A stretch of 64,000 bases of DNA from Skermanella pratensis (GTDB lineage Bacteria; Pseudomonadota; Alphaproteobacteria; Azospirillales; Azospirillaceae). The notes under the pieces were generated by a model. The model was not told where the DNA came from. It was given only the letters and a program-made list of their open reading frames with translations, and ran no database searches. The stretch is taken from NCBI RefSeq assembly GCF_008843145.1, contig NZ_CP030265.1, positions 157,501 through 221,500 of the forward strand, read 5' to 3'. A program made the translations under genes and the position numbers. Shown piece by piece: positions 1 to 64,000 of the stretch (its first letter is position 1; each line of letters begins with the position of its first letter).

Positions 1-77
1 CCACCGTGCGAAGCGACATCGGACATGCCACAGTCAAAGCTCTTCCAGGGGGCTGTTTATCAGATTCGAGAATTCTC

Positions 78-1139
78 ATGAGTGACGATAAGGTCGCGTG
101 GGTCCAATGCGCCAAAGGCATGACCATTTGCCTGGTGGTGTATGGCCATGCCATGTTCGGCGTCGACGCAGCTGTCGGATTGAACCCGACTTACTTCTTC
201 TACAACAATGAATTTTTCAGCCTCTTCAGGATGCCGTTGTTCTTCTTCGTTTCCGGCATCTTCGCGTTTCGCAGCATCGCGCGCCCCCTGGATCAGTTCG
301 TCAACCGGACGGTCCTGCACTTCGTCTATGTGTATCTGGTCTGGTGCGTGATCCAATACACGTTCCGAATACTGACCGGAGGGGTAGGCAACCAGACCAT
401 CGATCCTTATGCGATCCTCCTGATCGCGTATAAGCCGATCAACGTGCTGTGGTTCGTCTATGTCCTGCTGGCCTTCTTCGTCATGACGCGACTTCTGCGT
501 CCGGTTCCCTTCTTCATCGTCCTGTCTTTCGCCGGCGGCTTGGCAGTGGCGCATGTCAATAGCGGGATCTACGTGGTGGACCGCTTCACCAGCAACTACG
601 TCTTCTTCCTGATGGGCTATTACGGCTCGCAGATGATCCTGGAGCGCGCCCGGCAGTTCAGGCTATCGCACGTGACGATCCTGATGCCCCTGTTCATCGC
701 GGTGACGTTCGCCCTGATCTACGCCGACCTCCGTCATGTCCAGATCGTCCGGCTGGGGGTCGTGATGTTCGCCATTTTCGCCATGACGGCGCTGTGCGTC
801 GTCTTGGCTGATCGGAAGCTGGACGGGCTGTTCCGCTACGCCGGCAGCTACTCCCTGCCGATCTTCGTGTCCCACACCATCGCCACCGCGGGATCCCGCG
901 TCGTCTTGTCCAAGTTGGGCCTGGGAGGCAGCCCGGCGCTCTTGGTGATCGGCTCGACCTTGGGCGGCATCATTCTGCCGATCATCCTGACTGAAGTCTG
1001 CGACCGGATCAGGTTCCCGTGGCTGTTCCGCAAGCCCGGTTGGTTCTCCATAAACTTCCGCTCCGACGATCCCCCGGCGCGCACCGCGCCGCCCGGCCCG
1101 ACCAACGGCAGGCTCGCAGACACTTCCGCCCGTTCCTGA
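78..1139 (+). CDS. Acyltransferase family 3 membrane protein
   Basis: Predicted multi-pass inner-membrane acyltransferase of the OafA/OatA/OpgC type, which moves acyl groups onto sugars of surface polysaccharides or similar acceptors. The 353-residue product opens with a helix carrying the family's early histidine (VVYGHAMF, about residues 20-27), then MPLFFFVSGIFAF and about ten hydrophobic segments, ending in a short polar tail rich in Pro and Arg. I chose the ATG at 78 because family members begin just before this first helix; an upstream GTG at position 6 in frame would add 24 unconvincing residues. The acceptor cannot be told from sequence. It converges on the cytochrome c gene, with a hairpin between them. 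Confidence 0.8.
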   Translation: MSDDKVAWVQCAKGMTICLVVYGHAMFGVDAAVGLNPTYFFYNNEFFSLFRMPLFFFVSGIFAFRSIARPLDQFVNRTVLHFVYVYLVWCVIQYTFRILTGGVGNQTIDPYAILLIAYKPINVLWFVYVLLAFFVMTRLLRPVPFFIVLSFAGGLAVAHVNSGIYVVDRFTSNYVFFLMGYYGSQMILERARQFRLSHVTILMPLFIAVTFALIYADLRHVQIVRLGVVMFAIFAMTALCVVLADRKLDGLFRYAGSYSLPIFVSHTIATAGSRVVLSKLGLGGSPALLVIGSTLGGIILPIILTEVCDRIRFPWLFRKPGWFSINFRSDDPPARTAPPGPTNGRLADTSARS

Positions 1140-1163
1140 GCATCGAGCCTGGCGGCAGGGCTT

Positions 1164-1187
1164 CGACCCGGCACGGCGGCCGGGTCG
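1164..1187. terminator. Hairpin between convergent genes
   Basis: Nine-base perfect stem CGACCCGGC / GCCGGGTCG with a six-base loop lies between the acyltransferase stop and the cytochrome c stop. There is no clear T-tract on either side, so it is a possible bidirectional terminator only. Confidence 0.4.
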
Positions 1188-1195
1188 AGGCGTCG

Positions 1196-1591
1196 TCACT
1201 TGGCGGTTTCTGCCTTGAGGTAGGCGATCAGGTTGTTGAGATCGTCGTCCTTGCGGATACCGGCGAAGGCCATCTTGTTCCCCGGAATGAAGCCCTTCGG
1301 GTCCTTCAGGTAATTGGACAGGCTTTCCTCATCCCAGGTGATGTCGGCGTTCTGAATGGCCTCGGAGTATCTGAAACCCTCGACCGACCCGGCCTTGCGG
1401 CCGAACAGCCCGACCAGATGAGGACCGACGCGGTTGGTTTCCTGATCGACCACATGGCATGCGCGGCATTGGTTGAAGACCCTCTTGCCGGCGTCCGCAT
1501 CCTGCGCCCGGGCGGGTCCGGCAGACATCATGGCCGTGGATACGGCGGCGATCATCAGGCAACCGGAACAGGCGGCGAGCAACTTCCTCAT
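1196..1591 (-). CDS. Periplasmic class I cytochrome c (c2-like)
   Basis: Small soluble electron carrier. The 131-residue precursor has a signal peptide (MRKLL... to ARA at about residue 29), then one heme c motif CRACH (Cys42, Cys45, His46), the conserved RVGPHLVGLFGRKAG stretch, and a Met in GNKMAF (Met107) that fits the distal heme ligand. This pattern is typical of alphaproteobacterial cytochrome c2-type proteins moving electrons between the bc1 complex and oxidases. No oxidase gene is adjacent, so the partner is unknown. Confidence 0.88.
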   Translation of the reverse strand: MRKLLAACSGCLMIAAVSTAMMSAGPARAQDADAGKRVFNQCRACHVVDQETNRVGPHLVGLFGRKAGSVEGFRYSEAIQNADITWDEESLSNYLKDPKGFIPGNKMAFAGIRKDDDLNNLIAYLKAETAK

Positions 1592-1765
1592 TACGACGTC
1601 TCCTCAGCAACAACGTGTCCAGAGTCAGCCGCTCCAGGCGGCTGGCATGGTTAGGGTGAACCCCGTGCCAACGTTTTGGGCACCCTTGTTGTTGCCGCGG
1701 AATTGGGGCGAATTTCCGGACCGTGCAACTGGAATATGCCGGCCGGACCGTATCTCGGAGGCGGC

Positions 1766-2755
1766 TCAGACCAGCAGGCTCAGGACCGCCCTGTTGCTGG
1801 CCTGGACGATCGCCAGACCCTGCCGCGCCATCTCCTGGCGGACCTTGAACGCCTGGAAGCGGGCGCTCTCCTTCGTCATGTCGGCGTCCTGTATGGCGCC
1901 CAGCCCGCCTTCCGAGGCGGCGGCGATATCGTTGTTGAAGCTGATGTAGTTCTCGACGCTTCGCAGGTCCTTGAACAGGCCGTTCATCACTCGGCTCAGC
2001 GAATCCTCGAGCTGGGACAGCCGGTACGGACTGCTGCCGCTGTCGTCGATCATGGCAGCGGCCCGGGCTGCGTCGGGAGTCGGAATGACCTGCTGTTCGG
2101 ACGGATAGCCCTGGCCGTTCTGCACCAGGTTCTGCCCGGTGTCGAGGAAGACCTGCCGCCAAGCCTGGGCGATGTCCTCCTTGTTGCGGGCTCCCGCGGT
2201 GCCGTTCGGATCGGTGAATCCGGAAAGGGTAAGGCTTCCGCCGGTCGGGTCCCAGTCGCCGATGGCGGTCTGCCGGCCGTCCACATTGCTCACCACCTTG
2301 TGCGGCGCCGTATAGATGCTGTTGTAGAACTCCCCGTCCGACACCAACGACGTCCCGTCCTTCATCAGGCCGTTGTAGTGGTCCAGGATCTCCGCGGCGA
2401 ACCGCTTGTAGCGGACTTCGTAGTTCTCCCGCTCGACGCCGACCAGCGACGTGTCGGCCAGCTTGACCAGCGTCTTTCGAACCTGCGCGGTCAGCGACGA
2501 CATCACCGAAACGCCCTCGGTCGTGCGGTAGATCGAGTCCTTGGTGGCGTTGAGCCGCTCGTTCACCGCGTTGATCGCCTTGACGTTGGTGTCGATCCGG
2601 ATGGACACGGCGAAGGCCGCGCCGTCGGTGTACGCGTCGACGATGCTCCTGCCGGTCGCCAGCCGCGCCTCGGCCGCCTTCGTATACTCCGATGCCATGC
2701 TGAGCGATCGCAGCGCCGTCATCTGGACGGCATTGGTATGGATCGAGAGCGACAT
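1766..2755 (-). CDS. Flagellin family protein (orphan)
   Basis: A 329-residue flagellin with the conserved helical N-terminus (MSLSIHTNAVQMTALRSL) and C-terminus (ending QASNRAVLSLL), which pair in the filament core; the middle is variable. No signal peptide is expected because flagellins are exported by the flagellar type III apparatus. No other flagellar gene lies in the window, so it is an unlinked flagellin copy. Length is below that of enteric flagellins but normal for alphaproteobacteria. The upstream region carries stacked hairpins that overlap a possible sigma-54 promoter, in keeping with sigma-54 control of flagellins in Caulobacter. Confidence 0.85.
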   Translation of the reverse strand: MSLSIHTNAVQMTALRSLSMASEYTKAAEARLATGRSIVDAYTDGAAFAVSIRIDTNVKAINAVNERLNATKDSIYRTTEGVSVMSSLTAQVRKTLVKLADTSLVGVERENYEVRYKRFAAEILDHYNGLMKDGTSLVSDGEFYNSIYTAPHKVVSNVDGRQTAIGDWDPTGGSLTLSGFTDPNGTAGARNKEDIAQAWRQVFLDTGQNLVQNGQGYPSEQQVIPTPDAARAAAMIDDSGSSPYRLSQLEDSLSRVMNGLFKDLRSVENYISFNNDIAAASEGGLGAIQDADMTKESARFQAFKVRQEMARQGLAIVQASNRAVLSLLV

Positions 2756-2824
2756 GGCGAAGCCTCCGAGCTTCTCTGCTGACCGCCGGCCGGAAGAAAT
2801 TTCCTACGGGCAGGATTCTCCTGA

Positions 2825-2854
2825 GGGCAATTCTTGCCCCAGGCAATTTTTGCC
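2825..2854. repeat. Two adjacent perfect hairpins
   Basis: GGGCAA-TTC-TTGCCC (2825-2839) is followed two bases later by GGCAA-TTT-TTGCC (2842-2854). Both have three-base loops. They sit between the hydroxylase stop and the flagellin start, so they could end the hydroxylase transcript or shape the flagellin leader. Confidence 0.7.
2827..2841 (-). promoter_or_regulatory. Candidate sigma-54 promoter for flagellin
   Basis: Read on the minus strand the site is TGGGGCAAGAATTGC: GG and GC are ten bases apart, as a -24/-12 element requires, and TTGC matches the -12 box. A start about 12 bases on would leave a leader near 60 bases. The same bases also form hairpins, so the match could be coincidence. 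Confidence 0.4.
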
Positions 2855-2921
2855 TCCCAAGCCTTAAGGGTTGGTAAATGAAGCCCGGCGCTGCGCGGTT
2901 GCCGCACTTGCGGCGAGAGCC

Positions 2922-4187
2922 CTACAGGGGTTCGCCGCGGATCATGCGGGGAAGCTCGCCGACCATCCCCATGGCGTGCCGCATGAAGAATTTCTTGAGC
3001 GGGGGCATCCGGTTCACCGCCGCCATGCCGATGTCGCGCGCCAGCTTCAGCGGCCCGAAATCGTTGGAGAAGAGGCGCGTCAGCAGGTCGGTCACGGTGA
3101 TCAGCGTCAGGTTGTCGAACCGGCGCCAGCGCTGATAGCGCGCCAGCGGTTCCATCCCGCCGACATCGAGGCCGAGCCGGTGGGTGTCGACGATCACCTC
3201 GGCCAGCGCCGCCACGTCGCGCAGGCCCATGTTCAGACCCTGGCCCGCGATCGGGTGCATCGCGTGCGCCGCCTCGCCGGCCAGCGCCAGGCGCTGCGCG
3301 ACGTAGCGTTCGGCGTGGAGCACCGACAGCGGCCAGGCCGACCGCTTGGTCACCACCCGGACAGGTCCCAGCCAAGTGCCGACCCGCCGCTGAATCTCGG
3401 CGGTGAAGGCCTCGTCCGACAGGCCCATGTAGGTCGGCACCAGGGACTTCCGCTCGCTCCAGACGATCGACGAGCGGTTGCCGGTCAACGGCAGGATCGC
3501 GAAGGGGCCGCCGGGCAGGAATTTCTCGACCGCGACGCCGCCGTGGGGCAGATCGTGGGCGATGTTGCAGATCATGGCGCTCTGGTCGTAGGCCCAGGTC
3601 GTCACGTTGATGCCGGCCGACCTGCGGCAGAGCGAATTCCTGCCGTCGGCGCCGATCACCAGCTTCGCCGTCACGGTCCGTCCGTCGGCCAGGACGACCT
3701 TCGCCGCGCGGGCGTCGCGCTCGATCCGGGTGACGGCTGCCGGGGCGATGTGACGCAGGCCAGGCAGTTCGGCCACGCGGGCGAACAGGGCCCGGCGGAT
3801 GACGATGTTGTCCGCGATCCAGCCGAACGGGCCGATGCCGACGTCCTGGTGGTCGTAGTGGAGGAACAGGGGCGACTCCTGGTCCACCACCCGGATATCC
3901 AGGATCGGCTCGGCGTCGCCGGCCATGTGGCGCCAGACCCCGGCGCCGTCCAGCACCTGCTTGGAGCAGAAGGCGAGCGCGGTCGTCCGGCCGTCGAAGT
4001 CCGTCTCCATCTGGCTGGGCGGAGTATCGCGGTCCAGGCATACCACCGGCACGCCGGCAGTCGCCAGAGCCGCGGCCAGGGTCAGGCCGGCCAAGCCGCC
4101 GCCCACGATCACCACCTCCGTCGTCAGGTCGGCGGAGTCGGTGGTTTGTGCGGCCGCCACGGGCCGTACGGGATCTGATATGGTCAT
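2922..4187 (-). CDS. ubiH: UbiH/UbiF/COQ6-type FAD-dependent hydroxylase
   Basis: Flavin monooxygenase that hydroxylates the aromatic ring during ubiquinone synthesis; the exact ring position cannot be assigned. The 421-residue protein has an N-terminal FAD dinucleotide motif (VIVGGGLAGLTLA, about residues 23-35), a central LVIGADGRNS (the family GADG motif), and GEAAHAMHPIAGQGLNMGLRD near the C-terminal third, the family signature that contacts FAD phosphate. I placed the start at the ATG giving MTISDPV; an upstream ATG at 4283 would add 32 residues before the FAD motif. It is divergent from the PII gene, an order I recall from Azospirillum glnZ. Confidence 0.87.
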   Translation of the reverse strand: MTISDPVRPVAAAQTTDSADLTTEVVIVGGGLAGLTLAAALATAGVPVVCLDRDTPPSQMETDFDGRTTALAFCSKQVLDGAGVWRHMAGDAEPILDIRVVDQESPLFLHYDHQDVGIGPFGWIADNIVIRRALFARVAELPGLRHIAPAAVTRIERDARAAKVVLADGRTVTAKLVIGADGRNSLCRRSAGINVTTWAYDQSAMICNIAHDLPHGGVAVEKFLPGGPFAILPLTGNRSSIVWSERKSLVPTYMGLSDEAFTAEIQRRVGTWLGPVRVVTKRSAWPLSVLHAERYVAQRLALAGEAAHAMHPIAGQGLNMGLRDVAALAEVIVDTHRLGLDVGGMEPLARYQRWRRFDNLTLITVTDLLTRLFSNDFGPLKLARDIGMAAVNRMPPLKKFFMRHAMGMVGELPRMIRGEPL

Positions 4188-4355
4188 GTCCTTGAAAATC
4201 GTCCTGCCCGAACCGGATGTCCAGCGTGTCTTTATGGCGCAGCCGGCCCTTATTTGCTCAAAAAACGGGCGTACCTCGCCCATGATTCAAGCAGACACTC
4301 CGAAAGCCATAGGCAAAGGGCTGCCGCCGTGCGACTTTTGCGGCAGATCTTCATC

Positions 4356-4370
4356 CGGCATGCTTCTTGA
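4356..4370 (+). promoter_or_regulatory. Candidate sigma-54 promoter for glnZ
   Basis: CGGCATGCTTCTTGA fits the -24/-12 consensus with GG correctly spaced from TTG; the final C of the -12 GC is A here, a real weakness. It lies about 118 bases before the PII start. Azospirillum glnZ is known to use an NtrC/sigma-54 promoter. I saw no convincing NtrC sites upstream. Confidence 0.45.
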
Positions 4371-4826
<456 letters not shown>

Positions 4827-4874
4827 GCAGGGCGACCGTCCCGCCGGTGTTCCACGAGCGGGTCGGGGTGGGGT

Positions 4875-4910
4875 GGCCCGGCGGAATGGCAGTTCCGCCG
4901 GGCCTTCTTT
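4875..4910 (+). terminator. Rho-independent terminator after glnZ
   Basis: Perfect 12-bp stem GGCCCGGCGGAA / TTCCGCCGGGCC (4875-4886 and 4893-4904) with a six-base loop, followed by TTCTTT. It isolates glnZ from the aminotransferase gene. Confidence 0.9.
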
Positions 4911-4991
4911 ATGCGAGGCCCCCGCTTGTACGCGCGGCATGCCGCCGCTACACTCGTTTACGTTTTGTACGAACCTCCGGGATCGACCGGC

Positions 4992-6218
<1,227 letters not shown>

Positions 6219-6266
6219 ACCTGACCCGGCAAGACCCGCGCAGCACCCAGGAAGAGCAAGGTCCCC

Positions 6267-8936
6267 ATGGCGTCCCGTACCGCCGCATCAAGTTCCGCCG
6301 CCCAGTCCGGCGGCATTTCCGGTGGACGATCCACCGCCGGCCGCGGTTCCGCCGACAGGGCGGGCACCGGACGGACCGCCGCCGGGGCGTCCGGCGGCCG
6401 GGCTGCCGGCGGCCGCGCCGGCAAGGCGCCGCTGCTGCCTCCGGCGGTTCGGGACTTCATCCGGCAACGGGCGGTCGAGGGCGCCGGCCTGACCCTGACC
6501 TCGATCGGCCTGCTGCTCGTCCTGGTGCTGCTGACCTACGACCGGGGCGACCCTTCCTGGAACACCGCGGTCAACCCGGAAGCCAACCCGAAGATCGGCA
6601 ACGTGCTCGGCCTGCCCGGCGCCTATGTTGCCGACCTTCTGATGCAGTGGCTGGGCGTGGCCTCGTACCTTCTGGGCGGCATCGTCATGGCCTGGGGCCT
6701 GCGGATCATGAGCCACCGGGGGCTGAGCCGGGTCGTGCTGCGCGTCCTGATGACGGTCGCCGGCGTGCTGACCGCCTCGATCTTCTTCGCCCAGGTCCCG
6801 GCCTTCCCCGGATGGCAGCTCACCCATGGCCATCTCGGCGGCACCGCCGGGGAAGTCCTGCTGACGGCGCTTTCCAGACTGACCGGCGGGCTGATTGAGG
6901 GGCTGGACCGGCCCCTGCTCGCGACGATCGGGGGCGGCGTCTCGGTCGTCTCGGTCATCGTCGCCCTCGGCCTCTCGCTGCGCGACTGGCGTGACGGCGC
7001 CCGCAGCGTGGGCTGGGCCGTCGGCGCCGCCGGCCGCGGCGCCCGGGAGGCCGGCGGCATGGCCGGGCAGGCGGCGCGCGACGCCTCCGGCCTGCTGCGC
7101 AACCACCCGCGCCTGGACGGCCGGGCGGGGTTGGCGGCGCTGTTCGGCTTCGGTCGCTCGCGGGAGGAGGACGAGGCGGATGCCGGCGCTCCCCCGCCCC
7201 GGCCCAGGCCCGCGCGCGGCGTCCGCAAGCCGCCGCGCCTGAACGACGTGGAAGCCGGCGATCCGGAAAGCGGCACCGATCCCGGGGAAGAGGATTCCGA
7301 GACCGCTCCTAAGCCGCCCAGGCCGGTTTCCGTGGTCAAGCCCCTGTCCGGGCCGAAGCCCGCGGCCGGGAAGGCGTCCGGCCAGCGCGAGCCGATGCTG
7401 GAGCTGTTGCCGGAAACCGACTACGAGCTGCCGCCCCTGGACCTGCTCCAGGAACCCGATCCCTCGGCCAAGCCCAGCGCGCTCGACGACGACGCCCTGC
7501 GGCAGAACGCGGTCTTGCTGGAAGGGGTGCTCGGCGATTTCGGTGTCCGCGGCGAGATCCAGAAGGTCCACCCCGGCCCGGTGGTCACCCTGTACGAGCT
7601 GGAGCCGGCACCCGGCACCAAGTCGTCCCGGGTCATCGGGCTGGCCGACGACATCGCGCGGTCGATGAGCGCCGTCTCGGTCCGGGTCGCCGTGGTCCCG
7701 GGCCGCAACGTGATCGGCATCGAGTTGCCCAACGCCCGGCGGGAGATGGTGCTGCTGCGCGAGCTGCTGGCGGCGGAAAGCTACGAACGGTCCGCCGCCA
7801 AGCTGGCCCTTGTGCTCGGAAAGGACATCGGCGGCCAGCCCGTGATCGCCGACCTCGCCCGCTTCCCGCACCTGCTGGTCGCCGGCACCACCGGGTCGGG
7901 CAAGTCGGTCGCGATCAACACCATGATCCTGTCGCTGCTGTACCGCCTGCCGCCGGACAAGTGCCGCTTCATCATGATCGACCCCAAGATGCTGGAGCTG
8001 TCGATCTACGAGGGCATCCCGCACCTGCTGACGCCGGTGGTGACCGACCCGAAGAAGGCGGTGGTGGCCTTGAAATGGACCGTGCGCGAGATGGAGAGCC
8101 GCTACCGCTCCATGTCCAAGCTCGGCGTCCGCAACATCGAGGGTTACAACGCCCGGCTTCGCGAGGCCAAGAAGAACAACGAGGTGCTGACCCGCCGGGT
8201 GCAGACCGGGTTCGACCCCGACACCGGCAAGCCGATCTTCGAGGACCAGCCGATCGACCTGACTGAACTGCCCTACATCGTGGTGGTGGTGGACGAGATG
8301 GCCGACCTGATGCTGGTGGCGGGCAAGGACATCGAGGCGGCGATACAGCGTCTGGCGCAGATGGCGCGCGCGGCCGGCATCCACCTGATCATGGCGACCC
8401 AGCGGCCCTCGGTCGACGTGATCACCGGCACGATCAAGGCCAACTTCCCGACCCGCATCAGCTTCCAGGTCACCAGCAAGATCGACAGCCGCACCATCCT
8501 GGGCGAACAGGGCGCCGAGCAGCTTCTCGGCCAGGGCGACATGCTCTACATGGCCGGCGGCGGCCGCATCACCCGCGTCCACGGCCCCTTCGTGCGCGAC
8601 GACGAGGTCGAGCATGTGGTGAGCTTCCTGCGCAGCCAGGGCGAGCCCAACTACATGGAGTCGATCACCGAGGACGAGGAGGAACTCTCCGGCGGCGGCT
8701 TCGACGACGACGCGGGCGGGCGGCCCGGATCGGGCGACGAACTCTACGACAAGGCGGTGGCATTGGTGCTGCGCGAGCGCAAATGCTCCACCAGCTTCGT
8801 CCAGCGCCATCTCCAGATAGGCTACAACAAGGCCGCCCGGCTGGTCGAACGCATGGAGCAGGAGGGCGTCGTCAGCCAAGCCAACCATGTCGGCAAGCGC
8901 GAGGTGCTCGGCCGCTCCGACGAGGCGGAGGAATAG
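6267..8936 (+). CDS. ftsK: DNA translocase FtsK
   Basis: Septum-anchored ATP-driven DNA pump that aligns the chromosome dimer-resolution site and clears the terminus from the closing septum. The 889 residues show: a Ser/Ala/Gly-rich leader of about 65 residues, four or five membrane helices (about 75-235), a low-complexity Pro/acidic linker, then the RecA-like motor with Walker A GTTGSGKS (540-547), Walker [13 protein letters not shown], and a C-terminal winged-helix gamma domain ([21 protein letters not shown] onward) that reads KOPS-like DNA. The unusually GC-rich leader could mean the true start is a little later. lolA follows closely. Confidence 0.95.
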
Positions 8937-9014
8937 GGCGGGAACCGCGGGCGTTTGCGAAAAAGCCCCCTTGCCGCCCTTTTTCGGCCCCGGCGGATGA
9001 GCATATCTTGGAGC

Positions 9015-9656
9015 ATGAAAGCCTTGCTACGCCCCCTCGTGCTTGCCGCCGGCCTCGCCCTCGCGCCGCTGGCAGCCCCTTCGATCCTCCACGCCGCGCC
9101 GGCAGCCGGCGTTACCCAGGCGCAGAAGGAAGACATCGCCCGGATCGAGCAGTATCTCGACGGCGTCAGGACGCTGAAGTCCGACTTCGTCCAGGCCGGA
9201 GGCGACGGTTCACTGGTCAGGGGCACCCTCTGGCTGTCGCGGCCCAACAAGATGCGGCTGGAATACGAACCGCCAATCCGGAACTTCATCGTGGCCGATG
9301 GGTGGTTCGTCTTCTATTGGGATGACGAGCTGAAGCAGCAGAGCAGCGCCCCGATCGGCTCCACCATGGCCGACATCATCCTGCGCGACAAGCTGCGCCT
9401 GAGCGGCGACATCACCGTCACCGACTTCGTGCGGGAGGCCAACGTCATCGAGGTCTCCGTGGTGCAAACCAGCGAATCGGGCGCCGGCACGCTGACGCTG
9501 GTGTTCGAGGACGCGCCGCTGCGGCTGCGCAAGTGGCGCATCGTCGATCCCCAGGGGTTGACCACCGAAGTGGCCTTGCTCAACCCCCAGGTGGGCGTCC
9601 AGTTCGACCGCGACCTGTTCATCTTCCGCGAACCGCCCTCGACCCGGCGGGATTGA
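9015..9656 (+). CDS. lolA: Outer-membrane lipoprotein carrier LolA
   Basis: Periplasmic chaperone that takes lipoproteins from LolCDE to the outer membrane. The 213-residue product has a signal peptide ending near LHAAPAAG and the LolA pattern: IEQYLDGVRTLKSDFVQ, GTLWLSRPNKMRLEYEPP, DGWFVFYWDDEL, then antiparallel strands and a C-terminal VALLNPQVGVQFDRDLFIF. Start at the ATG preceded by TTGGAG; an in-frame ATG at 8997 would add six residues. It is 78 bases from ftsK, the usual alphaproteobacterial ftsK-lolA order, and probably cotranscribed. Confidence 0.9.
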   Translation: MKALLRPLVLAAGLALAPLAAPSILHAAPAAGVTQAQKEDIARIEQYLDGVRTLKSDFVQAGGDGSLVRGTLWLSRPNKMRLEYEPPIRNFIVADGWFVFYWDDELKQQSSAPIGSTMADIILRDKLRLSGDITVTDFVREANVIEVSVVQTSESGAGTLTLVFEDAPLRLRKWRIVDPQGLTTEVALLNPQVGVQFDRDLFIFREPPSTRRD

Positions 9657-9796
9657 CGTCCGTTCGGGGCGCGACATCCATGTTTGCTTGACGCCGTCCG
9701 AATAACTGGACGCCCGGCATCCGGCCACCGGGCACCCGCGGCAGGGGACCTGCGATAAACCCTGCCGTTTCGCATACTTAAGTTTTAATCCTTTGG

Positions 9797-9812
9797 TGGC
9801 ATGTCCGTTGCA
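9797..9812 (+). promoter_or_regulatory. Near-perfect sigma-54 promoter
   Basis: TGGCATGTCCGTTGCA matches the -24/-12 consensus TGGCACG-N4-TTGCW at all fixed positions but one (T for C at position 6). Transcription should start near 9823, giving a 65-base leader before the glycine-rich gene at 9888. This is the strongest sigma-54 match I saw in the window. Confidence 0.75.
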
Positions 9813-9887
9813 GTGAAGCTTCTGCCAGCGGGGAACGAACCGGTACACGGCCAGTCCCCGAAAACGTCGGATAACAGGAGAGTCTTC

Positions 9888-10163
9888 ATGGCAATGAGCG
9901 GAATTCCGGGCGGCGCGTCGGTCGGCGTCGAGCAGAGCGGCAAGGGCGGCGGCGAGGCCGTCGGCCATTCGGGAAGTGCTTCGGGCGCCTTCGGCGGGGC
10001 TGGAAGCGGCGGCGGCATGGCCATGGGCGGCATGGGCGGCGGTTTCGCGACCGGCGGCATGGGATCGGGCGGCGACGCGACCTCCGACTCCTCTGCGTAC
10101 GGCGCGCTGGGCGGCGACGTCAGCGACAATACGTCGATCCAGAACCTGACGATCAATTCCTGA
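9888..10163 (+). CDS. Glycine-rich small protein, unknown function
   Basis: A 91-residue protein with no recognised family. The middle is low complexity, rich in Gly, Ser, Ala and Met (GSGGGMAMGGMGGGFATGGMGSGG), and the tail changes to a polar stretch ending DNTSIQNLTINS. No signal peptide, membrane helix or cysteine is visible. The ATG at 9888 is set by an AACAGGAG ribosome site; a longer reading from 9801 would begin inside the sigma-54 promoter and is rejected. The promoter implies control by an enhancer-binding protein, as for nitrogen or flagellar genes. The composition suggests a structural or secreted filament protein, but this is speculation. Confidence 0.65.
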   Translation: MAMSGIPGGASVGVEQSGKGGGEAVGHSGSASGAFGGAGSGGGMAMGGMGGGFATGGMGSGGDATSDSSAYGALGGDVSDNTSIQNLTINS

Positions 10164-10241
10164 TCGGCATTCTCCCGATGGGAAGCCGGGACTGCAGGAG
10201 GCCGACGTGCTCTCCTCGCGGTTCCGGCTCCCCGTCGGACC

Positions 10242-12116
10242 TCAATCGACTCCGTCGCGCAGCCTGTCCCGGCCCAGCAGGCTGGCCACCGCGGCACGCA
10301 GCGCAAGCGCCGAGACGGGCTTGTGCAGGAGCGGATAGCCGCTCAGCCGGGCTTCCTTCAGGCACCGCGGATCGGTGTCGCCGGTGATGATCAATCCGGG
10401 AAGATCCACGCCGAGCATCTTGGCGATCTGCCGGATCGCGACGATGCCGCTGGCCGGGCCGGACAGGCGGAAATCGGCGATCACCAGGTCGGGCGGATCG
10501 GCCTTGGCCGATATCCCCTCGATGGCTTCGTCATAGCCGGACGCCGCCGTCACCTCGCAGCCCCACTGGTCGAGAAGAAGTTCGAGCGCCTGCAGTACGA
10601 TGACGTCGTCCTCGATCACCAGCACGCGGGGACGGTCCGCATCGTTCGGACGCGCCGGGGCATGGACCGGCTCGATCCGGACCTCCGCCTCCCGCTCCAT
10701 CGGCACGGTGATGGCGAAGACCGATCCCTTGCCCTCCCGCGACCGCACGCTCAGGGAATGGTCGAGCAGGCGCGACAAGCGGTCCACGATGGAAAGACCG
10801 AGGCCGAACCCGGCCGACTCCGAGGTGCTCGGCGTGTTGCCGCGGTAGAATTCCTCGAAGATGATGTCGAGCTGGTCCGCCGGGATGCCCGGCCCCGTGT
10901 CCCAAACCTCGATCCGCAGCCGGTCGCCCTGGCGGCGGCAGCCCAGCAGGATGCGGCCGGACGAGGTGTAGCGAACGGCGTTGGACAGCAGGTTGCGGAG
11001 GATCCGCTCCAGCAGGTCCCGATCACTGCGGATCACCGCGGAGCAGGGGGCGACATGCAGGGTCAGCCCCTTCTGGCGGGCCGGTCCGGCGAACTCCAGC
11101 GCCATGCGCGTCAGCAGCCCGTTGACCGAATGGCCGACCGGTTCGACCCGCAGGGTTCCGGCATCGATCCGGGCGATGTCGAGATGGGCGTCCACCAGGT
11201 TCTTGATGGTCGCAAGCGCGGTGTTCATGGCGCGCAGGATGTCGCGGCTGGTCGGATCCTTCAGCCGGTTCTCCAGGGCGCCGACGAACAGCGAAAGTGC
11301 GGCGAGCGGCTGACGAAGGTCGTGGTTGGCCACGGCGAAAAAGCGGCTGCGGGCACGGTTGGCCCGCTCGGCTTCGATCCGCGCCTCCAGAAGGCTCTCC
11401 TCCAGCAGGCAATGGTCGGTGATGTCCTGGACGGCGACCATGCAGAGAGTGCGTCCGCCGAGCGTGAACCATTCCGACGTGACCAGCACGTCGATCACAG
11501 TACCGTCGGCCAGCAGATGGCGCCACTGCCCCGACTCGCCGGGATTGGACCGGTCGGCCAGCGCTTCCAACAGCCGGGGCGTGTCCTCCGGCGGGCGGAT
11601 GTCGGAGATCCGCATGTCCATGAAACGCTCGCGCGAATAGCCGTAGCGTGACAAAGCGGCGTCGTTGACCGCGACGAAGGCAAGCGTTTCGGAATCGAAG
11701 ATCCACAGCGGCAGCGGGTTGCGGGTAAACGCGAACGAACTCGTGACCTGGGCGAGCAGGCCGTGGAGCGAGCCCGGCGTCACGGAACCGCCGAGCGGCA
11801 CCGGCGCCTGACCGATGGCGGACGGTACCGGATCGCACAGGCAGACCAGCCCTCCGTCGGCCATTGAGTGATGCCTGAAGGCGATTCCGCACGACTGGCG
11901 CGCCTCGCTCTCAAGGGGGGCGAACGGCATTTCGAGGGCGAGGAGCGCACCGGCATTGGCCAGCAGCGCGGCCGCGGAATTGTTCCATGACGATATCAGG
12001 CCGCGTCCATCCACGGCCACGATCCCGGGCTCGCCCATCGGATCGACGGACGGAGCATAGTCGTGGTTGGACCAGCGGTCGGAAATGTCGCAAGCGTTTC
12101 GGTTCTGGTCTGACAT
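10242..12116 (-). CDS. PAS-PAS hybrid histidine kinase with receiver domain
   Basis: Apparently soluble sensor kinase of 624 residues without membrane helices. Order: degenerate N-terminal PAS (about 25-105), a clearer PAS (about 125-235, with NDAALSRYGYSRERFM and a PAC tail), HisKA with phospho-acceptor His265 in ANHDLRQPLAALS, HATPase (N-box ERILRNLLSNAVRYT, G1 DTGPGIP, G2 GFGLGLSIV), then a receiver (VLVIEDDVIVLQ, phospho-Asp in VIADFRLSG, Lys in LLHKP). The HDLRQPL box marks the family of hybrid kinases with a C-terminal receiver and no output domain. Ligand and partner regulator are unknown. The ATG at 12116 is preferred to a TTG two codons upstream. Confidence 0.88.
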   Translation of the reverse strand: MSDQNRNACDISDRWSNHDYAPSVDPMGEPGIVAVDGRGLISSWNNSAAALLANAGALLALEMPFAPLESEARQSCGIAFRHHSMADGGLVCLCDPVPSAIGQAPVPLGGSVTPGSLHGLLAQVTSSFAFTRNPLPLWIFDSETLAFVAVNDAALSRYGYSRERFMDMRISDIRPPEDTPRLLEALADRSNPGESGQWRHLLADGTVIDVLVTSEWFTLGGRTLCMVAVQDITDHCLLEESLLEARIEAERANRARSRFFAVANHDLRQPLAALSLFVGALENRLKDPTSRDILRAMNTALATIKNLVDAHLDIARIDAGTLRVEPVGHSVNGLLTRMALEFAGPARQKGLTLHVAPCSAVIRSDRDLLERILRNLLSNAVRYTSSGRILLGCRRQGDRLRIEVWDTGPGIPADQLDIIFEEFYRGNTPSTSESAGFGLGLSIVDRLSRLLDHSLSVRSREGKGSVFAITVPMEREAEVRIEPVHAPARPNDADRPRVLVIEDDVIVLQALELLLDQWGCEVTAASGYDEAIEGISAKADPPDLVIADFRLSGPASGIVAIRQIAKMLGVDLPGLIITGDTDPRCLKEARLSGYPLLHKPVSALALRAAVASLLGRDRLRDGVD

Positions 12117-12233
12117 GGTCAACCTGTTGAAGACAGGAAGAGCCTATTCACTTCCGGCCGGAACGCAAAGCGGCGTAAACAGGAATTCACGGCATTTTCG
12201 CGGTACGCGCGCGCGTCGAACAAAGGGCCGGCA

Positions 12234-12500
12234 TTAGCCATAACGGACTTTGAATGCCAAAATCGTCGCCGCAATGCATAAGGTGACGACATTCGCCAGT
12301 ATTACCGGAAAAGCGCCGAGCATGAAGCCATAGATTACCCATAGGACGATGCCACCGCAAAAGCATATGAACATGGTCAATGAGATGTCTTTGGCCGATT
12401 TGCTGCGCCAGGTTTTTATTGCCTGGGGGAGAAACGCGATGGTGGTGAGCAGGCCGGCGATCATGCCGACAAGTTCCTGCGCTGCGTGTGGCGTATCCAT
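12234..12500 (-). CDS. SemiSWEET-type sugar transporter (PQ-loop)
   Basis: Bacterial half-SWEET: 88 residues with three membrane helices and the PQ motif in the first (AFLPQAIKTWRSKSAKDIS). Such proteins dimerise to make one sugar channel in the inner membrane; substrates are mono- or disaccharides. Length, PQ position and topology all fit. It lies alone between the hybrid kinase and mmcB, so context says nothing about the sugar. Confidence 0.85.
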   Translation of the reverse strand: MDTPHAAQELVGMIAGLLTTIAFLPQAIKTWRSKSAKDISLTMFICFCGGIVLWVIYGFMLGAFPVILANVVTLCIAATILAFKVRYG

Positions 12501-12659
12501 CGGATGCGTGTCCGGCGAGAGGATGGGGGCGACTAGATGAAGAATCGGTGCATCGTAAGGCGACGGCTCTCGGGAAGCCAGCGGCGAATTGGCGCTTGGC
12601 CCGGCGGCACAAGTTGTTCATGATATGTGCTGTCCGGGTGCGTCCGGATGGTCGGATTG

Positions 12660-13154
12660 ATGGCTGGGGCAATGGATTTCGAGGACCAAGCGGATTCGGA
12701 GCGGACCGGGCGGACCGGCATCGCGGACCTGTTGTCGCGGGGCGTGCGCCGGGCTCTGGCCGAACGCGGCTTCGCCAGCCTGACCGAGTTCCGTCTGGCA
12801 TCGGGCCGCCGCGCCGACGTCATGGCGGTCAACGAGGCCGGCGACGTGGTCATCGTGGAGATCAAGAGTTCGGTGGCGGATTTCAGGACCGACCAGAAAT
12901 GGCCCGAGTATCAGGCCTTCTGCGACAGCTTCTTCCTCGCGGTCGGAGCCGATTTCCCGGCCGACCTCATACCGCCGGAATGCGGGCTGATGGTCGCCGA
13001 CGGCTTCGGCGCCGTGATCCTCCGCGATGCGCCCCTGGTCAAGCTCAATGCCGCGCGCCGTCGCGCCGTCGTCCTGCGCGTGGCGCTGGCCGCCAGCGGC
13101 CGTCTCCACCGTCTGGAAGATCCGATGCTGACCATGGCGGTGACAGCGGGCTGA
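12660..13154 (+). CDS. mmcB: MmcB-family DNA repair endonuclease-like protein
   Basis: Small putative nuclease of the MmcB family, linked in Caulobacter to survival of mitomycin C damage. The 164 residues show a PD-(D/E)XK core: E in FRLASGRRADVMAV, then DVVIVEIKSS with the E-x-K pair, then a strand-helix tail with PPECGLMVADGFGA. The start at 12660 has a GGATGG ribosome site; 12672 is an alternative. The stop codon lies inside the first unit of a nine-copy 24-bp repeat, so the final residues (VTAG) are encoded by repeat sequence, which suggests the array grew from, or invaded, the 3' end of this gene. Confidence 0.82.
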   Translation: MAGAMDFEDQADSERTGRTGIADLLSRGVRRALAERGFASLTEFRLASGRRADVMAVNEAGDVVIVEIKSSVADFRTDQKWPEYQAFCDSFFLAVGADFPADLIPPECGLMVADGFGAVILRDAPLVKLNAARRRAVVLRVALAASGRLHRLEDPMLTMAVTAG

Positions 13155-13350
13155 TCACCTTTCGTGACAGCGGGCTGATCACTTCCAGTGACAGCGGGCT
13201 GATCACTTCCAGTGACAGCGGGCTGATCACTTCCAGTGACAGCGGGCTGATCACTTCCAGTGACAGCGGGCTGATCACTTCCAGTGACAGCGGGCTGATC
13301 ACTTCCAGTGACAGCGGGCTGATCACTTCCAGTGACAGCGGGCTGATCAC
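13140..13350. repeat. Nine-copy tandem repeat, 24-bp period
   Basis: The core GTGACAGCGGGCTGATCAC (19 bp) begins at 13140, 13164, 13188, 13212, 13236, 13260, 13284, 13308 and 13332. Five-base spacers are TTCCA in seven of eight gaps; the first gap is CTTTC. Each core folds on itself (GTGACAG against CTG-A-TCAC, one bulge, CGGG loop). The period equals eight codons, so both strands read through it, but no gene need be implied. Near identity of the copies points to recent expansion. Confidence 0.97.
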
Positions 13351-13440
13351 CTATGCCAATTTGAAGCCTGGAGCCGTCTCCGGGGGCTCGCTATGGTGCG
13401 CGGCCGGTTCCCCGATCCCGCCCCCCAGGCACAGGTTGCA

Positions 13441-14373
13441 ATGGCCGACGACATCCTGATCATCAAGCTCGGCGCACTGGGCGACCTTTTCCAGGCCGAG
13501 GGCGCGCTGCACGACATCCGCCTCAACCATCCGGGCGCGCGCATCACCCTGCTGACCGGGCCGGCCTACCGGGCACTGATGGAACGATGCCCCTGGGTCG
13601 ACCGGGTGGAGTTGGACCCGCGCGCGCCGCGCTGGCGCCTGGACCGCATGCTTGACCTGCGCCGGCGCCTGAGGTCGGTGCCGTTCGACATGGTCTACGA
13701 CCTCCAGAACGTGTCCCGGACCGCCTTCTACCGTCGTTGGTTCCTGCCGAACACCCCCTGGTCGGGAACGGCGCCGGGCTGCAGCCATCCGCACCGGGCG
13801 GTCGATCCCAAGCGGATTCCCAGCCTGCAGCGGCTGGCCGGACAGCTGGCGGATGCCGGCGTTCCGGTCCGCCACGCTTTCGCCCCCGATCTCGGCTGGG
13901 TCGCCGACGACGTATCGGGCATCCTTGCGGACGCCGGTGTCCGGGAACCTTACGTCGTGCTGCTGCCGGGCTCCTCGGCGCGGCTGCCCCACAAGCGCTG
14001 GCCCGGGTACGCCGCCCTCGCGGAACGCCTGACCGGTGCCGGCATGACGGTGGTGACCGTGCCGGGACCCGATGAGTTGGATCTCTGCCGGTCGATACCG
14101 GGCATCATGCTGACCGCCGGGAAGTGGCTGAACTTCTTCCAGCTGGCGGGCGTTCTGGCCGGTGCGCGGCTGGTGATCGGAAACGACAGCGGCCCCACCC
14201 ATCTGGCTGCGCATCTCGGGCGCCCGACCGTCGCGCTGTTCGGCAGCCATATGGCGGCTCGCCTGACCGGCATCGACCGCCCCTGGGTGACATGCGTCGA
14301 AGTTCCGGATCTCGCGGCACTGCCCGTCGGACAGGTCGAAGATGTCGTGAACAGCCGCCTTGAACAGCGCTGA
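13441..14373 (+). CDS. Glycosyltransferase family 9 (heptosyltransferase-like)
   Basis: ADP-heptose:LPS heptosyltransferase-type enzyme (GT-B fold) acting at the inner face of the inner membrane. Of 310 residues, the start ILIIKLGALGDLFQAEGAL is the GT9 hallmark; later come VVLLPGSSARLPHKRWP (the nucleotide-sugar side) and the donor-site LVIGNDSGPTHLAAHLGRPTVALFG. Family members begin immediately before ILIIKLGALGD, which favours the ATG at 13441; an ATG at 13393 would add 16 residues. No lipopolysaccharide operon surrounds it, so the acceptor sugar is open. Confidence 0.85.
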   Translation: MADDILIIKLGALGDLFQAEGALHDIRLNHPGARITLLTGPAYRALMERCPWVDRVELDPRAPRWRLDRMLDLRRRLRSVPFDMVYDLQNVSRTAFYRRWFLPNTPWSGTAPGCSHPHRAVDPKRIPSLQRLAGQLADAGVPVRHAFAPDLGWVADDVSGILADAGVREPYVVLLPGSSARLPHKRWPGYAALAERLTGAGMTVVTVPGPDELDLCRSIPGIMLTAGKWLNFFQLAGVLAGARLVIGNDSGPTHLAAHLGRPTVALFGSHMAARLTGIDRPWVTCVEVPDLAALPVGQVEDVVNSRLEQR

Positions 14374-14579
14374 CGGCGTTCTGCCACCTGACTCCCCGCG
14401 TTTCGATGGCCGCATGCGAGAAATCGGATAGTTTTAATCCATTGCGTGCTATTGTCTTAAGGCGAACGGATTAATACATTAGTTTCGAGTGCCGGCTTTT
14501 CGAACGAGCTATCAGGGAGGAGCGGTTTGGAGAAGGCGTGCCTGTTCGGCCTGAACGCTGCGGGCGTGGGATTTCCGCC

Positions 14580-15866
14580 ATGATGAAGCCTGCCAAGACG
14601 GATCGTCCCGCATCTGACTGGAGCCGGGTCAAGCCTGGCGAGAAACCGGCGGCAGCGCCGGCGAAGCCCCAGCACGACGATGCCAAGCTGCTGGCCTTGC
14701 TGCACTCGGCCAAACGCGAGCTGCAGGGGCTGCGCCTCGTTCACCTCCACCTGTCCCTGCTGAAAGACAAGAACCTTGGGGACATCGCGGTGATCCGCCG
14801 GGCCGTGCAGGAAATCTCGGAGAACTCGGCCTTCCTCCAGCTTTTCAGCCTGTCGAACGAAGACATCATCTTCCTCTACAAGGGGATCAAGTTCTCGACC
14901 ATCACCGATATCTGCCAGAAGATCGAGCGGCTGATGCTGTCGCGAACGCAGATGATGGGGCTGAACCCCTACCGCGAGGACAGCCTCTATTCGATCATGG
15001 AGCTGTCGCTCAACTTCGTGAACGTGATCCGCTTCATCGAAGGACTGGATGTCACGGGAGGACCGGACGGCGTAAAGGCCAGGACCAAGCCCTCGATCAC
15101 CCTCGAGGAACTGGCGCGGATCGAGCGCCAGATGGCGATCTTCGACCTGTCGCCCTTCATGCTCAACCAGCCGGTGATGGACATCCGGCCGGAAGCCCGG
15201 AACCACCGTGAGTATTTCGAGCTGTACATCGCGGTCAAGAGCGTGGAGGACAGGCTCAGCCCCGAGTTCGACATCACCGCGAACCGGTGGCTGTTCAACT
15301 ATTTCACCTCGAATCTCGACCAGTCCATCCTAAAGACGCTGAATTACGGCATCGATTTCATCCGCGGCCACAAGATCGGCCTCAATATCAACCTTACGAC
15401 CGTCCTGTCGGCGGCGTTCGTGAAGTTCGATGAGCGGCTCACGGCGGAGCTGCGCGGCAACGTGGTGCTGGAGATCAACAAGGTCGACCTGATCGAGAAC
15501 GAGAGCCTCTACCGGGAGGTCGTCGATTTCGCCAGGAACCGCGGTTACTCGATCTGCATCGACGGCCTGACGCCGTTCTGGGTCACCCACATGGACCTGG
15601 AATACATGGCCTGTGACTATGCCAAGGTCTTCTGGTCGCCGGACATGCTGGAGATGGACCGGAACGAGTACCGCAATCTCGAGGAACGCATCAACAACCA
15701 GGACAATTGCCGTTTCATCCTGGCCCGGTGCGGCACGGTCTCCGGCCTGCTGTTCGCCCACAGGATCGGCATCCACCTGGTCCAGGGCCGTATCGTCGAC
15801 AACATCATCCGCAAGGGCGTCAGCGTTTCCGACGCGATCAATACCGCACGGGTAATGGACGACTGA
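14580..15866 (+). CDS. Degenerate EAL-domain protein
   Basis: A 428-residue soluble protein. Residues 1-200 are mainly helical and not recognised. The C-terminal half aligns by eye with EAL phosphodiesterase domains: GLNINLTTVLSAAF (family xxINLS), VVLEINKVDLI (family LEITE), GYSICIDGLTPFW (family xxALDDFG), ILARCGTV (family AEGVET) and LVQGRIVDN (family QGY). The metal and base positions are changed (ITE to INK, DDFG to DGLT, AEGV to ARCG), so c-di-GMP hydrolysis is unlikely; a binding or scaffold role is more likely. Two ATGs in a row start it. The last 29 bases overlap the convergent lipoprotein gene. Confidence 0.72.
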   Translation: MMKPAKTDRPASDWSRVKPGEKPAAAPAKPQHDDAKLLALLHSAKRELQGLRLVHLHLSLLKDKNLGDIAVIRRAVQEISENSAFLQLFSLSNEDIIFLYKGIKFSTITDICQKIERLMLSRTQMMGLNPYREDSLYSIMELSLNFVNVIRFIEGLDVTGGPDGVKARTKPSITLEELARIERQMAIFDLSPFMLNQPVMDIRPEARNHREYFELYIAVKSVEDRLSPEFDITANRWLFNYFTSNLDQSILKTLNYGIDFIRGHKIGLNINLTTVLSAAFVKFDERLTAELRGNVVLEINKVDLIENESLYREVVDFARNRGYSICIDGLTPFWVTHMDLEYMACDYAKVFWSPDMLEMDRNEYRNLEERINNQDNCRFILARCGTVSGLLFAHRIGIHLVQGRIVDNIIRKGVSVSDAINTARVMDD

Positions 15867-16497
15867 GCAGGGCGGGACCCGTCTCGGCCAGGCCCGTGAA
15901 GAAACCGTCGCCGCGCTGCGCCAGCTGAGCGCCGCTGAGGGCCAGCCCCCGGCGGGAGTACAGCGCCCGAATTGCGGGATCGGCCAGATGACGGGCAAAT
16001 TCGGGCGAGACGCTGGCATAGGTGTTGGCGATGCCGCGCCGGGTCATGCCTTCAATCAGGTCGACGACCGGCCGGGGCAAGGGGAGCCGGCCGACATAGA
16101 GTGGCGCATGGAACCGGAACCGTGACTTCGGTCCCGCCAGCCGGTGGTCGCCCGCGGCGAAGATCAGGGTGCAGGACGACATGCATTGCGCGGTGTCGGC
16201 GACGCTGGTCATGACCGTCCAGTCCCCCGCCTGCAACTTATCATGTATCTGAAGGGCCGCCGAAACGTCGCCGCCCGGGCTGTCCAGGTGCAGCCGCACC
16301 TCTGGACCGCTGGCGGCGTTCAACTGGTCGAGCACCCGGTCGGCGGTTGCCTGGGTGATGATCCCGGAAATCTCGATGTCCCGCAGTCCGTCCAGGGCGG
16401 CGGGCCGACCCATGCCGTCGCCCGTCACGAGCCCCCGGGCGCAGCCGGAGAGCGCCGTCAGGATAAGGCAGTGGAACAGGACACGCCGAAAGCGCAT
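15838..16497 (-). CDS. ClpP/crotonase-fold lipoprotein
   Basis: A 219-residue predicted lipoprotein: signal peptide with lipobox LSGC (Cys19), then a ClpP/SppA-type fold. Recognisable are IEISGIIT, LHLDSPGGDVSAALQIHDKL (the SPGGDV loop) and CMSSCTLIFAAGDHRLAGPKSRFRFHAP, the segment where ClpP-like periplasmic proteins carry the nucleophilic serine. The substrate is unknown. Its 3' end overlaps the EAL-like gene by 29 bases on the other strand. Confidence 0.72.
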   Translation of the reverse strand: MRFRRVLFHCLILTALSGCARGLVTGDGMGRPAALDGLRDIEISGIITQATADRVLDQLNAASGPEVRLHLDSPGGDVSAALQIHDKLQAGDWTVMTSVADTAQCMSSCTLIFAAGDHRLAGPKSRFRFHAPLYVGRLPLPRPVVDLIEGMTRRGIANTYASVSPEFARHLADPAIRALYSRRGLALSGAQLAQRGDGFFTGLAETGPALLSRPLPVRY

Positions 16498-16607
16498 GAC
16501 ACGAACCCAAGCCAGCAGCCCCTCCGCGGGACCGGAACGCTTGGATTCGTATCACATTGTTTCTTTAATTATAGTTAATGCGGTCACGCCGCAACGGGAT
16601 CGAGACG

Positions 16608-17096
16608 TCAGGCGGGGCGGAAACCCATGGCCACGCCGTTCATGCAATAGCGCAGCCCGGTCGGCTTGGGTCCGTCCTCGAACACATGGCCCAAATGCCC
16701 GCCGCAGTTGCCGCAATGGACTTCCGTGCGGGTCATGAAGAAGGAACGGTCCTCGGTGGTTTCCACTGCTCCGTCCAGAGGCTGCCAGAAGCTGGGCCAG
16801 CCGGTGCCGCTCTCGTACTTCGTTTCCATGGCGAAGAGTTCCTGGCCGCAACCGGCGCAGACGAAGGTGCCGGGGCGCTTCTCGGCATTGAGCGGGCTGG
16901 TCCCGGCGCGCTCGGTGCCGTGCTCGCGGAGTACATGATACTGTTCCGGCGTCAGCTGCTGGCGCCACTCGGCATCCGCCTTCTGGACCGGAAACTGGGT
17001 AGCCGATGCCTGGTTCGTGCCGCCGGTCAGCGACTTGAACAGTCCGCCTGCGCCGAGGATCGCCATGGTGCCTCCAAAAAACTGTCTTCGATTCAA
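16608..17096 (-). CDS. msrB: Methionine-R-sulfoxide reductase MsrB, Tat-exported, TTG start
   Basis: Repairs methionine-R-sulfoxide in proteins, here probably in the periplasm. From the TTG at 17096 the 162-residue protein begins MNRRQFFGGTMAILGAGG, a twin-arginine signal. The reductase body has both zinc pairs (CAGCG and CGNCGGHLGHVF), the GTGWPSFW substrate loop and the catalytic Cys in RYCMNG. The TTG is preferred because AGGAG sits exactly eight bases upstream and the Tat signal then starts the protein; the upstream GTG/ATG options give unrelated residues, and the first downstream ATG would cut off the twin arginines. The small membrane gene lies just upstream. Confidence 0.85.
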   Translation of the reverse strand: MNRRQFFGGTMAILGAGGLFKSLTGGTNQASATQFPVQKADAEWRQQLTPEQYHVLREHGTERAGTSPLNAEKRPGTFVCAGCGQELFAMETKYESGTGWPSFWQPLDGAVETTEDRSFFMTRTEVHCGNCGGHLGHVFEDGPKPTGLRYCMNGVAMGFRPA

Positions 17097-17191
17097 GGGG
17101 ATCGCTCCTGGGCCGATAATCGGCCGCTGGACCTTGATATGGTGTTCGGTGGCCTCCCGGAAAAGCCGCCTCCGGGTCGGGGACGATCTGT

Positions 17192-17368
17192 TCAGGCGCG
17201 TCGCTTGATCCGGCGCCACGCATACAGCCCGGCCAGGACCACCAGGCCGGCCGCGGCGGCCGCGAACAGGATGATCATCAGAAGACTGCCCAACAGGGCG
17301 CTCAGCGTGTCCCAGAAGCCGAACATGGCGATCAGGACGACGAGAATAAGGAAGATGATCAAGGGCAT
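17192..17368 (-). CDS. Small two-helix membrane protein (58 aa)
   Basis: Begins MPLIIFLILVVLIAMFGFWD and ends with WRRIKRRA. Two hydrophobic helices (about 3-17 and 25-50) are joined by a short polar turn, and the basic tail should stay in the cytoplasm. A CAGGAA ribosome site precedes the ATG. No family recognised. It lies 95 bases upstream of msrB on the same strand and may share its transcript. Confidence 0.6.
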   Translation of the reverse strand: MPLIIFLILVVLIAMFGFWDTLSALLGSLLMIILFAAAAAGLVVLAGLYAWRRIKRRA

Positions 17369-17471
17369 GGAAGGTTCCTGTCGGACGGCGCGGGTGGCTT
17401 GCGGACCATCCTGAAACCGCTTGGGAACTCCGAATGTTCCGGCGCCCGGCCTTCCGGGTGCTCCGGGCCGG

Positions 17472-18128
17472 TCAGGCCTTCATGTTCACCTGGCCGCCTG
17501 GCGGAGCCGCGGCCCGGGCCTTGCTGCCGGCGGAGGCTGCGGCGTCGGCGCTCTGCTTGGCCTGCTGCTCGATCCGGCTGACGGCGGCCGACGTCTGCTG
17601 GGTCAACGCCTCGGTCTTCGGCAGCGCCTTCATGGCGTTCTTCGTCTGCTCCACCGCCTGCCGGTAGCCCTGGCTGATCGCCGCGGCCTGGGAGGCGAGC
17701 GCCTCGGTCTTGGGCAGCGGTTTCGCGGAGTCGTTGCCCTGCTGGACCGCCTGCTTGTAGCCCTGGGAAATCGCCCCGGCCTGGCTGACCAGGGCTTCGG
17801 TCTTGGGCAGCGGCTTGGCCGCCTGCTTGCCCTCCTCGATGGACTGCCGGTAGGCTTGGCTGATGGCGCTGGCTTGGCTGACCAGCGATTGGGTCTTGGG
17901 CAGCGGCTTGGCCGCCTGCTTGCCTTCCTCGATCGCTTGCCTGTAACCCTGGCTGATCGCCGCGGCCTGGCTGTTGAGTTGGTCGACCTTGGGAACCGGT
18001 TTGGTGGAGTTGTTGGTCTGATCGATGAGGGCCTGCGACTTCTGGACGTTCTGCTTCATTTGCTGGACCAGTTCCGTCACCTTCGGCGCTGAGCGCATCA
18101 GGGAGGTATCGACGGCGGAGACAACCAT
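17472..18128 (-). CDS. 31-residue helical repeat protein, unknown function
   Basis: A 218-residue soluble protein whose centre is four and a half copies of a 31-residue unit of the form KPLPKTEALVSQAGAISQGY + KQAVQQGNDSA. Each unit should fold as a long amphipathic helix broken at the Pro-x-Pro turn. The N-terminus (MVVSAVDTSLMRSAPKVTELVQQMKQN) and the Ala/Gln-rich tail flank the array. The pattern recalls phasin-like or apolipoprotein-like helical proteins, but I recognise no family. No signal peptide or membrane segment. The start is the ATG at 18128, where repeat-like character begins. Confidence 0.7.
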   Translation of the reverse strand: MVVSAVDTSLMRSAPKVTELVQQMKQNVQKSQALIDQTNNSTKPVPKVDQLNSQAAAISQGYRQAIEEGKQAAKPLPKTQSLVSQASAISQAYRQSIEEGKQAAKPLPKTEALVSQAGAISQGYKQAVQQGNDSAKPLPKTEALASQAAAISQGYRQAVEQTKNAMKALPKTEALTQQTSAAVSRIEQQAKQSADAAASAGSKARAAAPPGGQVNMKA

Positions 18129-18272
18129 GGCAGAACCTTCGGACCCTGCGTCACCCGGAAAGGCGACGCCAAATCTATAAAATGCGATCAATTGCAAGAT
18201 ACGACCGAAAGCGTGCGGTGTCCAACGCCAAATGGGCATTTATCCTTCGACCGACCGCCGGTCGGCGAATCG

Positions 18273-19427
18273 TCATGACGTCGCCGCCTGCAACTCCTCA
18301 TACAGTGAAATCGTCCGGTCGACGCATGAGGTCCAACCGAAGCCGCGGGCGCGCTCAATCCCGGCGGCGATGCAGGAGCGGCGGAGTTCCTGGTCCGTCA
18401 GGATCCTCTCCAGCCCCGCGGCCAGGGCATCGTCGTCATGGGGATCGACCAGCAGCCCGGCCCTGCCCACGACCTCGTGGATGCTGCCGGTGTTGGAGGC
18501 GAGCACGGGCGTCCCGCTCGCCATCGCTTCCAGGGGCGGCAGACCGAAGCCCTCGTAGAAGGAGGGAAACGCGAAGGCGCCGGCGCCCGCATAGAGGACC
18601 GGCAGATCCGCTTCGGGAATATAGCCGAGTCGCCGGACGCCGCCCTCCCGGGCCAGTGCGGCAAGCGACTGCTCCATCTGGCTTTCCCGCCAGCCGGTGG
18701 CGCCGCACAGGACGAGCGGAAACTCCGTCCGCAGGTCGGCAGGCAGGCGCATGAAAGCTCGCAGCAGCCCGTGCAGGTTCTTCCGCGGCTCGATGGTCGC
18801 GACCGACAGGATATAGCGGCCGTGCCGCAGGCCGTGGCGGTCCATCACCGCCCGGGTTTCGTCGGCGTCGTACGGCCTGAACCGTGCATCGACGCCGACT
18901 GGTATGGTCACCACGGCGGCGGGATCGAAGGCGAAGGTCTCGATCACCTCGCGCCTGACGAAGTCGCTGAGGGTGACGATCCGGTCGGCGCGGCGCAGCG
19001 ATTTTTCCAGGTTCCGGTCCAGGTAGCGGACCCGCTCGGGCGGATGGTGCTGCGGGAAATGCATATGCGACAGGTCGTGGCAGTTGACGAGGCAGGGGCC
19101 GTCGAAGGACTTCAGGATGAAGTTCGGTTCATGATAGACGGCGCCCCTGATCTTGCGGGCGCTTCTCCGGAAGACCGCGTTCCGCGCGAGCAAGCGCATC
19201 TCGTAGGCGTAAGGCAGGGAGCGCAGGAGCGGCCTGATCCTGCTCTCTCCCGGTTGCTCGTCGGAAGCATGGATCACCCGCTTCAAGTCGACCCATCGAA
19301 AATGCGAGAAGCAGTGGAGATCGTCGCCGAAGCCGCGGGCCAGCAGTCCCGCCAGGATCTCGGAGGTGTACCGGCCGATCCCGGTGACCGGCGGTTCGAG
19401 CGATTCGACGTTGAGGATGACCTTCAT
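18273..19427 (-). CDS. Glycosyltransferase family 4
   Basis: Retaining GT-B transferase of 384 residues. The N-terminal acceptor domain begins MKVILNVESLEPPVTGIGRYTSEIL with the GxGRY loop; the donor domain has ILSVATIEPRKNLHGLLRAF, LVLCGATGWRESQ and the EX7E motif FPSFYEGFGLPPLEAMASGTPVLAS. The RKN motif and loop order resemble mannosyltransferases of capsule or O-antigen clusters. It is followed on the same strand by a second GT4 gene 99 bases upstream, so the two probably build one polysaccharide. Confidence 0.86.
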   Translation of the reverse strand: MKVILNVESLEPPVTGIGRYTSEILAGLLARGFGDDLHCFSHFRWVDLKRVIHASDEQPGESRIRPLLRSLPYAYEMRLLARNAVFRRSARKIRGAVYHEPNFILKSFDGPCLVNCHDLSHMHFPQHHPPERVRYLDRNLEKSLRRADRIVTLSDFVRREVIETFAFDPAAVVTIPVGVDARFRPYDADETRAVMDRHGLRHGRYILSVATIEPRKNLHGLLRAFMRLPADLRTEFPLVLCGATGWRESQMEQSLAALAREGGVRRLGYIPEADLPVLYAGAGAFAFPSFYEGFGLPPLEAMASGTPVLASNTGSIHEVVGRAGLLVDPHDDDALAAGLERILTDQELRRSCIAAGIERARGFGWTSCVDRTISLYEELQAATS

Positions 19428-19525
19428 GGTGTCGCGCCGCCTTGATCTCTGCTGAAAGAGCAGTCATGAATTCAAGTTTGCAATTTAAAGTTTAATATTT
19501 TTGTCGGTTCAGTATCATTTTTCGA

Positions 19526-20755
19526 TCAGCGGTGCCGTCGCTGTTCCTCAGATGCCTGCCGATACACATCGAAGGTCCGATCCAGGAAAGACTTCAAGCT
19601 GAACATGAATTCCGCGCGCTCGCGCCCGCGCCGCCCCATGGCGGCGGCCATTTCCTCGTGGTCGAGCAGATGGTTGAGAGCCTCGGCCAGCCGGGCCGGA
19701 GATCCGGGCGGCACGGTCAGGGCCTCGATGCCGTCGCGGGCGACCCAGGGGACCGCCGTCGGCAGGTTGGTGTTGACGATCGGCCGTCCGCAAGCCATGG
19801 CCTCGGCTTGGGCTATGCCGAAGGTTTCGCTCTTCTCGACCGACGGCAGGGTGAAGACGCGGCAGGCGTGAAGCAGGGATTGCAGATCCTGCCGCTCCAG
19901 ATATCCGACCAGCGTTACCCGGTCCTGGAGGCCGGAAGCGGCGATCTGCCGCCGCAGCGGCTCTTCGAGCGGGCCGGTCCCGACGATGACGAGGTCGCCC
20001 TTCACCCGGCGCATGGCATCGATCAGGACGGCGAATCCTTTGTAGGGCACGAGCCGGCCGGTCGCGACGATCAGGCGCGGATGCAGCGCGCGGATCTCCT
20101 GGATCCGGTGCCGCTGGGCATCGCTCAGCTTCGTCCATCGGTCGACATCGATGCCGTAGGGGACCACCACGCACTTGGCCGATACGGATTTGAGAAACGG
20201 CGACTGTTCGATCATGACGGGCGCCGAAACGATGATCCGGTCGGCCCGCCGAAGCGCGCGGCGGATGAAGGGGCCGACCACCGGCAGAATGCGCCGCTGG
20301 GCCACGATCTCCGAATGCCAGTGGACCACAAGCGCCGTCCGTTGCGGGAACCACAGGCTTACCGCCAGATCGACCAGCGGGAAGGGCGCGTGGTAGTCGA
20401 CCACATCGACCCGGCGGGCGGTCGACCAGAGATCCACCGGATAGGCGAGGGAGATCGGCATCGACCAGACGCTCCGCAACGCGGAGGTCCGATGCACCTC
20501 GATACCCTCGACCAGTTCGGACCCGCCGGGCCCTTTCACCCGGGAGACCAGCACCTCGGAGCGGCAGCGCCCGGATAGGCCGGCGGCGAGCAGCCGCATG
20601 ACCTCCGGGATTCCGCCGTTCACCTCCGGGATGAAGACCTTGAAGGCATGGGCGACCTTGAGGAGGGTCGTTGCGGAGGGAGGATCGCCGGCCCCGTCGC
20701 GGACGTCACCCCGATGGACGTCGGGAGCGGCCAAGCGAAAATCCACATCGGCCAT
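19526..20755 (-). CDS. Glycosyltransferase family 4
   Basis: A second GT-B enzyme, 409 residues. After a polar leader comes VAHAFKVFIPEVNGGIPEVMRLLAAGL (the glycine-rich acceptor-domain loop), then VVPYGIDVDRW, LIVATGRLVPYKGFAVLIDAM, and the donor-site SVEKSETFGIAQAEAMACGRPIVNTNLP with the two conserved glutamates. It would act before or after the neighbouring GT4 product; the sugar is not assignable. The leader of about 30 residues lacks conservation, so a later start is possible. Confidence 0.84.
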   Translation of the reverse strand: MADVDFRLAAPDVHRGDVRDGAGDPPSATTLLKVAHAFKVFIPEVNGGIPEVMRLLAAGLSGRCRSEVLVSRVKGPGGSELVEGIEVHRTSALRSVWSMPISLAYPVDLWSTARRVDVVDYHAPFPLVDLAVSLWFPQRTALVVHWHSEIVAQRRILPVVGPFIRRALRRADRIIVSAPVMIEQSPFLKSVSAKCVVVPYGIDVDRWTKLSDAQRHRIQEIRALHPRLIVATGRLVPYKGFAVLIDAMRRVKGDLVIVGTGPLEEPLRRQIAASGLQDRVTLVGYLERQDLQSLLHACRVFTLPSVEKSETFGIAQAEAMACGRPIVNTNLPTAVPWVARDGIEALTVPPGSPARLAEALNHLLDHEEMAAAMGRRGRERAEFMFSLKSFLDRTFDVYRQASEEQRRHR

Positions 20756-21036
20756 GGTAACTCACCCCGTCCCGCGCCAGTCCCCTGAAGGGAGAATCCC
20801 GAAACCGGCCTTCGCGGGTGATCGCAACAGGGATCAGGACGCAGCCGATTGCCCCGCATTTTATGGGATGCCGGGGAGGGCGTCAACGAAAGGGGTATTT
20901 CTTTTACGCAAGTCCGACGTGTGGACAGGGAGGGCGAGCCGGGCCGCACATCCAGACGCCGCGAACGCTTCGGCAAAAACGAAGAAGGCCTGGAAAACCG
21001 TCGTTTTCCAGGACCGCCCGTTGTTTCCGGTCGTGC
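20756..21036. other. No gene recognised
   Basis: Between the GT4 gene and the phoB fragment I see no plausible coding frame on either strand, no hairpin of note and no repeat. Confidence 0.5.
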
Positions 21037-21297
21037 TCAAAGGTGCCCACGTGAATCCAAGGCGTAACCCGCAGAGCGCACCGTCCGGATCAGATCACTC
21101 TCGCTGTCGCCGTTGATCGCATTGCGCAGTCGGCGGACATGAACGTCCACCGTTCTCGGTTCCACGAAAACATCGTGCCCCCAGATCGTGCCCCCAAACG
21201 GCGTCCAGCAGCTGTTCCCTCGAAAACACACGGCTCGGGTTCATGAGGAAGTCCGCTCCTGCCCGCTCGACGGGGCTGTTACCCGCTCCCTGAATCA
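21037..21297 (-). pseudogene. phoB: phoB fragment, frameshifted by a 13-bp duplication
   Basis: Only the winged-helix DNA-binding end of a PhoB-type regulator remains. Upstream frame: [23 protein letters not shown]; then the frame changes to [20 protein letters not shown] ... [13 protein letters not shown]. Between them a 13-base word is present twice in tandem (21171-21183 and 21184-21196, differing only in the first base); removing one copy restores [16 protein letters not shown]. The receiver domain and linker are absent. It is divergent from pstSCAB, so it is probably the relic of a regulator gene once linked to this operon. An intact phoB must lie elsewhere if the Pho box is used. Confidence 0.85.
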
Positions 21298-21656
21298 ATT
21301 CTGGACTTCGCCCAGAAGTCCGCCCGCTTCGACACCGCCCCGACGCGCTCCCGTATCACCGATAGGCGACATGCTGAGAACCGGCGTCTCCCGCAGGCAA
21401 AAAGGGGGGCCGTCCGATCGCTATCCCGGAGACTTCAACATTGCGGCGTTTAATGAAATTGGGATTGCAGGTATGTGAAGTTCCTGCGACAGCGTATCAC
21501 GCTGGTTGGCAAAGCTGCTGGATCTCAATTCACTGAAATTTGATGGCAAATGCAGTTAAATGCTGCTTTAAATACTGCCAATTTGTTTTGCCCTACTATC
21601 GGTAAGACTGCTCTTTTATTGGCATTCGTGGGAGATATTGAGAGAGCTTCATGAAA
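21298..21656. other. Non-coding stretch upstream of pstS
   Basis: Becomes clearly AT-rich from about 21430. No coding frame holds. Probably ancient debris of the phoB gene followed by the regulatory region of pstS. Confidence 0.5.
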
Positions 21657-21674
21657 TTGTAACATTTCTGTCAT
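21657..21674 (+). promoter_or_regulatory. Pho box before pstS
   Basis: TTGTAAC-ATTT-CTGTCAT: two 7-bp direct repeats spaced by four bases, as PhoB requires (consensus CTGTCAT, second copy exact). A weaker third copy, TTCATGA, lies 11 bases upstream. A possible -10 (TATCTT) is at 21696. Confidence 0.75.
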
Positions 21675-21770
21675 GAGCCAGCAATTCGTTAACCATATCT
21701 TAAGCGCGAGTTGGGCCGCCGCGATAATGCGGTGCTGTCCGGGGGAATGTACGAATACAAGGAGAGAATC

Positions 21771-22781
21771 GTGAAGCTGACCCCTTGCGCCGGCGCTTTC
21801 GCACTGGCAGCCGCGACGCTGATCGCCGCTGACGCCAATGCCCAGAACGTGCCGACCGTCGTCATCGACGGATCATCCACGGTTTTCCCCATTTCCGAGG
21901 CAATGGCCGAGGAGTTCCAGTCTGAAAAGGCGGGCGCTACCCGTGTCACGGTCGGGGTGTCCGGCACAGGCGGTGGGTTTCAGAAGTTCTGTCGCGGCGA
22001 AACCGACATATCGGGTGCCTCGCGGCCGATTTCCTCCAGCGAGATGAAGCAGTGCCAGGAAAACGGTGTCGAGTACATCGAGATGCCGGTAGCCCTGGAC
22101 GCGCTCGCGACCATCGTCCACCCGAACAACGACTGGCTAGAATGCGCGGACGTCGAGGATTTGAAGAAAATGTGGCAGCCGGAGGCGCAAGGAACCGTCA
22201 CTCGGTGGAATCAGGTCCGGGGAGAGTGGCCGGACGCTCCGCTTGCACTGTATGGAGCCGGTACCGATTCGGGGACCTACGACTATTACACCTTCGCGGT
22301 CGTGGGCAAGGAGCATTCCAGCCGCGGCGACTACACCGCGACCGAAGACGATAATATCACCGTGCAGGGCGTGTCCACGGATGTCCATGCCTTGGGCTTC
22401 CTCGGCTTGGCCTACGTGACGGAAAACATGGAGCGGATCAAGCCGGTCGCTATCCGCCAGGCGAATGGCGAGTGCGTCCTCCCCAGCGTCGAAACCGCCG
22501 CGGACGCCAGCTACCAGCCGCTGTCACGTCCGATCTTCTACTACATCTCGAAGAAGAGCGCCGACGAGAAGGAACATGTCCGCGAATTCGCGGCCTTTAT
22601 CTTCGATGCCGAGAACCAGAAGGAACTGGTGACCGAAGTCGGTTATGTCCCACTGCCGGCCACAGCGGCGGAAGCGGCGATGAAGAAATTCGAAGCCCGG
22701 ACGACCGGCACCTTCTTCGGCGGATCCTCCAAGATCGGTGTCAAGATCGAGGATCTTGTCAGTGCCAGCGGCGCCAACTGA
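21771..22781 (+). CDS. pstS: Phosphate-binding periplasmic protein PstS
   Basis: High-affinity phosphate receptor of the Pst importer. With the GTG at 21771 (AAGGAGA six bases upstream) the 336-residue precursor starts MKLTPCAGAFALAAATLIAADANA, a good signal peptide. Ligand-binding loops are visible: IDGSSTVFPISEAMAEEF, VGVSGTGGGFQKFCRGETDISGASRPI and GAGTDSGTYDYYTF. An ATG eight codons upstream would put charged residues ahead of the signal and has no proper ribosome site. First gene of pstSCAB, behind a Pho box. Confidence 0.93.
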   Translation: MKLTPCAGAFALAAATLIAADANAQNVPTVVIDGSSTVFPISEAMAEEFQSEKAGATRVTVGVSGTGGGFQKFCRGETDISGASRPISSSEMKQCQENGVEYIEMPVALDALATIVHPNNDWLECADVEDLKKMWQPEAQGTVTRWNQVRGEWPDAPLALYGAGTDSGTYDYYTFAVVGKEHSSRGDYTATEDDNITVQGVSTDVHALGFLGLAYVTENMERIKPVAIRQANGECVLPSVETAADASYQPLSRPIFYYISKKSADEKEHVREFAAFIFDAENQKELVTEVGYVPLPATAAEAAMKKFEARTTGTFFGGSSKIGVKIEDLVSASGAN

Positions 22782-22881
22782 ACCACCCCGGTCCGACTAA
22801 CCGCTTTGACTGCCGGTTCATCCACGTCCACGGCGGCTCCGGCTGCCGTGGCGTTCCCCTATTGCATATCGGGTCCGAACA

Positions 22882-23826
22882 ATGGCGGAAAATTCCATAG
22901 CTCCCGATCGTATGACGGGTCGCTTCGCTGTCAGCCCCAGCTACCTGCGATGGCGCCGGATGGTTGCGAGCAGCATGTATGTCGTCCTATTCCTTGCGGC
23001 CGCACTATCCGTATTCGTGACAACTGCCATCGTTTACATCCTCGTCTCGGAATCATGGTCGTTCTTTGCGACGATACCGATCATAACGTTCCTGACCGAC
23101 ACCCAGTGGACGCCATCCTTCGCGAACCCCCGCTATGGAATACTACCCTTGCTGACCGCAACTTTGTGGGCGGCCGGCATTGCCCTGGTTATCGCAATAC
23201 CTCTTGGAACGATCCTGGCTATCTACCTTAGCGAGTATGCGCGCCCTGCCGTCAGGGAGACCGTCAAACCGTTCCTCGAACTCCTCGAGGCGGTGCCGAC
23301 GGTCGTCTACGGCTATTTCGCCCTGCTTCTTCTGACCCCGCTGTTCCAGAAGCTGATTCCCGGACTGAGCGGCTTCAATCTCCTGGTTCCGGGCATCGTC
23401 CTCGGCATCATGATCCTGCCCTACATCGTCAGCGTCAGCGAGGACGCCATGCGGGCCGTGCCATCGACCCTGCGCGAGGGTGCCTACGCCCTGGGAATGA
23501 CCCGGTTCCAGGCTGCCATCCGAGTGATCGTTCCCGGTGCCTTCTCCGGCATCACGGCCGCCTACATCCTGGGGATGTCGCGTGCGGTCGGGGAAACCAT
23601 GGTGGTCGCCATCGCCGCCGGCCAGAACCCCAATCTTACCGGAAACCCCCTCGAGGGCGCCGCGACGATCACCGCCTATATCGTGCAGATGAGTCTCGGG
23701 GACCTTCCCCACGGTTCGCTGGCCTATCAGACGATTTTCGCGGCGGGTCTGACGCTTTTCCTGATGACGTTCGCCTTCAACATCGCCGGCTTCTATCTCC
23801 GCCGCCGTTTCCGCGAGGTTTACTGA
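22882..23826 (+). CDS. pstC: Phosphate ABC transporter permease PstC
   Basis: Membrane subunit of the Pst importer, 314 residues with six helices. The cytoplasmic coupling loop is EDAMRAVPSTLREGAYALGMTRFQAAIRVIVPGAFSGITAA, the EAA motif that contacts PstB. A large loop after the first helix (SFFATIPIITFLTDTQWTPSFAN) is typical of PstC. Its stop overlaps the pstA start by one base (TGATG), which couples translation. Confidence 0.93.
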   Translation: MAENSIAPDRMTGRFAVSPSYLRWRRMVASSMYVVLFLAAALSVFVTTAIVYILVSESWSFFATIPIITFLTDTQWTPSFANPRYGILPLLTATLWAAGIALVIAIPLGTILAIYLSEYARPAVRETVKPFLELLEAVPTVVYGYFALLLLTPLFQKLIPGLSGFNLLVPGIVLGIMILPYIVSVSEDAMRAVPSTLREGAYALGMTRFQAAIRVIVPGAFSGITAAYILGMSRAVGETMVVAIAAGQNPNLTGNPLEGAATITAYIVQMSLGDLPHGSLAYQTIFAAGLTLFLMTFAFNIAGFYLRRRFREVY

Positions 23827-24785
23827 TGGCCGCTTCGACAGATACCCGTGAGTCGTCGATGTCGGTCCGGATCGACCCTCACCAACGCGAACGCCTGGTC
23901 GCCCGCGCGCGCCGGAAGGACCTGATCTTCGCGGTCGGCGGGGTCATCGTCCTGTTCATCTCGATGGGGCTGCTGATCACTTTGCTGGTCGATCTGGCGA
24001 TCGACGGCATCACACGGATCGATCTCGATTTCCTGACGAATTTTCCCTCGCGACGGCCTGCCGATTCGGGAATTCTCTCGGCCTGGGTTGGAACGACGCT
24101 GGTCATGTTCGTGACGGCGCTCCTGGCGATCCCGCTGGGTGTTGCCGCCGGGCTCTACCTGGAAGAGTATGCGCCGAAGAACTGGGTATCCAACCTGATC
24201 GAAATCAATGTGGGCAATCTGGCGGGCGTTCCTTCGATCATCTACGGCCTGTTGGCTTTGGGATTGTTCGTCTACATGCTGGGCTTGGGTCAGACCATCC
24301 TGGTAGCAGGCATGGTGCTGGCTCTACTCATTCTTCCGGTCATCATCGTCTCCACCCGCGAGGCGGTGCGCAGTATCCCGCTCGCCGTTAAAGAAGGAGC
24401 CTACGGGATCGGTGCCGACAAATGGCAGACGATGTGGCACTTCATCATTCCTGCTGCGAGGCCGGGGATCCTGACCGGCGCGATCGTCGGACTGGCGCGC
24501 GCGATTGGGGAGACGGCGCCGGTGATCACGATCGGGGCCCTGACCTTCATCGCCTTCCTGCCATCGTCACCCATCCAGGGCGATTTCCCCTTCATCAACT
24601 TCGATTGGCTGAACGCTCCCTTCACGGTCATGCCGATCCAGATGTTCAATTGGGTATCCCGTCCCCAGCCGGGCTTCCACATCAACGCGGCGGCGACCGG
24701 CGTCGTCCTGATGGCGATGACCCTGACCATGAACGCGGTCGCGATCTGGATCCGCTTCCGTCTACGTAAACAACTGGCATGGTAG
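23826..24785 (+). CDS. pstA: Phosphate ABC transporter permease PstA
   Basis: Partner membrane subunit, 319 residues, six helices. Shows the PstA pattern NFPSRRPADSGILSAWVGTTLVMF, then EINVGNLAGVPSIIYGLLALGLFVY and the EAA coupling loop STREAVRSIPLAVKEGAYGIGADKWQTMWHFIIPAARPGILTG. Starts within the pstC stop. Confidence 0.93.
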   Translation: MAASTDTRESSMSVRIDPHQRERLVARARRKDLIFAVGGVIVLFISMGLLITLLVDLAIDGITRIDLDFLTNFPSRRPADSGILSAWVGTTLVMFVTALLAIPLGVAAGLYLEEYAPKNWVSNLIEINVGNLAGVPSIIYGLLALGLFVYMLGLGQTILVAGMVLALLILPVIIVSTREAVRSIPLAVKEGAYGIGADKWQTMWHFIIPAARPGILTGAIVGLARAIGETAPVITIGALTFIAFLPSSPIQGDFPFINFDWLNAPFTVMPIQMFNWVSRPQPGFHINAAATGVVLMAMTLTMNAVAIWIRFRLRKQLAW

Positions 24786-24837
24786 GCCGCCTCACGGAGT
24801 TCTGTAACGTGAAGCGTTTGGAACAAGGAATAATCGA

Positions 24838-25713
24838 ATGGTCGAGCCGATGACGCAGCCGATGGCACCACAACAAAGCCAGCGAGCCGAACGCGACCGC
24901 GGTGAAGAAAGCCCCGACGATATCGCAGAACGCCGCAGGAACCGGTTGAAGGAACCGCTCAGGGTGGATGTTCGCAACCTGTCCTTCTGGTACGGCAACT
25001 TCAAAGCACTGCACTCCATTCACCTTCCGGTAGCAGACCGGAAGGTGACGGCGCTGATCGGGGCGTCGGGATGCGGCAAGAGTACATTGTTGCGATGCTT
25101 CAACCGGATGCACGACCTGTATCCGGGCAACAAGTACGAGGGCGAGATCCTCATGTTGCCCGAATGTGACAACATTGTCGGTCCCAAGTCGGACCCGATC
25201 GTGGTTCGCCTGAGGGTCGGCATGGTCTTCCAGAAGCCCAACCCCTTTCCGAAATCCATTTTTGAGAATGTCGCCGCCGGCTTGCGGATCCGCGGCTTTC
25301 AGAAGCGGTCGCTGCTGGAGGAACGCGTCGAAGAGGCGTTGGTCCAGGCCGCCCTTTGGGGAGAGGTGAAGGACCGCCTACATGCGTCCGCCTACGAATT
25401 GTCGGGTGGGCAGCAACAGCGCCTATGTATCGCGCGGGCGCTGGCCCCGGAACCGGAGTTGATCCTGCTGGATGAGCCGACTTCGGCGTTGGACCCGATC
25501 GCCACCGCCCGGATCGAGGAGTTGATCGACGAACTGAGGAACTCATACTCGATCATCATCGTCACGCACTCGATGCAGCAGGCGGCACGCATTTCCAACT
25601 ATTGTGGCTTCATGCATATGGGAAACCTGGTCGAGTTCGGCGAAACCGATCAGATCTTTTCCCGGCCACGCGACAAACGGACTGAGGACTACATCACTGG
25701 ACGTTTTGGCTGA
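24838..25713 (+). CDS. pstB: Phosphate ABC transporter ATPase PstB
   Basis: Energises phosphate import. The 291 residues include Walker [10 protein letters not shown] (75-83), the Q-loop in [15 protein letters not shown], the ABC signature LSGGQQQR, Walker [13 protein letters not shown] and the His switch [12 protein letters not shown]. The first 40 residues are a polar extension; an internal start is possible. phoU, which usually follows, is missing: IS debris begins right after this gene, so it may have been lost or moved. Confidence 0.93.
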
Positions 25714-25830
25714 GAATAGGAATTGGCCGTCGCGGGTTCCACCGAACGAGATGTAGGCCGGCATGTTGCAGGGATATATGGGATCGCGTAAGGGACGGCC
25801 TATTTCGATGCTCCGGATTTCGTCCTCATG

Positions 25831-26121
25831 CCGCAACCTCGCGCCGATGCCGTGCTCAGCGCCATGGCTGACACCGAACCCACCCAGCGCGATGGCCACA
25901 TCCAGGCTATCGCCGGGAAAGGGCGGATGGCTTGGCAGCGCGACAGCGACCATAATGAAAGAGCCCCCGCCGAGGGCCGGTTCGCGCGCTGGAAACAGGT
26001 CATCGGTGACGGGCTGCGTTTCCACAGCGACGAGGCCAGGGCAACCGAGGTTGCCGTCGCCGCCCAAGTCCTCGACCGAATGCTCGACCTTGGATGCCCG
26101 AACTCCGTCCGCGTCGCCTGA
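25831..26121 (+). pseudogene. 3' fragment of an IS5-family transposase
   Basis: About 95 residues resemble the end of IS5-type DDE transposases: TEPTQRDGHIQAIAGKGRMAWQ, then FARWKQVIGDGLRFHSDEARATEVAVAAQVLDRMLDLGCPNSVRVA up to its natural stop. The E of the DDE triad normally sits in the region where this copy reads HNERAPAEGRFARWKQ. The 5' two-thirds is gone. It lies 117 bases after pstB and marks the start of an insertion-scarred stretch. Confidence 0.7.
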
Positions 26122-26161
26122 TCAAGAGCGGGGAATAGAGACTTCTTCGCCTCTTCCTTCT

Positions 26162-27987
26162 CTATGCAACACGTTGGCCCCATCGGCCGATCGTGTGAAA
26201 GCGGTCCGGCTGAAGAAACTCAGGCGATGTGGCAGGGTAAGGCGCTTTTTTCGCCATATCCGGCGCGACTGCGCGTAGGGCGGCTTGCACCTCGCCATCC
26301 TGACTGGCGCTCGCCAGAGCCTCCGGATCGATCCATCGAAGCTGTCCCGCCTCGAAGCGGGCGTAGACGCGCCCCGTGCCGCGGTCGGCGAAGTTCACCC
26401 GGGGAAACTTCCGAACACAGCGGACCAGATATCCCGCATTCTTTTCCGGGGCCATCGCCTCCTGGTCCGGATAGACCTCCTCCGGCCGCCTGGAATCGAC
26501 GTTGATCTTCCGGTAGCGTTCCAGATTGAGTATGCACCGGACATCCAGAATGTTCATCTCGCCGCTCCAGCCGAACGCGGCGGTGAGAGGCACCTCTCCG
26601 CGCGGGACGCTGTTGTCGAGGAACTCGAAGTGAACGGACATGTCCAGGGCAAGTGCGCGCCCGAACAGGATGTTCTGCATTCCTGTATAGGCCTCGACGT
26701 TGTGCGCGAGCAAATCATCCACGGACTTGTATCGCCCAACCTCCAGGCCGCGCTGCCAGGCGCGCTCGACCGTTTCCTCGGGAGGCGTCACCATGAACAG
26801 ATAGCAGAGCAGATTACCGAAGCGGGACGGCAGGTGCCTGCTCTCATCCGATTTGAGCGCGAAGCTGTCGAAGCGGAAACGGTCGATCAGGAGGTGCGAG
26901 ATCTGCCGCTTGTCGCCCGTCCGCACCAGGTGAGCGTCAAGCTTCCGATCGATGATCGTGACCTCCTGACTCGTGAGCATGCCAGCGTACTTGTACAGTG
27001 GGCCCAACGATTCGAAATCGAGCAGGGCCTTTCTCCAGGTGTCGGGACTGATCAGCGCGAAGTCTTTCCACTGTATCCCCATCTTCGCAGCCAGCTTCCT
27101 TTGCAGCGGCCGCATCGTACTTTTTCCCGATGCGGACGCGCCCTTGGTCAACATGGTGACTGGCCGATCCTGGGCGGGGAGTTGCCGAAATCCTTCGCTT
27201 TGCGCAGTATCGCGGATTTTCACCTCGAGGAATCGACCGATAACCCTGCCGCCATGGTCGTTGCAGGCGAGGTCCAGAGCGAGAGACGGGAGGAATGTGT
27301 GTTCCCCAGGATGCGGTCGTGCTTCAGGCGGATCGCTGAAGCGACCCTCACGAGCGATCGAAAAGCGGCCTTCTCCAGCGCCGTCTCGCTCGTATGTGCC
27401 CGCATGCTCCACTCGAGGATGACCCGTTCGTCGCGGTCCCATTCGCTTTCCACGACAGGCGCCGCAGCAACGGTCGGCTGCTTGCGGAACCATGCCCAGA
27501 GCCCGCGCGGAGCTTCGGCCTGTTTACTGAAGGGACCTGCCCGGGTGCGGCGGAAAGAACCCGCTAATTCGCTCCTGATGAAGTTATCGAGATCAGATCT
27601 CGCCTGTTGGTAAAGATCATTGATCTCGGACCGGTTCGGATCGACGACCAGCGACATAAGCGTCTGCGCCATGCGCCGCAGGTTCATGCCCAGGCTGCTG
27701 ACGCTGGCGTCCTCGGGGTCGGGTATTTCATAATCCGCCGTGACCCGCACCAGCACTTCGTGCAAGGCCAGCCGTTCCGGCCGGAAGATCGCCAGATCCT
27801 CGATAGGCAATCCGGTGACGTCGCGGAGTTCCGTGGCTTGCGTGATGTCACTGAAGGAGTTCTCCGACCGAAAGATGGTGGAGAGCTCCAGCAGCTCACG
27901 GGTGAGGCCCGACTGGATACCAGGGTTCCAGGGACCTTCAGGATGATCATCCTTATCCCTCTGATGTCTTTGCATGGTTAGGCGCAT
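26162..27987 (-). pseudogene. P-loop (zeta-toxin-like) kinase gene, frameshifted
   Basis: Two overlapping frames join into one product of about 608 residues. The first frame (from 27987) gives a 230-residue N-terminal domain with RDVTGLPIEDLAIFRPERLALHEVLVRVTADYEIPD, known to me only from uncharacterised alphaproteobacterial proteins. The second frame gives LACNDHGGRVIGRFLEVKIRD and then a Walker A, MLTKGASASGKSTMRPL, followed by ISPDTWRKALLDFESLGPLYKYAGMLTSQE, which resembles zeta-toxin or UDP-GlcNAc-kinase-type P-loop enzymes. The switch falls near 27296-27307; one extra base in the CCCC run at 27304-27307, or loss of a TG pair at 27296-27301, repairs it. Probably intact in life. Confidence 0.65.
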
Positions 27988-28344
27988 CCGTTCGGGTTTG
28001 TGCCTTGCTTCTTGATCAACCTCTCGATGAGTTCCGTCCTTCGCCTGGAGCGTCGATCGGACGGTCCCGAATACCGATCGACGTGTTGATGGCCATTTTC
28101 CTTCGATGATTAGGAATTACAAGGCCATGAAAGCCGTGGTGCTGTTTTGTGATCCCGATTGGAATGGCCATATCGGATGATTTCGCGGCGATTGGGTGGT
28201 TTGGTGCATCAGGGTGGGGATGAGGCAGTCGGCAGGTGGAAGTTGGCTCGATGGTGATCCCGAGGGCTTCGCCGGCCCTGGACAGCCGCTCGCCCCGGTA
28301 ACCGAGATCGCCCAAGGCTGTTCCCTTGAAGCCGCGGCATCGTC
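27988..28344. other. IS debris, possible DDE transposase scrap
   Basis: No whole gene. On the minus strand, 28240-28315 reads LGDLGYRGERLSRAGEALGI, which looks like a DDE transposase scrap (GY-G-R pattern of the IS5 family), but it is too short to be sure. Confidence 0.35.
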
Positions 28345-28476
28345 AAGTTGGCGGCGGGCCGGGCGGAAAATTCGCACCAGCCAACAAGGCGACGAGAACG
28401 CCAGATGAAGCGGTTCAAGTCGGCCCGACAGGCTCAGCGCTTCCTGTCCGCCCACGATCAGATCAACAACCTCTTC
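28345..28476 (+). pseudogene. 3' fragment of an IS6-family transposase
   Basis: Translated from 28345 the sequence reads AAGRAENSHQPTRRRERQ + MKRFKSARQAQRFLSAHDQINNLF, which is the conserved C-terminal block of IS6/IS26-type transposases (NRAENSHQPTRRRE, FKS-RHAQRFLS). Both sides are replaced by unrelated sequence. A second distinct IS family in the same 3 kb shows repeated insertion and decay. Confidence 0.75.
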
Positions 28477-28698
28477 CTCCCGCCCAACAAGTCGACGATG
28501 CCCGCTGCTCCATGGGTTCCCCGGCGCGTCGCTGGTGCCGGAATTGGTGCCTGCGCGGTTTCCGGCACCGGCCGGATGGTCGCCGAGGCGGCTGAAACTG
28601 CCGCGCCGGTGGGTACCCGGTGGGTCCCCAAACGACCGGGGCCGCCCGAAGGCGGCCCGGAGGTCGATGTCAAACACTTGGATTCTTTGTGATGTAAG

Positions 28699-28775
28699 TG
28701 GCGCGCCCGAAGAGATTCGAACTCCTAGCCTTCTGATCCGTAGTCAGATGCTCTATCCAGTTGAGCTACGGGCGC
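28699..28775 (-). tRNA. tRNA-Arg (ACG)
   Basis: Minus-strand cloverleaf of 77 bases. Acceptor arms GCGCCCG and CGGGCGC pair exactly; D arm GCTC...GAGC; anticodon stem-loop CTGACTACGGATCAG with anticodon ACG (read as ICG after editing); T arm with GTTCGAATC. Discriminator G and the 3' CCA are encoded. The IS-scarred stretch abuts its 3' end. Confidence 0.95.
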
Positions 28776-28894
28776 TTGCCATTTCCCGACCGCCTCCTGC
28801 GAGGCGTTGGACCGTGCGGTCCGTCGTGCGGCATGTAATTAGCCAATGAGCCCGCGCCGCGCAACCCCCTTCTGAAAGATTTTTGCAGGCCGGG

Positions 28895-30502
28895 TCAGAA
28901 GGCGGCCACCGCCCCGTCGGAGCGGCAGTCGGAGGCTCCCTCGATGGTGCCGTTGGGGTGGAGTACCAGGGCGCCGGCATGGCCCATCATGTCGCTGAAC
29001 GGCTCGACCACCTCGACGTCGTGGCCGGCGGCACGCAGTGCCTCGACCACCTCGGGAGCGAAACGGGATTCCAGCTTCAGGTTCGTGCTGTCGGCGCCCC
29101 AGGTGCGGCCCAGCAGCCAGCGAGGCGCCGTCACGGCCCGCTGCAGCTCCTGTCCGAACAGCCCGTAGCGGCTGAAGACCGCCGCCTGGGTCTGCGGCTG
29201 CCCTTCGCCGCCCATGGTGCCGTAGGGCATCACCCGGCCGTCGTCGAAGCGGGCCAGCGCCGGGTTCAGCGTGTGGAAGGGACGCATGCCGGGGACCAGC
29301 GCGTTCACGGCGCCCGGGTCGAGGGAGAAGCTGGAGCCGCGGTTCTGCCACAGGATGCCGGTGTCCCCGGCGACCACGCCGGAGCCGAACTCCCAGTAGG
29401 TGCTCTGGATGAAGCTGACCGCCCGGCCGGCGCCGTCGATCGCTCCCATCCAGATCGTGTCGGCGGGAGGACCCGAGCGCGGCCAGGGCATCGCCCGCGC
29501 CGGGTCGATCCGGCCGGCCCGGTCGGACAGGGCGGCTTCGGTCAGGAAGTCCGCCGGATTGGCCGTCATGCGCGCGGGGTCGGTCACGTGGCGGTCGCGC
29601 ACCAGGAAAGCCTGCTTGGTCGCCTCCACCAGGCCATGGACATGGTCGAAGCCGTCGGCCCGCGTGACGCCCAGCCGGTCGAACAGGGCCAGGATCATCA
29701 GCGAGGCCAGCCCCTGGGTCGGCGGCGTCATGTTGTGGAGCGTGGCGTTGCGCAGGCGGGCGTACAGCGGCTGGACGGTGCGCGCCCGGTGCGCCTCCAG
29801 GTCGGCGAGCGCCACCGGGCTGCCGGCCCGCTCCAGGCCGGCGGCGATGGCGCGGGCGAGGTCGCCCCGGTAGAAATCCTCCACCCCGGCGGCCGCGATC
29901 CGCTCCAGCGATGCCGCCAGTCCCGTCTGCCGGAAACGCGCGCCGGGCGTGGGGACGGCCCCGCCGGGCAGGAAGACCGGAGCGAAGCCGGGCACGCTCT
30001 CCAGCTCCGCCCGCTTGGCCGCCGTCAGGCGGACTTGGCCGCCGGTCACGGGCATGCCGTCGCGGGCGTAGTGGACGGCGTCCTCCAGCAGGCGGGAGAG
30101 CGGCAGGCGGGTTCCGGGCCAGTCCCGGCCCGCGGCCAGCGCCGCCCCCCACCCGGACACGGTGCCGGCCACGGTGTTGGCGGCCAGCGGGCCGCGGGCG
30201 GGGATCGCGGCATGGCCCTGTCCGCGGTAGAGGTCCGGGACCGCCGCCGCCGCCGCGGCGCCGCAGGCGTCGATGCCGACCGGCGGCTTGCCCGGTTCCG
30301 CGATCAGCCAGAAGCCGTCGCCGCCGATGCCGTTCATGTGGGGATAGACCACCGCCACGGCGGCGGCGGCGGCGACCATCGCCTCCACGGCGGTGCCGCC
30401 GTCGCGCAGCACGGACAGGCCGGCCTGGGCCGCGAGATGATGCGGGGCGACGACCATGCCGCGGCGGGCGGATGCGGTGTTCAGCATGTCTGTGGTTTCC
30501 AT
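28895..30502 (-). CDS. ggt: Gamma-glutamyltransferase family protein
   Basis: N-terminal nucleophile hydrolase of the gamma-glutamyltranspeptidase family, 535 residues. Features: [37 protein letters not shown] at the start, [22 protein letters not shown], and the self-cleavage point where Thr of [22 protein letters not shown] becomes the new N-terminus of the small subunit. Later [27 protein letters not shown] and [13 protein letters not shown] match the family's small-subunit motifs. No clear signal peptide is seen, so it may be a cytoplasmic acylase-like member rather than a periplasmic glutathione hydrolase. Confidence 0.85.
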
Positions 30503-30688
30503 GTGGGAGCCGGTGGAACGCGTTGGCGTCAGGTTAACGCGTCCGGCGCCGATGCGCTCCGCAAACCTGGCCCAGCCTGGTCCGGAGCGTCATGGCCCGG
30601 CGGGGCGGAGCGTCCGATTGCCGCGGACCCGCCTGTAAGTTATAAGCGGCCGATCATACCGGGTGGACAGTCGTGCTGGAGAGTGGCC

Positions 30689-31174
30689 GTGGCCAATAAG
30701 GACAACATCAAGCATTTCCCCGTTTCTTGGGAAGAACTGCACCGTCATGCCAAGGCGCTGGCCTGGCGCATGGCCGAGAAGGGCCCCTGGGAGGGCATCG
30801 TCGCGGTGACCCGAGGCGGTCTGGTGCCTGCCGCGATCATCGCCCGCGAACTGGACATCCGGCTGATCGATACCGTCTGCATTTCCAGCTACGACCACCA
30901 GAACCAGCGCGAGGCTCGCGTCCTGAAGGGCTTCGAGGGTGACGGCGAGGGCTGGCTGATCATCGACGACCTGGTCGATACCGGCAAGACCGCCACCGTG
31001 CTGCGCAAGATGATCCCCAAGGCGCATTTCGCGACGATCTACGCCAAGCCGGCCGGCCGGCCGCTGGTCGACACTTTCATCACCGAGGTGAGCCAGGATA
31101 CCTGGATCTACTTCCCCTGGGACGTCGAGCTTCAGTTCACCCAGCCGATCGCCCTCCAGCGCGGCGGCCGCTGA
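30689..31174 (+). CDS. gpt: Xanthine-guanine phosphoribosyltransferase
   Basis: Purine salvage enzyme that joins PRPP to guanine, xanthine or hypoxanthine. The 161 residues hold the PRPP loop [13 protein letters not shown], the substrate segments [32 protein letters not shown] and the tail [14 protein letters not shown] (bases stack on the Trp). The GTG at 30689 has TGGAGA six bases upstream; a GTG two codons earlier has none. Divergent from ggt. Confidence 0.93.
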
Positions 31175-31198
31175 GCCGCCGCGCCGCAGGGGAGCCGG

Positions 31199-32887
31199 TC
31201 ACGCGCTCTTGACGCGGGTGATGAAGTCGCCGACCTCGCGGTGCAGCGCCTCGGCCTGATGGGCCAGGCCGGCCGCCGCGTCCAGCACCTGGGTGGCGGT
31301 CCGCCCGGTCTCCCCGGCGGCGCCGTGGACGCCGTTGATGTTGGTGCTGACCTCGTCGGTGCCGCGCGACGCCTCCTGGATGTTGCGGGCGATCTCGCGG
31401 GTGGCGACGCCCTGCTCCTCGACCGCGGCGGCGATCACGGTGACGATCTCGTCGATCCGGGTGATGGTGCCGCCGATGGCCTGGATCGCGCCGACCGCGC
31501 CCGAGGTGGCGCTCTGCATGCCCGAGATCTGGAGGGATATCTCCTCGGTCGCCTTGGCGGTCTGGTTTGCCAGGTTCTTGACCTCCGACGCGACGATGGC
31601 GAAGCCCTTGCCGGCCTCTCCCGCCCGCGCCGCCTCGATCGTGGCGTTCAGGGCCAGCAGGTTGGTCTGGCTGGCGATGTCGCTGATCAGGTTGACCACC
31701 TCGCCGATCTTGTCGGCGGCGGCGACCAGGCCGGCGACGCTGCCGTTGGTCCGCTCCACCTCGGTCACCGCGATCCCGGCGACCCGCGAGGACTCGCTGA
31801 CCTGCCGGCCGATCTCCCCGATGGAACTGCTCAACTCCTCCGCCGCCGCGGCGACGGTCTGGACGTTGACGCGCGCCTGGTCGGAGGCGGAGGCCGCGGC
31901 GGAGGACTGGCGCGCCGTCTCCTCGGCGATCGCCGACATGGATTCCGAGGTGGAGCGCATTTCGGCCGCCTGCGACGTGACCGCCTTGACCACCTGGTCG
32001 ATGTTGACGCCGAACTCGCCGGTCAGCCGCTCCAGGTTGCGGCTGCGCCGCTCCCGGGCCTCCTCGTCGGCACGGCGCTGCTGCTCCAGGGCCGCGGCGT
32101 GCCTCAGGTTGTCCCGGAAGACGCCGATGGTCCGCGCCATCTCGCCGATCTCGTCGCCGCGGTCGGTGCCCCTGACATCCACGCCGGCGTCGCCCGCGGC
32201 CAGCCGCTTCATGGTGCCGGTGACCTCGCCGAGCGGTCCCGTCACCGTCCGGCGCACCACCAGGATGGCGAGCCCCGCCGCGGAGCCGACGCCGAGCACG
32301 GACAGCAGCACCAGGGTCAGAAGCATGCGGTCGTAGAAGGCGTCCAGCTCGGCGGAACCGGCGCCGACCATGTCGGCGTTCAGCGCGGAGATCGCCTGCA
32401 ATTCCTTGTTGAACGCCTGCCGGTTCGCCCGGTTGGCCTCGTTGTCGCCCCATTCCCGCGCGGGAGCGGCGCCGCCCTGGCGGCCCAGCTCGACCAGCTT
32501 GGCGCGGAACCGGACGAACTCGGCGGCGTTCTCCTCCACCTTGCGGAACTGGTCGAGATGGTCGGCCGGAACCAGGGGCCGCCATTCCCGCATCAGCTCC
32601 TCGATCGCCTTGAGGCTGTCCAGCAGCGGCTTGCCGAATTTCTCGACACGTTCCGGGGTCTCCGCCATGTAGACGCCGCGCGAATCCATCACGACCGCAT
32701 TGACCAGGCCGTTGACCCGCTCGCCCAGCAAGGCGCGGGTCGAAGCCGCGGTGATGGTATCCACCTGGGCCTCGTATGTCCTCAGCGTCACGACGCCGAC
32801 GGCGCCGATCAGGGCCGCGATCAGCCCCAGGAAACCCACCAGGAAATAGATCTTGGTGGAGATCTTCAGTGATTGGAGCCGTCTCAT
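31199..32887 (-). CDS. Methyl-accepting chemotaxis protein
   Basis: Membrane chemoreceptor, 562 residues: cytoplasmic N-terminus [21 protein letters not shown] with helix 1, a periplasmic sensor domain (about 40-190) of helical type, helix 2 ([23 protein letters not shown]), HAMP (about 215-270, [21 protein letters not shown]), then the signalling coiled coil with hairpin tip [44 protein letters not shown]. The GGAGGACAGG stretch before the ATG at 32887 decides the start. Its ligand is unknown. No che genes are near. Confidence 0.93.
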
Positions 32888-33069
32888 CGGCCTGTCCTCC
32901 GGGTTTATTTCCGCCTTGCCGGGGCGGATTTTTGAAGGGTTCGTCACAGGGTTTCCTGCCGAACTCTGCGGACATCAAGTCACCGGTAGGGTCGATCACA
33001 TTCCATTAACAACTATAAAATACTCGCAAAAGCATTTGTGCTATGTTCCCTGTCCGTATACTGCATAAG

Positions 33070-33918
33070 TCATCTGAGATTCGTCATAGGCCCCCGCGCG
33101 CGGGGGTCAAGCAGGTCGCGCAGGCCGTCGCCCAGCAGGTTGAGACCGAGCACGGCCAGCGCGATGGCGGCGCCGGGAAAGACCGCGAGCGTCGGGCGAA
33201 GCGCCATGAAGGTCTGCGCCTCGTTCAGCATCTTGCCCCAGCTCGGCGCCGGCGGCTGGATGCCCAGGCCGAGATAGCTGAGCCCGGCTTCCGCCAGGAT
33301 CGCCACGGCGAAGGAGATGGTGGCCTGGACCACCAGGGCACCGGCGATGTTGGGCAGCACATGGACCAGGGTGATCGACAGCGGCCCGCGTCCCAGGGCG
33401 GCCGCCGCCCGGACGAACGGGCGGCCCATCACCTGGAGGGCGGCGCCCCGGGTCACCCGGGCGAACACGGCGACATTGAAGATCCCGATCGCGAGGATGG
33501 CGTTGACCGCACCCGGCCCCAGCAGGGCGGTGACCAGGATCGCCGACAGGATCGCCGGGAACGCGAAGGTCAGGTCGGTCAGCCTGCCCACGGCCTCGTC
33601 GGTCCAGCCGTCCAGAACGGCGGCGGCCAACCCCAGCGGCACGCCCGCGGCCATGCCCAGCCCGACCGCGACCGCGCCGACCGCGATCGAGTTGCGCGCC
33701 CCGACCATGATCATGGACAGGATGTCGCGGCCGAAATGGTCGGTGCCGAGCCAGTGCGCGCCGCTCGGTGGCTGGAGCCTGGCCGCGATCCGCATCGCTT
33801 CCGGCGGATAGGGGGTCCAGGCCAGCGAGAGCAGCGCCAGCGCCGCCATCAGCAGGGTCAGCGCGCCGCCGATCAGCAGGCCCGAATGGTTGAAGCGCCT
33901 CATGCCCCGGGGGTTCAC
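33070..33918 (-). CDS. Oligopeptide ABC transporter permease (DppC/OppC type)
   Basis: Inner-membrane permease of a peptide/opine/nickel importer, 282 residues, six helices. Coupling motif VFARVTRGAALQVMGRPFVRAAAALGRGPLSITLVHVLPNIAGALVV and the family HWLGTDHFGRDILSMIMVGARNSI segment are clear. The start is the GTG whose bases overlap the upstream permease stop (GTGA); an ATG five codons in is the alternative. No ATPase genes follow: the chemoreceptor gene is next on this side, so the ATPases must lie elsewhere. Confidence 0.88.
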   Translation of the reverse strand: MNPRGMRRFNHSGLLIGGALTLLMAALALLSLAWTPYPPEAMRIAARLQPPSGAHWLGTDHFGRDILSMIMVGARNSIAVGAVAVGLGMAAGVPLGLAAAVLDGWTDEAVGRLTDLTFAFPAILSAILVTALLGPGAVNAILAIGIFNVAVFARVTRGAALQVMGRPFVRAAAALGRGPLSITLVHVLPNIAGALVVQATISFAVAILAEAGLSYLGLGIQPPAPSWGKMLNEAQTFMALRPTLAVFPGAAIALAVLGLNLLGDGLRDLLDPRARGPMTNLR

Positions 33919-34862
33919 GGGAGGGCCTTGGGCCGCGGGTCGATCACGGCATAGAGGACGTCGACGATCAGGTTGACCGCGACCACCAGCGCCGCCATCA
34001 CCATCACCACGTCCTTGACGACGATCAGGTCGCGCTGGCTGATCGCCTGGAACAGCAGCCGGCCCAACCCCGGCAGGAAGAAGACGTTCTCGACCACGAT
34101 GGCGCCGCCCAGCAGGAAGGCGAACTGGAGCCCGACGATGGTCGTGATCGGGATCAGGGCGTTGCGCAGGACGTGCCGCCGCATCACGGCGCCGGGCCCC
34201 AGGCCCTTGGCGCGGGCGGTGCGGACGTAATCCTCCCCCAGGCTGTCGAGGATGGCCGCCCGGGTGATCCGCGCCAGGATCGCGGCCTCGGTCAGGCCCA
34301 GGGTGAATGCCGGCAGGGCCAGGGCCTTGAGCGCCGGACCGATGCCGGTCGACCAGCCGGGAAAGCCTCCGGCGTCGAACCAGCCCAGCCCGACCGACAG
34401 CCACAGCACCAGCAGGATGCCGAACCAGAAATTGGGGATCGCCACGCCGAGCTGGCTGAAGGCCATGACGGCGTAATCCGCCGGACGGCCGCGCCGGGAC
34501 GCCGCCGCCATGCCGAGCGGCAGGGCCACCGCCGTGGACAGCAGGATCGCCAGCGCGGCCAGCGGCACGGTGACCGCCAGCCGGTCGCGCACCAGGTCCC
34601 CGACCGGCACCCCGTAGGTGTGGCTGACGCCCATGTCGCCGCCCAGCAGCCCCCCGATCCAGGCCAGGTAGCGGACCGGAACCGGCCTGTCCAAACCCAT
34701 CTGGGCGCGCAGCGCCGCCAGCGTGTCGGGCCTCGCATCGACGCCCAGCATCAGCAGGGCCGGGTCGCCGGGCAGCACCTCCAGCACGGCGAAGACCACC
34801 AGGGAAGCGAGAAACAGCGTCAGTCCCAGGCCGACCAGGCGCCGGGCGAGGAAGCCGGTCAT
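33915..34862 (-). CDS. Oligopeptide ABC transporter permease (DppB/OppB type)
   Basis: Partner permease, 315 residues: N-terminal helix then EVLPGDPALLMLGVDARPD, LRAQMGLDRPVPVRYLAWIGGLLGGDMGVS (DppB signature), and coupling loop EAAILARITRAAILDSLGEDYVRTARAKGLGPGAVMRRHVLRNALIP. Starts 20 bases after the binding-protein stop and overlaps the next permease by four bases, so the three genes form one operon. Confidence 0.9.
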   Translation of the reverse strand: MTGFLARRLVGLGLTLFLASLVVFAVLEVLPGDPALLMLGVDARPDTLAALRAQMGLDRPVPVRYLAWIGGLLGGDMGVSHTYGVPVGDLVRDRLAVTVPLAALAILLSTAVALPLGMAAASRRGRPADYAVMAFSQLGVAIPNFWFGILLVLWLSVGLGWFDAGGFPGWSTGIGPALKALALPAFTLGLTEAAILARITRAAILDSLGEDYVRTARAKGLGPGAVMRRHVLRNALIPITTIVGLQFAFLLGGAIVVENVFFLPGLGRLLFQAISQRDLIVVKDVVMVMAALVVAVNLIVDVLYAVIDPRPKALP

Positions 34863-34881
34863 GTCACTTCCACGAGACGGC

Positions 34882-36372
34882 TCACTTCCACGAAACGGCG
34901 GTCACGTCGTTGGCCGGAACCGGGCTGTTCTCCCACAGGCCGGTCAGCCCGGCCTTGTGGACCCCCGCCTTGGGCAGCTGGAACAGGAAGACGTTGACGC
35001 TGTCCTCGGCCAGGATGCGCTGGGCGTCGCCATACAGGGCGGCGCGGCGGTCCGGCTCGACGGTGCGGCTCAGCTCGTCCATGACGGCGCCGAAGCGGTC
35101 GCTGCGGTAGCCGAAGTAGTAGTCGGGCCGGTCGTAGATGTCGATGTCCAGCGGCTCGACGTGGGACACGATGGTCATGTCGAAGTCCCGGCCGCGGAAC
35201 ACCTGCTCCAGCCAGGGCGCCCATTCCATCGGCTCGATCCGCAGGCGGATGCCGGCTCCGGCGAGCTGGGCCGCGATGATCTCGCCGCCGCGCCGGGCAT
35301 AGACCGGCGGCGGCAGCCTGATCACGGCGTCGATCCCGTCGGGATATCCCGCTTCCGCCAGCAGCGCCCGCGCCTTGGCGGGATCGTGGGGATACAGGCC
35401 GGTCAGGTCGACGTAGCCGGCGCGGTGCGGGGCGAAGTGGCTGCCGATCGGCGTGCCGTAGCCGAACATGGCGCCGTCGATCACGTCCTGCCGGTTGACC
35501 GCGTGGGCCAGGGCGCGGCGCACCCGGACGTCGTCGAACGGCTTGCGGGCGTTGTTGAGCGCCAGCACCGTCTCCCCCTCGGTGGTGCCGACGGTGACGG
35601 TGAAGCTCCTGTCGGCCTCCAGGACCGGCAGGGATTCGGTGGCGCCGATGTTCGGGAAGGCGTCCACGTCGCCGGAGCGGACGGCGTTCAGCTGGGCCGC
35701 CGGATCGCTGATGAAGCGGAACACCACCTCGCCCAGCTTCGGCACCGCCGGGTCTCGGAAGTCGGGATTGCGCGCCAGCACCACCCGGTCGCCGGAAACC
35801 CAGCGGTCGAACCTGAAGGGGCCGGTGCCGACCGGCCGCTGCCGGTTGGTCGCGGCGGTTTCGGGCGCCACGATGGCGGCGTCGTTGGAGCCCATGTTGA
35901 ACAGGAACTGCCCGTCGGGACGGGTCAGGGTGACGGCGACGGTCAGCGGGCCGGGCGTTTCGACCGACCCGATCGCCGAGAAATAGCCTTTCTGGGCATT
36001 GACCGAGTCGGCCCCGCGCGCCCGGTCCAGCGCGAACTTGACGTCGGCGGAATCGAACCCGGTGCCGTCATGGTACTTGACCCCCGGCCGCAGCTTGAAG
36101 GTGTAGGTCAGGCCGTCGGGCGAGACCTCCCAGCTTTCCGCCAATCCGGGGACCACCTCGCCCCGCGCGTCGATCCGGGTCAGGCTCTCGAACAGGTTGG
36201 AATATGTGACCTCGTCGATCGCGGCGGCGGCACCGGCCGTCGGGTCCAGGTGCGGCGGCTCCAGCTGCATGCCGATGACCAGGCGGTCGCGGTTCTGCGC
36301 CGCGGCTCCGGCCGGCAGCAGGGCGCCCGCCGCCAGCAGCGCCGCGGCGATCAGCAAGGGTGAGGATTTCAT
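34882..36372 (-). CDS. Family 5 extracellular solute-binding protein
   Basis: Periplasmic receptor of the same importer, 496 residues, with a signal peptide ending PAGAAAQ and the SBP_bac_5 pattern: LEPPHLDPTAG, YSNLFESLTRIDARGEVVPGLAESWEVSPDGLTYTFKLRPGVKYHDGTGFDSADVKF, and VRRALAHAVNRQDVIDGAMFGYGTPIGSHF. Ligand (peptide, opine or other) not predictable. GGAG lies eight bases before the ATG. Its last codons and stop (VSWK-stop) are repeated directly downstream as an 18-bp tandem duplication. Confidence 0.9.
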   Translation of the reverse strand: MKSSPLLIAAALLAAGALLPAGAAAQNRDRLVIGMQLEPPHLDPTAGAAAAIDEVTYSNLFESLTRIDARGEVVPGLAESWEVSPDGLTYTFKLRPGVKYHDGTGFDSADVKFALDRARGADSVNAQKGYFSAIGSVETPGPLTVAVTLTRPDGQFLFNMGSNDAAIVAPETAATNRQRPVGTGPFRFDRWVSGDRVVLARNPDFRDPAVPKLGEVVFRFISDPAAQLNAVRSGDVDAFPNIGATESLPVLEADRSFTVTVGTTEGETVLALNNARKPFDDVRVRRALAHAVNRQDVIDGAMFGYGTPIGSHFAPHRAGYVDLTGLYPHDPAKARALLAEAGYPDGIDAVIRLPPPVYARRGGEIIAAQLAGAGIRLRIEPMEWAPWLEQVFRGRDFDMTIVSHVEPLDIDIYDRPDYYFGYRSDRFGAVMDELSRTVEPDRRAALYGDAQRILAEDSVNVFLFQLPKAGVHKAGLTGLWENSPVPANDVTAVSWK

Positions 36373-36557
36373 CGGCAAGTCTCCGCTGGCCTGGTCGCGC
36401 GGGGAATTGTTGCGCGGGGAATGGTTGCGCGGCGCATGATGGAGGGGGAGGGTCCCAGGATCAAGGCCAGGGGCAAGTCCGGAGGCACCTCGGCCATGGT
36501 GCGGTCCCTCGGCGGCATGTTAAACAGCGGACTCAAAGCTGCAGGGAGACAGGATTC

Positions 36558-37265
36558 ATGTCGGTGAAGCGCCGCACCTATGTCGTCGGTGTCAGCCTCG
36601 GGCTCACGTCCGAGGACATCCGGGTCGAGGAGGAGATGTCCGTCGTTCATCTGGGCGATCCCCCCTTCACAATGGCCGTGGCGCCGCCCGGCGACCCGCG
36701 CGAGTCCATGATCGCCCTGAGCGACGGCAGCTTCCTGACCGACCTGGTCTGGCTGACGCCCAAGCGGGCCAAAGGCCGCGTACTGTTCAGCCTGATCGAG
36801 GCCGCCGCCGAGGCGGTGGAGTACCAGCTCGACATGACCGACGAGATGCTGGGCGAACTGGCCGCCGAGGTCGAACTGATGGAACGCGAGATGGACGACG
36901 ACGACGAGGCCGATCCGGTCGAGTCCTTCATCGAGCGGGTCAACAACGGCGAGATCAGCGAGCTGGACGTGATGGACTTCGCCAATTTCGAGGACTTCCG
37001 CCGGGTCCTGGGCGACGAAATGACCGAGGACGATTTCCAGTACCACCGCGCCACCATGGACGAGCTGGTCGAGGAGGCCCGCATCCGGGGGCTGCCGGTG
37101 ATCCGGACGACCGCCGACCCGCAGGAGTTCCGCGACTGGATGGCCCTGCAGGAGGGGATGGAGCCGGGGCCGCTCGCCATGCTCGCCTTCGCCGAATATC
37201 TTCGGGCGCGCCAGAGGGGCGGGGAGCAGGACGGCGGGGAGCAGGGCGGCGGGAACCAGGAGTGA
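36558..37265 (+). CDS. Acidic protein, unknown function
   Basis: A 235-residue soluble protein I do not recognise. It begins MSVKRRTYVVGVSLGL, has a centre dense in Asp and Glu (VELMEREMDDDDEADPVESF) and ends in a Gly/Glu/Gln-rich tail. No cysteines or membrane segments are visible. GGGAGACAGG precedes the ATG. It stands alone between the binding-protein gene and ampG. Confidence 0.6.
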   Translation: MSVKRRTYVVGVSLGLTSEDIRVEEEMSVVHLGDPPFTMAVAPPGDPRESMIALSDGSFLTDLVWLTPKRAKGRVLFSLIEAAAEAVEYQLDMTDEMLGELAAEVELMEREMDDDDEADPVESFIERVNNGEISELDVMDFANFEDFRRVLGDEMTEDDFQYHRATMDELVEEARIRGLPVIRTTADPQEFRDWMALQEGMEPGPLAMLAFAEYLRARQRGGEQDGGEQGGGNQE

Positions 37266-37421
37266 TCGGGGCTCGGTGCCCGGTGCTTCGTCCGCGGTGA
37301 TCGTGCCGTGTTGAACATGGCCTGATTGATCATGGCTTATTAACCATGGCCGGGATAAACCGGTCGCATCCGTTTTCCGGCTTTTCCATTTTCCCGTTCT
37401 CCCGGCGGAGTTTCGATCCAC

Positions 37422-38821
37422 GTGGCACTGTCGTCCTGGACCAGCGCGGCCTCGGTCTATCTCGACCGCCGCGTCATCGCGATCATGTTCCTGGGGTTCT
37501 CCAGCGGGCTGCCGCTGGCGCTGACCGGCGCCACGCTGAGCGTCTGGCTGGTCGAAGGGGGATCGCCAAGACCGCGATCGGCCTGTTCGCGCTGGTCGGA
37601 TTGCCCTACACGCTCAAGTTCGCCTGGGCTCCCCTGATCGACCGCCTGAGGCTGCCGGTGCTGACCCGGCTGCTGGGGCGGCGGCGCGGCTGGGCGGTGC
37701 TGACGCAGGTCGCCCTGATGCTGTCGCTGCTCGGGCTGGGGTCGACCGATCCGGTCGCCGAACTGTGGTGGATGGCGCTGTTCGCGGTCTGCGTGTCGTT
37801 CTGCTCGGCCAGCCAGGACATCGTGCTCGACGCCTGGCGGGTCGAGATCCTGGACGAGAACCAGTACGGCGCGGGCGCCGCGGCGGTCGTGCTGGGCTAT
37901 CGCGTCGGCATGCTGACGTCCGGGGCGGGGGCGCTCTATCTGGCGAGCGTCCTGCCCTGGTCGCTGGTCTACGCCGTCATGGCGGCGCTGGTCGGCGTCG
38001 GCCTCGTCACCATGCTGCTGAACCGCGAGCCGGACATCCGGGCCTCGCCCGAATCCGAGCAGCGGGAGCGGTCGGTCGCCGATTTCCTGGAGCGGCGGCC
38101 GGGGCTGAAGGGCTGGCGCGCCGAGCTGCTGGCCTGGCTGTTCGGAGCCGTCGTGGCGCCGTTCGCCGATTTCATGACGCGCCGGGCCTGGGCCGCGATC
38201 CTGCTGTTCATCGCGATCTACAAGCTTGGCGACGTCTATGCCGGCGCCATGGCGACGCCGTTCTACCTGGAGCTGGGCTTCAGCAAGATCGAGATCGCCA
38301 ACGTCACCAAGGCCTTCGGCCTGGGCGCCTCGATCGTCGGCGGGCTGCTGGGCGGCGTCGTGGTCAGCCGGTTCGGCGTGATGCGCAGCCTGCTGGTGTG
38401 CGGGCTGCTCCAGATGGTGTCGAACCTGATGTTCGTCCTGCTGGCCCGCAGTGGCCACGACATCGGCATGCTGACCGTGGTGATCGCGGTCGAGAACGTG
38501 ACCGGCGGCATGGGGACGGCGGCCTTCGTGGCCTACCTGTCGAGCCTGTGCAACGTCGCCTACACGGCAACGCAGTACGCGCTGCTGTCGTCCTTCTCCG
38601 CCCTGGGCCGAGACCTGCTGGCGGCGTCAAGCGGCTGGCTGGCCGACCGGATGGATTGGGTGACCTATTACGCCCTCTCGACCTCGGCGGCGCTGCCGGG
38701 GCTCCTGCTGCTGCTCTGGCTGATTCACGTCGCGCGGGCGTCCGGTGCGCCGGGGGCGGGGGCGGATGTCAGCATTCGTCATGGTACGGGCGCCGCTTCC
38801 GAGGGCTCCGGTTCCGTCTGA
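37422..38821 (+). CDS. ampG: AmpG-type muropeptide transporter, frameshifted
   Basis: Major-facilitator permease that brings GlcNAc-anhydro-muropeptides into the cytoplasm for recycling. The first frame reads YLDRRVIAIMFLGFSSGLPLALTGATLSVWLVEGG, and the next frame continues IAKTAIGLFALVGLPYTLKFAWAPLIDRL and the remaining helices with RRRGWAVLTQ and DAWRVEILDENQYGAGAAA. The break is a GGGGG run at 37557-37561; six Gs would give an uninterrupted 466-residue product of normal length. I take it as a homopolymer error, though a real inactivating deletion cannot be excluded. GTG start. Confidence 0.85.
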
Positions 38822-38854
38822 CGGCCGGCGCGCCGGCCCGGCGGGGTTCCGGGA

Positions 38855-38893
38855 TCACGGATGGGCACGGATATCCACGGATGGGCACGGATG
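38855..38893. repeat. Short degenerate repeat
   Basis: The word CACGGATGGGCACGGAT occurs twice in near-tandem between ampG and arfB, joined by ATC. It resembles the CACAGATG-type words near 60 kb and 62 kb. Confidence 0.6.
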
Positions 38894-38949
38894 GCGTTCC
38901 GGTTCGGGGAGCCGTTGCATGGCGCGGTGGGAAAGGCGATATTCGGCCC

Positions 38950-39369
38950 ATGATCCGGATCACGCACCGCATTTCCCTCGACGACGATGAGATCGAGGAG
39001 AGCTTCGTCCGGGCCTCGGGTCCCGGCGGCCAGCATGTCAACAAGACGGAGACCGCCGTCCAGCTCCGTTTCGACGTGCGCCGGTCGCCCAACCTGTCCG
39101 ACGACGTGCGCATGCGGCTGGAGCGGCTGGCCGGGAACCGCCTGACCCAGGACGGCGTCCTGATCCTGGTCGCCGACCAGTACCGGAGCCAGCGGCGCAA
39201 CCGCGACGCAGCGCTGGAGCGACTGACCGAGCTGATCCGCGAAGCGTCGATCCCGCCGACTCCGCGACGCCCCACGAAACCCACGTTCGGGTCCAAGCAG
39301 CGGCGCCTGGAAGCCAAGGGGCAGCGGTCCGCCGTGAAGCGGCTGCGCAGCAACCGCCACGAGGACTAG
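38950..39369 (+). CDS. arfB: Ribosome-rescue hydrolase ArfB
   Basis: Peptidyl-tRNA hydrolase that frees ribosomes stalled without a stop codon. The 139 residues contain the GGQ catalytic loop (RASGPGGQHVNKTETAV) and a basic tail (GSKQRRLEAKGQRSAVKRLRSNRHED) that enters the empty mRNA channel. Its TAG stop lies within the CTAG that flanks the MITE-like element, so the gene's last codon is at the insertion point. Confidence 0.92.
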   Translation: MIRITHRISLDDDEIEESFVRASGPGGQHVNKTETAVQLRFDVRRSPNLSDDVRMRLERLAGNRLTQDGVLILVADQYRSQRRNRDAALERLTELIREASIPPTPRRPTKPTFGSKQRRLEAKGQRSAVKRLRSNRHED

Positions 39370-39555
39370 TGGTCCTGCACAGTGTTTTTGATGACGTTCG
39401 GCCGAGCGGAGTGCCGTAGTGCCGTAGGTCGGCCTTCGCCCGTCAGGGCGAACGCCGACACCCTGCGTCAAGGCTCCGGCCACGCTGTCGGCGTCGGCCT
39501 TCGGCCGAGGCCGACCTACGATAAATCAATCAAAACCACTGTGCCGAGCCACTAG
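39366..39555. mobile_element. MITE-like element with CTAG ends
   Basis: About 190 bp bounded by CTAG at 39366-39369 and 39552-39555. Terminal inverted repeats: left TGGTCCTGCACAGTGTTTTT, right (reverse complement) TGGCTCGGCACAGTGGTTTT. Inside are two nested perfect inverted repeats: GTAGGTCGGCCT (39424-39435) with AGGCCGACCTAC (39508-39519), and ACGCCGACA (39452-39460) with TGTCGGCGT (39486-39494). No coding capacity. CTAG fits a YTAR target duplication of the kind seen with IS5-type elements. Confidence 0.75.
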
Positions 39556-39656
39556 CCGGGAAAGCAGGCTGGAGCGGCGTCGCCTTCGAGTGCCGGCGCT
39601 GCGGAGGCGGGTTTCCCCAGGGTGCGCGGATGTCATGATTCGTCATGATCGCGGGG

Positions 39657-40394
39657 TCACGCGAGCGGCTGGGGTGCCGCGCCGGGGGCGCCGGGCCACT
39701 GGTCCTGGGGGAGCAGGCGGTAGTCCGCGTCGAAGAAGAGGTGGGCGTCGTCGGACGACTCGATCCGGGCCTTGAGGTCCTTGTCGTCCTTGTGGCGGCC
39801 GAGGATCAGCTTGAGGCAGCGGGAGTTCCGCTCGACCGCGGCGGCGTGGCGCTTGCGGGCCTCCTCCTTGAGGTTGCGCATGGGTTCGACCGGGGCGACG
39901 GCGGCCGGCGGCATGGGCGGGTCGAAGCCGACCAGTCCCGGCGCGTCGGGATCGGCGGGGAGGGTGCCGTCGTCCTCTTCCTCCGCCTCCGCCATGGCCG
40001 CGGCGACGGTCCCGGTGATGCCGGCGGCGGCGTGCCTGCCGGCCTTGGGCGCCGGCGGGAGGAGGCCCCGGAAGCGGGCGATCTGGTCGGCGGCGCGCAG
40101 GGCGGCGGAGTAGTTCTGCTTTTCCACGGCCTCGAACATGACGCGCTTGAGCACGGCGACCAACTCGTCGGCCTCCTCCCGGCGGCGGCTGTCCTCCTCG
40201 GCGGCGAGCTGGACCACGCGGGCGGCGATGCAGCCGTCCTGCATCAGGCGAGACCCGGTCTGGCGGGCGCTGGCCCAGGCATAGCCGGAGAGCCGGGCGG
40301 CCTCGGCGAGGCAGCGGCCGGCGGCGACGTGGCGGGCGAAGGCTTCGTGTCGGCGCTGCAGGGCAGGGGTGGGAGTGCTGGCGGTGGCGGGCAT
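39657..40394 (-). CDS. Phage terminase small subunit-like protein
   Basis: A 245-residue soluble protein. Its N-terminal half RRHEAFARHVAAGRCLAEAARLSGYAWASARQTGSRLMQD matches the helix-turn-helix of phage small terminases and related proteins (F-xx-Y/H-V-x-G-x-x-AA-x-x-AGY-xx-xxA). The second half is Ala/Pro/Glu-rich and unlike any family I know, ending near DAHLFFDADYRLLPQDQWPG. No large terminase or other phage gene is nearby. The ATG at 40394 is preferred to upstream starts, whose residues look random. Confidence 0.6.
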   Translation of the reverse strand: MPATASTPTPALQRRHEAFARHVAAGRCLAEAARLSGYAWASARQTGSRLMQDGCIAARVVQLAAEEDSRRREEADELVAVLKRVMFEAVEKQNYSAALRAADQIARFRGLLPPAPKAGRHAAAGITGTVAAAMAEAEEEDDGTLPADPDAPGLVGFDPPMPPAAVAPVEPMRNLKEEARKRHAAAVERNSRCLKLILGRHKDDKDLKARIESSDDAHLFFDADYRLLPQDQWPGAPGAAPQPLA

Positions 40395-40589
40395 GGCGGG
40401 GGCTCTCCGAGCAGATGATATAGGTATGTTATCCTTTATTGTTGAGGATTTCAATCTTATGCATGAGGCCGGGTGCGGTGTTCGGCGCGGCAGGATCCGG
40501 GAACGCCGGTAACGTCCCGGACGGTCCACAGGATCAGTTCACGGCATCGTCGATGACCCGCGATTCTGCTCTCAGGCAGGAGGACCGTC

Positions 40590-40753
40590 ATGGGTGACGA
40601 CAAGCGGCAAGCGAAGCCGGGCGACAAGGACACCAACGGGAAACAGCCGGACATGGGACCGCGGGACGAAGCACCCTTGGGCACCCCGGGACTGGAGAGA
40701 ACATCGATCCGAAGATCGGGGAAAGACACATTGAGGGCATCGGCGGCGGGTGA
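40590..40753 (+). CDS. Small hydrophilic protein, probably frameshifted
   Basis: A strong AGGAGGA precedes the ATG. The frame starts MGDDKRQAKPGDKDTNGKQP and reaches GTPG; the +1 frame then continues TGENIDPKIGERHIEGIGGG-stop. GTPGTGEN and EGIGGG are words I associate with a family of short alphaproteobacterial proteins. One extra G in the GGG at about 40689-40691 joins them into 54 residues. Without the repair the frame runs 79 residues to 40829 and overlaps the convergent gene. Function unknown. Confidence 0.5.
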
Positions 40754-40773
40754 TCGAGCTTCGCCGACTCGCG

Positions 40774-41325
40774 TCATCCCCCGCTGCGTCGCCGCCGCTC
40801 CCGAAGCCGATTCTTCAGGAACTCGGTGAAATCCCGCATTTCCCGCTGTCGGGACGCAAGGGTGGCGCGGAGCCGCCGCAGGTCGTCGCCAGCGAGGGTT
40901 CCGGTCTCGATCCGCCGCCTGACCCTTTCCAACCCGTCATGACAGTCGCCCGACTGGATCCGCCCGTCCTCCCACCGTAGGCGGGCATCGCCCGGACTTT
41001 TCCGGGATCGTTGGAAATCGGCCAGAAGCAGCTTGATCATCGACTCCGGCACCATGTTTTCCTGAATTGACAGGTCGATGTCCACCCAGGGGGAGGGCAG
41101 ACCGAATCCCTGCTCGTTCACATGGCCTTCGCAGGACTGGCGCGTCCGGAACCCCAGGAGGTTGAGGACGGCGACGGTCTCCCGTATGCCCGGATCGACA
41201 CCCTTGCCCAGCGCGTCCCTCACGCAATCGACCGCGCGAAGCATCTCATCCCATTCCGGGTGGGGTATGGGGCGCGGGTTCGGAACCGGAGCGGCTTCGA
41301 GCAATCGTCCAGTCGCGCAGCTCAC
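40774..41325 (-). CDS. Conserved hypothetical protein
   Basis: A 183-residue soluble protein, no named family. The most conserved-looking part is ETVAVLNLLGFRTRQSCEGHVNEQGFGLPSPWVDIDL, with a lone Cys-Glu-Gly-His that may bind metal; the C-terminus is a basic Arg-rich helix. GTG start with AAGGGAAGAG upstream. It diverges from the gene at 41394, and a Zur-type palindrome lies in the shared 68-base gap. Confidence 0.6.
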   Translation of the reverse strand: MSCATGRLLEAAPVPNPRPIPHPEWDEMLRAVDCVRDALGKGVDPGIRETVAVLNLLGFRTRQSCEGHVNEQGFGLPSPWVDIDLSIQENMVPESMIKLLLADFQRSRKSPGDARLRWEDGRIQSGDCHDGLERVRRRIETGTLAGDDLRRLRATLASRQREMRDFTEFLKNRLRERRRRSGG

Positions 41326-41360
41326 GTCTCTTCCCTTTCGATCTGCTTTCTGTATGTTAC

Positions 41361-41373
41361 GTTATATCATAAC
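41361..41373. promoter_or_regulatory. Zur-type palindrome between divergent genes
   Basis: GTTATATCATAAC: a 5-bp dyad (GTTAT/ATAAC) around three central bases. It resembles the alphaproteobacterial Zur box (TGTTATAATATAACA) and the second palindrome 490 bp away, and overlaps the probable promoters of both flanking genes. Confidence 0.5.
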
Positions 41374-41393
41374 GGAAGAAAGGAGTGGCCAAG

Positions 41394-41774
41394 GTGCGAC
41401 GGGAATCCATCCACGGCATGGAACACGGCGGCAATTCCGGGGCCTGGGCCGTCAATAGCCGGCTGCCGGGAGCATGGTCGTGGCGTGAGGCGAGACCGGT
41501 CGTGCTGCATCCGATGTTCTATCGGGGATACCAGGACTTTCAGACGGGCATGCCATTCGATTACCGGATACTCGACGGATTGGAGTCGCTGGACCAGATC
41601 CGCTACGAGAATGGGCGCGAGATCGCCGCGGAATGCCGCGCCCTGGGCCTGTCGATCCGCTGGCCCGACCGCAACCGGGTCCCTCGGGAGCTGAAAGCGG
41701 TGGTCGTGGACCGCGCCTGGGCGCGGCGGGCTGTGACATGCCCGCAAATCCCCGTTCCGAACTACCCGGTCTGA
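41394..41774 (+). CDS. Hypothetical protein, possibly Zur-regulated
   Basis: A 126-residue soluble protein I do not recognise; begins MRRESIHGMEHGGNSGAW, with GYQDFQTGMPFDYRILDGLESLDQIRYENGREIAAECRALGLSIRWPDR in the middle. Two histidines sit in the N-terminal dozen. GTG start with AAAGGAG eight bases upstream. A palindromic operator lies 20 bases before the start, where a bound repressor would block transcription. Confidence 0.55.
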   Translation: MRRESIHGMEHGGNSGAWAVNSRLPGAWSWREARPVVLHPMFYRGYQDFQTGMPFDYRILDGLESLDQIRYENGREIAAECRALGLSIRWPDRNRVPRELKAVVVDRAWARRAVTCPQIPVPNYPV

Positions 41775-41849
41775 AGCCTCGTGACCCGGCGGCCACGTCC
41801 CGTGCCGCCGCCATGCGGTGGAGCGCGCCCGGGAAACCGCAGAGAACAG

Positions 41850-41862
41850 GTTATAATATAAC
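41850..41862 (+). promoter_or_regulatory. Zur-type perfect palindrome before AztD-like gene
   Basis: GTTATAATATAAC is a perfect palindrome about its central A, 25 bases before the start codon, and matches the core of the alphaproteobacterial Zur box. Confidence 0.65.
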
Positions 41863-41887
41863 ATCGACAATGATCGCGGAGGTCAAC

Positions 41888-43126
41888 ATGAACGGCTTGT
41901 CATCCTTGTCCAAGCTGCTGTGCATCGGCGTAGCGGCGGGAGGGCTCGCTGTCGGCACGGCCCTGGAACAGTCACATGCGCATGAGGAGCGGAACGGGGG
42001 GAGCGATACGCACTACAGGCTGTTCATCGGCGACCATGCCGAAGGCGTCGTCCGGGCCATCGATGTCGAGGACGGGTCGAGCGCGGGAACGTTCAGGATC
42101 GACCGGACGCCGGCTCTCACGCGCAGCCTCAGCGGGCGGACGGTCCTGGCCGTGCAGGGAGAAGCCGGAAAAGTCGCCGTGATCGATACCGGCATCTCGC
42201 TCGATGATCACGGCGACCATGGTGACTTGAAGGTCGAGGCCGCCAAGCTCCTTCCGACCGTGATCACCGGCACCAAGCCCGCGCACATCGTGGAAGGCTC
42301 CGGCACGATCGTGCTGTTCGACGATGGGACCGGCGACCTTGCCCTGTTCCCGGAGGGACAGCTTCTCGCCAATGCTTTCGAGCCTCGCAAGCTGAAGCCC
42401 GGCGCGGCCCACCACGGGCTTGCCGCGCCCATGGGGAGCCACATCGTCGTCTCCGTTCCCCACGACAACCCCGAAGAGCCGCGCGTCGGCCTCAAGGTCG
42501 TCGACGCGGACGGGAACCAGGTCGGCGACCTGGTGAACTGCCCAGGCGTCCATGGCCAAGCCCAATCGGCCCGGATGTTCGCCTTCGGCTGCAGGGACGG
42601 CATCGTCGTCGCCACTTCCGGCAAGGGATCCGAACCGCCGACGCTGGAGCATATCTCCACCACGGGTCTCGGTGAGGGCTATGTCTCGACCCTCAAAGGC
42701 GGGACGGCGATGCAATTCTTCCTCGGCAACTACGGTCCGAGTTCCATGGTCATCATCGAGCCGGGCACCGGAGAGGCTTTCCGCAAGATCGACCTCCCGA
42801 CGCGCCGCGTGGACTTCGCCCTGGATCCGGCCAAGGCGCGCAATTCCTATATCCTCACCGAAGACGGCACGCTGCACCTTCTCGACATCCTGTCCGGCAA
42901 GATCGAGAAAAGCGTCCGGATCACCGAGCCCTATTCCATGGACGGGCACTGGCGCGATCCGCGTCCGCGGCTGGCCGTCGCCGGCGAGCACGTCGCGGTG
43001 ACTGATCCCTTGAAAGGCCTCGTGCGGCTTGTCTCCACCGAAACCCTGGAGGAGGAGCGTACGATCAAGGTGGAAGGCAGGCCCTATACCATCGTCGCGG
43101 TCGGCGGCTCGGGCGCCGTTCATTAG
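41888..43126 (+). CDS. AztD-like zinc metallochaperone (beta-propeller)
   Basis: Predicted periplasmic zinc chaperone of the AztD kind, which hands zinc to the receptor of the AztABC importer. The 412-residue precursor has a signal peptide (MNGLSSLSKLLCIGVAAGGLAVGTALEQSHA) followed by HEE and later HGDHGD, metal-type His clusters. The body repeats propeller-like blades (HYRLFIGDHAEGVVRAIDVEDG; VLAVQGEAGKVAVIDTG; IVLFDDGTGDLALFPEG). GGAGG lies five bases before the ATG at 41888. No aztABC genes lie here. The Zur-like box just upstream supports zinc-starvation control. Family assignment is by eye. Confidence 0.68.
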   Translation: MNGLSSLSKLLCIGVAAGGLAVGTALEQSHAHEERNGGSDTHYRLFIGDHAEGVVRAIDVEDGSSAGTFRIDRTPALTRSLSGRTVLAVQGEAGKVAVIDTGISLDDHGDHGDLKVEAAKLLPTVITGTKPAHIVEGSGTIVLFDDGTGDLALFPEGQLLANAFEPRKLKPGAAHHGLAAPMGSHIVVSVPHDNPEEPRVGLKVVDADGNQVGDLVNCPGVHGQAQSARMFAFGCRDGIVVATSGKGSEPPTLEHISTTGLGEGYVSTLKGGTAMQFFLGNYGPSSMVIIEPGTGEAFRKIDLPTRRVDFALDPAKARNSYILTEDGTLHLLDILSGKIEKSVRITEPYSMDGHWRDPRPRLAVAGEHVAVTDPLKGLVRLVSTETLEEERTIKVEGRPYTIVAVGGSGAVH

Positions 43127-43282
43127 GGCGATACCGGCCGGATCAGAATCGACACCGATCCTTTTGTGCCCGGATCCCTTTCCGGCACGGCCTCCGACGC
43201 AGCGCCCCCCAGCGATACGGGTGTCATGACGGAGGCCGGCGGGCTATCCTGGGCGGCGAGGAAACGGGAGACAAGGGAAGGC

Positions 43283-44029
43283 ATGCTGAGCATGAGTTTC
43301 GCCGAGTACAGGAAGAATGATGCCGAAGCGCGTTTCACCGACTGGCTGAGGAGCGGGGCCGAGCCGCACTGGACGCGGATGACGACGCACCGGTTCGCCC
43401 GCGAACTGGGCGACGACACGCTGGACGATGCCGTCGCCGGGCGGTACCTGGTGCAGGACTACGCCTTCGTGAACAGCTTCGTCTCGCTGCTGGGAAGCGC
43501 CATCGCGGCGGCTCCGGAGATGCCGTCGAAGCGGCGGTTCGCCGGGTTCGCGGCGGCGGTCACGGCCGACGAGAACGACTTCTTCCTACGGTCGTTCGAA
43601 GCGCTGGGGATACCCGAGCGGACATGGCGGACGCCCGAGCTGGGGCCGGTGACGCGGGACTTCATCGCCGTGCTGGAGGGGGCGGGGCGCAGCGGCAGCT
43701 ATCCCCATATCCTCGCCGTGCTGGTCGCGGCGGAGTGGAGCTACCTGACCTGGGCTCGGGCCTGCCCGGCCCGGCGGCCGGAGCGCTTCTGGTTGGCCGA
43801 GTGGATCGACCTGCACGCGATCCCGGAATTCGAGGCCTTCGTCACCTGGCTGCGCGAGGAGACGGACCGGGTCGGGGCGGCGGCGGACGAGGGGACCGGG
43901 GCCGCCATGCGCGACAGCTTCCGGCGGATGATGGTCCTGGAGGAGGCGTTCTTCGACGCCGCTTACGGTGGGCAGGGACCCGCGCCGAGCAGTGTTCCGA
44001 GCGCTTCAGCGAAGTCGCCGGACGAATAG
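43283..44029 (+). CDS. TenA/thiaminase II-like protein
   Basis: All-helical protein of 248 residues with the TenA layout: HWTRMTTHRFARELGDDTLDDAVAGRYLVQDYAFVNSFVSLLG, then helices with ENDFFLRSFEALGIPE, AAEWSYLTWARACP and MRDSFRRMMVLEEAFFDAAY near the end. TenA proteins salvage pyrimidine pieces of thiamine. The usual catalytic Cys pattern is not obvious, so activity is uncertain. GGGAAGG before the ATG. Its 3' end overlaps the receiver fragment on the other strand by 57 bases, which may have altered its last residues. Confidence 0.72.
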   Translation: MLSMSFAEYRKNDAEARFTDWLRSGAEPHWTRMTTHRFARELGDDTLDDAVAGRYLVQDYAFVNSFVSLLGSAIAAAPEMPSKRRFAGFAAAVTADENDFFLRSFEALGIPERTWRTPELGPVTRDFIAVLEGAGRSGSYPHILAVLVAAEWSYLTWARACPARRPERFWLAEWIDLHAIPEFEAFVTWLREETDRVGAAADEGTGAAMRDSFRRMMVLEEAFFDAAYGGQGPAPSSVPSASAKSPDE

Positions 44030-44240
44030 GGCTTGAGCAGCCGGCGTACCTGGCGGAAACGCTCGCGCAAGGCCTCGTCGGAGCTGAAGCCGGTAGCGAG
44101 CAGGAACGGGACGCCGCGGGCGGCCAGGGCGTCGGCGATATCCCACCACGGGGTTCCGTGGAGATCGGCGTCCAGGATCGCGGCGTCGACCCTCCGCCCC
44201 GGGGTCGCAACGACGCGGAGGTGATCATCACGCTCTTCAG
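43973..44240 (-). pseudogene. Receiver-domain fragment
   Basis: Read on the minus strand: VDAAILDADLHGTPWWDIADALAARGVPFLLATGF, then RLLKPYSSGDFAEALGTLL to a stop. This is the second half of a two-component receiver (phospho-Asp in ILDADL, conserved Thr in LATGF, Lys in LLKPY). The first beta strand with acidic residues is absent and no start codon precedes it. Probably left when this region was rearranged. Confidence 0.65.
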
Positions 44241-44282
44241 GTAAGGTCGAGTTGCGACACGAGACCGGAACCTGAGGGAGGC

Positions 44283-44417
44283 ATGATGACCAAGGATATG
44301 ATGATACTTCTGCTCGACCAGATCCGGGTCAGCGCCGGGCGGGGCAGGGGGCCAGGAGTTCCATCCACCCTTCCCTCTATGTCACCAGTGCCGCCCGACG
44401 GAGAGTCCGTTTCGTAA
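44283..44417 (+). CDS. Possible short protein (44 aa)
   Basis: Starts MMTKDMMILLLDQIRVSAGRG behind a GAGGGAGG ribosome site; no family. It may be only the surviving head of a lost gene. It precedes the 3' part of the split kinase gene on the other strand. Confidence 0.25.
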   Translation: MMTKDMMILLLDQIRVSAGRGRGPGVPSTLPSMSPVPPDGESVS

Positions 44418-44579
44418 TATGATTCACGCCGGCGAACAGGTGTCTTTGTTCCGTTCCCGGTTGGGCACAATCACTTCGACGGCTGTGCCATGAGCATCGC
44501 TGGATAGCGTGAGCGTCCCATTTTGCTGAGCTGTCAAAGCCCGTATTACTTGGTAACCTATGGACTCGACGGCCCCAGT

Positions 44580-46035
44580 GTAATTGCTCACGGGGTTGTG
44601 GGCGTCCGTCGTTCAAGCGATAGCGAAGTCGCCGTCGATGAGGTTGCGGACAGCGCTCCAGGCTGACGTCCCCTGCAGCCTTGCGGTTCCGGTCACGGAT
44701 CGGTATCCGGCGTGGATTTTCGGCCCCCATTGAGATCGGAAGCCGTTTGTGACCTTGCGGAACACGACGGAGGGTCGGATTTCCTGTTCGGAGCGGTTGT
44801 TGGTCGGCGGAACCCGCCGGTCCTTGAGGAAGACGAAGAACTTGGAGCGCCATGCCTTGATCTGGCGCTGGAGTTCCCGGCCGGCGGGATGGGCGGCCGG
44901 CACGCCGACGAGCGCATCGAGGCGGTTGTCGGCCTTGGCGGCGTAAGCGGCCAGCGTGCTGTCCTTCAGGCTGGAACGCCGCTTGCCGACGCGGATCGCC
45001 CAGCGCAGGAGGTCGCGGATTTTCGGGGCGACGACGGTGTCGCCGCAGTCGATGGCATACTGGACGTCGCGCAGCACATGGGCGAGGCAGACCTGGTGGA
45101 CCTGGCCCAATTCCTGTTGCCCGGCATAACGGTCGGAGACCCAGACCTCGGGCCGGACCTCGCCCAGCACCCGCTCCGCCACCGCCCGCCCCCGGCTGGG
45201 GACGATCTCGTGCAGCACCGCCGTGTCGGAATGGAACACCCACTGCCAACAGGTCACGCCGTCGACCCTGGTCGTCGTTTCGTCCGAGGCGATGACCGGC
45301 GCAGTCAGGAGCTTGGCCTTGATCGCCGTGCACGCCGTCTCCAGGGCGTCGCCCATCCGCCGGAAGCTGTTGGCGACGGCGCCTTCGGAGATCGTCAGTC
45401 CGAACACCTCCTTCAGCATCCGCGACAACCGCTCGAAACCGACATGATGGCTGTGGTGCAGGTAGGCCAGAAGCGACCGGATGCCAGGCCCGAACGGTGT
45501 GCCCGGCGGCATGGTCGCCGGAGGGGCGGCCCGATACCGCTTGCCGCAGCACCGGCAGCGCCCGCCGAACAGCTCGACCCGCGTGACCACCGGCCGGATG
45601 ACCGGCAGGTCGATATGGTCGTAACGGTGACGGCACCCCTGTTCCGCTTCACCAACGGCCTCGCCGCAATGGGGGCAGGCGTCCGCCAGCCGCCGTTCAG
45701 TGCGATCCGGCTCCTCGGCCAGCGGGCGCGACGTTCCGGGCCGGGACGGACGCGCTTTCCGGCGCCGTGCCGAGGCCTCCTCCCGGTTCTTGCGCCCGGG
45801 ACCGTCCGAGGATGGCGGCTGGTGCGAATTCGACGACGTCTTCTTCGGCTTGCCAACCAGCGATTCCAGTTCCGTCACCCGCGCCACCAAGCGCTGGATC
45901 AACGCCGCCTGATCAGCGATCAGGGCGTCCTTCGCGGCTTCGGTCAGGCGATACGATGGCGGCTTCTCCATCCATACGTTGACTCATATTCTGAGCCCCC
46001 TGGCAACCCCTTTCGCCAACCCCGTGAGCAATTAC
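44580..46035 (-). mobile_element. IS66-family insertion sequence (single-gene type)
   Basis: A 1456-bp element with 19-bp perfect terminal inverted repeats GTAATTGCTCACGGGGTTG (44580-44598 and, inverted, 46017-46035). Starting with GTAA is typical of IS66. Direct repeats GCCCCAGT flank it at 44572-44579 and 46036-46043. It carries only the transposase, not the two accessory genes tnpA and tnpB, as in the ISBst12 subgroup. Intact ends, perfect duplication and an intact gene suggest recent, perhaps active, movement. Confidence 0.96.
44613..45971 (-). CDS. tnpC: IS66-family transposase
   Basis: DDE transposase of 452 residues. N-terminal coiled coil (LIQRLVARVTELESLVGKPKKTSSNSHQPPSSDGPGRKN), a zinc-binding CPHCGEAV ... 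CRCCGKRY, then catalytic blocks with IASDETTTRVDGVTCWQWVFH, EVWVSDRYAGQQELGQVHQVCLAHVLRDVQYAID, and C-terminal FVFLKDRRVPPTNNRSEQEIRPSVVFRKVTNGFRSQWGP, the conserved IS66 end. Full length. Confidence 0.96.
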   Translation of the reverse strand: MEKPPSYRLTEAAKDALIADQAALIQRLVARVTELESLVGKPKKTSSNSHQPPSSDGPGRKNREEASARRRKARPSRPGTSRPLAEEPDRTERRLADACPHCGEAVGEAEQGCRHRYDHIDLPVIRPVVTRVELFGGRCRCCGKRYRAAPPATMPPGTPFGPGIRSLLAYLHHSHHVGFERLSRMLKEVFGLTISEGAVANSFRRMGDALETACTAIKAKLLTAPVIASDETTTRVDGVTCWQWVFHSDTAVLHEIVPSRGRAVAERVLGEVRPEVWVSDRYAGQQELGQVHQVCLAHVLRDVQYAIDCGDTVVAPKIRDLLRWAIRVGKRRSSLKDSTLAAYAAKADNRLDALVGVPAAHPAGRELQRQIKAWRSKFFVFLKDRRVPPTNNRSEQEIRPSVVFRKVTNGFRSQWGPKIHAGYRSVTGTARLQGTSAWSAVRNLIDGDFAIA

Positions 46036-47101
46036 GCCCCAGTCGCCATACCGACACCATCGTCACTTACCGTCAGATTGATATCATCCGAAGTTCGAGC
46101 AAGTTTGACACGAACTGATCCGGCGCGGTGACAGGGAAATGCGTGCTTCACCGCATTGGTTATCAGTTCAATCATGAGCAATGCCAGAGATTGAGCGACT
46201 GCGGTACTGACCAGTATCCCCGCCTCCATTTCGGTGAACATGTCCACCCGCGATGTTGCCGGTATTATCTGAGATGTAAGCGTATCCAGATATACGGCCA
46301 GATCGACTTCATCTATGCCCCCGGTGTTGGTCAGCATCGCATGAATCCCTGCCATGGCGTCCAGGCGGACTCTTGTGGCCGAGAGGGCTTCCAGCAGATC
46401 CGGATGTTTCAGCCGACTCTCTTCAAGCTTTAAAATCATCGCCGCTTGAAACAAGTTATTTTTAATTCTGTGATTTGATTCGATAATGTACAGATCCCGC
46501 TCGGCAAGTAGTTTTACTAGCCTGGCATTCTCCGTTAACAACATCTCGATGGTTTGATTGGAGGCGATCAGTTCTGACTGATCCAAGAATGACAAAAGAT
46601 GGTGAATGACATCACCTTTTTTGTCGAAGATAGGCATCACGAGCATTGATGAGATTGATTCGGTGCCGTCTTTATGACGAAGCGCGATATCAAAAACCTG
46701 TTCATGATTTTTCGCCAACGCCGCGCGAAACATCCTGACGGTTTCTTCCGACTCTTTACCTATACTTAGGAAATATTCGTCCTGTTCTACGATCTCCTCC
46801 AGCGAATAGCCAAAGAATGATAGGAATTTATTATTGGCAAAGACGATCGGATTTCTCGCAATTGTTGCATCCGTAACCAGCATCGGGGTTCGCGTCATCT
46901 GCACTGCCGAAACAAAAACACCGCCACTTCGGAGCAGGCGCTGGATGTTCTCCGGAGCCGTGCCGGGCATGCTTGAATTCTCATCGGAATGCGGCGACTG
47001 CGGGTGATCTGCCATATATTCGTCATTCTTAAATCAACATGATGGATAGTTCCAGTATAACAGGAACAATGGGAAATATGCTCCTTCTCGACGAAATATT
47101 A

Positions 47102-47644
47102 TTACTGGCGCTTTGCAGGCCCGCCTCGATCAGGCAAGTTGGACCAAGTCACGGCGGGGCCGCCGCGCTCGATCCAGTCGAGCTTGAGGACGCGGGCCTC
47201 CTCCTCCAGCAGGCTGCGCAAGTCGGCGCCTTCCCAGCGGCTGCGGGTCAGCAGGCTGTGGGCATAGGCCATCGCGCGGAGTCGCTGGCCGAAGGAGGCG
47301 GTGAAACCCTCCGGCGCGGTGGAGCTTCCCCGATGCCCGGAGGCGGAGTCCTGGACCAGCGCCTGGATGTTGGCGAGCGTGTTCTCGACCCGGTGGTCCG
47401 GTTCCGCGAGCTGCAGCTCCTGGCGCCGCCGGGACATCTCGCGCCCTTTCGCCATCTGGTCGACCCGCTGGAGCACGACTTCGGGCAGGGTTCCGATTGG
47501 GCCGGGGGCCTGGAGGATGCGCAGGGCTTCGGGGTGGAGGACGACCAGAAATCCGTGGGGCTGGATCGATCCCGGAATCCCGATCGGCTCGCGATCGCAG
47601 TTCGTCAGATCCACCGCTCCGAACGATGGGCTTGTTCCGACCAT
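47102..47644 (-). pseudogene. Internally deleted bacteriophytochrome kinase
   Basis: Starts like a phytochrome photoreceptor: VDLTNCDREPIGIPGSIQPHGFLVVLHPEALRILQAPGP is its PAS domain, which leads into the chromophore-binding GAF. After about 70 residues it jumps to AEPDHRVENTLANIQALVQDSAS ... RLRAMAYAHSLLTRSRWEGADLRSLLEEEARV, the dimerisation end of an HWE-type kinase. GAF, PHY and the ATPase domain are all missing and it stops early. I read it as a fossil with a large in-frame deletion; function as a truncated sensor is unlikely. Start at the ATG preceded by AAGGAA. Confidence 0.75.
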
Positions 47645-47652
47645 TTCCTTGC

Positions 47653-47886
47653 TTATGAAATAAAGCTTCCGAAATAAAAATTCGCAACGGCCGCGGCGAT
47701 CGGAACCATGAGGCCGGCACGCCAAGTTATCGGATCGCGAAATGCTTTCGAAATCTTCAAGTAAGCAGGGTCGGGACTGCGCGGGGCGGCGTCCGCAAAG
47801 AGGTCGGAGAGCCCGCGCGCCGTGTGGTTTTCGGCAGGGCTGATGTGGATTTGCTGCCGAGGGCCCGGTTTTTTCAATCCAGCCAT
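47653..47886 (-). CDS. Possible small membrane-anchored protein (77 aa)
   Basis: Begins MAGLKKPGPRQQIHISPAEN and ends with a hydrophobic stretch GLMVPIAAAVANFYFGSFIS. It stops eight bases before the start of the phytochrome remnant, so they may once have shared a transcript. No ribosome site or family recognised. Confidence 0.35.
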   Translation of the reverse strand: MAGLKKPGPRQQIHISPAENHTARGLSDLFADAAPRSPDPAYLKISKAFRDPITWRAGLMVPIAAAVANFYFGSFIS

Positions 47887-48214
47887 GAATTGGGCCGAAT
47901 CGCTGTCTTCCGTGTTATAAATCTGTTATCAACATGGTCGATGGTCCTTGGTCTATATGCGATACCGGTCCGCGTCAACGGGCTTAAGCACTTGAAATCC
48001 GGTCAGGAAATCTTATCTCTAGTCTGTTCGTCGAGGCTCGTGAGGAGCCGAATTGGATCGGCGAACTTTCCCGGAAATCCCGACCTATACCGGTTTGGCG
48101 CGCATCGACCCAGCACGGGGTGATCTTCAGAATCACCACCGGGGCGGGGCGATTTTGTCGTGTCGGGCGGGTTACGTCAGGGTGGGACATGTCGACGAAG
48201 AGGAGGCTCGACGA
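47887..48214. other. Upstream region of rpoH
   Basis: No coding frame with support; a longer rpoH reading from 48053 has no conserved residues. Moderately AT-rich at its left end. I see no convincing heat-shock promoter. Confidence 0.4.
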
Positions 48215-49114
48215 ATGACATTGTTGAATATCGCGCAGGCCGGCGGCGGCATGGGCCGCTACCTGGACGAAGCGAAACGCTTTCCCATGCTGAACCCGGG
48301 GCAGGAGCGGGATCTGGCGGTCGCCTGGCGCGAGCGCGGCGACGAGGAGGCCCTGCGCCTGCTGACGGGTAGCCATCTGCGTCTGGTGATCAAGATCGCG
48401 CGCGGTTTCGCCGGTTACGGCCTGCCCGCGTCCGAGCTGATCGCCGAGGGCAACGTGGGCCTGATGCAGGCGGCCCAGAAGTTCGACCCGGACCGCGGCT
48501 TCCGGTTCGCGACCTACGCGATCTGGTGGATCCGCGCGGCGATCCAGGAATACATCCTGCACAACTGGTCCATGGTCAAGATGGGCACCACGGCCGCCCA
48601 GAAGAAGCTTTTCTTCAACCTGCGCCGCCTGAAAGGCCGGATGGAGGAGCTGGAGCAGGGCGACCTGTCGCCGGCCGCGGTCACCACCATCGCGACCGAG
48701 CTGGACGTGCCGGAGACGGAGGTGGTCGAGATGAACCGCCGGCTGACCATGGGCGACAGCTCGCTCAACGCGGCCGTGGGGACGGAAGGCGACACCGACT
48801 GGCTGGACCTGCTGTCGGACGAACGGCCGACCCAGGAATCGGTGGTCGCGGAGGCTGACGAGCTTGCCCTGCGGCGGCGCCTGCTGGGCCAAGCGCTGGA
48901 GAAGCTGAACGACCGCGAGCGGCAGATCCTGCTGGAGCGCCGCCTGGCGGACGAGCCGGCCACGCTGGAGGTGCTTGGCGAGCGTTATGCCGTATCGCGC
49001 GAGCGGATCCGGCAGATCGAGGCGCGGGCGTTCGAGAAACTTCAGAAGGCGGTGTTGAACGCCGCCCAGGCCCTGCGCAAGCCCGCGGGCCAGCCGATGC
49101 TGGCCGCGGGCTGA
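48215..49114 (+). CDS. rpoH: RNA polymerase sigma-32 factor RpoH
   Basis: Heat-shock/stress sigma factor, 299 residues. Region 2 is clear (LRLVIKIARGFAGYGLPASELIAEGNVGLMQAAQKFDPDRGFRFATYAIWWIRAAIQEYIL), followed by the RpoH box AQKKLFFNLRRLK that distinguishes it from RpoD, and region 4 (LNDRERQILLERRLADEPATLEVLGERYAVSRERIRQIEARAFEKLQKA). AGGAGG lies ten bases before the ATG at 48215. Many alphaproteobacteria carry two RpoH copies, so this may be one of a pair. Confidence 0.93.
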   Translation: MTLLNIAQAGGGMGRYLDEAKRFPMLNPGQERDLAVAWRERGDEEALRLLTGSHLRLVIKIARGFAGYGLPASELIAEGNVGLMQAAQKFDPDRGFRFATYAIWWIRAAIQEYILHNWSMVKMGTTAAQKKLFFNLRRLKGRMEELEQGDLSPAAVTTIATELDVPETEVVEMNRRLTMGDSSLNAAVGTEGDTDWLDLLSDERPTQESVVAEADELALRRRLLGQALEKLNDRERQILLERRLADEPATLEVLGERYAVSRERIRQIEARAFEKLQKAVLNAAQALRKPAGQPMLAAG

Positions 49115-49168
49115 CCCGCAGGTCCATTGCTTATTGGATAAGCGTAATCGAGGGTGCCGGCCCCCCGG

Positions 49169-49294
49169 TCAGACGCGGACCGAAGAGGTGCTGAAGGCCT
49201 GCACCGCCGGCTGCTGGACGTAGCTCTGCAGGACGGCCGCCGCCCCGACGGCCAGCACGACGGCGGTGAAGACGCCGAGAACGAAGGCTTTCAT
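49169..49294 (-). CDS. Small single-helix membrane protein (41 aa)
   Basis: MKAFVLGVFTAVVLAVGAAAVLQSYVQQPAVQAF followed by STSSVRV. One membrane helix, short periplasmic tail. The pattern MKAFVLG...VQxPAxQAFSTSS(V/T)RV recurs in alphaproteobacteria as far as I recall. GGGGGAG is upstream. Function unknown. Confidence 0.55.
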   Translation of the reverse strand: MKAFVLGVFTAVVLAVGAAAVLQSYVQQPAVQAFSTSSVRV

Positions 49295-49479
49295 GGACTG
49301 TCTGCTCCCCCGGATGATGCGGCGGGTGCGGATGCCCCTGCCGTGATGCCGATCATATGCCTCAAATGCGACGGCCGCAATCAACGGAAAATCTGCGGCG
49401 GAAAGTCACGGGACGAGACCGGGGGATGGAGTGTTGACATGGGTCCGACATGTTGAACCGCCCGAAGAGGAGCAGCCCC

Positions 49480-49821
49480 ATGGTTTCCCTGGAAGTCTAT
49501 CGCGGGAAGAACCGCGTCCTGCTGGTGTTCGGCCCCTCGCCCGAGGATCCCCGGGTCCAGCACCAGCTCACCAGCGCCGCCGACAACAGGGACGATCTCG
49601 CCGACCGCGACCTGATCGTGCGGGCCCTGCCGGCGGGCGACCCCGAGTCCGCGGGGTTCCGCGAGCGCCACGGCGTGCCGGCCGACGGGTTCACGGTGAT
49701 CCTGATCGGCAAGGACGGCACCGAGAAGCTGCGCCGGAGCGAGCCGATCCTGGCCGAGGAACTGTTCTCCACCATCGATTCGATGCCCATGCGGCAGGAC
49801 GAGATGAAGCGCGGCGGCTGA
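49480..49821 (+). CDS. DUF4174-type protein
   Basis: A 113-residue soluble protein with the thioredoxin-like DUF4174 pattern: YRGKNRVLLVFGPSPEDPRVQHQ at the start, VIRALPAGD-like middle (DLIVRALPAGDPE), and FTVILIGKDGTEKLRRSEPI. It lacks a redox Cys pair. GAGGAG precedes the ATG; an ATG ten codons upstream is possible. Role unknown. Confidence 0.68.
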   Translation: MVSLEVYRGKNRVLLVFGPSPEDPRVQHQLTSAADNRDDLADRDLIVRALPAGDPESAGFRERHGVPADGFTVILIGKDGTEKLRRSEPILAEELFSTIDSMPMRQDEMKRGG

Positions 49822-49925
49822 AACCGGGGGAGTGCCGGTACCGGACCCGCACCAGGGCTGTTGCCCGGCAGCCGAGACCGGCCTAGGGTCGCGGCGGGCG
49901 ACAACCGGGGCAAGGATTTCCCGAC

Positions 49926-51335
49926 ATGACCGACATTCCCGCCGGCCGCGCCGGTTCCCCGCGTCCCGGCTCTCCGAGTTCGGGCCATGGCGTCAGCCTG
50001 GGAGCGGCGTTCCGCGTCTGGCTGCGGATCGGCCTGCTGAGCTTCGGCGGCCCGGCCGGGCAGATAGCATTGATGCACAGGATCCTGGTCGAGGAACTGC
50101 GCTGGATCGGCGAGACCCGGTTCCTGCACGCGCTCAACTATTGCATGCTGCTGCCCGGCCCAGAGGCCCAGCAGCTCACCGTCTATATCGGCTGGCTGAT
50201 GCACAGGACGGCGGGCGGGCTGATCGCCGGCATCCTGTTCGTGCTGCCCGGCGTCGTCTCGATCATGGCGCTGAGCGTGATCTATGCCGGCTTCGGAACG
50301 GTGCCGCTGGTCGCGGCGGTGTTTTTCGGCCTGAAGGCGGCGGTGCTGGCGATCGTGCTCCAGGCGGTGGTCCGGCTGGGCGGCAGAACGCTGAAGAACG
50401 GGGCGGCGCTGGGCATCGCGGCGGCTGCGTTCGCGGCGATCTTCCTGTTCGACGTGCCGTTCCCGCTGATCGTGCTGGGGGCGGCGCTGATCGGCCTGGC
50501 GGGCGGTCATTTCGGGTGGAAAGCCTTCGCCGGGGGCGGCGGCCATGCCTCGGCCGGGGGGCGGGCGGTCGCCGATGCCGAATCACTGCTGGGCGAGGAG
50601 ATCCCGGCCCACGCCCGGCCGACCCTGGGATGGTCGCTGAAGGTCGCCGCGGTCTGCCTGGCCCTGTGGCTCGGCCCGGTCCTGGCGCTGGGGCTGTCGC
50701 TTGGCTGGGACGACGTATTCACCCGGATCGCGCTGTTCTTCTCCAAGATGGCGGTGGTCACCTTCGGCGGCGCTTACGCGGTGCTGGCCTATGTCGCCCA
50801 GCAGGCGGTGGAGACCTATGGCTGGCTCCGGCCGGGGGAGATGCTGGACGGGCTGGGCATGGCGGAGACCACGCCGGGGCCGCTGATCATGGTGCTCCAG
50901 TTCGTGGGATTCATGGGCGCGTTCCGCGATCCGGGAAGCCTGCCGCCGATGCTGGCCGGCGTGCTGGCCGGGCTGCTGGCCACCTGGATCACCTTCGTGC
51001 CCTGCTTCCTGTGGATCTTCCTGGGAGCGCCCTTCGTCGAGAAGCTGCGCGGCAACCGGGCCCTGAGCTCCGCGCTTGGCGCGATCACCGCGGCGGTGGT
51101 CGGGGTGATCCTGAACCTGGCGATCTGGTTCGCCCTGCACGCCCTGTTCCGGGAGGTGCGGGAGGTGCGGGTCGCCGGGATGAGCGTGGACTGGCCGGTT
51201 CCGGCCTCGGTCGACGCGGCGGCGCTGTTGCTGAGCGCCGCCGCCCTGGTCGCGGTGTTCCGCTTCAAGGCCGGAGTGCTGACGGTGATCGGCGGGTGCG
51301 CCGCCGCCGGACTGCTGCTGCACTTCGTCCGGTAG
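49926..51335 (+). CDS. chrA: Chromate transporter ChrA
   Basis: Inner-membrane chromate efflux protein of 469 residues, the long form with two homologous halves. Half one: LRIGLLSFGGPAGQIALMHRILVEELRWIGETRFLHALNYCMLLPGPEAQQLTVYIGW; half two: FFSKMAVVTFGGAYAVLAYVAQQAVETYGWLRPGEMLDGLGMAETTPGPLIMVLQFVGF. Both carry the FGG and PGP signatures. No chrB regulator is adjacent. Confidence 0.93.
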   Translation: MTDIPAGRAGSPRPGSPSSGHGVSLGAAFRVWLRIGLLSFGGPAGQIALMHRILVEELRWIGETRFLHALNYCMLLPGPEAQQLTVYIGWLMHRTAGGLIAGILFVLPGVVSIMALSVIYAGFGTVPLVAAVFFGLKAAVLAIVLQAVVRLGGRTLKNGAALGIAAAAFAAIFLFDVPFPLIVLGAALIGLAGGHFGWKAFAGGGGHASAGGRAVADAESLLGEEIPAHARPTLGWSLKVAAVCLALWLGPVLALGLSLGWDDVFTRIALFFSKMAVVTFGGAYAVLAYVAQQAVETYGWLRPGEMLDGLGMAETTPGPLIMVLQFVGFMGAFRDPGSLPPMLAGVLAGLLATWITFVPCFLWIFLGAPFVEKLRGNRALSSALGAITAAVVGVILNLAIWFALHALFREVREVRVAGMSVDWPVPASVDAAALLLSAAALVAVFRFKAGVLTVIGGCAAAGLLLHFVR

Positions 51336-51342
51336 GGCCGCC

Positions 51343-51921
51343 TTATTCGGCGGCGGCGGCCCTGGCTTGGCCGCGGTGGCGGCCCTCGGCGATCTCTTCG
51401 ATCAGCTTGGCGCAGAAGGCCGGCAGGTCCTTCGGCGTGCGGCTGGTCACCAGGCCCTTGTCGGTCACCACCTCCTCGTCCAGGACATGCGCGCCGGCAT
51501 TGGCCAGGTCCTTGCGGATCGGGGCGACGGCGGTCAGCGTGCGGCCCTTGACCAGGTCGGCGCTGATCAGGACCTGCGGGCCGTGGCAGATGGCGCCGAC
51601 CGGCTTGCCGGCGGTGAAGAAGGCGCGGACGAACCGGAGCGCCGCCTCGTTGGTGCGCAGCTCGTCGGGATTGAACAGGCCGCCGGGGATCACGAGCGCG
51701 TCGTAATCGTCGGGCCGCGCGTCGTCCAGAAGCCGGTCCACGCCGACCTCGTCGCCCTTGTCCAGGTGGCGATAGCCGCGGATCGTGCCCTGTTCCGGGG
51801 AGACCACATGAACGGTGGCACCCGCTTCCTTCAATGCTTTTTGCGGCTCGACCAGTTCAGCCTGCTCGAAGCCATGGGTGGCCAGAATAGCGACCATGCG
51901 GCCTTCAATGGACTTCGGCAT
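51343..51921 (-). CDS. DJ-1/PfpI-family protein
   Basis: A 192-residue protein of the PfpI/YhbO group, linked to glycation repair or stress. Shows VAILATHGFEQAELVEPQKALKEAGATVHVVSP, DALVIPGG, and the nucleophile elbow GAICHGPQVLISADLVKGRTLT with Cys in AICHG. GGAGG sits seven bases before the ATG at 51921. It converges on chrA with seven bases between stops. Confidence 0.88.
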   Translation of the reverse strand: MPKSIEGRMVAILATHGFEQAELVEPQKALKEAGATVHVVSPEQGTIRGYRHLDKGDEVGVDRLLDDARPDDYDALVIPGGLFNPDELRTNEAALRFVRAFFTAGKPVGAICHGPQVLISADLVKGRTLTAVAPIRKDLANAGAHVLDEEVVTDKGLVTSRTPKDLPAFCAKLIEEIAEGRHRGQARAAAAE

Positions 51922-52165
51922 TTCATTCCTCCAGAATAAGTACAAGATCTTCGTCGCCCCGGAAAATTACTGGGCATCGGCGAGGCGATTTAAGGGGGTT
52001 GGGTCACGCTGCTGCATGACGCCGCTGGCAATAGACTTGGCGTCTATCCCGTTCCAATCAACCCCGGGGTAAGTGCAAAAATGGATCAGGTCGCCTGATT
52101 CGCCGCCGGCGGCCAGACTGGCAGGTGCATTGTCGCATCGCCGAAGCTACCATCCCGCCCGATTC

Positions 52166-52250
52166 GGCCCTATGGGTTTTCGGGCCCTATGGGTTTTCGG
52201 GCCCTATGGGTTTTCGGGCCCTATGGGTTTTCGGGCCCTATGGGTTTTCG
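52166..52250. repeat. Five-copy tandem repeat, 17-bp period
   Basis: GGCCCTATGGGTTTTCG repeated exactly five times (starts at 52166, 52183, 52200, 52217, 52234). Each junction forms a GGGCCC palindrome. The array lies 34 bases before the modD start, so it forms part of its upstream region. The length is not a multiple of three, so it cannot be a coding repeat in one frame. Confidence 0.97.
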
Positions 52251-52283
52251 GAAGGGCACGGTTTCGGAAGGATGCGGGACGTC

Positions 52284-53132
52284 ATGATGCTGCCGATCGG
52301 CGACGGCGTGCTGGATGCGCTGCTGGCCCAGGATGCGCCGGCCGGCGACCTGACCACCCATGCCCTGGGCATCGGGTCGCGCCCCGGCCGGATCGGCTTC
52401 GCCGCCCGCTCCGACATGGTGCTGTGCTGCGCCGAGGAGGCCGCCCGCCTGCTGGAGCGCGCCGGCGTTCGGGCTTCCCTGCGCCACGGCAGCGGCGAGC
52501 GGATCGCGGCCGGCACGGTCTTCCTGGAAGGGGAGGGGCCGGCCGGCGGCATCCACCTGGCCTGGAAGGTGGCCCAGACGCTGGTGGAACATGCGTCGGG
52601 CATCGCGACGCGGACGCGCCGGATCGTCGAGGCGGCACGGGCCGCGGCGCCCGGCGTGGCGGTCGCCTGCACCCGCAAGAACTTTCCCGGCACCAAGGAG
52701 ATCAGCGTCAAGGCGGTGCTGGCCGGCGGCGCCCAGATGCACCGGCTGGGGTTGTCGGAGACGCTGCTGGTGTTCCCCGAGCACAGGGTCTTCCTGGACG
52801 GCGCGGCGGATTTCCACGACCTGAAGCGCCGGCATCCGGAGCGGAAGCTGGTGGTCGAGGTCGCCTCGGTCGCGGATGCCGTCGCCGTGGCGGAGGCCGG
52901 GGCCGACGTGCTTCAATTGGAGAAGCTGGCGCCCGACGCGGTCGCCGAGGCGGTGCGCCGGGTGGCCGGGCTGAATCCGGTTCCGCTGGTCGCGGCGGCG
53001 GGCGGCATCACCGAGGCCAACGCCGCGGCCTATGCCGCGACCGGCTGCGCCGTGCTGGTGACCTCGGCACCCTATTTCGCCGGGCCGGCCGACGTGCAGG
53101 TCGTCATCACCAGATCCGGAGATGCTTCATGA
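52284..53132 (+). CDS. modD: ModD (nicotinate-nucleotide pyrophosphorylase homologue)
   Basis: A 282-residue paralogue of quinolinate phosphoribosyltransferase often found beside molybdate transport genes; true role unclear. Features: DAPAGDLTTHAL, EHASGIATRTRRIVEAARA, the ACTRKNFPGTKEISVKAVLAGGAQMHRLGLSETLLVFPEH stretch (family TRKT-PG--K-----V--GG---HR-GL), and AAAGGITEANAAAYAATG. No mod genes are in the window. The start near MMLPIGDGVLDALL matches family starts; 52272 is an alternative. Confidence 0.82.
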   Translation: MMLPIGDGVLDALLAQDAPAGDLTTHALGIGSRPGRIGFAARSDMVLCCAEEAARLLERAGVRASLRHGSGERIAAGTVFLEGEGPAGGIHLAWKVAQTLVEHASGIATRTRRIVEAARAAAPGVAVACTRKNFPGTKEISVKAVLAGGAQMHRLGLSETLLVFPEHRVFLDGAADFHDLKRRHPERKLVVEVASVADAVAVAEAGADVLQLEKLAPDAVAEAVRRVAGLNPVPLVAAAGGITEANAAAYAATGCAVLVTSAPYFAGPADVQVVITRSGDAS

Positions 53133-53142
53133 GGGTTGATCC

Positions 53143-53847
53143 ATGACCGGCGGTTTCGGCTGGCTGGCGCTCGCCGCCGCCTTCCTGCTGGCGAGCCATT
53201 TCGGCGTGTCCAGCACCGGCCTGCGCACGGCCCTTGTCCGGCGGATCGGCGAGCGGGCCTATACCGCCGTCTATTCTATCGTGGCGCTGGGGGCCATGGT
53301 CTGGCTGGTCCGGGCCTACGCCGCCGCTCCCTATGAGCCGGTGTGGTTTCCGTCGGCCTGGATGTGGTTCTTCCCGCTGGTCCTGATGCCGGTGGCGTTC
53401 CTGCTGCTGGTCGGCGGGGTCAGCACGCCGAACCCGACGGCGGTCGGGCAGGGCGCCTTGCTGGAGAAGGAGCTGGGGCCGCGCGGCGCGCTGCGCATCA
53501 CCCGCAATCCGGTGATGTGGGGGATCGGGCTGTGGGCGGTGTCCCACATGGTGCCGAACGGCGACTGGGCCTCGCTGCTGTTCTTCGGGACCCTGGCGGT
53601 GCTGGCGCTGCTGGGCTCCGTCCTGATCGACAGCAAGAACGCGATGCGCCGGGGGCTGACGTGGGAACGCTGGACCGAGCTGAGCTCCAACGTTCCCTTC
53701 GCCGCGATCGTGCAGGGCCGCCAGAACCTGGCCGCCGCCGTCCGCGAGATCGGCTGGATCCGGCTGGTGGTGGCGCTGGCGCTGTATGCGGGATTCCTGC
53801 ACGGCCATGCCTGGCTGTTCGGCGTGTCGCCGCTGCCGCCGATCTGA
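53143..53847 (+). CDS. nnrU: NnrU-family membrane protein
   Basis: Five-helix inner-membrane protein of the NnrU family, 234 residues, first linked to nitrite/nitric oxide reduction in alphaproteobacteria but widespread without it. Signature: LALAAAFLLASHFGVSSTGLRTALVRRIGERAYTAVYSIVALG and RITRNPVMWGIGLWAVSHMVPNGD. It starts 10 bases after modD and is probably cotranscribed. No denitrification genes are nearby. Confidence 0.88.
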   Translation: MTGGFGWLALAAAFLLASHFGVSSTGLRTALVRRIGERAYTAVYSIVALGAMVWLVRAYAAAPYEPVWFPSAWMWFFPLVLMPVAFLLLVGGVSTPNPTAVGQGALLEKELGPRGALRITRNPVMWGIGLWAVSHMVPNGDWASLLFFGTLAVLALLGSVLIDSKNAMRRGLTWERWTELSSNVPFAAIVQGRQNLAAAVREIGWIRLVVALALYAGFLHGHAWLFGVSPLPPI

Positions 53848-54063
53848 GGGCTGGCCGCCGTCGTTCCGAGGGAGTGCAGGATCCTGCCGGGAGCCGATCG
53901 GCGGGTGCCCATCATCGGAAATGCCCGGCCGTCGGCAAGCCGCTGGAGCAGTGCCCGATCAGGTCGATCCGTCCGGGATCGCCGGCCCAACGCATCGCGG
54001 CGAGTGGAACGGGAGGCTGTATGGACCGACCGGAGCGGGGCAACCCTTCCTGCGACCGTCCCG

Positions 54064-55275
54064 TCAGACGCCCTTCGCCATGGCGCCGAGCCGCAGGCGG
54101 AGCGCGTTCAGCTTGATGAAGCCTTCCGCGTCCTTCTGGTTGTAGACGGAGTCGGCCTCGAAGGTGACGTAGTCCAGGCGGTAGAGCGAGTTGGGGGACT
54201 TGCGGCCGACCACGCTGGCCTGGCCCTTGAACAGCTTGAGGCGGACCGTGCCGTTCACCTGCTCCTGGGTCTTGTCGATCAGGGCCTGGATCGCCAGGCG
54301 CTCCGGGCTGAACCAGAAGCCGTTGTAGATCAGCTCCGCGTAGCGGGGCATCATGTCGTCCTTGAGGTGCATGGCGCCGCGGTCGAGCGTGATGCTCTCG
54401 ATGCCGCGGTGGGCCGCCAGCAGGATGGTGCCGCCGGGGGTCTCGTAGACGCCGCGGCTCTTCATGCCGACGAAGCGGTTCTCGACCAGGTCCAGGCGGC
54501 CGATGCCGTTCTGCCCGCCCAGCTCGTTCAGCCGGGTCAGCACCTGCGCCGGGGACATGGCGGTGCCGTCGACCGCGACGGCGTCGCCGGCCTTGAACTC
54601 GATCTCGACATAGGTCGGGGTGTCCGGGGCCTTCTCCGGGGCGACCGAGCGGGTGAACATGTCCTCGTCCGGCTCGACCCAGGGGTCCTCGAGCGCCTTG
54701 CCCTCGTAGGAGATGTGCAGCAGGTTGGCGTCGGTGGAGTAGGGCGCCTCGCCGCGCTTGTCCTTGGCGATGGGGATCTGGTGCTGCTCGGCGTAGTCCA
54801 GCAGCTTGGTGCGGCTGTTCAGGTCCCACTGGCGCCAGGGGGCGATCACCTTGATGTCGGGCTTGAGGGCGTAGTAGCCCAGCTCGAACCGGACTTGGTC
54901 GTTGCCCTTGCCGGTGGCGCCGTGGGCGACCGCGTCGGCGCCGACCTCGTTGGCGATCTCGATCTGGCGCTTGGCGATCAGCGGCCGGGCGATCGAGGTG
55001 CCGAGCAGGTAAGTCCCCTCGTACAGGGTGTTGGCGCGGAACATCGGGAAGACGAAGTCGCGCACGAACTCCTCGCGCAGGTCGTCGATGTAGATCCGCT
55101 GGACGCCCATCATCTCGGCCTTCTTGCGGGCGGGCTCCAGCTCCTCCCCCTGGCCGATGTCGGCGGTGAAGGTCACCACCTCGCAGCGGTAGGTCTCCTG
55201 CAGCCAGCGCAGGATGACGGAGGTATCGAGGCCGCCGGAATAGGCCAGCACGATTTTCTTGATGTCGCCGCTCAT
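54064..55275 (-). CDS. argG: Argininosuccinate synthase
   Basis: Joins citrulline and aspartate with ATP in arginine synthesis. The 403 residues contain the PP-loop [30 protein letters not shown], and [33 protein letters not shown]. Full length. Stands alone; divergent from a small membrane gene. Confidence 0.97.
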
Positions 55276-55413
55276 GAGGGTGCCCGTACAGTCCGAGGGT
55301 AGAAAGCCGGCGCGACATTAGGGCCAACCGCGGCGGCCCGCAAGACCGCCCGCGGTCACGGGATCCGGAACGGGACAACCGGAACAATCCCTCCCCGGGC
55401 CGGTTGAACGGGA

Positions 55414-55734
55414 ATGAAAAGCTTCCTCGTCATCGCCGTGCTCCTGGCGCTGCTTGCGGCGGCGCTCGTCTTCGGCTTCGCGGGTTGGAACATGGACGGC
55501 GTCGACGTGGCGATCAGCGGCCACGGGCTGCTGGCATTGCTGCTGGGCGGGCTGGGGACCCTTGCGCTGGGGGGAGGGCTGATGTTCCTGGTGTTCTACA
55601 GCAACCGGCGCGGCTATGACGACGCGGTGGACGACCGCGCCGAGCGCCGGGGCGACGGCGCCCGGAGCACCCGGACGCCGCACGGGTCATGGACCAGCTA
55701 TGACAGGACCGATCAGGGCGACCCGCCGGGCTGA
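55414..55734 (+). CDS. Two-helix membrane protein, unknown
   Basis: A 106-residue protein with helices at about 4-24 and 36-61 (FLVIAVLLALLAAALVFGF and GLLALLLGGLGTLALGGGL), then a polar basic/acidic cytoplasmic tail. Family not recognised. Its end overlaps the next gene's end by 22 bases on the opposite strand. Confidence 0.55.
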   Translation: MKSFLVIAVLLALLAAALVFGFAGWNMDGVDVAISGHGLLALLLGGLGTLALGGGLMFLVFYSNRRGYDDAVDDRAERRGDGARSTRTPHGSWTSYDRTDQGDPPG

Positions 55735-55973
55735 ACACCCTTGCGCCTGGCTTCCTCGTAGCGGGGCCAGCGGACATAGGCGAACAGCCAGATCGCCAGC
55801 ACGTTGAGGCCGGGGACCACCAGCAGCAGGACCCATAGCGGCTTGATGCCGAGCCGGGCCAGCAGGAACGATCCGGCCGCCAGGGTCCAGGTCAGCATGA
55901 TGCCGATGACGATCAGCGACACGTTGGGATCGACGTCGCGGAAGAAGGTCACGGTCTCGCTCAGATTGCCCAT
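55713..55973 (-). CDS. Small membrane protein, paralogue of the next
   Basis: An 86-residue protein with two helices: ...VSLIVIGIMLTWTLAAGSFLLA and KPLWVLLLVVPGLNVLAIWLFAYVRWP, then a charged tail. The second helix pair and the closing (R/K)WP match the adjacent gene product (55996-56253), so the two look like tandem duplicates. Possibly an accessory or sensor-like membrane protein; function unknown. Confidence 0.55.
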   Translation of the reverse strand: MGNLSETVTFFRDVDPNVSLIVIGIMLTWTLAAGSFLLARLGIKPLWVLLLVVPGLNVLAIWLFAYVRWPRYEEARRKGVQPGGSP

Positions 55974-55995
55974 GCCGTCATCTCCTTCATGCGCT

Positions 55996-56253
55996 TCATG
56001 CCTTCGCCCGCTGGACCGCGCGGGGCTTCTTGCGCGGCTGGGGCGGCGGCTTGGGCGGCAGGGTCGGCCATTTCGAGTGGAACAGGACCAGCAGCACCAG
56101 CAACTGCCCCAGCAGCGGGATCGCGACCGACACGAAGATCAGCAGCGACCAGACGGGATTGAGCCCGGCCCGGCGGAAGACACGCCACAGCGGCCACAGC
56201 ACCGCCGCGCTGAGCGTCAGGTTGAACCAGAACGGATCGAGAAAATACTGCAC
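55996..56253 (-). CDS. Small membrane protein, paralogue of the former
   Basis: Reading from the GTG at 56253 (CTGGAATC upstream) gives 85 residues: ...NLTLSAAVLWPLWRVFRRAGLNPVWSLLIFVSVAIPLLG then a proline/lysine-rich tail PPKPPPQPRKKPR. AGLNPVWSLL corresponds to LGIKPLWVLL in its neighbour. A TTG start at 56298 would add 15 residues. Function unknown. Confidence 0.5.
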   Translation of the reverse strand: MQYFLDPFWFNLTLSAAVLWPLWRVFRRAGLNPVWSLLIFVSVAIPLLGQLLVLLVLFHSKWPTLPPKPPPQPRKKPRAVQRAKA

Positions 56254-56319
56254 GGCGATGATTCCAGCGGTGACCTGCCCGGCGACGGGCCAGGGCAAGA
56301 AGAACTAGGGCAAATCACC

Positions 56320-57512
56320 CTACAGGGAAAGGGCCGCTTCCTTCTCGGCCACCGCCAGGGCGACGGCTGCGCGGGCCGCCGCCTCTTCCGCCAGCCGGTC
56401 CGACGCGCGCTGCTTGACGCTGTCCGACTTCAACTGGCCGCAGGCCGCCATGATGTCCTCGCCGCGCGGGTTCGCACGGGGCTGGCATAGCCGGCATTGT
56501 TGACGTAGTCGCCGAACTTGCGGATCGCCGCGTCGGTCGAGCGTTCGAACGGGGCGCCGGGCCACGGGTTGAACGGGATCAGGTTGATCTTGGACGGGAT
56601 GCCGTCGAGCAGCCGCACCAGCTCCTTCGCGTCCGCCAGGCTGTCGTTTACGCCCTTCAGCATCACGTATTCGAACGTGATCCGGCGGGCGTTGTTGATG
56701 CCGGGATAAGTCCGGCAGGCTTCCAGCAGCTCGGCGATCGGGTATTTCCGGTTCAGCGGGACGATGCGGTCGCGCAGCTCGTCGGTGACGGCGTGGAGGC
56801 TGACGGCGAGGTTGACGTTCAGCTCCTCGCCGCAGCGCCGCATCATCGGCACGACGCCGGAGGTCGAGAGCGTGATCCTGCGCTTTGAGATCGCGATGCC
56901 TTCGCCGTCCATGACGATCTTCAGCGCCTTGGCGACATTGTCGTAGTTATAAAGAGGCTCGCCCATGCCCATCATCACGATGTTGGACAGCATGCGCCCG
57001 TCCTTGGGCGCCGGCCACTCGCCCAGCCGGTCGCGGGCGTGCATGACCTGTCCGACGATCTCCGACGGTTCCAGGTTGCGGACCAGCCGCTGGGTCCCCG
57101 TGTGGCAGAAGCGGCAGGTCAGCGTGCAGCCGACCTGCGACGACACGCACAGGGTGCCGCGGTCCTCCTCGGGGATGTGGACGGTCTCGAACTGCTGACC
57201 ATCGGCCATGCGCAGCAGCCACTTGGCCGTGCCGTCCGACGATTTGAGGTCGCGGGTGACCTCGGGCCGGTCGATGAGGAAGTGTTCCGCCAGCTGTTCG
57301 CGCACCGGCTTTGCCAGCGTCGTCATCACGTCGAACGACGTGGCGCCGCGATGATAGATCCAATGCCAGATCTGGCGCGCGCGGAATGCCGGGAGGCCGA
57401 GCGTGTCCAGCTCGGCGGCCAGCTCGACGCGGTCGAGCCCGATCAGATTACGGCGCCCGTCGGCCCTGGGGGCCGGCGGCGCGAACATGCTTGCATGACT
57501 TGAAACGCCCAT
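56320..57512 (-). CDS. rlmN: 23S rRNA m2A2503 methyltransferase RlmN, frameshifted
   Basis: Radical-SAM enzyme that methylates A2503 of 23S rRNA and A37 of some tRNAs. Contains the 4Fe-4S motif [27 protein letters not shown] and [12 protein letters not shown]; about 397 residues once repaired. After [11 protein letters not shown] the frame runs into unrelated residues and stops, while another frame gives [14 protein letters not shown], the family's end with its catalytic Cys. The join is at a GGG run (56468-56470) where four Gs restore the reading. A homopolymer error is likely because a conserved housekeeping gene is otherwise intact. Confidence 0.9.
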
Positions 57513-57592
57513 GCGGCGCTAAATGGGGCTTCGGCCCGGCGGTGTCAAATGCTGTGTGGGCAGGCAGGTCCACCGAATCGGCGCCCCTCTGT

Positions 57593-58138
57593 TCAGCGCT
57601 TGACGTTGCACGCCTTGCTGATCGCCTCGTAAGCGGCCGAGGTGCCGGACAGGCTGTAGGTGTCGGTGGTCGCCGTGCCGCGGTTCGACGTGCCCTTGAC
57701 GATCATGGCGGACCCGCTGCGGATCGCGTCGACCAGCGCCCGGTCCGTCTTCTCGTCGCGCGCCCAGGCGGTGTCGCCGTCGGTGAACAGCTTGAAGTTC
57801 TGGTTGCCGATCGAGACGATGGTCTCGCTCTTTTCCTTGTAGGTGTAGCCGGTGGTCACGCTGACCACGTCCAGGCTCTTTTCCGCCGGACGGTGCGTGA
57901 TCAGCACGTAGATGTCGCCGCGCTGCTTGTAATTGCCCTCGTCCTTCTTGGGCCGGCTCGACATGTAGCAGACCTTCTGGCCGCTCTCGTCGTACGAGAA
58001 CGCGTTCCAGTCGTTGAACGAGCCGATCAGCTGCGGTTCCGCGGCGGTGGCTGCGGTTCCGGAGGCGAGCGTCGCCAGGGCGAGGCAGAGTGCCGGGAGG
58101 AGGGCGGCTGACCGGAAGGAAGGGAGAAGGCTGATCAT
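57593..58138 (-). CDS. Invasion-associated locus B (IalB) family protein
   Basis: Secreted or periplasmic protein of the IalB family, common in alphaproteobacteria and originally named in Bartonella; not itself a sign of virulence. The 181-residue precursor starts with a signal peptide ending TAATAAEPQ, then QLIGSFNDWNAFSYDESGQKVCYMSSRPKK and MIVKGTSNRGTATTDTYSLSGTSAAYEAISKACNV, with the two family cysteines in VCYM and KACN. An ATG nine codons upstream is an alternative start. Confidence 0.82.
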   Translation of the reverse strand: MISLLPSFRSAALLPALCLALATLASGTAATAAEPQLIGSFNDWNAFSYDESGQKVCYMSSRPKKDEGNYKQRGDIYVLITHRPAEKSLDVVSVTTGYTYKEKSETIVSIGNQNFKLFTDGDTAWARDEKTDRALVDAIRSGSAMIVKGTSNRGTATTDTYSLSGTSAAYEAISKACNVKR

Positions 58139-58274
58139 TGTGCAGGTGCGAAATGGTATCGGCATGGCGCCACACTATACAGGTTGAGGGAGGATTTCCA
58201 GCGCCCGTAGCGCCCAAATTAACCGTGGTAACCACTCTTGTGCGCCGGTGTTGGAAAAATTTCCGTTAACCGGG

Positions 58275-58304
58275 TGATCCGGCCCGGGAGGTTCCGCGTA
58301 GAAG
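58275..58304 (+). promoter_or_regulatory. Self-type ECF promoter
   Basis: TGATCC (58275-58280), an 18-base gap, then TAGAAG (58299-58304). This is close to the TGATCC-N18-TAAGA promoter of ECF11/RpoE-ChrR systems in Rhodobacter. It sits just before the sigma gene, as autoregulation needs. Confidence 0.65.
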
Positions 58305-58408
58305 TTCCCATGGAATGCGCATTTTCGTTGCGGGCGACACCGGCGGGCGGGACGCCTTGGGCCATCTGCGGGCTTGTCCTGGGGCGGGTATTCACCTTCA
58401 ATAGGGAG

Positions 58409-58996
58409 ATGCCGGATATTCCGCCCCTTGCCGCCGCCCAGGAGCGGTCGCTTGACGATCTTCTGGTCGCCGTCGCGCGCGACCGGGACCGCGGAGCGTT
58501 TTCCGAGCTGTTCCACCGGATCGCGCCCAAGCTGAAGGGCTACCTGCAGCGGCTCGGCGCCGGGCCGTCCCAGGCCGACGAGCTCGCGCAGGAGGTCATG
58601 CTGCTGGTCTGGCGCCGCGCCGAGGCCTTCGATCCGGTCCGGTCGGGTGCCGCCACCTGGATTTTCACCATCGCCCGCAACAAGCGAATCGACACCCTCC
58701 GGCGGGAGCGCCGGCCCGAGATCGATCCCGACGATCCGGCCCTGGTTCCCGCCATAGTCCCGGACGCGCCGCCGAGCGCCGACCGGACCATCGAATCGGT
58801 CGAGGACACCGCGCGCCTGCGCGCGGCCATCCTGAGACTGCCGGCCGAGCAGGCGGACCTGCTGCGGCTGGCCTATTTCGAGGACCAGCCCCACGCCGCG
58901 ATCGCCGCGACGCGCGGCCTGCCGCTCGGGACCGTCAAGTCGCGGCTGCGCCTCGCCATGGGCCGCCTGCGCCGGGAACTGGAGGAGGGGCGATGA
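58409..58996 (+). CDS. rpoE: ECF sigma factor (RpoE/ECF11 type)
   Basis: Extracytoplasmic-function sigma factor, 195 residues, held by the ChrR anti-sigma encoded next. Region 2: AFSELFHRIAPKLKGYLQRLGAGPSQADELAQEVMLLVWRRAEAFDPVRSGAATWIFTIARNKRIDTLRRERR; region 4: LRLPAEQADLLRLAYFEDQPHAAIAATRGLPLGTVKSRLRLAMGRLRRELE. In Rhodobacter the homologue responds to singlet oxygen. The ATG at 58409 lies right at an AGGGAG, which is too close for a good ribosome site, so a different start is possible. It overlaps the anti-sigma start by four bases. Confidence 0.9.
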   Translation: MPDIPPLAAAQERSLDDLLVAVARDRDRGAFSELFHRIAPKLKGYLQRLGAGPSQADELAQEVMLLVWRRAEAFDPVRSGAATWIFTIARNKRIDTLRRERRPEIDPDDPALVPAIVPDAPPSADRTIESVEDTARLRAAILRLPAEQADLLRLAYFEDQPHAAIAATRGLPLGTVKSRLRLAMGRLRRELEEGR

Positions 58997-59673
58997 TCCC
59001 GGCCCATCACCCCGACGACGCGCTGCTGGCCGGCTACGCGGCCGGAACCCTGGACGAGGTGACCGGCCTCGTGGTGGCTACCCACCTGGCGCTCTGTCCC
59101 GCGTGCCGGAACGCCGTGGCCCTGTTCGAGGCGGTCGGAGGGGCCCTGCTCGACGACGTCGAGCCGGCTCCGATGGCGCCGGACGCGCTGCCGGCCGTGA
59201 TGGCGCGGCTCGACCGGGAGGACGCCGGCGGGAGGTTGCCTGCCGCGGATGCCCGGCCTGACGGCGCGCCGGAGTCGGTGCCGGCGCTGCCCCGGCCGCT
59301 GCGCGACTATGTCGGGGGCGACCTGGACGCGGTGCGGTGGAAGCGGCTGATCCGCGGAGTCGATCTGTACGACATACCGGTCGGCTCCACCGGCGGGGGA
59401 CGGATCAAGGCCCGGCTGATGCGGATCAAGGGCGGCGTCGCGGTGCCTCAGCACACCCATGAGGGGATCGAGCTGACCCTGGTGCTGGCGGGAGGCTTCA
59501 GCGACGCCTCGGGGCACTACCGGCGCGGCGACCTCGCGTGTTCCGACGCCGAGGTGGACCACCGGCCGGTCGCCGACGAGGGCGCGGACTGCGTCTGCGT
59601 CACCCTGACCGACGCCCCGCTCCGGCTGACCGGCCCGCTGATGCGCCTGCTGAACCCGTTCGTGAGGTTCTGA
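58993..59673 (+). CDS. chrR: ChrR-type zinc anti-sigma factor
   Basis: A 226-residue anti-sigma with an N-terminal zinc-binding domain and C-terminal cupin. Zinc motif: His31-x3-Cys35-x2-Cys38 in ATHLALCPACRN, with His5/His6 as the further ligand. Cupin: VAVPQHTHEGIELTLVLAGGFSDASGHYRRGDLACSD, with both His and the Glu conserved. ATGA overlap with the sigma gene. Loss of zinc or cupin-sensed damage is expected to free the sigma factor. Confidence 0.92.
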   Translation: MIPAHHPDDALLAGYAAGTLDEVTGLVVATHLALCPACRNAVALFEAVGGALLDDVEPAPMAPDALPAVMARLDREDAGGRLPAADARPDGAPESVPALPRPLRDYVGGDLDAVRWKRLIRGVDLYDIPVGSTGGGRIKARLMRIKGGVAVPQHTHEGIELTLVLAGGFSDASGHYRRGDLACSDAEVDHRPVADEGADCVCVTLTDAPLRLTGPLMRLLNPFVRF

Positions 59674-59696
59674 CCCGGCGCCGCGGGGATCGAAGC

Positions 59697-60010
59697 TCAG
59701 TGGTGCGGCCGGGCCAGGATGGCATCGAGATCGGCGGCGGTGAGGGTCGGCGCGTCGATGACGGCGTCGAGCCAGCGGTCGAGGCCGGCGATCTCCGCCG
59801 TGCGGATACGGCGCCCGGTCTCCTCGGACACCGCGACATGGCGGCGCTCGATCAGACGGAGGAGCGCTTCTCGTAGTGGAAGTTCAGGGCGTAGTATTCC
59901 AGCATGCGCCGGACCATGTCCGGGCGGCGCTGGCGCACGGAGGAGAACTCGGCCGACAGGAAGCTGGCGACCCGGTCGCCGGTCCATGCGGTGCGGTGAC
60001 GCGGCGCGGG
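59697..60010 (-). pseudogene. Remnant of unknown gene beside the intron
   Basis: Two short frames on the minus strand: RVASFLSAEFSSVRQRRPDMVRRMLEYYALNFHYEKR, then, shifted, LLRLIERRHVAVSEETGRRIRTAEIAGLDRWLDAVIDAPTLTAADLDAIL. The second loosely resembles C-terminal ends of Rpn/DUF4351-type proteins (RLIERR-G--------RI--A----LDRWLD---DAPTL). Too broken to name. Confidence 0.35.
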
Positions 60011-60040
60011 CTTGATATATAGGCCACAGATGGACGCAGA

Positions 60041-61940
60041 GAGCGCCGGGAGACCGGCAAGGAGTAGCGGGTGAAAGTCCTGTACGGTGAAGGAGTAGCG
60101 ACCCACACCGGCCCCGAGTCATGCGGCGGCGGTCGCGAGGCCGCCGGCGAAGCGTTGACAGGGGAGCGCATAGGCCAGCCATTGAGCCGCGTAAGAATCT
60201 CGATCCCGGATGCCGACAGGGTTCTGTGCCTGGAAGGCGATACGGCGGGGCGCGTCATGCGAGCACCCCGGCGGTCCGGCGTGGTCAGAGACCCTGGCAT
60301 GTGCGGACGCTCCTTGCGCGGGAACCGGGAGATCTTCGGCGTGACCAGGGGCCGATGGCCGTCTGGTCCGCACCGGGAAGGCGAGGAGCCGTAGCCGGTG
60401 ACGCACGCGCCGAAGAGGTCAGACCCATCCATAGTACCTGTGAAGCCGGCGAACGCGGACGCGGAGCCGGTGGAGGGAAGGGGTGGGGCCGAGGGGAATG
60501 CGTCTCCGCCGCACACGGGCCGGGCTCAGGACCGGGCCCCCGTGCTCTCGGGGCTGGAGCGCATACGTCAAGCGGCACGGGAGCGAAAGGAGGAGCGGTT
60601 CACCACCCTTCTGACGCACGTGGATACCGACCTGCTGCGCTTTGCCTATCGGGCATTGAAGCGGGACGCGGCACCGGGTGTGGACGGAATGACGTGGCGG
60701 GAGTACGCGGAGGGGCTGGAGGAACGGCTGGCGGACCTGAAGGACCGCGTGCATTCCGGCCGCTACCGGGCGCACCCGTCACGCCGGCATGTCATCCCCA
60801 AGCCGGACGGCCGGATGCGGCCGCTCGGGATCGCGGCGCTGGAGGACAAGATCGTCCAGCGGGCGCTGGTGGAGGTGCTGAACGCCATCTACGAGGAAGA
60901 CTTCCTCGGCTTCTCCTACGGCTTCCGGCCGGGACGGGGGCAGCACGACGCGCTCGACGCGTTGGCGGTGGCGATCGGCGAGTGCCGGGTGAACTGGATC
61001 CTGGATGCCGATATCCGGGCGTTCTTCGACAGCATCGACCACACCTGGATGATGCGGTTCCTGGAACACCGGATCGGCGATGCCCGCGTCCTGCGGCTGA
61101 TCCGCAAGTGGCTGACGGTCGGCGTGGTGGACGAGACGGGGAAACGGCAGCCGGCGACGGCCGGCAGCCCGCAAGGGGCGGTGGCATCGCCACTGCTGGC
61201 CAACGTCTATCTCCACTACGTCTACGACCTGTGGGTCCGGCAGTGGCGCCAGCGCCACGCGACCGGGACCATGGTCGTGGTGCGCTACGCCGACGACACC
61301 GTCGTCGGGTTCGAGCACCGGTCGGACGCCGAGCGGTTCCTCGCGGACTTGCGGGAGCGCCTGGCGCGGTTCGCCCTGGAACTGAACGCCGACAAGACCC
61401 GCCTGATCGAGTTCGGCCGGCAGGCACAGGCCGACCGGGCCAAGCGCGGCGCGGGAAAACCGGAGACCTTCGACTTCCTGGGCTTCACCCACATCTGTGG
61501 GCGGTCCCGGCGTGGCGGCTTCCTGCTGCGACGCCAGACCCGGCGCCAGCGCAAGCAGGCCAAGCTCAAGGAAATCAAGGAGGAACTCCGGCGGCGCTGG
61601 CACCAGGGCATCCCGGAGCAAGGCCGGTGGCTGGGACAGGTGATGAGCGGCTTCTACGCCTACTTCGCCGTCCCGACCAACTACCGGGCCCTTGCCAACC
61701 TGCGCTACCATGTCGGCGTCCTGTGGATGAGGGCGCTGCGTCGGCGCAGCCAGAAGGACAAGACACCGTGGGACAAACTCACGCGCCTTGCCGATCACTG
61801 GCTGCCACGGCCGCGCATCATTCATCCCTGGCCCGGAAACCGCTTCCGCGTCAAACACCCAAGGTGGGAGCCGGATGCCTTAATCGGGCACGTCCGGTTC
61901 TGTGCGGGGGGCGCCCGGTAACGGGCGTCCCTACCGCGAT
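60041..61940 (+). mobile_element. Group II intron
   Basis: About 1900 bases. The 5' end GAGCGCC differs from consensus GTGYG by one base; the 3' end is ...CTACCGCGAT, ending AT as AY requires. A domain V-like hairpin lies at 61868-61902 (GAGCCGGATG ... CACGTCCGGTTC), followed by a small domain VI hairpin with a candidate branch A. Ends were set by requiring the joined exons to restore a 28-bp inverted repeat. It carries an intron-encoded reverse transcriptase on the same strand. Confidence 0.82.
60398..61921 (+). CDS. ltrA: Group II intron reverse transcriptase/maturase
   Basis: Intron-encoded protein, 507 residues. RT domains 1-7: DAAPGVDGMTWREYAEGLEERLADL, HVIPKPDGRMRPLGIAALEDKIVQRAL, ILDADIRAFFDSIDH, PATAGSPQGAVASPLLANVYLHYV, and the YADD active site (297-300). 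Then the maturase domain X with LRRRWHQGIPEQGRWLGQVMSGFYAYFAVPTNYRALANLRYHV. No HNH endonuclease domain follows; the C-terminus reads over domain V instead. GAGGAG lies ten bases before the GTG start. Confidence 0.95.
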   Translation: MTHAPKRSDPSIVPVKPANADAEPVEGRGGAEGNASPPHTGRAQDRAPVLSGLERIRQAARERKEERFTTLLTHVDTDLLRFAYRALKRDAAPGVDGMTWREYAEGLEERLADLKDRVHSGRYRAHPSRRHVIPKPDGRMRPLGIAALEDKIVQRALVEVLNAIYEEDFLGFSYGFRPGRGQHDALDALAVAIGECRVNWILDADIRAFFDSIDHTWMMRFLEHRIGDARVLRLIRKWLTVGVVDETGKRQPATAGSPQGAVASPLLANVYLHYVYDLWVRQWRQRHATGTMVVVRYADDTVVGFEHRSDAERFLADLRERLARFALELNADKTRLIEFGRQAQADRAKRGAGKPETFDFLGFTHICGRSRRGGFLLRRQTRRQRKQAKLKEIKEELRRRWHQGIPEQGRWLGQVMSGFYAYFAVPTNYRALANLRYHVGVLWMRALRRRSQKDKTPWDKLTRLADHWLPRPRIIHPWPGNRFRVKHPRWEPDALIGHVRFCAGGAR

Positions 61941-62034
61941 TGAACTCAGATAAGAATCTCGGATCAGCGCCGGCGGGTCGCGAGCATGCCCGAGGCCGGA
62001 ACCCATCTGAGTTCATCTGCGTGCATCTGCGGCC

Positions 62035-62568
62035 CTATTCCTTGCGGGTCCGATAGATCTGCTTGCCGTGGACGTGTCCGGGGACCGCCTCGGTCGGGCC
62101 GCCGACGCGGACCGGGCGCTCGGCGAAGCGGCCCAGGCTGATCATGCGGTCGTACATCACGAGGGCGCCCGCGACGCCGACATTGATGCAGAAGCGGGTC
62201 GGGATCCTGACCACGAACTCGCAGCGCTCGACCAGTTCGGGCGACAGGTTCCCGCGTTCCGGGCCGAACACGTAGGCGGCGCGGAGCGGGTGGCGGAAGC
62301 TGGGCAGGTCGATAGAGCAGTCCAGCAGCTCGACTCCGACCAGGGCGCAGCCCTGCGGCAGGTCCAGCGATGCCAGGTCGGGATAGTGGTAGAGCGGCAG
62401 GTGGCTGCCGGCATCGGAGGTGTCGGAGACGCGGAGCTGGCGCTTGTCCAGCCGGGCGTCGATGGTGAAGGCGAAACTGGCGCCGAAGGCATGGGCAGAC
62501 CTGACAAGGTTGCCCACGTTGAAGGCCTTGCTGACGCCCTCTACCCCGATTGCAAAATATCCACGCAT
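62035..62568 (-). CDS. SpoU/TrmH-family RNA 2'-O-methyltransferase
   Basis: SAM-dependent methyltransferase with a trefoil knot, 177 residues. Motif 1 NVGNLVRSAHAFGASF; motif 2 AAYVFGPERGNLSPEL; motif 3 RIPTRFCINVGVAGALVMYDR. It begins at the ATG at 62568 with AAGGTG upstream. RNA target unknown (tRNA or rRNA). Short for the family, with no extra N-terminal domain. Confidence 0.86.
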   Translation of the reverse strand: MRGYFAIGVEGVSKAFNVGNLVRSAHAFGASFAFTIDARLDKRQLRVSDTSDAGSHLPLYHYPDLASLDLPQGCALVGVELLDCSIDLPSFRHPLRAAYVFGPERGNLSPELVERCEFVVRIPTRFCINVGVAGALVMYDRMISLGRFAERPVRVGGPTEAVPGHVHGKQIYRTRKE

Positions 62569-62641
62569 GAGCGCACCTTGCACCGGCGCTTCCGCCGGGG
62601 CAAGTATCACGCGTTCTGAAGCACCGTCGGATGGAATTCCC

Positions 62642-63769
62642 ATGAGCGATCACCACGGCCACGCCTGTTGCGGACATGGCCATACCCATGGACACGACGC
62701 TTCCGGCTCCCTGGCCGGGCCACTGGCCGGGTCACTGGAAGGTCATGCCGAGCTGGGCGCCGCCGAGACGCCGGTCCTGGTCGAGGTGACGCGCGGCGGC
62801 GTCGTCGAATCCCGCCATCGCGGCATCGCCGCCGTCGTCGACGCCGATGGCCACGTGGTCGCCCACTGGGGCGATTTCGAGAAGCCGGTCTATGCCCGCT
62901 CGGCGATCAAGTCGCTGCAGGCGATCCCGCTGGTCGAGAGCGGCGCCGTCGAGGCGTTCGGCATCTCCGACGAGGAACTGGCGCTGGCCTGCGCCTCCCA
63001 CAACGGCGAGGAGCGCCACACCAGGCTGGTCGCCGCCTGGCTGGAGCGGATCGGCTGCGGGCCCGCGGACCTGGAATGCGGCACCCACCTGCCGTATGAC
63101 GAGCAGACCGCCCACGGCCTGATCCGGGCGGGCGAGGGGCCCGGGACCGTCCATAACAACTGCTCCGGCAAGCATGCCGGCATGCTCTCCACCGCCCGGC
63201 ACAAGGGCGAGGCTACCAAGGGCTATATCCGCTTCGACCACCCGGTGCAGCAGCGCATCCTGGGCGTGCTGGAGCAGATGACGGCGCGCGACCTGTCCGC
63301 GGCGCCCCGGGGCGTTGACGGCTGCGGCATCCCGACCATCGCGATCCCGCTGGGGTCGCTCGCGCTGGCGATGGCCCGGATGGCCGACCCGCGCGAACTG
63401 CCGGACCGAAGGGCCGAGGCGGTCGCCCGCATCCGGCACGCCTGGGGGGCCCATCCCTATCTGGTCGGCGGGCGCGGCACCTTCGACACCCGCATGATGG
63501 AGGCGGCCGCCGGCGAGGCGCTGGTCAAGATCGGTGCCGAGGGCGTGATGTGCGCCGTCCTGCCCAAGCTGGGCCTGGGCATCGCCGTGAAGATCGAGGA
63601 TGGCGCCACCCGCGCCGCCGGAATCGCCATGGCCGCCCTGCTGCGCCAGTGCAAGGTGCTGACCGAGGCCCGCTGGCAGGAACTGGCGGAGGTGACCCAT
63701 CCCGTGATCACCAACCGTGTCGGCCTCCCGGTCGGGGAGATCCGTCCGGCTGCCGGGTGGCCCGAGTAA
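62642..63769 (+). CDS. Asparaginase II family protein with His-rich N-terminus
   Basis: Class 3 asparaginase of the Rhizobium etli AnsA (ReAV) type, 375 residues, converting asparagine to aspartate. The active-site Ser-x-x-Lys is in YARSAIKSLQAIPL; the metal site of this class (Cys, Lys, Cys) matches HNNCSGKHAGML and GVDGCGIPT. Unusually the protein begins MSDHHGHACCGHGHTHGHD, eight His and two Cys in the first 18 residues, as in metal-handling proteins. Most family members lack this as far as I know. Start by the ATG preceded by GGATGG. Confidence 0.88.
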   Translation: MSDHHGHACCGHGHTHGHDASGSLAGPLAGSLEGHAELGAAETPVLVEVTRGGVVESRHRGIAAVVDADGHVVAHWGDFEKPVYARSAIKSLQAIPLVESGAVEAFGISDEELALACASHNGEERHTRLVAAWLERIGCGPADLECGTHLPYDEQTAHGLIRAGEGPGTVHNNCSGKHAGMLSTARHKGEATKGYIRFDHPVQQRILGVLEQMTARDLSAAPRGVDGCGIPTIAIPLGSLALAMARMADPRELPDRRAEAVARIRHAWGAHPYLVGGRGTFDTRMMEAAAGEALVKIGAEGVMCAVLPKLGLGIAVKIEDGATRAAGIAMAALLRQCKVLTEARWQELAEVTHPVITNRVGLPVGEIRPAAGWPE

Positions 63770-63851
63770 GGTTGGCCCCGGACTGAGGTTGGCCAGGCCG
63801 GACGGGGACTATATAGTCCGGCCGCCGAAGAGGAATCGAGGAGGGGAGCCG

Positions 63852-64000
63852 ATGCGTGCCGTGGTGTGCCGGGAATGGGGCGGGCCGGAGAGTCTGGTCC
63901 TGGAAGAGGTCGCGGAGCCCGGGGCGCCGGGGGCGGACCAGGTCCGGGTCGCCGTCAGGGCGGCGGGCATCAACTTCGCCGACACGCTGATGATCCGCGG
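63852..64000 (+). CDS. NADPH:quinone oxidoreductase family, partial
   Basis: The window ends 49 codons into a medium-chain dehydrogenase of the quinone oxidoreductase/zeta-crystallin group: MRAVVCREWGGPESLVLEEV ... VRAAGINFADTLMIRG. GAGGAGGGGAG precedes the ATG. The nucleotide-binding half is outside the window. Confidence 0.85.
   Translation, partial: MRAVVCREWGGPESLVLEEVAEPGAPGADQVRVAVRAAGINFADTLMIR

Follow-up and report, generated by a model that had tools for sequence, protein, structure and literature searches.

VNTRs that overlap a stop codon are a known kind of repeat, and the array described here, which lies across the stop codon of mmcB in Skermanella pratensis, looks like an ordinary but traceable instance of it. 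Of 88 VNTRs in Yersinia pestis, 10 lie over stops and 6 over starts, and the authors of that work suggested that variation at stops might affect ORFs less (PMC3689786). As at mmcB, the stop-overlapping units in Y. pestis contain the stop of the ORF and their copy number varies between lineages (PMC3689786), whereas the variation shown for the mmcB array is between species, not strains, and its unit is nearly self-complementary. REP/BIME elements (PMC3733652) are likewise short, hairpin-forming repeats placed right after a gene, but the mmcB array occupies a single locus, with none dispersed, and its 19-bp core carries on neither strand the GTAG or CGTC tag of REP/BIME ends. Mycobacterial MIRUs (PMC12548453), which are also short repeats at gene junctions, seem to be mobile elements that insert at start codons and contain an ORF, unlike the mmcB array, which sits at a stop codon, is unique and is gene-derived. 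Finally, the TAACTGA heptamer arrays of Beggiatoaceae (PMC4679880) are similar in being intergenic direct repeats with stop-like triplets, but there are 169 sets of them in one genome, mostly just upstream of starts. Judged by titles and abstract openings, none of the papers listed in searches on stop-codon-overlapping tandem repeats, on Skermanella repeats and on the subject more broadly appears to report the array.

The array at the end of mmcB

The window, that is, the whole stretch of 64,000 nucleotides of S. pratensis DNA that was analyzed, carries on its plus strand a DNA-repair MmcB-like gene (mmcB; PF06319, Pfam E 1.4e-53) at 12627-13154 by its longest ORF, the true start being uncertain with in-frame ATGs at 12660 and 12672. 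Relatives of mmcB were found in 38 of the 59 genomes searched (own genome included), and the protein is 84% identical to its S. stibiiresistens and S. aerolata relatives. In Caulobacter, MmcB is described as a PD-(D/E)XK-family endonuclease that is under SOS regulation and gives protection against mitomycin C (PMC9578287), and no link between this role and the array was found.

TRF places a tandem array at 13140-13350 (period 24, 8.8 copies, 98% matches, score 399), and the first-pass annotation was right to describe it as nine near-identical repeats holding the mmcB stop: all nine units, at 13140+24k, contain the 19-bp core (GTGACAGCGGGCTGATCAC) without a mismatch, and the stop (TGA, 13152-13154) is inside unit 1. 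This unit (13140-13163, plus strand) consists of the mmcB codons V-T-A-G-stop followed by nine bases, and we take it for the seed of the array, the gene tail of the outgroups being homologous to it. Units 2-8 (13164-13331, plus strand) are seven identical 24-bp copies; that is, the 24-mer made of the core and the five-base spacer TTCCA occurs exactly seven times where shuffles expect none, while the spacer after unit 1 is CTTTC. Unit 9 (13332-13350, plus strand) is the core only and passes into unique flanking DNA (CTATG). A TGATCA in every unit and a period of eight codons had also been noted, and both hold (9/9 cores, period 24); 24 being a multiple of three, the TGA recurs in the mmcB frame in each unit. 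Due to the same period, three frames are open through the array, one of them forward (ORF 12488-13459, with DSGLITSS repeats) and two reverse, yet a translated array was rejected as the mmcB frame meets a stop codon in each unit and nothing was seen in favor of a product. The head-to-tail, near-identical units fall within the about 10-60 bp typical of a minisatellite (VNTR), and the highest copy number of any array sampled in 2.36 Mb outside the mmcB stretches was 5.5 (period at least 12, at least 95% matches).

A search of the 5.87-Mb genome for the 19-bp core, which the first-pass annotation had proposed, returned nine exact occurrences, all within the array, and no exact copy outside it; the next best matches were a single place at two mismatches and five places at three. 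Since the core is unique in the genome, the array is no dispersed REP family, and a dispersed repeat of the REP/BIME type is ruled out. An intrinsic terminator (GC-rich stem plus T run) was found nowhere on the plus strand of 12400-13600, the sole terminator-like stem there being on the minus strand inside mmcB. In a CRISPR array the repeats are separated by unique spacers some 30 bp long, while the spacers here are 5 bp long and identical after units 2-8, which rules out such an array. Rfam gave no match above threshold in 12900-13600; its two hits there fell far short of their gathering scores (17.7 bits against 69, and 10.5 against 90). A plasmid origin was rejected because 13100-13420 matched nothing in the plasmid collection. 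A phage origin was rejected too; the exact 19-mer is present in one viral contig, as a single copy in a 73-codon ORF that reads the minus strand of the core and without an array, which we take for chance.

Downstream lies a glycosyltransferase family 9 gene (13441-14373, plus strand; heptosyltransferase-like, PF01075, Pfam E 3.9e-25), whose start is best placed at 13441, where an ATG or GTG is aligned in five of five Skermanella, and not at 13393 as in the longest ORF. Between this gene and the array, 17 bp beyond the array end, is a conserved block, CTGGAG-N18-TATGGT (13368-13397, plus strand), which all five Skermanella keep as CTGGAG or CTGGAA, a largely variable 18-nt spacer and TATGGT. 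The block does not match in a scan with the sigma-70 consensus; we read CTGGAR-N18-TATGGT, on its conservation only, as a putative promoter of the glycosyltransferase gene.

The mmcB junction in five Skermanella species

The junction between mmcB and the glycosyltransferase gene was compared in five Skermanella, with one genome per species: S. pratensis itself (G000), G001, G002, S. aerolata and S. stibiiresistens. There are nine units in G000, three in G002 (the third degenerate and with one extra base) and two in G001 (the second degenerate), while in S. aerolata and S. stibiiresistens the junction holds just the gene tail, both genes being retained there with no array. Two adjacent units (up to 3 mismatches) were present in 3 of 82 genomes of the family, precisely G000, G001 and G002. 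Hence, the copy number differs between lineages, as is characteristic of a minisatellite, and this reading, one of three that the first-pass annotation had offered, is supported by the series of nine, three and two units in sister species with only the gene tail in the two outgroups.

The distance from the stop to the promoter-like block is 213 bases in G000, 70 in G002, 55 in G001, 56 in S. aerolata and 23 in S. stibiiresistens; that is, S. aerolata (56) holds unrelated DNA as long as the short array of G001 (55). The tail of the S. aerolata gene (GCG-GGC-TGA) aligns with unit 1, which indicates that the stop predates the array. G000, G001 and G002 are about equally distant from each other (87-89% DNA identity in aligned pieces), while S. 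aerolata and S. stibiiresistens share 72-83% DNA identity with G000 (aligned pieces). Based on these distances and the distribution of the array, the first duplication would most simply be placed on the branch leading to the three array-bearing species, and the growth to nine units in the S. pratensis lineage. Across these three species the core is less variable than the spacers.

A TRF scan of 100 mmcB loci (excluding the S. pratensis locus itself, L009, and L012, a copy of L039; some genomes are represented twice, and minus-strand loci were oriented by a simple open-frame rule) found stop-spanning arrays in two, those of G002 and Azospirillum agricola, the two units of G001 being below the TRF threshold. 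The A. agricola array (L041, 3390-3442) has a 15-bp unit in 3.6 copies over the mmcB stop and is unrelated in sequence.

We favor, with a probability of roughly 80%, the reading that the array is a locus-specific minisatellite, neutral or near-neutral, that arose from the 3' end of mmcB and then grew in the S. pratensis lineage. As the comparison of species shows, a 24-bp stretch over the mmcB stop was duplicated in tandem in the lineage common to the three Skermanella, and growth to nine copies would have followed in S. pratensis by slippage or unequal exchange, as the seven identical units suggest. Single-strand stems of the nearly self-complementary unit may have eased this expansion. The array is probably tolerated because unit 1, which still supplies the exact coding end and the stop, keeps the protein intact, and because the additional units are confined to the stretch between the stop and the conserved promoter-like block of the next gene.

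Tandem arrays over stop and start codons

To assess arrays over stops and starts more generally, TRF was run on 1.66 Mb of the S. pratensis genome (window included) and on 0.4 Mb from each of the G001 and G002 genomes, with genes called by our own dicodon-model caller. The pooled test, which covered 2.36 Mb and 2180 genes outside the three mmcB stretches and took all arrays without an orthology filter, compared the arrays with random placement. Stops were spanned by 27 of all 135 arrays (expected 19.9, p 0.053), by 19/62 at match 85 and score 50 (expected 9.6, p 0.0006), by 11/27 at match 90 and score 60, a set of arrays touching non-coding DNA (expected 5.0, p 0.0056), by 8/29 with at least 2.8 copies (expected 6.0, p 0.23) and by 6/18 with at least 2.8 copies and match 85 (expected 3.9, p 0.16). 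That is, stop-spanning arrays reach up to twice the random expectation, significantly at two of the five thresholds, and the excess is threshold-dependent. For the match 90, score 60 set taken per species, stops were spanned by 10/22 arrays in G000 (expected 4.7, p 0.002), 1/3 in G001 (expected 0.5, p 0.44) and 3/7 in G002 (expected 1.1, p 0.09). The absence of a significant excess at three of the five thresholds, and in G001 and G002 alone, is a counterpoint to the minisatellite reading, as is the dependence of the excess on our own gene calls.

The avoidance of starts is the steadier result, significant at four of the five thresholds. Starts were spanned by 8 of the 135 arrays (expected 21.1; none of 5000 placements as low), 6/62 at match 85 and score 50 (expected 10.3, p 0.083), 1/27 at match 90 and score 60 (expected 5.6, p 0.012), 1/29 with at least 2.8 copies (expected 6.5, p 0.003) and 0/18 with at least 2.8 copies and match 85 (expected 4.3, p 0.004). 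A duplication over a stop spares the protein and one over a start usually does not, so both results fit tolerance; the stop and start counts reported for Y. pestis run in the same direction as our Skermanella survey.

Individual arrays of several kinds were also seen. Within the window, these are a perfect minisatellite at 52166-52251 with a 17-bp unit (GGCCCTATGGGTTTTCG) in 5.1 copies (100% matches) that extends over the start of a called gene; a doubled 18-bp unit at 34864-34899 that spans the stop of a gene called on the minus strand (34882-36357), an event of the same kind as that at mmcB but with two copies; and a 93-bp repeat in about four copies (76-77% match) at 17607-17973, in a minus-strand frame (17472-18239) without a Pfam match. 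Elsewhere in the S. pratensis genome, arrays of about three or four units lie over the stops of called genes in L167 (14541-14589), L208 (13043-13108), L156 (3441-3487) and L210 (16355-16399), and a 156-bp unit is repeated 4.8 times with 91% matches in L228 (8167-8918), where no gene was called.

Folding of the units and alternative readings

The first-pass annotation had also stated that each unit can form a hairpin, and this holds better for neighboring units than for a unit by itself. A lone unit folds weakly, at -6.0 kcal/mol (31 of 200 shuffles as good), while two units fold at -22 kcal/mol (0 of 200), and the region 13120-13440 beats 100 of 100 shuffles (z -3.6). The best stem pairs the right half of one unit with the left half of the next (GCTG(A)TCACN-NNN-NGTGACAGC), which puts the stop codon in the 5' arm; the first such stem-loop, at 13150-13171 on the plus strand, is GCTG(A)TCACC-TTT-CGTGACAGC, with the mmcB stop itself in the arm, and the junction recurs every 24 bp, eight times in total. 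Among 71 strong arrays, each with its unit shuffled and doubled, the mmcB unit ranked fourth in fold z (-2.02) and its G002 version fifth (-1.88), and the doubled units averaged z 0.06, four being below -2. The mmcB unit is therefore more hairpin-prone than most of the sampled arrays, but not uniquely so. A hairpin as a general cause of expansion was rejected, as the 71 strong arrays on average fold no better than their shuffled units.

Alternatively, the stem-loop that embeds the stop might be a selected structure of the mRNA 3' end that, as in REP elements, protects against 3' exonucleases, the extra copies strengthening it. Consistent with this, all three array-bearing species preserve the stem GCTG(A)TCAC...GTGACAGC; their five junction stems have energies from -8.1 to -10.6 kcal/mol and, compared with mononucleotide shuffles, z scores from -3.5 to -4.3, and the junction stem of G001 is intact even with a changed unit 1 (GTAACGGC); the high rank of the doubled mmcB unit points the same way. 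The innermost pair switches from C-G in G001 and G002 to T-A at the junctions after units 2-8 in G000, but such a paired change is seen only once, which makes it weak evidence for selection on the stem, and the junction of units 1 and 2 in G000 has a C-C mismatch at this very pair. Over the entire 3' region, folding is stronger than in shuffles for G000 (z -5.2) and for G002 (z -2.7), but such excess is absent in G001 (z -0.67) and S. stibiiresistens (z 0.19); moreover, both outgroups retain the two genes without the stem (different stems form in the S. aerolata region, z -1.7), and no T run was found after a stem. A core that is steadier than the spacers, together with one spacer pair changed on both sides, could reflect selection on the stem, and a slowing of mRNA decay by the array, as the first-pass annotation had suggested, is possible but unproven. 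On balance, we consider a selected 3'-end structure unlikely.

A joint hypothesis would hold that stops are preferred birthplaces of minisatellites in Skermanella, and perhaps in other GC-rich bacteria, and that the hairpin at the mmcB stop is selected, with its copy number tuning how long the mRNA of a DNA-damage gene lasts. The paired change in the spacer between species, from C-G to T-A, would suggest such a selected, stop-embedded hairpin; taken as a whole, we regard this combination as rather improbable.

In another reading, which we judge very unlikely, the repeats would serve as clustered binding sites for a protein that regulates the promoter of the glycosyltransferase gene downstream. 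The array ends just upstream of the conserved CTGGAR-N18-TATGGT block, the repeated sites are palindromic, and the inter-unit palindrome (up to 3 mismatches) occurs at 54 places in the genome, 46 of them outside the array, vs. three for the reversed pattern. However, the reversed pattern is an unfair control (0 hits in the 1.66-Mb sample), and with fair controls over the same 1.66 Mb the true spacing gave 13 places compared to 7 to 23 for eight wrong spacings and 15 for swapped half-sites, which leaves no excess of binding-site-like places; in addition, 12 of the 13 true-spacing places are inside called genes, the exact palindrome or core is found nowhere in the genome outside the array, and the promoter-like block is kept in S. 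aerolata and S. stibiiresistens without an array. The earlier proposal of a protein-binding array is thus unsupported, with a unique core, loose matches at control level and two of the five species keeping both genes in the absence of an array. Finally, short reads often miscount tandem arrays, but an assembly artefact with a real copy number smaller than nine is hardly credible given the 2-3 units at the same junction in two other genomes, an array of only 211 bp, a unit 1 with its own spacer and a unit 9 with its own edge.

Hence, we favor the minisatellite reading, under which the comparison of the five species would assign the origin of a minisatellite to a single branch, with the coding end of a gene as its seed, and provide a compact case of repeats arising where the protein takes no harm. 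The array is also a candidate typing marker for Skermanella and, if its copy number altered the life of the mRNA, it would represent a tunable 3' end.
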